Shown piece by piece: positions 1-22,117 of a stretch of 22,117 nt of DNA (position 1 is its first letter; every line of letters starts with the position of its first letter). The DNA lies in IMG/VR virus record IMGVR_UViG_3300037587_000297, positions 1-22,117 of that record; one strand, 5' to 3'. A program made the position numbers and the translations under genes. The notes beneath the pieces were generated by a model, which saw only the letters and a list, made by a program, of their open reading frames with translations, was not told the origin of the DNA and did no database searches. Origin of the DNA: a virus.

Positions 1-415
1 GTGCGGCGGCAGCTTGGCGGGCGTCCTCAGCTGCAGAGCTGTAGTACTCGTTGGTCTCCGGCGAGTTCTCCTCGCCCACGACGGACATCATTACGCCTGC
101 GTGCCTCTCCAATGCCGCCGCCTCGATGCGCGCGACGGACTGGGCGGGGGACTCTTTGAGCAACACCGCTGCCTTTGCGCCGTTCGGCGTTGACGGCCAC
201 TCGCGGGCCGCTGTCGACCTGACGTGCTCCCGCAGCCTGTGCACCTGCGCCTGCAGTCCGTCCAGTTGCACAACCAACCTCGAATTCGTGGCGTTGCTCA
301 AGTCGTACGCTTTCCGTAGCGTGACAAGCTCCTCCGCCACCGTGCCGCGCAATTCAGGTGCCGCATAGCACCCGCCCCTGCAGTCTCTGCCGCCGCATGC
401 GTTACATCCGCTCAT
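1..415 (-). CDS. Cys-rich coiled-coil phage protein, C-terminus off the left edge
   Basis: An open frame starts at ATG 415-413 and runs without a stop to the window edge, giving at least 138 residues. The start is supported by an ATGA overlap with the helicase stop codon (414-412) and by GAGG seven bases upstream. The N-terminus holds four cysteines in about 13 residues (C4, C7, C12, C16), a possible metal-binding knuckle. A heptad-like helical stretch follows (about residues 25-65, rich in L, V, Q, R, E). I do not recognise the family. The position as last cistron of the helicase operon suggests an early or replication-associated accessory role, but this is inference. A 105-aa plus-strand frame over the same bases is treated as a shadow. 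Confidence 0.7.
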   Translation of the reverse strand, partial: MSGCNACGGRDCRGGCYAAPELRGTVAEELVTLRKAYDLSNATNSRLVVQLDGLQAQVHRLREHVRSTAAREWPSTPNGAKAAVLLKESPAQSVARIEAAALERHAGVMMSVVGEENSPETNEYYSSAAEDARQAAAA

Positions 416-2082
416 AACATATCCTCTGCAAATCGGCGCTGGATCGTAGCGATCAGCGCATCTGTGTCGTTAGCGTTCAGAGTGAACGCCGTCCCAATAT
501 CTGTGCCGAATCGGTGAAAGAACCGGCGGTGCTTCTCTGCCAGCTCTCTGCCGTCCGGCTGCATCCCGACCCACCACGCGACCAGCTCTTTCAGCACGCC
601 CCGGCGGTACTTCGCAGCCTGGTGGCGTTTCAGATCTGCGGGGCGGCCGATACGCGGAATGCCACGGGCGATCTGCCCCATGGCGTATTCGTCGTCAGGC
701 ATCTCGGCAGCGGCCATCTGCTCGAACATCGCCGCCATGCCGTCAACGTCCAGTTCCATGAGATCGCCCTCGACTTTATCGGGGGTGCTACGTCCGGTGT
801 ATGTCGGTACCGTGCCGCAGTATGGGCAGGCGGTGTAGTACGCTTCATAGGGCTGGGTGCAGCCGGGTGCCTCTTTGGTGCCCACGCAGACCCGCATCGG
901 TACGGTATCGTCGGGGAACTTACTGACGCCCTTCTCTTTACCGTCCAGCGTCCACTTGCGCGGCCAGTTCGGCATGCCGTGGCGCTCCCAGTTGCGTACC
1001 GGGTCGATGATCACCGCCTCTGACTTGCCGTCCATGATCCGCAGCCCGCGCCCCACCATCTGCAGGTATTTGGCAAGCGATTGAGTCGGCCTGGCCAGGA
1101 CAACGCATTCCACGCTTGGCACGTCGAACCCCTCATCGAACAGATCCACGTTAACCAATACGCGCAAGTCGCCCCGCTCGAAGCGGTCCAGCTCCCTGTC
1201 CCGATCGCCCTGGTCCGTCTTGCCGCTCAGTGCCACCGACTCAATGCCGGCAGTGCGGAACGCTTCGGCCATCTCTTCGGCTGTCTCGACGTCACTGGCG
1301 AACACAATGGCCCGCTTGCCGTCCGCAAACTGCCGGTACTGCCGCACCACGTCGCCCACGATATGCGACTCAACGACCCGCGCCCGTAACGCTTTGCTGT
1401 TGAAGTCGCCGCTTGCCGTAATGGCCAGGCCGCGTACGTCCAGATCAGTCGACGGCGCCTTATAGGTGAACCGACACAGAAAACCCTGATCGATCAACCA
1501 TTTCGTGCTGGGCCCTTCGATCATCTCTTCTGCGAAACCGTCAGCATGCACGCCGAGCCCCTTACCGTCCGCCCGCTCTGGTGTGGCGGTAACCTGCAGC
1601 AGCTTAGCGTGGCTGACCGCCTCGACCGCCCGCGCCCACAACCCGGACGTCACGTAGTGGTGCCCCTCATCGAGTACGCACAACGTCACTTGGCGCAACC
1701 AGCGCTGCAGCTCCGTGTCGTTCTCGCTGCTGCGGCTGGTCATGGTCTGGACCGACACCACGCCGCACTGCGCATTGGGGTCGACGTATGACTTGCCGAA
1801 CAGTTTGAGTTGCTTACGGCGGATCAGTGCGACGGTTTTAGGCGGCGCGATAACGCGATGCTTCACGCCAAGACGCGCCAAACTGCAAGCTATCTGGCTG
1901 ACTATTTCCTTGCGGTGGACGACCGCAGCCGCGCAGCCTTTGTGGTCGTGCATGATGCTGCTGAACACCACGGTCTTACCGGCGCCAGTCGGCAGCACGA
2001 GTAGCACCGCGCGCACTCTGGCCCACGCCTCACGTACCTCGTCGACGGCGGTCTGCTGGTAGGGGCGGAGGTTAAAGGACAT
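412..2082 (-). CDS. DEAH/DEAD-box superfamily 2 DNA helicase
   Basis: This is a 556-aa SF2 helicase that unwinds nucleic acid using ATP, presumably in phage replication. Motifs seen: an N-terminal LRPYQQ Q-like motif, Walker A PTGAGKT (residues 31-37), motif II DEGH (138-141), motif III TATPE, and the arginine-finger motif QMVGRGLR near residue 340. A Cys cluster (C...C, then CPYC) lies near residues 400-425, followed by an unassigned C-terminal domain. The frame is open to 2151, but I chose ATG 2082. Its A is the last base of the upstream gene's TGA (TGATG), and the protein then begins directly at the helicase fold; the extra 23 residues are Arg/Gly-rich and look like out-of-frame sequence. 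The stop overlaps the next cistron by ATGA. Confidence 0.93.
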   Translation of the reverse strand: MSFNLRPYQQTAVDEVREAWARVRAVLLVLPTGAGKTVVFSSIMHDHKGCAAAVVHRKEIVSQIACSLARLGVKHRVIAPPKTVALIRRKQLKLFGKSYVDPNAQCGVVSVQTMTSRSSENDTELQRWLRQVTLCVLDEGHHYVTSGLWARAVEAVSHAKLLQVTATPERADGKGLGVHADGFAEEMIEGPSTKWLIDQGFLCRFTYKAPSTDLDVRGLAITASGDFNSKALRARVVESHIVGDVVRQYRQFADGKRAIVFASDVETAEEMAEAFRTAGIESVALSGKTDQGDRDRELDRFERGDLRVLVNVDLFDEGFDVPSVECVVLARPTQSLAKYLQMVGRGLRIMDGKSEAVIIDPVRNWERHGMPNWPRKWTLDGKEKGVSKFPDDTVPMRVCVGTKEAPGCTQPYEAYYTACPYCGTVPTYTGRSTPDKVEGDLMELDVDGMAAMFEQMAAAEMPDDEYAMGQIARGIPRIGRPADLKRHQAAKYRRGVLKELVAWWVGMQPDGRELAEKHRRFFHRFGTDIGTAFTLNANDTDALIATIQRRFAEDML

Positions 2083-2252
2083 CAGTCGGTCAGCGCGTCG
2101 AGGATCACGCCCAGGGCTACCGCAACCCCCGCCATGCCGACGGCTGCCCAACCCGCAGCGTCCCCCGGCGTTTTCATCACTTCTGGGTCAAAGTAGTACG
2201 TGAAGACGCACATACAAAAGAAGGCAAGGAATATACAGACCACTGTTTTCAT
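2082..2252 (-). CDS. Small two-segment membrane protein in the helicase operon
   Basis: This 56-aa frame has a hydrophobic N-terminal segment (residues 4-20, with three cysteines), a short polar loop around FDPEV, and a second Gly/Ala/Val-rich hydrophobic segment (about 33-52). That makes it a probable two-pass inner-membrane protein. The gene is bracketed by overlaps on both sides: its ATG (2252-2250) forms ATGA with the stop of the upstream gene, and its TGA forms TGATG with the helicase start. A GGGGGA ribosome binding site lies about 7 bases before the ATG. No family is recognised. Small membrane proteins in phage early operons are often host-takeover or superinfection-exclusion factors, but nothing here proves that. 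Confidence 0.72.
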   Translation of the reverse strand: MKTVVCIFLAFFCMCVFTYYFDPEVMKTPGDAAGWAAVGMAGVAVALGVILDALTD

Positions 2253-2437
2253 GACTCGTCCCCCACTCGCGGGCGCAACGGGGCGCCCTCAAACTCCACA
2301 GCAGGGAGCGGATCATGGTCCACCAGAGTGGTGAGCCCGTAGCCCTTTCCCCGCATAACCTCCCGCACATGTTCCATAATTATCTCCTTTATGTCGGACC
2401 CGCTCAGCTGAACCCGCAGTACCTCGGTTACCTTCAT
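2249..2437 (-). CDS. Small hypothetical protein, first gene of the leftward operon
   Basis: This 62-aa protein begins MKVTEVLRVQL. A longer frame is open to 2572, but it would run through the divergent promoter region and into the opposite gene. ATG 2437 has GGAG nine bases upstream and lies just after the leftward promoter, so it is preferred. The N-terminal half reads as a beta strand followed by an amphipathic helix (KEIIMEHVREVMR). The C-terminus is acidic and proline-containing and ends at an ATGA overlap with the membrane-protein gene. I do not recognise the family. As the promoter-proximal cistron it is expected to be the earliest leftward product. Confidence 0.65.
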   Translation of the reverse strand: MKVTEVLRVQLSGSDIKEIIMEHVREVMRGKGYGLTTLVDHDPLPAVEFEGAPLRPRVGDES

Positions 2438-2464
2438 CTTTCTGCACTCCGTTAAAATATTTAG

Positions 2465-2494
2465 TTGACAGGTGGGAAAGTTAGCAACTATTAT
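2465..2494 (+). promoter_or_regulatory. Rightward sigma-70 promoter of the replication operon
   Basis: A perfect -35 TTGACA (2465-2470) is separated by 18 bases from TATTAT (2489-2494). Predicted transcription starts near 2501, which excludes a GTG at 2500 as a start codon and supports ATG 2530. The same layout recurs at 6335-6368, with identical bases TTAGTTGACAGG, AGTTAGC and CTAT at the same offsets. Confidence 0.75.
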
Positions 2495-2506
2495 CCGCAG
2501 TGTCAA
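2478..2506 (-). promoter_or_regulatory. Candidate leftward sigma-70 promoter for the helicase operon
   Basis: On the minus strand a perfect TTGACA (2506-2501) is followed after 17 bases by TAACTT (2483-2478), a weak -10. An alternative -10 is GATAAT (2495-2490), a 5/6 match but with a poor -35. Either would start transcription upstream of ATG 2437. The element overlaps the rightward promoter. Assignment is from consensus matching only. Confidence 0.45.
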
Positions 2507-2529
2507 CAACGAACACGGAGCAACATGAG

Positions 2530-2820
2530 ATGAGACACCCAGCACTCGGCCCGGCCTCAGTGGCACCGGCACCCTCCAGCAAGCATACGGACGTATGGCA
2601 CGCCATCCGAGAGTTTGACGCCGTCACGTCAGAGCTTGAGGCGCTACTGCAACGGATAACCGGCCCGCGTAAAGCTGACGAGATGATCCAGCCCGCGCCG
2701 CCGGTTAATCCCACCCCGCCACCCCTCGCTGACTTCCTTAATGTCGCCTCGGACGATATCCGCTTCAAAGTAGAAGCTGCGCACGAAACCATCAACCGGA
2801 TAGCCTCAGAGCTTTTCTGA
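2530..2820 (+). CDS. Small hypothetical protein, first gene of the rightward operon
   Basis: This is a 96-aa protein read from ATG 2530, nine bases after a GGAG. An upstream in-frame GTG at 2500 sits at the predicted transcription start and is rejected. Two helical stretches (about 19-42, AIREFDAVTSELEALLQRI, and 72-95) flank a proline-rich linker with PAPP and PTPPP. The two-helix-plus-linker form suggests a small oligomeric helical hairpin protein. I do not recognise the family. Anti-defence or regulatory functions are common for the first gene of an early phage operon, but there is no sequence evidence for either here. Confidence 0.78.
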   Translation: MRHPALGPASVAPAPSSKHTDVWHAIREFDAVTSELEALLQRITGPRKADEMIQPAPPVNPTPPPLADFLNVASDDIRFKVEAAHETINRIASELF

Positions 2821-2840
2821 GCCAACAGGAGCAAAACAAG

Positions 2841-3638
2841 ATGATACGAATCGAATTCCCAGCCGACCGGACTGATATCGCGGCGGCTATTGGACGGGCG
2901 CTGTTAGAGATCGGTGGCGTTGCGCTCAACCATAAAGTGCGCGAACGGATCGGCGATATTGAAGTCGAAACCGTGACGACTACTCAGCCTGTAGCGGGTG
3001 CCGAGGAACTGGCAGATCTGCAGGACTCTAATGAAATGGCGGATAGCAGCCATATCGAGGCTAAGATTCCTGCCAGCCAGGGCGGCACTATGCTCGGCGG
3101 CGCTATCCAGCCGGGCGACGAAGTCAGCTTTGAAACGAACAGCGGCGAAGTTATCACCGGCACGGCGGCCGACAACGGCACTCTCCCGCAAGTCGACGGC
3201 AAGGGCGTGGCGTTTCACGCGGCATTCTGCGGTATCAGTGCTAAACCGTTCTACGAGACAGGCAAAACGTCGGGCCAGTGGAAGAAACGCCGGGGCGTCG
3301 ATCAGGCAGCCTACGATACGTGGTATGCCGAGCAGCTGGAGCAGGGGGCCGAGCAGATGCAGCCGGGTGCCACTCAGACCGCCGTCGATACCGCCGGTGC
3401 GTTCAACGGCGACGGAGCGGAGCCGACGCACACCCACGCACCGACAACGTGCGGCGACTTTATGGGCTGGGCGTCTGCTAAACAGGCGGCTAATCTGCTG
3501 ACTCAGGGTGAAATAACGGACGCGTACACGGGGGCAGGTTTGGTTATCACCGATCTGTTCCCGCCGAACGATGACGCGGTTATTGCCGAGCGCGTCGCCG
3601 TCCTGTACTCCGCACTGTCCGCGAAGGCGGGCGCGTAA
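2841..3638 (+). CDS. Conserved phage replication-module protein with GxWKxRRGVD motif
   Basis: This 265-aa protein has AGGAG about eight bases before its ATG. Its central stretch (near residues 122-160) reads VDGKGV...SGQWKKRRGVD followed by an acidic helix. That pattern recurs, as I recall, in hypothetical proteins encoded beside phage nuclease, SSB and recombination genes, where it is often preceded by a PWDxRIH motif; the PWD part is replaced here. The N-terminal region (about 1-50) looks like an alpha/beta domain, and residues 90-110 look beta-rich. The stop overlaps the next ATG by one base (TAATG), so it is probably translationally coupled to the nuclease gene. Its biochemical role is unknown to me; location suggests DNA replication or recombination. 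Confidence 0.85.
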   Translation: MIRIEFPADRTDIAAAIGRALLEIGGVALNHKVRERIGDIEVETVTTTQPVAGAEELADLQDSNEMADSSHIEAKIPASQGGTMLGGAIQPGDEVSFETNSGEVITGTAADNGTLPQVDGKGVAFHAAFCGISAKPFYETGKTSGQWKKRRGVDQAAYDTWYAEQLEQGAEQMQPGATQTAVDTAGAFNGDGAEPTHTHAPTTCGDFMGWASAKQAANLLTQGEITDAYTGAGLVITDLFPPNDDAVIAERVAVLYSALSAKAGA

Positions 3639-4807
3639 TGTCCGCCCACGCACGACTCGCACCCAGCAGCGCCCCGCAGTGGGGGTACTGCTCTGGGTCA
3701 GTGCCGGCTAATGCTGCCGTGCCGCAGTTCGATACGCAGCCCAGCCGCGAAGGCACGGCGGCGCACTGGACCGGCGAGACGGTGTTGCGGACGTTCGTGG
3801 GCCCGATGCCTGACGGTCGGCTGCTCTGCTCCCAACTGATCGGCGAGACCGCACCGAACGGCGTGGTGATCGACGACAAAATGGCGGAAGGCGCGCAGGT
3901 CTGGGTCGACGACGTTCTGGCGGTCTGCCAGGAGTACGGCGCGCTGCGGTCGATGCTGATCGAGCATCGCGTGCATATGCCGCAAATCCACGCCGACAAC
4001 TGGGGGACTCTCGACACAGCGGTGCCGGTGCCGGACCACGGCCTGCTGTACGTGTGGGACTATAAGAACGGCCACCGCGAACACAGCCCGGTCAACCACC
4101 TGCAGCTGATTGACTACGTGTTCGGCCTGGCTAATGAGATGCGGCTACCGGAGGACACAACCGTTATCCTGCGGATCGTGCAGCCGTTCAGTTACAGCAG
4201 CGCGGGGCCGGTTAAAGAGTGGCGCGTGCAACTCAGTGAACTGTATAGCCGTTTCTTTGAGCATCTGCGCCGCATGGCGCTCGAAGCGCTGACGAACCCG
4301 AAGTTTACGGCAGGCACGCACTGCCGAGACTGCGCTGCGGTTGGCCGATGTCCGACAGCACGCCGGGCGGGCTACAGCGTAATAGCGTACCTGAACGAGC
4401 CGTACCAGATCGACACGATGACGGGCGCCGATCTGGCTGTTGAGCGCAAGCTGTTGGGGGTAGGCGAGACAATCATCAAAGCGCGCAGCAAAGCGATCCA
4501 CGACGAGCTGACCTACCGTATAAACGGCGGCGCGACTGATACCGGCCTGGCCCTGCAGTCGAAGTTCGGCAACCTTGACTGGTCAGTGCCGGCCGCGCAG
4601 GCTATCGCCCTGGCCGGGCAGTTCGATGCCGATATCGCTAAACCGGGCGTGTTGACGCCCACCCAGGCGAAGGCGAAGGTGCCGGCAGCAATGCGGCCCG
4701 CGTTTGAGTCTGTGCTGAAAACCGTAACCGCCCGTAAGCCTACGGGCATGAAATTAATTGATGCGGCGGACTGTCTGTCTGCACAAGCATTTAAGAAGAG
4801 TACATAG
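3638..4807 (+). CDS. DUF2800 Cas4/AddB-like PD-(D/E)XK nuclease with Fe-S cysteines
   Basis: This 389-aa protein matches the DUF2800 family of phage RecB/Cas4-type nucleases. Visible signature: REGTAAH (H43), GTLD (D126), the WDYKNG core (D141, K143) and QLIDY (Q156, Y160), which correspond to the H, D, D-x-K and QxxxY positions of RecB-family nucleases. Cysteines C18 and C229-x2-C232-x5-C238 have the spacing of the 4Fe-4S site of Cas4 and AddB. All key residues are present, so an active exonuclease/endonuclease on DNA ends is expected. The C-terminal 130 residues are helical and uncharacterised. The gene starts one base inside the previous stop and is followed two bases after its own stop by the SSB gene, a pairing common for DUF2800 and DUF2815. 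Confidence 0.9.
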   Translation: MSAHARLAPSSAPQWGYCSGSVPANAAVPQFDTQPSREGTAAHWTGETVLRTFVGPMPDGRLLCSQLIGETAPNGVVIDDKMAEGAQVWVDDVLAVCQEYGALRSMLIEHRVHMPQIHADNWGTLDTAVPVPDHGLLYVWDYKNGHREHSPVNHLQLIDYVFGLANEMRLPEDTTVILRIVQPFSYSSAGPVKEWRVQLSELYSRFFEHLRRMALEALTNPKFTAGTHCRDCAAVGRCPTARRAGYSVIAYLNEPYQIDTMTGADLAVERKLLGVGETIIKARSKAIHDELTYRINGGATDTGLALQSKFGNLDWSVPAAQAIALAGQFDADIAKPGVLTPTQAKAKVPAAMRPAFESVLKTVTARKPTGMKLIDAADCLSAQAFKKST

Positions 4808-4809
4808 CT

Positions 4810-5769
4810 ATGCCAATGTTCAAAGAGACCCACGTCAAAGTCTGCGGCGCTTTCATCGTATGGGACGCCCTGACGGCCCCCGAGACTAATGACGCGGGCA
4901 AAACGAAATGGTCCCTCAAGGTCGTAGTCGACCCAAGTAACCCCGACGTGCAGCTGCTCAACAACCTGGCCCAGCTCACCCTGCAAAACTCGAAGTGGAA
5001 AGGCGTACTGCCTAACGGTGGGCAGATGCCAGTCGGTGTGGCACGTGCCGACGAGTTTAACGGCATGTATACCGGGTGGGCGGTTTTCAACGCGGGCACG
5101 TACCGTGGCCTGCCTAACGTTCACGACGAGGTGACTGGCGCCATTATGGACCCGATGCAGTGGAATAACGCCGCGATGGTCTACAAAGGCCAGAAGGTCG
5201 ATATCCTGGTCAATTGCTACGACTACGACAATAAGTCGAAAGGCATTGCGGCAGGCTTGGAGGCGCTTTCGTTTATTGTCAGCGCTAACGCCCCGCGTCA
5301 GAACTTCGGCGGTGGTGGCATTGATACGGCCGGCGCGTTCGGTGGCGGTAACGGCCAACAGCAGAACGGCTACAACCAAAACCAGAACAACGGCCAACAG
5401 CAGAACAATGGTGGCTATGGCCAAAACCAGAACAACGGCCAACAGCAGAACAATGGCCAACAGCAGAACGATGGCGGCGGTAACGGCCAACAGCAGAACA
5501 ATGGCCAACAGCAGAACGATGGCGGCGGTAACGGCCAACAGCAGAACAATAACGGCTATAACCAAAACCAGAACAACGGCCAACAGCAGAACAATGGTGG
5601 CTATAGCCAAAACCAGAACAACGGCCAACAGCAGAACAATGGCCAACAGCAGAACGGCTATAACCAAAACCAGAACAACGGCCAACAGCAGAACAATGGC
5701 CAACAGCAGAACAACGGTGGCGGTAACGGCCAACCGCAGCAGGCGCATAACTTCCTGCCGCAGCAGTAA
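4810..5769 (+). CDS. DUF2815 ssDNA-binding protein with long Q/N/G/Y repeat tail
   Basis: This is a 319-aa protein. Residues 1-165 match the DUF2815 family of phage OB-fold single-stranded DNA-binding proteins, as judged from the conserved start (FKETHVKVCGAF...W), the KWSLKVVVD strand and the YKGQKVDILVNCYDYDN region. It should coat ssDNA during replication and feed it to the DUF2800 nuclease and the polymerase. Residues 181-319 are very unusual: 12 perfect NGQQQN units plus one degenerate copy, broken by GYNQNQN, GYGQNQN, GYSQNQN and GGG linkers, ending AHNFLPQQ. The tail is almost uncharged (two Asp) and lacks the acidic DDDIPF-type tip of bacterial SSBs. This is a low-complexity, prion-like, probably disordered domain. 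Confidence 0.9.
   Translation: MPMFKETHVKVCGAFIVWDALTAPETNDAGKTKWSLKVVVDPSNPDVQLLNNLAQLTLQNSKWKGVLPNGGQMPVGVARADEFNGMYTGWAVFNAGTYRGLPNVHDEVTGAIMDPMQWNNAAMVYKGQKVDILVNCYDYDNKSKGIAAGLEALSFIVSANAPRQNFGGGGIDTAGAFGGGNGQQQNGYNQNQNNGQQQNNGGYGQNQNNGQQQNNGQQQNDGGGNGQQQNNGQQQNDGGGNGQQQNNNGYNQNQNNGQQQNNGGYSQNQNNGQQQNNGQQQNGYNQNQNNGQQQNNGQQQNNGGGNGQPQQAHNFLPQQ
5350..5743 (+). repeat. In-frame tandem repeats encoding NGQQQN units
   Basis: Coding repeats are built around the 18-base unit AACGGCCAACAGCAGAAC, in composite units separated by linker codons for GYNQNQN, GGYGQNQN or DGGG. Twelve units encode NGQQQN exactly and a thirteenth reads NGQPQQ. Nucleotide identity between units is near total, with AAC/AAT variation in the flanking Asn codon. 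This suggests recent expansion by slippage or unequal recombination, and copy number may vary between relatives. Unit lengths are irregular and the frame stays open, so it is not a CRISPR array. Confidence 0.95.
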
Positions 5770-5777
5770 CCCAACCC

Positions 5778-5805
5778 GCCGCCCTGGCTTGTTTAGCGGG
5801 GCGGC
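5778..5805 (+). other. GC-rich intergenic hairpin without a U-tract
   Basis: GCCGCCC (5778-5784) pairs with GGGCGGC (5799-5805) across a 14-base loop in the 53-base gap between the SSB and exonuclease genes. No T-run follows, so it is not a typical intrinsic terminator. It may protect the SSB mRNA 3' end or modulate readthrough. Confidence 0.5.
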
Positions 5806-5822
5806 CGCACTGAGGTAACGAT

Positions 5823-6338
5823 ATGAACCACGTAATGCTCGACCTTGAAACGCTCGGCAACGGCCCGACCGCTGCCATCGTCGCGATAGGCGCCGTACTG
5901 TTTGATCAGTCCGGCGTCGGCACACACGTCAGCTCGTTCTACTCGCCCGTCCTGGCGCAGTCCTCGATTGATGCAGGGCTGACCGTTAACGGCAGCACGA
6001 TCGAATGGTGGATGGGCCAATCTGACGCTGCGCGGGCGGTATTCTCAGAGCACGCCCCGCAACTGGCGGAAGTCCTGCAGAACTTCGCGAATTGGCTCCC
6101 TGGCCACTGCAAACTATGGGGCAACGGTGCGTCGTTTGATAACGCGATTCTATCGAACGCATACCGGGCAGTCGGCCACATCCAGCCGTGGGCGTTCTGG
6201 GACGACCGTTGCTACCGCACCGCCGTTGCGGGCGTCACCGTTAAACGGAAACAGCTCGGCACGCACCACAACGCGCTCGATGACGCTCGCAGCCAAGCGG
6301 AGCATTTGATCGCGTGGGCGCCGCAAGCTATCTGTTAG
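5823..6338 (+). CDS. DEDDh 3'-5' exonuclease (DnaQ-like / Rv2179c-like)
   Basis: This 171-aa protein is a stand-alone RNase H-fold exonuclease. Catalytic positions seen: D7 and E9 in MLDLETLG, D106 in GNGASFDNAIL, and H149 with D154 in HHNALDDA, the complete DEDDh set. Size and the early YPV-like strand order fit the phage Rv2179c-like / T4 DexA-like group, which degrades RNA or DNA 3' ends with Mg2+. GAGG lies nine bases before ATG. Encoded between SSB and polymerase, it may supply nucleotides, trim 3' ends or add proofreading to the exo domain in the polymerase. The stop TAG immediately precedes the -35 of an internal promoter. Confidence 0.93.
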   Translation: MNHVMLDLETLGNGPTAAIVAIGAVLFDQSGVGTHVSSFYSPVLAQSSIDAGLTVNGSTIEWWMGQSDAARAVFSEHAPQLAEVLQNFANWLPGHCKLWGNGASFDNAILSNAYRAVGHIQPWAFWDDRCYRTAVAGVTVKRKQLGTHHNALDDARSQAEHLIAWAPQAIC

Positions 6339-6368
6339 TTGACAGGATTGTCAGTTAGCTGCTATAGT
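6339..6368 (+). promoter_or_regulatory. Second rightward sigma-70 promoter, upstream of the polymerase
   Basis: TTGACA (6339-6344), an 18-base spacer, then TATAGT (6363-6368). The block from 6335 matches the promoter at 2461 at TTAGTTGACAGG, AGTTAGC and CTAT with the same spacing. It begins at the stop codon of the exonuclease gene and would start an mRNA just upstream of ATG 6402. Confidence 0.75.
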
Positions 6369-6401
6369 TCAACCACATTCAACGAACAGGCGGGCCGAAT
6401 C

Positions 6402-6635
6402 ATGTTTAGAAGTGAAGAACAATTGCGGCACATCGAAGATCTTAAAAAGTCACACGAACATCTGGCGAAGGCAAGAGAAGGATGGCGTAAATCAGAGGAT
6501 ACCCTCCTGTCGTCCGAACGCGCCTGCAACGAACTGCGCCACCGCAACGGGCAGTTAGAGGGCACTATCCTTAATCTAACCGAGGCACTGCACAACCTCT
6601 CCGCCGCATACGCTAAGGCGGTCGGCGGTGAGTGA
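6402..6635 (+). CDS. Small coiled-coil protein preceding the polymerase
   Basis: This 77-aa protein is almost entirely a charged helix with Leu/Ile heptad spacing (HIEDLKKSHEHLAKAREGW... and LEGTILNLTEALHNL), so it is probably a coiled-coil dimer. The frame is open further upstream, but that part overlaps the promoter. ATG 6402 is the first start after the predicted transcription start. It has only a weak AGGCGGG Shine-Dalgarno sequence. Its end overlaps the polymerase GTG start by eight bases, which implies translational coupling. No family is recognised; it could be a polymerase accessory or a regulator. Confidence 0.7.
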   Translation: MFRSEEQLRHIEDLKKSHEHLAKAREGWRKSEDTLLSSERACNELRHRNGQLEGTILNLTEALHNLSAAYAKAVGGE

Positions 6636-8952
6636 CCCCACACTGCTCGCAGCCGGGACGCAGATCCCGGTCGCGCTCTCGCATTCGACTGTGCTGCCTT
6701 CGATGGACTTCGAGACGTACAGCGAGGCGGGCTACACCTTCGACCCGGACGGCCGAGTTCGTGGCGTTGGCGCGCAGGGCAAGGGCGGATTACCGGTAGT
6801 CGGCACGCCCAACTACGCGGCGCACCCCACTACGGAAGTGCTATGCCTCTATTACGACCTCAAAGACGGACGCGGACGCCGGGGCTGGTTCCCTGGCGCG
6901 CCCGATCCGGTTGATCTGCTCGACCATATCCGTAACGGCGGGCCGATCGCTGCCTGGAACGCCGGCTTTGAATTCTACATCTGGAACATGGTCTGTGTCC
7001 GCCGCTACGGCTGGCCGGTCCTACAGATCGAGCAGTGTCATTGCGACATGGCGAAGTCCCGCCGGCACAGCCTGCCCGGCTCACTGGCAAACGCCGCCAA
7101 GGTACTCGGCACGCCGGATAAAGACAGCGCGGGCAAACGCCTAATCCAGAAGCTGACGCGCCCCCACACTCCAACGAAGAACCGCAAGGCGCACCGCTGG
7201 ACGCCCGCCACGGCGTGGGACGACTTCACGGCGTTCTACGCGTACTGCGACGTTGACGTGATGACGGAGGACCACGCCAGCGCCCGCACGCCCGATCTGA
7301 CGGAGCACGAGCGGTCCGTGTGGCTCATGGATCAGACGATAAACGCCAGGGGCGTACCGGTGGACGTGCAGACCCTGGACGCTGCGCTCGACATACAGCG
7401 GCAGGCTGAAGAGAAGTATTGCGCGGAGCTGTCGCGGATAACGGGCGGCGCAGTGCAGGCCGCCTCTGAACTGCCCGCGCTAAAGACTTGGCTTTCGATC
7501 CGGGGCGTCGACATGCCGAACATGACGAAGGACACGATCGACGACGTGGTCAAGCACCGACAGACGCCGACAGGCCAGATAGTCGCAGGCGCACCGCTGC
7601 GGACCCTGGAGATCAGGCAGACGTTAGGCGCGGCCAATGTTAAGAAGCTCGCAAAGATCAAGCTGCAGGTCAGTTCAGACGGACGCCTGCGCAACCAATA
7701 CATGTACTGCGGTGCCGACCGCACCGGGCGCTGGTCCTCCGCTGCAGCTGATGACGACGCCAGTAACTCACAGCTCCAGAACGTGACCGCCAAGGGCCCG
7801 AAGTCGTGCCGGTGTGGCAGCTGCGGCGGGCTGTTCGGGCGCGACATCGAGAGCATAGGCTGTCCCTGGTGCGGTCAGTGGGTCGACATCGAGCAGCAGC
7901 CCGACTGGACGATCGAAGCCGTTGAAGCGGCTATCGGCGACATTCGCACGCACGACCTGGCGACAGTTGAACGGATATGGGGCGACCCGATCGCTCTGCT
8001 GTGCGGCTGCCTGCGCGGACTGTTTAAAGCCGCACCGGGCAAGAAATTCATCTGTTGCGACTTCAGCGCCATCGAAGCCGTGGCCGCCGCCTGTCTGGCC
8101 CGGTGCCAGTGGCGCATCGAGGTATTCAGCGGACACGGTAAGATCTACGAGCAGAGCGCCGCCAACGCCACGGGCATACCGTTCGATGAGATCTTGCAGT
8201 ACAAACGCGACAACGGCATGCACCACCCCGCCCGTAAGAAAATCGGAAAGGTGCGCGAGCTGGCGGGCGGCTACGGCGGCTGGATCGGTGCGTGGAAGAA
8301 CTTCGGCGCCGACGAGTTTATGAGTGACGACGAGATCAAGGCGGACGTGCTCAAGTGGCGCGCCGAGTCACCCGAGATAGTCGAGATGTGGGGCGGGCAG
8401 TTCCGATGGTGTGGCCCAGGCAAGTGGGACTACAGGCCCGAACTGTTTGGCCTGGAAGGCATGGCGATCAAAGCCATACTCAACCCCGGCCAGTGCTTCA
8501 GCCATATCGATATCACCTACGGCGTGTGGGACGACATTCTGTTCTGCAGGCTACCGTCCGGGCGCTACTTGCACTATCACCGCCCGCGTCTCGCGTCAGT
8601 AGCCGATAAATTGAATCGCGGCCCGTCGTATCAGATTACTTTCGAGGGGTACAACAGCAACAGCACGAAAGGCCCGATCGGTTGGCATCGGTTGGAAACA
8701 TACGGGGGTCGGCTGTTCGAGAATGTCGTCCAGGCTGTCGCCCTCGATATCCAAGCCGAAGCGCTGCTGCGCTGCGAGGCGCGAGGTTACCCAATCGTGA
8801 TGCACACCCACGATGAGGGCGTTGCGGAAGTGCCGCACGGCTTCGGATCAGTTGAAGAAATGGCCACCATAATGTCAGAGCGCCCCGCGTGGGCTGCCTG
8901 GTGGCCCCTGCGTGCTGCGGGCTGGCGACACGAACGATACCAGAAGGATTAA
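6628..8952 (+). CDS. Family A DNA polymerase with 3'-5' exonuclease domain
   Basis: This 774-aa protein is a phage-type DNA polymerase I. The exonuclease domain has MDFETYS (Exo I), AAWNAGFEFYIW (Exo II) and YCDVDV (Exo III). The polymerase domain has DRTGRWSS...LQN, motif A CDFSAIE (D478, E483), motif B from K526 through KKIGKVRELAGGYGG, and motif C HDE (H728-E730). All catalytic carboxylates are present. An insert between the RTGRWSS and motif A regions contains C396-x2-C399 and C412-x2-C415, a zinc ribbon. The GTG start at 6628 overlaps the previous gene and lies after AAGG. ATG at residue 26 would sit at the Exo I aspartate and truncate the fold. There is no 5' nuclease domain. This is the replicative polymerase. 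Confidence 0.95.
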   Translation: MSDPTLLAAGTQIPVALSHSTVLPSMDFETYSEAGYTFDPDGRVRGVGAQGKGGLPVVGTPNYAAHPTTEVLCLYYDLKDGRGRRGWFPGAPDPVDLLDHIRNGGPIAAWNAGFEFYIWNMVCVRRYGWPVLQIEQCHCDMAKSRRHSLPGSLANAAKVLGTPDKDSAGKRLIQKLTRPHTPTKNRKAHRWTPATAWDDFTAFYAYCDVDVMTEDHASARTPDLTEHERSVWLMDQTINARGVPVDVQTLDAALDIQRQAEEKYCAELSRITGGAVQAASELPALKTWLSIRGVDMPNMTKDTIDDVVKHRQTPTGQIVAGAPLRTLEIRQTLGAANVKKLAKIKLQVSSDGRLRNQYMYCGADRTGRWSSAAADDDASNSQLQNVTAKGPKSCRCGSCGGLFGRDIESIGCPWCGQWVDIEQQPDWTIEAVEAAIGDIRTHDLATVERIWGDPIALLCGCLRGLFKAAPGKKFICCDFSAIEAVAAACLARCQWRIEVFSGHGKIYEQSAANATGIPFDEILQYKRDNGMHHPARKKIGKVRELAGGYGGWIGAWKNFGADEFMSDDEIKADVLKWRAESPEIVEMWGGQFRWCGPGKWDYRPELFGLEGMAIKAILNPGQCFSHIDITYGVWDDILFCRLPSGRYLHYHRPRLASVADKLNRGPSYQITFEGYNSNSTKGPIGWHRLETYGGRLFENVVQAVALDIQAEALLRCEARGYPIVMHTHDEGVAEVPHGFGSVEEMATIMSERPAWAAWWPLRAAGWRHERYQKD

Positions 8953-8957
8953 ACGAT

Positions 8958-9254
8958 ATGAGCGATTTAGTGTTTAACGGCCCCGCTGAGTTCAACATGG
9001 AGGTGTTCGTATTCAATGACGAAACGAAGGCGACAGGTAAAGTTACCGTCGGTCTCGGCGTCTTTGAGTACCCAACCCCCGCGAGGATAGCTGCCCGGCT
9101 GGAGAAGCTACAGGCGGAAGAGTTCACCGGGGCACTTAAAGGGTTCCGGCTGATGGGTAAACGCGAGGCGTGGGATACGGTAATGCTCGAAAAAGCAGGC
9201 GAACGTTTTGCCCTGGTGGGGGGCAGCGACTGGGACGCCTTGCCGCATGCTTAA
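8958..9254 (+). CDS. Small acidic/mixed hypothetical protein downstream of the polymerase
   Basis: This is a 98-aa protein from ATG 8958, with AAGGA about nine bases upstream and five bases after the polymerase stop. It opens MSDLVFNGPAEFNMEVFVF and contains beta-strand-like segments, then a helix (ARIAARLEKLQAEEF) and a GKREAWDTVMLEKAGERFALVGG stretch. I do not recognise a named domain. The frame is open upstream into the polymerase 3' end, but that part is antiparallel coding content and has no start with a ribosome binding site. It ends in an 8-base overlap with the next gene. Confidence 0.78.
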   Translation: MSDLVFNGPAEFNMEVFVFNDETKATGKVTVGLGVFEYPTPARIAARLEKLQAEEFTGALKGFRLMGKREAWDTVMLEKAGERFALVGGSDWDALPHA

Positions 9255-9546
9255 CCACCCCCTGACTCGCCTGCAGACCGTGGGCGAGCGTATCCGGCAG
9301 CGCAGGGCTCAGATGCTTGTGCATTCGTTTATCTACTATGAGCTGGACGACTGCCTGGTTGACGACCATACGTGGCAAGCGTGGGCGGATGAGCTGAAGC
9401 AGCTGCAGGATACGTTCGGCGGGGCGATCGGGTATTACGACGAGGCGTTCAAGGGCTGGACGGGCGCAGGCGGGTCGCATTTACCGCTGCGCGATCCGGC
9501 GATTATGTCGAAAGCTACGAGGTTGCTGAACTATGTACGACATTAA
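9247..9546 (+). CDS. LigA-Ia-like small protein (DNA ligase-related)
   Basis: This is a 99-aa protein from ATG 9247, which overlaps the preceding stop by eight bases. The segment RIRQRRAQMLVHSFIYYELDD...VDDHTWQAWADELKQLQ resembles the Ia helical domain of NAD+-dependent DNA ligase LigA (pattern: R...YYxLDxPxxxDxxYDxLxxEL). That domain binds the NMN half of NAD+. No adenylation domain, KxDG lysine motif or OB fold follows, so it is not a ligase by itself. Similar stand-alone proteins are annotated in phages as DNA ligase LigA-related; their role is unknown. NAD+/NMN binding or a decoy for host ligase are possibilities only. Confidence 0.75.
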   Translation: MLNHPLTRLQTVGERIRQRRAQMLVHSFIYYELDDCLVDDHTWQAWADELKQLQDTFGGAIGYYDEAFKGWTGAGGSHLPLRDPAIMSKATRLLNYVRH

Positions 9547-9733
9547 ACATTCAAGCTGCGGCAAAGTGGCGTTCCGGTCGGTCGTTAAGCCGGTAACGGA
9601 CACCGTTATACGGGCCGCAGATATTCGCCTACTGGACGGTTCAACGCCAGAGGGCGGCCAGCTCATGGAGTGCGGAGCGTGCGACCTCGGGGGCGGGACT
9701 TACGCTCCGGTCGACGGGTTCGCGGACGATTAG
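9533..9733 (+). CDS. Small zinc-ribbon protein
   Basis: This 66-aa protein starts at ATG 9533, inside the previous gene (14-base overlap), with GAGG nine bases upstream. H6-x2-C9 near the N-terminus and C47-x2-C50 near the C-terminus form a two-knuckle HxxC/CxxC set typical of a minimal zinc ribbon. It may be a nucleic-acid-binding or protein-interaction factor. It closes the replication operon before the promoter-like element at 9743. Confidence 0.75.
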   Translation: MYDIKHSSCGKVAFRSVVKPVTDTVIRAADIRLLDGSTPEGGQLMECGACDLGGGTYAPVDGFADD

Positions 9734-9742
9734 ATATGCGTG

Positions 9743-9751
9743 TGGTAATAT
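9743..9751 (+). promoter_or_regulatory. Candidate extended -10 promoter for the lysis/late-early genes
   Basis: TG-n-TAATAT (9743-9751) is an extended -10 element with no good -35. It lies 34 bases before ATG 9786, ahead of an AGGAG (9772-9776). It would drive the small basic peptides and membrane proteins separately from the replication operon. Confidence 0.45.
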
Positions 9752-9785
9752 GGTACCGCTGACACACTAACAGGAGATAACCGGT

Positions 9786-9860
9786 ATGGCAGACCATACG
9801 CACCCGAAACCCAGACCCAAACCGTCTAAACCCCGCAAACCGCGCAGGAAACCGCGCTAA
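9786..9860 (+). CDS. Tiny Pro/Arg/Lys-rich peptide (24 aa)
   Basis: ATG 9786 follows AGGAG with nine bases spacing and a candidate promoter. The peptide is about one-third Pro and half Lys/Arg, with PKP, PRK and PRR steps, and has no acidic residue after D3. Its stop TAA directly abuts the next ATG. The composition resembles proline-rich antimicrobial or ribosome- or nucleic-acid-binding peptides, but no homology is claimed. It could also be a leader peptide that sets translation of the downstream membrane protein. Confidence 0.5.
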   Translation: MADHTHPKPRPKPSKPRKPRRKPR

Positions 9861-9926
9861 ATGGCTGGCGGAAACGCACCAAAGCGTAAACCAAAACGCG
9901 ATAAGAAAGGCAGGTTCTCGAAATGA
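9861..9926 (+). CDS. Tiny basic peptide (21 aa)
   Basis: ATG 9861 immediately follows the stop of the preceding peptide, and the TGA forms an ATGA overlap with the membrane-protein start at 9923. The product is Lys/Arg-rich (PKRKPKRDKKGRFSK). There is no separate Shine-Dalgarno sequence, so translation would depend on reinitiation. The chained starts and stops argue that it is translated; function is unknown. It may be a short nucleic-acid-binding peptide or a coupling cistron. Confidence 0.5.
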   Translation: MAGGNAPKRKPKRDKKGRFSK

Positions 9927-10357
9927 CCATCAATGTTCTGTTGGTACTGATCGCACTGGTCTGCATAAAGGTGAGCAAGGGCCGGCGGACGCCTTTTGTT
10001 GTGTTCGTCATTCCCGGCATCCTGTTTCAAGTCCTGGCGCACGTCGGCGCTATACCTGACTCACTGTTTTTCCTGTTCGGCAGTATGCTGGACGCATTTG
10101 TGATCACCCTGCTGGTCCGCCTCGAATCTACCGGCCTCACAACTATTTTCATCGGGTGGGTGAGCCTGATGTCTATTGTCGGCAACGTATTCGGCTGGCT
10201 GGCGTACGATGCCGGCCTGGAGCCGGTCACGTATGACGGTCTTTTTATCGGGCTGTATTCGCTCGTTCTCGGCGCATCGCTAATGGAGTGGTACTGTGAC
10301 GCTGGAGCAGATAGCTATGGCACTCACGTTCGCGGTGGTACTCACCAGCGCGGTTAA
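9923..10357 (+). CDS. Multi-pass membrane protein
   Basis: This 144-aa protein has about four hydrophobic segments (roughly residues 3-15, 25-60 as two, 73-92 and 105-122), with short polar loops between them. It starts at ATG 9923 through an ATGA overlap with the basic peptide. The last 20 residues (after MEWYC) are Gly/His-rich and overlap the starts of two other membrane frames. Position beside the holin candidate and opposite the endolysin suggests a lysis-related or membrane-remodelling role. It lacks recognisable holin, spanin or pinholin motifs. Superinfection exclusion is an alternative. Confidence 0.75.
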   Translation: MTINVLLVLIALVCIKVSKGRRTPFVVFVIPGILFQVLAHVGAIPDSLFFLFGSMLDAFVITLLVRLESTGLTTIFIGWVSLMSIVGNVFGWLAYDAGLEPVTYDGLFIGLYSLVLGASLMEWYCDAGADSYGTHVRGGTHQRG

Positions 10358-10463
10358 TGGGGTTCAGGTGCTTTATGAAAGATCTACTTCACGAAGGCGT
10401 TCAAGCGGCAGCCAGCGGAAAGATGGCGATGGCCGTGGGAGTCGGGATCGCGACGGCCCCTGA
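10296..10463 (+). CDS. Candidate embedded small membrane protein (55 aa)
   Basis: A GTG at 10296 has GGAG (10285-10288) seven bases upstream. It opens a 55-aa frame with one hydrophobic segment (about residues 5-27, AMALTFAVVLTSAVNGVQVL) and a strongly basic C-terminal tail (RRRSS...RKDGDGRGSRDRD). It overlaps the end of the four-pass protein in another frame and the start of the holin candidate in a third. The ribosome binding site and one-TM-plus-basic-tail form look like a small lysis protein or holin modulator. Overlapping coding constraint makes chance possible. Confidence 0.45.
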   Translation: MTLEQIAMALTFAVVLTSAVNGVQVLYERSTSRRRSSGSQRKDGDGRGSRDRDGP

Positions 10464-10677
10464 GTGGATTACGTGGGCGGAGAGAATGGCGCAGAGTCCT
10501 TGGTTCGCCCTAGCCGCTATTGTACTCGGTCTCGTCGTATCAATAACGATCATCGCGGTCAATGTCCAAACGTTCGTGCGCCGATCGCGCCGCATGAAAT
10601 CAACCGCCCGGCAGGAGCGCATAAAAACCGCCCTACTCGAACACGATGCGGCCGACCGCGATATTACTATCTCTTAG
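10375..10677 (+). CDS. Holin-like two-TM membrane protein
   Basis: This 100-aa protein has two hydrophobic segments (about residues 16-35, SGKMAMAVGVGIATAPEWI, and 44-67, WFALAAIVLGLVVSITIIAVNV) and a highly charged C-terminal tail. That is the topology and size of class II holins, which form the membrane lesion that lets the endolysin reach peptidoglycan. I chose ATG 10375, preceded by AGGTG. ATG 10357, six codons earlier and in frame, overlaps the previous stop (TAATG) and is an alternative. The stop TAG overlaps the convergent endolysin stop by three bases. Function rests on topology and neighbours, not on motif. Confidence 0.7.
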   Translation: MKDLLHEGVQAAASGKMAMAVGVGIATAPEWITWAERMAQSPWFALAAIVLGLVVSITIIAVNVQTFVRRSRRMKSTARQERIKTALLEHDAADRDITIS

Positions 10678-11075
10678 CCTTCGCCCCATCGGGCTGCCGG
10701 CCCTCCACGAGTGTCAAAGTGGGTGAAGTCTTTATATCTGCCGATGCCGTAGCGATCTGGAAAGGAAGCCACCAGAGCCGCGTAAACGTCTGCAGGTTTA
10801 ACACCGCTAATCGCGAAATCGATTGCCCGGCCTTTAACATGTTGGCTTCTGTCATTGCTCCCCGGCCCTCCCAGGCGGACTGGTTTCCGATTATATAGCG
10901 GGCACCGCGCCGCGCTGGTGATGTTTAACACGACCCGATCGAGTCCACGTTGGCGCGCGAACCCGTCGCATACCGCCTGGACGGCCTCGACCGCTTCCAC
11001 GTCAATAGTGTCATAGCCGCAGCCGCATTTACACGCGACTTCATACCGGCTGATATTCTTGGACAGATCACCCAT
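10674..11075 (-). CDS. Peptidase M15 endolysin (D-Ala-D-Ala / L-Ala-D-Glu type)
   Basis: This 133-aa zinc peptidase is of the M15_3 type. Metal ligands are visible: H79 and D86 in SQHVKGRAID, and H119 in THFD. The SAARCPLYN segment and the C-terminal RGGPAARWGE also fit the family. An N-terminal cysteine cluster (ACKCGCG) is characteristic of phage members. It should cleave peptide bonds in peptidoglycan and act as the endolysin, though tail-associated M15 enzymes exist. ATG 11075 overlaps the previous stop (TAATG); the frame is open upstream, but that region encodes the preceding gene. It is the last gene of the minus-strand late operon and faces the holin candidate, convergent with overlapping stops. 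Confidence 0.9.
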   Translation of the reverse strand: MGDLSKNISRYEVACKCGCGYDTIDVEAVEAVQAVCDGFARQRGLDRVVLNITSAARCPLYNRKPVRLGGPGSNDRSQHVKGRAIDFAISGVKPADVYAALVASFPDRYGIGRYKDFTHFDTRGGPAARWGEG

Positions 11076-11476
11076 TACGGTGCCTCGTGTATTCGTTTGC
11101 GGTTCTTCGGCAGGGCGGCCCGGCCGTGTGCCAGTTTGAGCCCGGCCATATAGATCTGGCGCGTCAGACGCCACGCGCCGTCTTGCTCCAGGATCTTCGA
11201 GAATTCCCGATCAGCGTCGCGCCACCGGTTATGCGGCAGCCGCTTCATGCGCATTAGTTGATACAGAGCGTCATGCGCCAGGCTTGCGCGCTTGTTTGTC
11301 TTACTGTCGACCACCGGGCCACTGGCACCGTCCCACGCGTACCCGTCACGCACTGTCAGCGTGCCGTCAGTCGTCAGCCAGATGCGGGCCGTCACGATAT
11401 CCCGCACCGGATAGATCTCGGTCTGGAACGTCTCGTGCTCCGCTAACTGGTATTTATAGCCGTCCCGATATTTCAA
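11075..11476 (-). CDS. DUF1353-like conserved late protein
   Basis: This 133-aa protein has the pattern GYAWDGASGP...RASLAHDALYQLMR...R..AD..F...L..DGAWR, common in phage proteins encoded between tail fibre and lysis genes and usually labelled DUF1353 or hypothetical. The start is TTG 11476, which forms a TTGA overlap with the upstream stop and has GAGG seven bases before it, so the rare start codon is well supported. The HDALY motif with a downstream Asp looks like a conserved active or binding site, but no activity is known to me. Confidence 0.78.
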   Translation of the reverse strand: MKYRDGYKYQLAEHETFQTEIYPVRDIVTARIWLTTDGTLTVRDGYAWDGASGPVVDSKTNKRASLAHDALYQLMRMKRLPHNRWRDADREFSKILEQDGAWRLTRQIYMAGLKLAHGRAALPKNRKRIHEAP

Positions 11477-12087
11477 TAGTATTCCTCGACTATTACAAGG
11501 CCGTCTTCGCCAGCGAAAGCGCTCAGTCCGCCCGCGCCATTCATGGCCCCCGCGCTAGTGCCCCCAGGCACCGCGATGGAGCTGGTGCCTGTGGTGCTAT
11601 CGCCGGTGTGGCCTGTCAAGTTCAAATCGCCCCCGGAGCCCGTCCCGCCCGCACCGCCGCTAGCCCCCGAAGCCCCGCCGGTCGCACCGGCCGCGCCTCC
11701 CGTTGCTGAGCAGAAGGCGCCAAACGACGACGTGACGCCCGCAGCACCGGCAGTCCCTCCCGTGCCCACAGTCACCGTAACGCTGGAGCCGATCGTTACC
11801 TTTTCTAGCGATTCGGTGGCGCGGCCACCGCCACCGCCACCGCCGCCCAGGCTTGATCCGATCAACCCTCCGCCGCCGCCGCCGCCGATTACATGCACCC
11901 GCACGCGACTGAGGCTAGCGGGAACGGTGTACGTGCCTGACGCGGTGAAGTATACGAACTGCCCCTGCCCCTCGCGGACAAACGTATTGTTGTCCCGAAG
12001 CTGCAGCGCGTTAATCGAGCGGGCCGGAGCGTCAACCGCTAGCTCGCTGTTCGGTATCGCCGTGTATGTAGTAGTCGGTTCTGTCAT
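11473..12087 (-). CDS. Glycine-rich tail adhesin / receptor-binding protein
   Basis: This is a 204-aa protein. Residues 1-45 look like a short attachment domain. Then GTYTVPASLSRVRVHVIGGGGGGG and GGGGGGGGRATE mark a Gly-rich domain of the kind seen in phage tail fibres and T-even gp38/S16-type adhesins. The C-terminal half is built of Gly/Ala/Ser/Thr with little hydrophobic content (about 120-190), ending GLVIVEEYY. Polyglycine stretches of this type can form polyproline-II sandwich tips that contact the host receptor. It follows the tail hub gene by an ATGA overlap, the expected place for a distal tail adhesin. Receptor binding is inference. Confidence 0.78.
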   Translation of the reverse strand: MTEPTTTYTAIPNSELAVDAPARSINALQLRDNNTFVREGQGQFVYFTASGTYTVPASLSRVRVHVIGGGGGGGLIGSSLGGGGGGGGRATESLEKVTIGSSVTVTVGTGGTAGAAGVTSSFGAFCSATGGAAGATGGASGASGGAGGTGSGGDLNLTGHTGDSTTGTSSIAVPGGTSAGAMNGAGGLSAFAGEDGLVIVEEYY

Positions 12088-13844
12088 TGCCAGGTATACC
12101 CCGCTGTCCCGTCGCTCATCAAGCCGTCGTCATCGGCCCACCACATGCCGTTGTCTTTCTCATTGACCGTGGCGTCGGTGAAGTCCGGGGCAGCGTCGGC
12201 CATCCAGAACGCCACACGATCGGCGATGAAGCTAAAATCTTGTAGTGTGTACTTTATCACATGACCGCTGTCTGCTTCATCCGCGCTGATCACCTGCCAC
12301 CGCAGTTCCAGCACTTCGCCCAATTCGTTAACGATACCCCGGTGCGACACCTCCGCGATGTCGCCCGTCCACAGGTCGCGGTCTTTGGCGTCCAGGGATA
12401 CCGACATCGTGCGGGGCGTCACCTTGTACCGGCTAAGCATACGCGACGTTAGGTTGATGGCCTGCGCGTCAGAGGTCAGCCAGCGGGCGTGGATCTTGCG
12501 AATCTTCGCCTCGCCGTACCGATCGGCTGTCTCAAGGTCGAGGTCAGCCAGGATCTCCAGCTTTGCGTAGTTCGAATCCTGTGTCGGGTCTTGCGTCGGG
12601 TCTTTGATGTCCCAGAACACCCACACCTGTGTGATGCGGTCCTTCGGCTGGACAGTGATCTGCACGCTATTGGCGAGGATGTTCGCTTCATCGGTCAGCG
12701 TGGCTGTTGCGGCGGCAGGCCGAACCGCCCGCAGGTTGATCAGTTTCTCGCGCTCATCCCACCAGAGGTAGAACTGCGCCTGCTCCGTCAACTCGCCCAG
12801 CAGCTGGTTCACGCCGGTCGGATCGGTCAGCGTGGTGGTAACAGCGAACTGCGACAGCCACAGGTCGCCTTCCGCATCCCAGGTCGCTTTATCTATGAAC
12901 GCTGGATCTACGTTTGCGAACACCGTCAGCAGCTCGAACACCACGTCGACAACCTTCTCGGCGGTGTACTGCTTGCACAGCTGCACCCTGTCGCCTAACG
13001 CATGCGACTCTGCTGTCGACCCCTGAACACCTCGCACACATCCGTTGAACGTTAGCGTGGTCGTTATGTCGGTGGTAGAGGTGTAAGTTATCAGCTCGTC
13101 GCCGATACGGATCAGGCCGCCACCTGACGGGTACTCGCTGACCGTGTGGCCGCTGATCACGATGCTCGTAACCACGTCATCGATCGCCGCATTCAGCTCG
13201 CCGAACGTCGGGGCCGGCGCCTGCGCCTTGTCGTCGTCCGCCAGGGTCAACACGTCCTTAGCCCGGAGCGTGACGCGCCCGCTTGAGTCCGGCCCGTTGA
13301 TCGACTCGATCAGATACGTGCGGCTCTGCATCGCTGCGAGTGCCTGGCCGACGTATCCGTCGAGCACGCGCACTGTCTTGTTTTGGTAGAACGGATTGCG
13401 GGCCAGCCACTTCGCCCAGAACGTCGACCTGTCGGTAGCAATGTACGCCCGTTCCTCCTGGTACTTATCGACGACCAGATCAGAGTGCGGGTGGTCCATG
13501 AATGTCGCGGTCATCACAGACCGCACACCGATGGCGCCCCGGTCCTTATTGCCGCCGCCCGCATTGATTACGGTCGGACTGGTGGACACGCCGACTAGCG
13601 AGGGGATCAAGTAAACGTCCTTCGGTGCGTTGCTGCGCGGTTTGACAAACCGTAGCGTCTGGACGCCGCTCAGATCGATATTCTCCAGATCTTGGCACGT
13701 TTGGATGCCGTTAAAGCATTTGTCGTCGCCAGTCACGCCGAGTGCTGCGGTACACGGTGCGATGCTGTACGTCAGCTGACAAAACGGCTGATCAAGCTCG
13801 ATGATCTGTATCGGCTCACGGCCCACTGTCTGCGGCGTAGTCAT
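12084..13844 (-). CDS. Large tail-tip / baseplate hub protein
   Basis: This is a 586-aa structural protein. The N-terminus (EPIQIIELDQPFCQLTYSIAPCTAALG, then DKCFNGIQTCQD) and LRFVKPRSNAPKDVYLIPSL match, from memory, a protein widely conserved in siphophages of Yuavirus-, Nazgul- and Sano-like groups and annotated as tail assembly or structural protein. A later segment, FNGCVRGVQGSTAESHALGD, is a typical small tail-protein beta module. Start ATG 13844 was chosen over an upstream ATG because it forms ATGA with the previous stop. Placed after the tape measure and a smaller tail protein, it probably forms the central hub through which the tube attaches to the fibres. Confidence 0.85.
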   Translation of the reverse strand: MTTPQTVGREPIQIIELDQPFCQLTYSIAPCTAALGVTGDDKCFNGIQTCQDLENIDLSGVQTLRFVKPRSNAPKDVYLIPSLVGVSTSPTVINAGGGNKDRGAIGVRSVMTATFMDHPHSDLVVDKYQEERAYIATDRSTFWAKWLARNPFYQNKTVRVLDGYVGQALAAMQSRTYLIESINGPDSSGRVTLRAKDVLTLADDDKAQAPAPTFGELNAAIDDVVTSIVISGHTVSEYPSGGGLIRIGDELITYTSTTDITTTLTFNGCVRGVQGSTAESHALGDRVQLCKQYTAEKVVDVVFELLTVFANVDPAFIDKATWDAEGDLWLSQFAVTTTLTDPTGVNQLLGELTEQAQFYLWWDEREKLINLRAVRPAAATATLTDEANILANSVQITVQPKDRITQVWVFWDIKDPTQDPTQDSNYAKLEILADLDLETADRYGEAKIRKIHARWLTSDAQAINLTSRMLSRYKVTPRTMSVSLDAKDRDLWTGDIAEVSHRGIVNELGEVLELRWQVISADEADSGHVIKYTLQDFSFIADRVAFWMADAAPDFTDATVNEKDNGMWWADDDGLMSDGTAGYTWQ

Positions 13845-14632
13845 TCGATGCCCTCCGCGCTGAACCCGAACGTGACGTGGTCGAGAGTACCCGAGAAGCT
13901 TGGCGCGATGTCGTCGCTCGTCCACTCATATGCGACGTGATCGATGTGCTCCAGTATGTTCCACGCCACGAAGAACGGCGCGATGATGGCCGCCTCGACG
14001 AACGTCTCGAAGTTATCCTCGTACCACGTGATGTCGATATTGGCCCACTCATACTGCGTGGCCAGCCCCTGGCGTAGCACCGATCGGCCAAGCCATTGCC
14101 CGCCCACTGACTTATTCGGTTTGATAACAGTCTGACGCGACAGTACTGCTGGCGTGTGGCCAGAATAGAACGGGCGCAGCATCTCAAGTATCTGGCCCAC
14201 ATACACGACTGCGATGGTCGGCGTACCTGACCCGGTGATGGTCAGGCGCACATGGGTAGCCGCAACAGTGGTGAACAGCATCAGGATCGCGCTGTCATCT
14301 GTCGGCGTGTTGATTGCGTCCAGTGGGTTCCACACCGCGCCGTCTGTGCTGTACTCAGGCGTTACGGTGTTGCCGGTAAGCGAGTGCGACGCGACGCCGA
14401 TATACCCGATCTGCTTGGACGACCCGAACGCGATAGTGATCGTCGCCGGTAATACTGTCGGTTTCCACGATTCAAACGTCATCTGGTTTTTGATCGCTAC
14501 GGCCGGGAAGTCGACCGTTTCGGTTGTGGCCGTTACGGTGCTGTCCGGCGTGAAATTCTCGTATCCAATCCGGGCGTGATTGAGCGGCGTAGCCACCGCC
14601 TGGCCGTACGCTACGCTGTGAACTACGGACAT
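13841..14632 (-). CDS. Distal/minor tail protein
   Basis: This 263-aa protein follows the tape measure (TAATG overlap) and precedes the hub (ATGA overlap). That is the usual slot for the distal tail protein or first minor tail protein. The N-terminal half (residues about 40-145) looks like a discoidin-type jelly roll, with alternating beta strands and SSKQIGYIGVASHSLTG, STDGAVWNPL and THVRLTITGS segments. The C-terminal half, with NKSVGGQWLGRSVLRQG and a WYED helix, is similar to other tail-tip proteins that precede the 586-aa type hub. No catalytic motif is seen. Confidence 0.8.
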   Translation of the reverse strand: MSVVHSVAYGQAVATPLNHARIGYENFTPDSTVTATTETVDFPAVAIKNQMTFESWKPTVLPATITIAFGSSKQIGYIGVASHSLTGNTVTPEYSTDGAVWNPLDAINTPTDDSAILMLFTTVAATHVRLTITGSGTPTIAVVYVGQILEMLRPFYSGHTPAVLSRQTVIKPNKSVGGQWLGRSVLRQGLATQYEWANIDITWYEDNFETFVEAAIIAPFFVAWNILEHIDHVAYEWTSDDIAPSFSGTLDHVTFGFSAEGIE

Positions 14633-16104
14633 TACGTAAACCTCAGCTTAAAGCCATCGTCGACAGCCTCGTTGATCTGTCCGATTAGACCGCGCACCTG
14701 ATCGCGCCCGAACACCTCGCCCTCCAGCGTGATGTTAACCAACGTCGGGTCTGCGGCCGGGGCAGCTGCAGGCGTTGCGGGGGTCGGAACACCGGATAGC
14801 GAAGCCGCCGCACCGCCCGCACCGCCGCCCCCGCCAAATGATTGCGACTGAATGGCACGAACCTGCGCGAAGGCGATGGCCCCCTGCGCCGCAGCCATGG
14901 CCGCCGACAGCGGGAACGGGTACGCCGCGAGTGTTTTGCTTATACCTTGGTAGGCGCTGATCACGGCATCCGTAATCGCGAAGGCTTTGTTGAGCTTGAA
15001 TGCTTTTTTATTGTGGCTGGCCGTGCTACTGAGAATCGACGCGAAGGCCCCCGCCATGATGCCTTGCTGTTGCCCCGCGTTGGCGCGCACCAGCTCAACG
15101 ATAGCTGACCCGCTGAACCGGATCATACCGCGCTGGCCTTCTAGGAAGTCCCGCATTGTATCGCGGCGGCGCTGCAGACTCTCTTGCTCAATTGTCTCGA
15201 TCTGCAGCTGCTGCGCCTGCTCCATTTCAAATCGCGCGATAAACGCGGCGGCTTGGGCTTTGATGCGGGCCTTTTCGACTCGCAATTCGTTCGCTGCAGC
15301 TTGGTCGGCCGCCTTGGCGAGATCGTCTTCGCCAGTAGGCGCAACGCCCAGCCCGCCAGGACGCCCAGCCTGCACCAGCTTCGATTGTTCCGCGCCCAGA
15401 AGCCGTGCTCTAGATTCTTCTAGCCGCAGCAAAGTTCCGAGTTCTTTGCTCTCGACTTTTAGCGCATTTAGGCGTGCGGCGGCGCCAGCCAGAGCAATGT
15501 CAGACCCTTTTACGGTGGCGGCCTCTTGCTCCTTTATCTTGAGAGTGACAGCCGCGAGAGAGTCCTTCACCTTGTCAACGACTTGGGCCTGCTCGAACAG
15601 ACGGTCGTTGAGATCCAGCAAGCTAATCGACTGCATCGCGGTCAGTAGTTCGTTCGTCTCTTTGACAAGTTCGCTGGTCTTTTCCGTGGCTGCCCCCAGA
15701 GATCCGACCAGCGCGGTACCGATCGCAGCGGCTACGGCCAGAACAGCACCGATCACTGCGCCGCCTGGGCCGAATATCGACGCGATCTGCGAGCCCTGCT
15801 GCCCGAACACGAGCATGGCGTTCTGCCCGCCCTGCAGCTGTACGGCGATATCCTGAATCTGGAAGCCGAGCTGCCCAACAGCGCCTTTCATAACGCGGAA
15901 ATTCTTGGTGGTTTTCTTTACGCTGGAATCAAGTCGGTTCAGGCGCGGAACGGCGCCGTCAACTGCGGGGGTGAACTTCAGAGTACCGGCCGCAGCGCCC
16001 TGAACTGCGGCCTGGAAGCGCTTGGCAGAGTCGGTGGCGTTCTGGGTGGCCTTTACGAAACTGGTCGTGTCCGCCGTTATTGTGGCGCGTATTCCTTCAG
16101 CCAT
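14632..16104 (-). CDS. Tail tape measure protein
   Basis: This 490-aa protein is rich in Ala, Gln, Lys and Glu. The N-terminus is typical of tape measures (IRATITADTTSF), followed by LGFQIQDIAVQLQGGQNAMLVFGQQGSQ (about 78-108) and a hydrophobic stretch (about 112-140) thought to reach the host membrane. Long coiled-coil segments (145-330) and a Gly/Ala/Pro C-terminal region come next. It sets tail length and guides DNA ejection. At about 0.15 nm per residue, 490 residues give a tail near 70-75 nm, short for a siphovirus. The ATG lies eight bases inside the end of the frameshifted chaperone product, as is common downstream of GT genes. Confidence 0.93.
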   Translation of the reverse strand: MAEGIRATITADTTSFVKATQNATDSAKRFQAAVQGAAAGTLKFTPAVDGAVPRLNRLDSSVKKTTKNFRVMKGAVGQLGFQIQDIAVQLQGGQNAMLVFGQQGSQIASIFGPGGAVIGAVLAVAAAIGTALVGSLGAATEKTSELVKETNELLTAMQSISLLDLNDRLFEQAQVVDKVKDSLAAVTLKIKEQEAATVKGSDIALAGAAARLNALKVESKELGTLLRLEESRARLLGAEQSKLVQAGRPGGLGVAPTGEDDLAKAADQAAANELRVEKARIKAQAAAFIARFEMEQAQQLQIETIEQESLQRRRDTMRDFLEGQRGMIRFSGSAIVELVRANAGQQQGIMAGAFASILSSTASHNKKAFKLNKAFAITDAVISAYQGISKTLAAYPFPLSAAMAAAQGAIAFAQVRAIQSQSFGGGGGAGGAAASLSGVPTPATPAAAPAADPTLVNITLEGEVFGRDQVRGLIGQINEAVDDGFKLRFT

Positions 16105-16704
16105 CGTCGCGTGCCTTTGCTTTATCGTGCATTGCCTGCATAGCTGCCCGCTCCTTTTTGCTGAACTTCGGCCCCGGCGCCATGGCCTCGATCTTCGCTT
16201 TTGTTTCGAGTGTCCTAGCGTCGCACAGCAGCCACCATTCGCGGGGCGTCATGGCCCAGAACTCACTCGGTTGCAGCCCCCATAGCGCGACGGCTACCCG
16301 GTAAGGTTCGCCAAGGTTTAGCGGCTCGGGGTCGCCGCTTCCGGCTTTTTTCCGTCGCCGTCCTCTTCTGCGTCATGGCCCGGCAGTTCTTCCTCCGGCC
16401 CGACCCCGAACACTTCGCCCACGATGAAGAACATCACGGCCTGCAGCGTATCTTGGTCGAGTTGGTTGGCTTTGGTTTTCTCCCACACGTCATCCGCAGT
16501 CAGCACAGGAGCGCCGGCCGCTTTCAGTAGGCAGAACATGACCCACACGATGTGCGAAAACGGTACGTTACCGCTTGCCGCCCCGGTCGCCAGCCTGCCA
16601 GCTAGTTCGGACAAAATAACTTTATTCTCGACGTGCATGATAACGTCATACGAGGCGCGGCACCGGTACTCCGTGCCGTCGAATTTGATCAACAGCTCGC
16701 GCAT
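16097..16704 (-). CDS. Tail assembly chaperone fusion made by -1 frameshift (GT-like)
   Basis: Ribosomes that slip -1 at A AAA AAG (16351-16345) leave the 128-aa frame after codon 120 and read GCC GGA AGC GGC GAC... to TGA at 16099-16097. This gives a product of about 202 aa. The extra 82 residues include VAVALWGLQPSEFWAMTPREWWLL, a pattern of phage tail chaperone C-terminal domains (the GTA/TAC_6 type), then a Lys-rich helix. No independent start lies at the beginning of this domain, so it is expected only as a fusion. It parallels lambda gpGT, which binds the tape measure and recruits tube subunits. The frame overlaps the tape-measure start by eight bases. Confidence 0.85.
16318..16704 (-). 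CDS. Tail assembly chaperone, unshifted (G-like, GTA gp10 type)
   Basis: This 128-aa protein is the product of normal decoding. The N-terminus (MRELLIKFDGTEYRCRASYDVIMHVE) resembles GTA gp10 / Phage_TAC_11 proteins. A helical body and an acidic, low-complexity end (EEELPGHDAEEDGDGKKPEAATPSR) follow. The acidic linker is where the frameshift site lies, as in lambda G. It is encoded directly after the major tail protein (TAATG overlap) and before the tape measure, the invariant slot for tail chaperones. It is expected to keep the tape measure soluble during tail assembly. Confidence 0.88.
   Translation of the reverse strand: MRELLIKFDGTEYRCRASYDVIMHVENKVILSELAGRLATGAASGNVPFSHIVWVMFCLLKAAGAPVLTADDVWEKTKANQLDQDTLQAVMFFIVGEVFGVGPEEELPGHDAEEDGDGKKPEAATPSR
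16320..16351 (-). promoter_or_regulatory. Programmed -1 ribosomal frameshift signal (slippery heptamer plus hairpin)
   Basis: The heptamer A AAA AAG (16351-16345) is in the zero-frame phasing GGA AAA AAG, identical to the dnaX slippery site. After a five-base spacer, AGCGGC (16339-16334) pairs perfectly with GCCGCT (16325-16320) around an 8-base loop. The 3' arm includes the T of the zero-frame stop codon (TAA, 16320-16318). Slippage joins the two chaperone reading frames. Confidence 0.85.
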
Positions 16705-17096
16705 TACGTCAGAACCACGGTGCCGGAACTGGCCAGCGTCGTGCTGAACGTAACTTCGCCCGTGTGCTCGCCGCTCTCTTCATAGTTGCCGAGTGCGAAC
16801 GTGCCCGTCAGCTCTGAGCCGTCGGCCCATTCCAGCGTGTACACGTCGAGCGTTTCCGCCAGCGCATCTGTCAGGAACGTACGTGCGGCCAGGTCGACCA
16901 CGCCTTCGATAGTGATATCGACAGATCGGCTGCCGACAGTGGACAGCAACGTGCGCCACGCGCTGGAGCTGTCAGACGTTACGTCGATCGGCTCCCGGTT
17001 GATCGCCATCGATTTAGTGCGGGCTGTAGCGACCAGCGTGCCCGCCAATACCGTGCCCTTGAATAGGTTTACCAGTCGTCCTGCTGTTTCAGCCAT
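16704..17096 (-). CDS. Major tail (tube) protein
   Basis: This 130-aa protein is of the Phage_tail_2 / GTA major tail type, with the conserved pattern NREPIDVTSDSSSAWRTLL...GSRSVDITIEGVV followed by a beta-rich C-terminus ending in alternating Thr/Ser/Val. It polymerises as rings into the non-contractile tail tube. Compact size fits the GTA-like family. GGAG lies eight bases before the ATG, after a 33-base gap from the upstream gene. This strong independent ribosome binding site, unlike the overlapped neighbours, is consistent with high expression. The stop overlaps the chaperone start (TAATG). Confidence 0.92.
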   Translation of the reverse strand: MAETAGRLVNLFKGTVLAGTLVATARTKSMAINREPIDVTSDSSSAWRTLLSTVGSRSVDITIEGVVDLAARTFLTDALAETLDVYTLEWADGSELTGTFALGNYEESGEHTGEVTFSTTLASSGTVVLT

Positions 17097-17129
17097 CGTG
17101 CTGTGCTCCGGTTAATTGCGGGTAGTGTA

Positions 17130-18221
17130 CTACGGGGCGCCCTCTGCGAACAATTCGTCTACCTCGGCCTGCGTGTAGTTGCGGTTAAACAGGCGTATCT
17201 GGTCTAGCTCGCCGTTGCCGTTAATCTGTAGCCGGGAGCTGATAAAAAGGTCCGGGACTGACGGCATGTCGCCCCACCAGATCAGCCCGGCGCTCACGTC
17301 TATCGCAGTCATGACGCCCCGCACGCCGTCAATATACGCCACCACGTCCGCCCCTTCGCGCTGGACAACTATATGCCGCCAACCGGGAGCCATCGAGCGC
17401 GTATCGCGGTACGTCGTGCTTCCCGCCCCTGACGGCCGCATTTCTATGTTTATCTGCGACGTGCCGTCCTGGCCCAGTATCTGTATCTGCGCTCGCGGCT
17501 GGGTGGCCACTTTGTCGCCTATGCCGAACATATATGCCACGTTCGCACTGCCCACGAACACCCACCCTGAGATGCCGAGCCCCCCGAGCCTAACGGAGTC
17601 TATAAACGCGGTATCTGTGGACCGTAGCGTGTTGGCTCCGCTAGAAAACACAAAACTGTCGCCGATGATACCGGTGCCCACCGTCGGAGATCCGACAATA
17701 GTCAGGTCGTTGCCCCCAGGCGACTCGTCGAAATACGTGGTGGCGTCGAAGCGATCCATCGTATACATGGCGAGGAGGCTGAGGTTGTTCGGCGATAAAA
17801 TAGAACTCGGCAGTGAATCCGCGTCCCGCACTAGTAGCTCAAAGGTCTGCACGCCGTGCCGCGTCATCCCGTCCGGGTCGCGTTCGCTGGTCTGATCTAC
17901 CTGCCGCGACAGGAGCACGTTGTGTCCGCTCACCGTCATGTCGACGTGGTGCAGCGCCCGGTAGATGGCGTCCTGGACCAGCTTAGTTTCCCGCTGGCCC
18001 TTGTACTGGCTCCAGCAGTGGATCGTTACCGATACGCGGAAACCGGTCGCGACGTCAGTGTCGAATTCGGTCAACACATCCTCGCCCAGAGTCACGTACG
18101 GAAAATCTGTGTAAGACTCAGGCACGTCGTCAAATACGCCGGTGACGAGCGCGGACAGCGTCACGTCGGCGTCAAGTATGGCGAATATCGCCGTCTGCAC
18201 TTCTAGCGCTGCGCTGCTCAT
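17130..18221 (-). CDS. Tail terminator (DUF3168) fused to a LamG/ConA-like lectin domain
   Basis: This is a 363-aa protein. Residues 1-132 match DUF3168, the tail completion/terminator family: VQTAIFAILDADVTLSALV..VFDDVP, DFPYVTLGED, then VTIHCWSQYKGQRETKLVQDAIYRAL. These normally end near residue 130. Here a linker leads to residues 150-363 with a laminin-G/concanavalin-like jelly roll: LLAMYTMDRFD, DESPGGNDLTIVGSPTVG, ISGWVFVG, GWRHIVVQREGADVVAYIDGV and a final LDQIRLFNRNYTQAEVDELF. The order and length of both domains are complete, so this is a true fusion. The lectin part probably projects from the head-tail joint and may bind glycans. The start is ATG 18221, in an ATGA overlap. Confidence 0.88.
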   Translation of the reverse strand: MSSAALEVQTAIFAILDADVTLSALVTGVFDDVPESYTDFPYVTLGEDVLTEFDTDVATGFRVSVTIHCWSQYKGQRETKLVQDAIYRALHHVDMTVSGHNVLLSRQVDQTSERDPDGMTRHGVQTFELLVRDADSLPSSILSPNNLSLLAMYTMDRFDATTYFDESPGGNDLTIVGSPTVGTGIIGDSFVFSSGANTLRSTDTAFIDSVRLGGLGISGWVFVGSANVAYMFGIGDKVATQPRAQIQILGQDGTSQINIEMRPSGAGSTTYRDTRSMAPGWRHIVVQREGADVVAYIDGVRGVMTAIDVSAGLIWWGDMPSVPDLFISSRLQINGNGELDQIRLFNRNYTQAEVDELFAEGAP

Positions 18222-18658
18222 TGGCTGGCCTTCTCGATGGCTACGACGATGCGCTTACGGAATAGCGCGCGGTTCTTCTCAATGGCGGGGCGTAACCACG
18301 GGCGCTCTGCGATCTTCATGGTGCCGAACTCCAGAAACCGGCCGTAGGCCAGGATGGTGCCGACAGAATACGACAACGCCGTGATGCGCTGCGATTCAAT
18401 GCTGCCGGCTAGCCGGCCGGTGTCGCTCTGCGGCGCCTCGCCCGGCGCAGATGCCCGGTGCGTCCTGCGCGGCTTGAACTTCTCGTAGGTCCGCCCTGAC
18501 GCCGGCCCGCGCTGTATCGATTTGATGGCGTCAGCCTCAACGTCGAGCGCCGTTATGCGCACAACGTTCGATACCTCTTTCTCGGCACGATCGCCGTATT
18601 CTTCCATCACTTCGACCAGCTCGTTCAGCCCTACGACTGATAGCTTGACAGACGTCAT
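18218..18658 (-). CDS. HK97 gp10-like head-tail joining protein
   Basis: This 146-aa protein carries the HK97-gp10 family pattern: VVGLNELVEVMEEYGDRAEKEV at the N-terminus, SGRTYEKF...HRASAPGEAPQSDTGRLAGSI in the centre, and AYGRFLEFGTMKIAERPWLRPAIEKN at the C-terminus. Members sit at the head-tail interface or assist neck completion. Start ATG 18658 was chosen over an ATG six codons earlier, because it overlaps the previous stop (ATGA). Its stop likewise overlaps the tail terminator start. Confidence 0.92.
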   Translation of the reverse strand: MTSVKLSVVGLNELVEVMEEYGDRAEKEVSNVVRITALDVEADAIKSIQRGPASGRTYEKFKPRRTHRASAPGEAPQSDTGRLAGSIESQRITALSYSVGTILAYGRFLEFGTMKIAERPWLRPAIEKNRALFRKRIVVAIEKASQ

Positions 18659-19023
18659 TCGGCGCCCTCCTCGCATAGCACGCGGCGAACGGCGTCGCCC
18701 TCTGCGGGGTTTTTATTCCACCGGACAGTAAACAGCCGCCCACTGAACAGGAACCGATCGTCAACGTTCACCGTCGAGCCGTCCGCGTTCTTGAAGTAGA
18801 ACGCCGTGTCGACTTTCACGTTGAGCCTGGCCAGTTGCTGCACCTCGTTTCCGCTCATCGGGATAACGGCACCGTTAAACGTCGCTACGGTGTTCCACAC
18901 AACAGCGTTACCGCCTGCGCCATCCGGCGTGTTGGTTTTCTGCTGATGGGCAATGGTGTTGTCATTCTTGAAGCGGTCGATCAGCTTGGGGCCGACCTTG
19001 CGCAGCGTGTCGTAGATATTCAC
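18655..19023 (-). CDS. Head closure / head-tail joining protein
   Basis: This 122-aa protein has a GTG start two bases after the previous stop and an AGGG ribosome binding site. The central beta-rich body with FNGAVIPMSGNEVQQLARLNVKVDTAFYFK and VDDRFLFSGRLFTVRW is typical of the phage head-tail joining family (gp16/FII-like stoppers). It should plug the portal after packaging and connect to the tail. The C-terminus forms an ATGA overlap with the gp10-like gene. Confidence 0.85.
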   Translation of the reverse strand: MNIYDTLRKVGPKLIDRFKNDNTIAHQQKTNTPDGAGGNAVVWNTVATFNGAVIPMSGNEVQQLARLNVKVDTAFYFKNADGSTVNVDDRFLFSGRLFTVRWNKNPAEGDAVRRVLCEEGAE

Positions 19024-19025
19024 GG

Positions 19026-19511
19026 TTATGCCCTGATCGCCACGGCGGATATGCCGCCGGTCCCGACTCGTATCAGTTTGCGCAGCTTGGTTTCAAGTGC
19101 CCGGTTGAACTCCTGATCTCGTGCGCCGTCCATATATTCGACTTCGAGCGTGTCCAGTTTCTCGCGCTTGGTGGCCCGGTCAACTGTGCCGCTCGGGTTG
19201 TTCCCGATGTCGACGGCCAGGGCAGCTTCCATCTGTGCTTCAAGCAGAAGAAACGGGATCTCGTCGCTGTCGATGCTGTAACTGTCAACCCACACGCTGA
19301 ACCGGGGCCACTGTAGCGCCTGTTCCTTCGTGTTTTTGGTGCCCTTGAACAGCTGCTGCTCGACATAGTCCATCGCAGTGATCAGCAGCACCGCCGCCGT
19401 GCCGGTCACGGTCACGTTCCGGTCAGCTGCGTACGTGGTCAGCTGCGCCTCGCTGGCGTAGCTGTTGCTGTTCGCCAGCCCTGTGCCGTCCTCGACTACG
19501 ATGGTGGCCAT
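19026..19511 (-). CDS. Head-tail adaptor (DnaT-like family)
   Basis: This 161-aa protein begins with VVEDGTGLANSNSYASEAQLTTYAADR and has ALQWPRFSV in the middle, then a helical C-terminal half with AQMEAALAVDIG. This is the family often labelled putative DnaT-like ssDNA-binding protein. Its constant position after the capsid genes argues that it is the portal-bound adaptor (gp15/gp6-like), and the DnaT label should not be read as replication. GGAG lies nine bases before ATG. Confidence 0.85.
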   Translation of the reverse strand: MATIVVEDGTGLANSNSYASEAQLTTYAADRNVTVTGTAAVLLITAMDYVEQQLFKGTKNTKEQALQWPRFSVWVDSYSIDSDEIPFLLLEAQMEAALAVDIGNNPSGTVDRATKREKLDTLEVEYMDGARDQEFNRALETKLRKLIRVGTGGISAVAIRA

Positions 19512-19513
19512 GC

Positions 19514-19861
19514 TCAGAACTCCAAGAGGGTCGCTTCGATGCCCGTACCGCCGGTAACCGTCACGACGCCTTGCAGGTACGCGCTAATCGTGTTCAGCCG
19601 CAGCGCTACCGTGTTGCCTGCGCCGATTGACGCCAGGGTCAGGCCGCCGCTAACGTCAACGCTGCCCAGCTCGTCCGACTCCAGTGTGGTGCCGCCGTCG
19701 CCGTCGATGTTCGGGGTCAGCGCGCCGCCCGTTATGTTGTTAAGAATCAGAATAGGCGACTTGCCGGCATTGTACGTCAGGGTGTCGGACGCTCCGAGCG
19801 TCGTTGCCGTTGCCGCCTGGGCGCCAACGCCCCGAATGCTTGTGCCTGTGATTGCTGCCAT
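19514..19861 (-). CDS. Conserved small structural protein of the head module
   Basis: This 115-aa protein is rich in Thr, Gly, Ala and Val, with an all-beta appearance: SDTLTYNAGKSPILILNNITGGALTPNIDGDGGTT, then ISAYLQGVVTVTGGTGIEATLLEF. I recall related proteins between the coat and adaptor genes of several siphophages, without a confirmed function. A capsid decoration or fibre role is plausible. It has an AGGGG ribosome binding site and lies three bases after its upstream neighbour's stop. Confidence 0.78.
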   Translation of the reverse strand: MAAITGTSIRGVGAQAATATTLGASDTLTYNAGKSPILILNNITGGALTPNIDGDGGTTLESDELGSVDVSGGLTLASIGAGNTVALRLNTISAYLQGVVTVTGGTGIEATLLEF

Positions 19862-19864
19862 GTT

Positions 19865-20776
19865 CTACCCCTGCAATTCGTGGCCTTGGGCCGTTATATG
19901 GAAACGCGTGTTGCCGCCCGTTAGGTCGTCTTGAATGATGATCTGGAGTTCCTCGCCCCGACTCCCGTCTAATCTTATCACAACGCCGTGCTTCGATTGC
20001 CCGCCCCAGGTCACGCGGGACGTAAAACCGGCAATAGTGTTGCCCGGCACCCTCGGCAGCAAAAACTCGTGGTCAAATCCTTGCTCAATGAAGTCTGAAT
20101 TACTCTTGAAATTGAATAGGTTCCTAAAGTTGCCGTCTGATTCCTTAATCCTGAACACCACCCCATTTGTCAGTGCGGCCTCTGATCCGAATGACGTGAA
20201 GTCCATGTCGCCCCCCACAGCCCCCCGCATCTCCAATATGATACGGACCATATCGCCGGATTGAGACGGCAAGGGCAACACCGAGAATACCTGCGGCGTG
20301 ACTGACCCGTTAACTAGTAGATTTTTAGTCGACCGGAAAACGGCAGAGCCGGCTACGGTGTACGCCCGGTTCACAGGCTGGTCGAGCGTTATGGTGTCCC
20401 CGACAACCGGAGCGCCCTCCACCGCCAACCCCGCCGGGTCGATTACCACGGACTGCATAAACTTAGCCGTACCCGTCTCGGCTAATTCCATCACTTCACC
20501 GAATAACGTGCCGTGCGCTGCCGTCAGTTCAATGGTTCGGCTGTCACGCACTGCGTCAGCCGCCAATGTGACGGCCGCCCGCGTCTGGAGTAACGGGGTC
20601 GTCAGCACCGGCGTAGTCTGGTCCTGCACGAATACGCCCAGTCCAGTCGTGCCCCGGTCGGACGTCTCAAACGCTGCTGCCCAGTCGTCGAGGATATCAA
20701 GCCAGATACCATCGACCACCGTCCGCCAAAACGGCGGGGTTTTCTTCGGCGGTGGCGGTATCTCGGTGCGGGCCAT
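19865..20776 (-). CDS. Virion structural protein of a widespread prophage/phage family
   Basis: This is a 303-aa protein. The N-terminal PPPPKKTPPFWRTVVDGIWLDILDDW helix leads into repeated beta segments (DSRTIELTAAHGTLFGEVMEL, VGDTITLDQPVNRAYTVAGSAVFRSTKNLLVNGSVTPQVFSV). A C-terminal domain follows, with ALTNGVVFRIKESDG, a FIEQG stretch and GVVIRLDGSRGEELQIIIQDDLTGG. The last pattern is known to me from many phage tail or baseplate-region proteins of unknown function. Here it lies between the coat and adaptor genes, so a head fibre or decoration role is likely. The start overlaps the preceding stop by TAATG. Confidence 0.72.
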   Translation of the reverse strand: MARTEIPPPPKKTPPFWRTVVDGIWLDILDDWAAAFETSDRGTTGLGVFVQDQTTPVLTTPLLQTRAAVTLAADAVRDSRTIELTAAHGTLFGEVMELAETGTAKFMQSVVIDPAGLAVEGAPVVGDTITLDQPVNRAYTVAGSAVFRSTKNLLVNGSVTPQVFSVLPLPSQSGDMVRIILEMRGAVGGDMDFTSFGSEAALTNGVVFRIKESDGNFRNLFNFKSNSDFIEQGFDHEFLLPRVPGNTIAGFTSRVTWGGQSKHGVVIRLDGSRGEELQIIIQDDLTGGNTRFHITAQGHELQG

Positions 20777-21021
20777 TAGCCGTCGTTCGCTGTCATTACG
20801 TCGTACAGGCTTTTGAGGCCGGCTTTCTTGGCGTCATCGTCAAACTCGACGCTGTGCGCCGTGAGTTCGGCCTTGTACCAATCGGTCGTGCCTTTGCGCA
20901 ATGCAGGGGCCGCAGCGTCGAACAGTTCGTGCTCGTCCGCATTAAAATCTGATTCGTTGATAACGACGAAACTGCCGCCGCCATCGCTAACCCGTAACGT
21001 CGGGCATCTTCCGTGTGACAT
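20776..21021 (-). CDS. Small HeH/LEM-like domain protein next to the capsid gene
   Basis: This is an 81-aa protein. The N-terminal part (TLRVSDGGGSFVVINESDFNADEHELF) resembles a short beta domain found in other phage small proteins. The C-terminal WYKAELTAHSVEFDDDAKKAGLKSLY matches the helix-extended-helix (HeH) pattern (L-x-A-x-L-x-x-x-x-[IV]-x-[FY]-x-x-x-A-K-K-A-x-L). HeH domains bind nucleic acid or act as small protein modules in phage termini. GGGAG lies eight bases upstream of the ATG, which follows the capsid terminator. Its function in the virion is not established. Confidence 0.75.
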   Translation of the reverse strand: MSHGRCPTLRVSDGGGSFVVINESDFNADEHELFDAAAPALRKGTTDWYKAELTAHSVEFDDDAKKAGLKSLYDVMTANDG

Positions 21022-21043
21022 GTTGCGCGCTCCCGTAGAAGGT

Positions 21044-21070
21044 AAAAAGCCGCCCGATGCTCTGGGCGGC
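21044..21070 (-). terminator. Rho-independent terminator after the major capsid gene
   Basis: On the minus strand a 7-bp perfect GC stem GCCGCCC/GGGCGGC with an 8-base loop is followed directly by TTTTT. It lies between the capsid stop (21081-21079) and the next gene. With downstream structural genes still needed, it is likely leaky and lowers downstream mRNA relative to capsid mRNA. Confidence 0.9.
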
Positions 21071-21078
21071 CGGTCTGG

Positions 21079-22117
21079 TTAGCCCAGCATGATAGCGCTG
21101 TGCTCAGGCTTCACGAGTGCCTGGCCCCATGCGGCGGAGATCTCATACCGCACCTGGCGATACTGCTTATACAGCGCAATCTCAAAGGTCAGCCCAGAGC
21201 GCGGATCAGTGATCATCATCACGTCGTCGGCCTGGTCGCCTTCCTCGGGGCGCTCAGGTACTCGGGTCGCGATAACCAGCGCGTCAGGAGTGAACGCAAG
21301 GTTGGCGGTGTAGTCCGCGCCGATCGTCATGGCTACCGCAGATGCGGCGATAGGCTCGCGCAAGCCTGGAGCCGCCAGCGTGATAGGCCCGGCACCAACA
21401 GTACCAAGAGAGACAACATACTTATTGGCGTCGCCCGCGAAGGTCACCGCGTCGCCTACCTCCACGTCGCCGGTGCCGGTGATCAGGGTGATCACGGTGG
21501 CGCCGACCGCATAGCCTGCGGTGTCGGTAGTGTACGACGTGCCGGTGCCCTTGGTGTGCGCTTTGACCTGCGCAGATTCACGCAGGGAGGCGCCGTGGAC
21601 GTTGACCAGTTCACCTTGACGCAGCAGCGAGGTCTCGCCCCCTTCGTTCGCCCTGGTGAGCTGCGTCAGGGTCCGCATTTTAGCGCCTGCGGTGGTGTCG
21701 AATACCACACTCCAGCCGCCCTCAACCGGTGCGCCGTTATCGGCCAGGATCTTGCGGATCTGTGCGGTGTCGGACAGGTCGGAAGCGAACGGCGTCACGC
21801 CGGCGGTACCGAATGCCCGCGAAGCGCGGATAAACGTTGCCGCGGCATCAGCCTCGATCTCGTTGGTCAGAGTCCGCATAGCCTGCGTGATCTGGTTCAG
21901 CCGGATAGCCGAGTAGCCGGGGCCGTGATTAACGCCCTTCTGCTCTTCGCCATTCCAGCGGAACGGAACCCCGCGCGACTTGCTGATGGTGATCGGCTCG
22001 TTGCCGATAACCTGATCGCCGTCATCCGGTGCAGTAACCGCCGGGGTGATATCCGACGCCACAGACGCGGGCGCCACGAAGCTGCGGACCTGTTGTCCGA
22101 CAGCGGCGCGCTCAACG
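21079..22117 (-). CDS. P22-like major capsid protein, N-terminus beyond the right edge
   Basis: At least 345 residues are open to the window end, so the true start lies outside; an internal GTG at 22077 is not the start, since VERAAVGQQVRSFVAPAS upstream belongs to the same frame. Features of P22 coat proteins are clear: APASVASDITPAV...GDQVIGNEPITISKSRGVPFRWNGEEQKGVNHGPGYS, the helical spine (IRLNQITQAMRTLTNEIEADA), an Ala/Gly/Thr-rich insertion around VGATVITLITGTGDVEVGDAVTF, and a C-terminus of the DPRSGLTFEIALYKQYRQVRYEISAAWGQALVKPEHSAIML type. It forms the icosahedral shell. A terminator follows directly, fitting its high expression. Confidence 0.93.
   Translation of the reverse strand, partial: VERAAVGQQVRSFVAPASVASDITPAVTAPDDGDQVIGNEPITISKSRGVPFRWNGEEQKGVNHGPGYSAIRLNQITQAMRTLTNEIEADAAATFIRASRAFGTAGVTPFASDLSDTAQIRKILADNGAPVEGGWSVVFDTTAGAKMRTLTQLTRANEGGETSLLRQGELVNVHGASLRESAQVKAHTKGTGTSYTTDTAGYAVGATVITLITGTGDVEVGDAVTFAGDANKYVVSLGTVGAGPITLAAPGLREPIAASAVAMTIGADYTANLAFTPDALVIATRVPERPEEGDQADDVMMITDPRSGLTFEIALYKQYRQVRYEISAAWGQALVKPEHSAIMLG

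Follow-up and report, generated by a model that had tools for sequence, protein, structure and literature searches.

A phage single-stranded DNA-binding protein with a hypervariable Q/N/G linker and a conserved neutral C-terminal tip

The window analyzed in this study, a 22,117-nucleotide stretch of virus DNA (IMG/VR record IMGVR_UViG_3300037587_000297), encodes a single-stranded DNA-binding protein (SSB) that carries a short neutral peptide at its C-terminus, which is conserved among relatives and is separated from the OB domain by a hypervariable low-complexity linker. This architecture is probably best explained as an OB domain joined through a neutral, slippage-built tether to a docking tip.

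Results

Predicted fold and genome neighborhood of the SSB

The SSB gene and its parts were assigned as follows.

4810..5769, plus strand: gp2.5/Enc34-type phage SSB gene, 319 aa
4810..5343, plus strand: predicted OB-fold ssDNA-binding domain, residues 1–178 (PF10991, PHROG 112, AlphaFold2 with Foldseek and VIA-align)
5344..5730, plus strand: hypervariable, repeat-built Q/N/G linker, residues 179–307, with five G-Y motifs; predicted disordered
5731..5766, plus strand: conserved neutral C-terminal tip QPQQAHNFLPQQ, residues 308–319, with NFLP at 314–317

The OB part alone matched PF10991 (Enc34_ssDNA-bd; E 6e-10, 39.5 bits at a cut-off of 26 bits) and PHROG 112 (Gp2.5-like SSB; E 3e-12), while the full-length protein matched nothing in the Pfam and PHROG libraries, apparently owing to score bias from the tail. 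An NCBIfam search with the SSB gave no match either. In the AlphaFold2 model, the OB domain mostly had a pLDDT >90, and residues 180–319 were mostly <50. When this model was searched with Foldseek, the Enc34 SSB (5odj) ranked first (4e-12) and T7 gp2.5 eighth (3e-6); VIA-align gave Z scores of 18.9 for the Enc34 SSB (5odk/5odl) and 14.7 for T7 gp2.5 (1je5), with general OB folds well below both at about 7. On the modeled structure, the window SSB is a member of the T7 gp2.5/Enc34-type fold family and presumably binds ssDNA. Consistently, a prior sequence-only reading of this DNA had called it a phage SSB with a DUF2815 OB fold, DUF2815 being the name used in the Enc34 paper for the domain that is now PF10991 (PMC5686142). 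Weak superoxide dismutase matches in a PDB sequence search were dismissed as chance, the fold search having recovered Enc34 and T7 gp2.5. The bacterial SSB family PF00436 was not matched in the window record, while the same search matched 10 of 14 control genomes.

Other replication genes in the window are the following.

3638..4807, plus strand: DUF2800/PD-(D/E)XK nuclease, upstream of the SSB gene
5823..6338, plus strand: Rv2179c-like 3′-5′ exonuclease, adjoining the SSB gene
6628..8952, plus strand: family A DNA polymerase, candidate partner
412..2151, minus strand: SF2-type DNA helicase, candidate partner

The SSB lies in a replication operon, with nuclease, exonuclease, and family A polymerase genes nearby. 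The DUF2800 nuclease was found upstream of the SSB in all loci with sufficient upstream DNA, and the family A polymerase downstream of nearly all main-clade SSBs with sufficient downstream DNA.

Composition and repeats of the tail

The 141-residue tail (residues 179–319) comprises 51 Q, 44 N, 32 G, 5 Y, 2 D, 1 S, and no K or R, with a Q+N share of 67%. Its prion-like character was judged by Q/N counts and aromatic density. The threshold of Michelitsch and Weissman is reportedly at least 30 Q+N per 80 residues, and the densest 80-residue stretch of the tail holds 58. The expectation of a disordered, low-charge Q/N/G tail was upheld by the composition and the low pLDDT, disorder being a prediction from the model. 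In contrast, with only five tyrosines and a single serine, the tail does not bear out the FUS-like tyrosine stickers flanked by Gly/Ser that had been ascribed to it, which in FUS-like domains are dense and regularly spaced in a G/S-Y-G/S context.

Tandem Repeats Finder reported several overlapping arrays at 5340–5739. Identical peptide 5-mers within the tail used the same codons in 66% of pairs, as compared with a mean of 8.5% and a maximum of 18% in synonymous-codon shuffles, indicating that the repeat grew by DNA duplication and that the protein pattern of GYNQ, GYGQ, and GYSQ is largely its consequence. The same codon-sharing signature was present in most relatives with repetitive linkers. 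A hairpin 3′ of the SSB stop codon was no better than shuffles (z −1.0), and no terminator is claimed.

Linker variability among relatives

A tblastn search found 14 phage records, whose hosts are all marine or aquatic gammaproteobacteria, and two alignment-based IMG/VR scans added about 50 further loci with neighborhoods much like that of the window. Alignment queries were required, as a viral-contig scan with the window OB as a single sequence gave no matches; a plasmid search for SSB relatives found none. One genome-contig match (L055, PBFM01000045.1) was binned into a Neomarinimicrobiota MAG. It equals the IMG/VR contig L024 in length and range and encodes a phage SSB with 99% OB identity to that of Alteromonas phage R9Y2; it is probably a misbinned phage.

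Nearly every relative carries a low-complexity linker after the OB domain, yet the sequences are wholly different, with motifs such as GYNGGQGNQ, GQPGYGGQPQ, QPMQQQQ, QQQQQWGQP, QQQYQQAP, AQGGYQQP, NGNGNG, and APPVYQ. Taking the linker as the tail minus its last 12 residues, 30 non-redundant complete relatives (OB identity <80%, median 47%) were compared. Linker length ranged from 14 to 174 residues, the Q+N fraction from 0.04 to 0.84, and aromatics from 0 to 8.9 per 100 residues, with none at all in L005 and L006. Low charge was the sole trait common to the linkers (2.7% vs. 17.6% in the OB domains), and K/R were absent from 21 of the 30, the window's among them. This conserved low charge could reflect selection on more than length.

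Tail length and repeat number differed even between nearly identical SSBs: tails have 127 vs. 89 residues at 100% OB identity (L006/L035) and 95 vs. 44 at 99% (L004/L039), and the SSBs of phages R9Y2 and R9Y3 have 366 and 304 total residues, respectively. At 86% OB identity, L013 and L015 have tails of 120 and 14 residues. In L015, the linker is lost and the tip kept, so that the protein consists of the OB domain and a 14-residue tail; L015 and L016 share 4672 bases without a difference, and the two therefore count as one virus. Plaque-forming phage isolates also include short tails, of 23 (L007), 26 (L005), and 43 (L002) residues.

Three further features were observed at these loci. Immediately 5′ of the linker-less SSB gene, a reading frame (L016:1-141) encodes leucine-rich repeats of 20 residues each (LxLxGTGITSLPEGLSVGGN). 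In the Vibrio phage MG592395.1 (L010:3594-3717), the Q-rich repeats of the SSB tail are labelled CRISPR spacers in GenBank but are actually coding. Many relatives' tails contain or end in a module of about 30 residues, Y-x-x-x-x-x-A-G-W-T-D-x-x-L-x-x-x-G-M-M, occurring once or twice (L023, L028, L046, L049, L051, L053, L057, and L094–L100), which has no Pfam match and is covered by PHROG 7011.

Contigs in the IMG/VR set often break within the repeats. Among 38 contigs with the SSB gene, 13 end inside the tail and 6 in the remainder of the next 4 kb, a tail excess with p of about 2e-11. As short-read assemblies break in the tail, the window may show too few repeat copies, and the exact count may be wrong. 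The contigs ending there are L014, L019, L024–L026, L030, L031, L033, L038, L041–L043, and L098; as a result, database genomes of this phage group are cut or permuted at the SSB tail.

Exchange of the OB-linker part

The closest relative, L012, shares 93% identity with the window in DUF2800 and 94% in the polymerase, whereas its OB domain is only 66% identical and its linker unrelated; its tip is the same. DNA identity between the two resumes some 40 bases ahead of the stop codon, spans the tip, and extends into the 3′ non-coding stretch. Across window positions 4700–5810, DNA identity was about 90% in the neighbor genes, 60–78% in the OB part, and about 95% in the tip and the 3′ stretch. This mosaic, read from the two DNA sequences, suggests an exchange of SSB alleles in which recombination at a point within the linker replaced the OB-linker part. 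As the shared DNA runs beyond the stop, this pair alone is no proof of selection on the tip, for which the test on the 30 proteins is used.

A conserved neutral C-terminal tip

The window tip (tip peptide GQPQQAHNFLPQQ, with F315 and L316) has the core QAHNFLPQ, and the family consensus is Q-A-(H/Q)-N-F-L-P-(Q/N). A conserved C-terminal peptide with a hydrophobic core, [FWY][LMI]P within the last 20 residues, followed the variable linker in 25 of the 30 non-redundant relatives, as compared with 0.14 proteins on average and a maximum of three in 2000 tail shuffles. In the 27 motif-bearing proteins, the proline is invariant while encoded by four codons, and the leucine uses five; this synonymous variety indicates that selection acts on the protein. 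The sequence-only reading was right that the usual acidic tip is absent, but it had overlooked this conserved non-acidic one.

The tip was further sought by scanning 2.9 million viral contigs for DNA coding for QAHNF(L/F)P. The 14 matches were five SSB C-termini and nine short unrelated reading frames, and in the flanking kilobases, the long frames ending in the tip motif were SSBs, plus a few scattered ones, mostly on the opposite strand or short. Degraded tips were found in L002 (NGFAPQQ) and L005 (NNNFHGQ), and in L023, L032, and L046 the motif or its relic is internal. The literature searched, with partial coverage, yielded no description of a phage SSB with a Q-rich tail or an NFLP tip.

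Farther from the window SSB, the PF10991 proteins of Firmicutes, Bacteroidetes, and Enc34-type phages for the most part carry acidic tips, with ends such as EDDFLA, DDDFLS, DDDFLN, EDEDFLS, DDDLLG, DDDPIFD, and DEDEWDEDEV. In detail, their last 25 residues contain 6–13 D/E in 10 of 12 proteins, the other two (L058 and L059) being without an acidic tip, whereas the window SSB has none there and no acidic C-terminal run. In a sister group, PAPDFL or PAHDFL occurs within A/P-rich linkers, and a D precedes the aromatic residue in 3 of 27 main-clade tips. Judged from the similarity of protein ends rather than from a tree, the NFLP clade appears to have lost the acids of a DDFL-type tip and kept its F-L core. 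In one relative (L073, IMGVR_UViG_3300023242_000523, 4001–4890), the SSB ends with AHNFLPNNGGDSYHDDIPF, in which the phage AHNFLP tip is followed by the canonical bacterial SSB-Ct DDIPF, as if the double tip addressed both phage and host partners.

Discussion

A conserved terminal peptide on a variable linker points to a tether-plus-tip architecture. In the explanation that we favor, the OB domain would coat ssDNA, and the nearly uncharged, predicted disordered linker, which lengthens, shortens, and changes through in-frame slippage of DNA repeats and recombination, would act mainly as a flexible tether. The neutral tip (consensus QA-H/Q-N-F-L-P-x-Q) would dock on a replication protein, as a counterpart of the acidic, hydrophobic-ended SSB tips that retains the F-L core while the acids are gone. 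In E. coli SSB, partners are bound through the acidic tip alone, not through the linker (PMC7145534). The partner of the window tip is probably encoded by a neighboring gene, with the polymerase, the helicase, and the DUF2800 nuclease as candidates. The exonuclease was rejected as a sole or obligatory partner, as it is missing beside the SSB in many loci. A more specific version, which we put forward tentatively, is that the NFLP tip has its own phage-encoded receptor, which would uncouple recruitment from autoinhibition by DNA mimicry, while fast repeat slippage would set the length of the tether and, in some members such as L073, a second, host-type DDIPF tip would recruit host proteins as well.

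Rather than binding a partner protein, the tip might dock into the ssDNA groove of its own or a neighboring subunit, for autoinhibition or cooperativity. The C-terminus occupies the neighbor's groove in crystals of Enc34, DUF2815 proteins, and T7 gp2.5, Enc34 binds dsDNA once its C-terminus is removed (PMC5686142), and OB-tip contacts are known for E. coli SSB, where they aid condensation (PMC11947617). However, the tails docked in crystals are acidic and could mimic the charge of DNA, whereas the window tip is neutral and was modeled at low confidence by AlphaFold2 (mean pLDDT of about 48), so we consider groove docking unlikely. Still less probable in our judgment is the proposal of the sequence-only reading that the tail works like the prion-like domain of FUS and serves chiefly to form condensates in which SSB, nuclease, and polymerase are concentrated. 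The Q/N richness and the lack of K/R fit such a role, as does the low linker charge throughout the family, and the cited bacterial precedent holds: E. coli SSB condenses via its Q/G linker, with a role in the process for glycines, aromatics, and positively charged residues (arginines) (PMC12143593). Since that linker is of a similar low-charge type, condensation of the window tail is possible as a contribution. As a main role it was not sustained, because neither Q/N nor aromatic content is conserved, two linkers lack aromatics altogether, and most linkers, including the window's, have no K/R; as judged from the relatives' sequences, the condensation drivers of the E. coli SSB linker and the FUS tyrosines are not conserved. 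Repeat number, proposed for comparison in relatives, varies between near-identical SSBs, and the finding named beforehand as counter-evidence, close relatives lacking the tail with no loss of function, is largely borne out, as L015 has the tip alone and isolates live with tails of 23–43 residues.

Two other explanations concern the repeat itself. An assembly artefact, in which repeats were collapsed or joined into chimeras, might account for the length of the tail and its exact repeat pattern, and the excess of contig ends in the tail would fit it, but the reading frame and the tip are intact in the window and isolate genomes have the same architecture; copy number alone is doubtful, and we consider an artefact very improbable. 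Strong tandem DNA repeats in a replication gene might also act as DNA, as iterons or an intragenic replication origin, with the protein sequence as a by-product, and the phage lambda origin indeed lies within the O gene. However, the cumulative GC skew shows no turning point at the repeat, and the repeat DNA is unrelated among relatives and absent in L015, so this idea, to which we give hardly any credence, was rejected.

An acidic C-terminal tip is described as a hallmark of bacterial and phage SSBs, and a clade that lacks the acids while its F-L core is under selection lets docking and DNA competition be separated. The natural linkers, of 14–174 residues, rich in Q, G, P, A, or N, and with or without aromatics, lie between conserved OB domains and tips and form a ready test set, and such a series could show whether SSB linkers act beyond tethering, condensation included.

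Comparison with known systems

FUS-type prion-like domains resemble the window tail in low complexity, Q/G/Y content, and few charges. The FUS domain has about 27 Tyr in 214 residues, whereas the window tail has few Tyr, almost no Ser, and no Arg, and is not conserved in relatives. The SSB of the Enterobacter/Hafnia phage Enc34 (ORF6; PDB 5ODJ/5ODK/5ODL) shares with the window SSB the OB fold, a gene beside a family A polymerase, and an unstructured C-terminal tail; however, its tail is short and strongly acidic (D/E at 16 of its final 29 positions), while that of the window is long, neutral, and repetitive, with an NFLP end. T7 gp2.5 is of the same fold class, and its tail terminates in an aromatic residue that is essential for function, according to the title of Ghosh et al. 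(2009) as cited in PMC9917605. The T7 tail is acidic and short, in contrast to the window tail, which has no acidic run and an aromatic residue followed by L-P-Q-Q. E. coli SSB, for which both linker condensation (PMC12143593) and tip docking (PMC7145534) are known, resembles the window SSB in having an OB domain, a low-charge Q/G linker, and a conserved tip, but its tip DDDIPF is acidic, while the window tip is neutral and its protein does not belong to PF00436.
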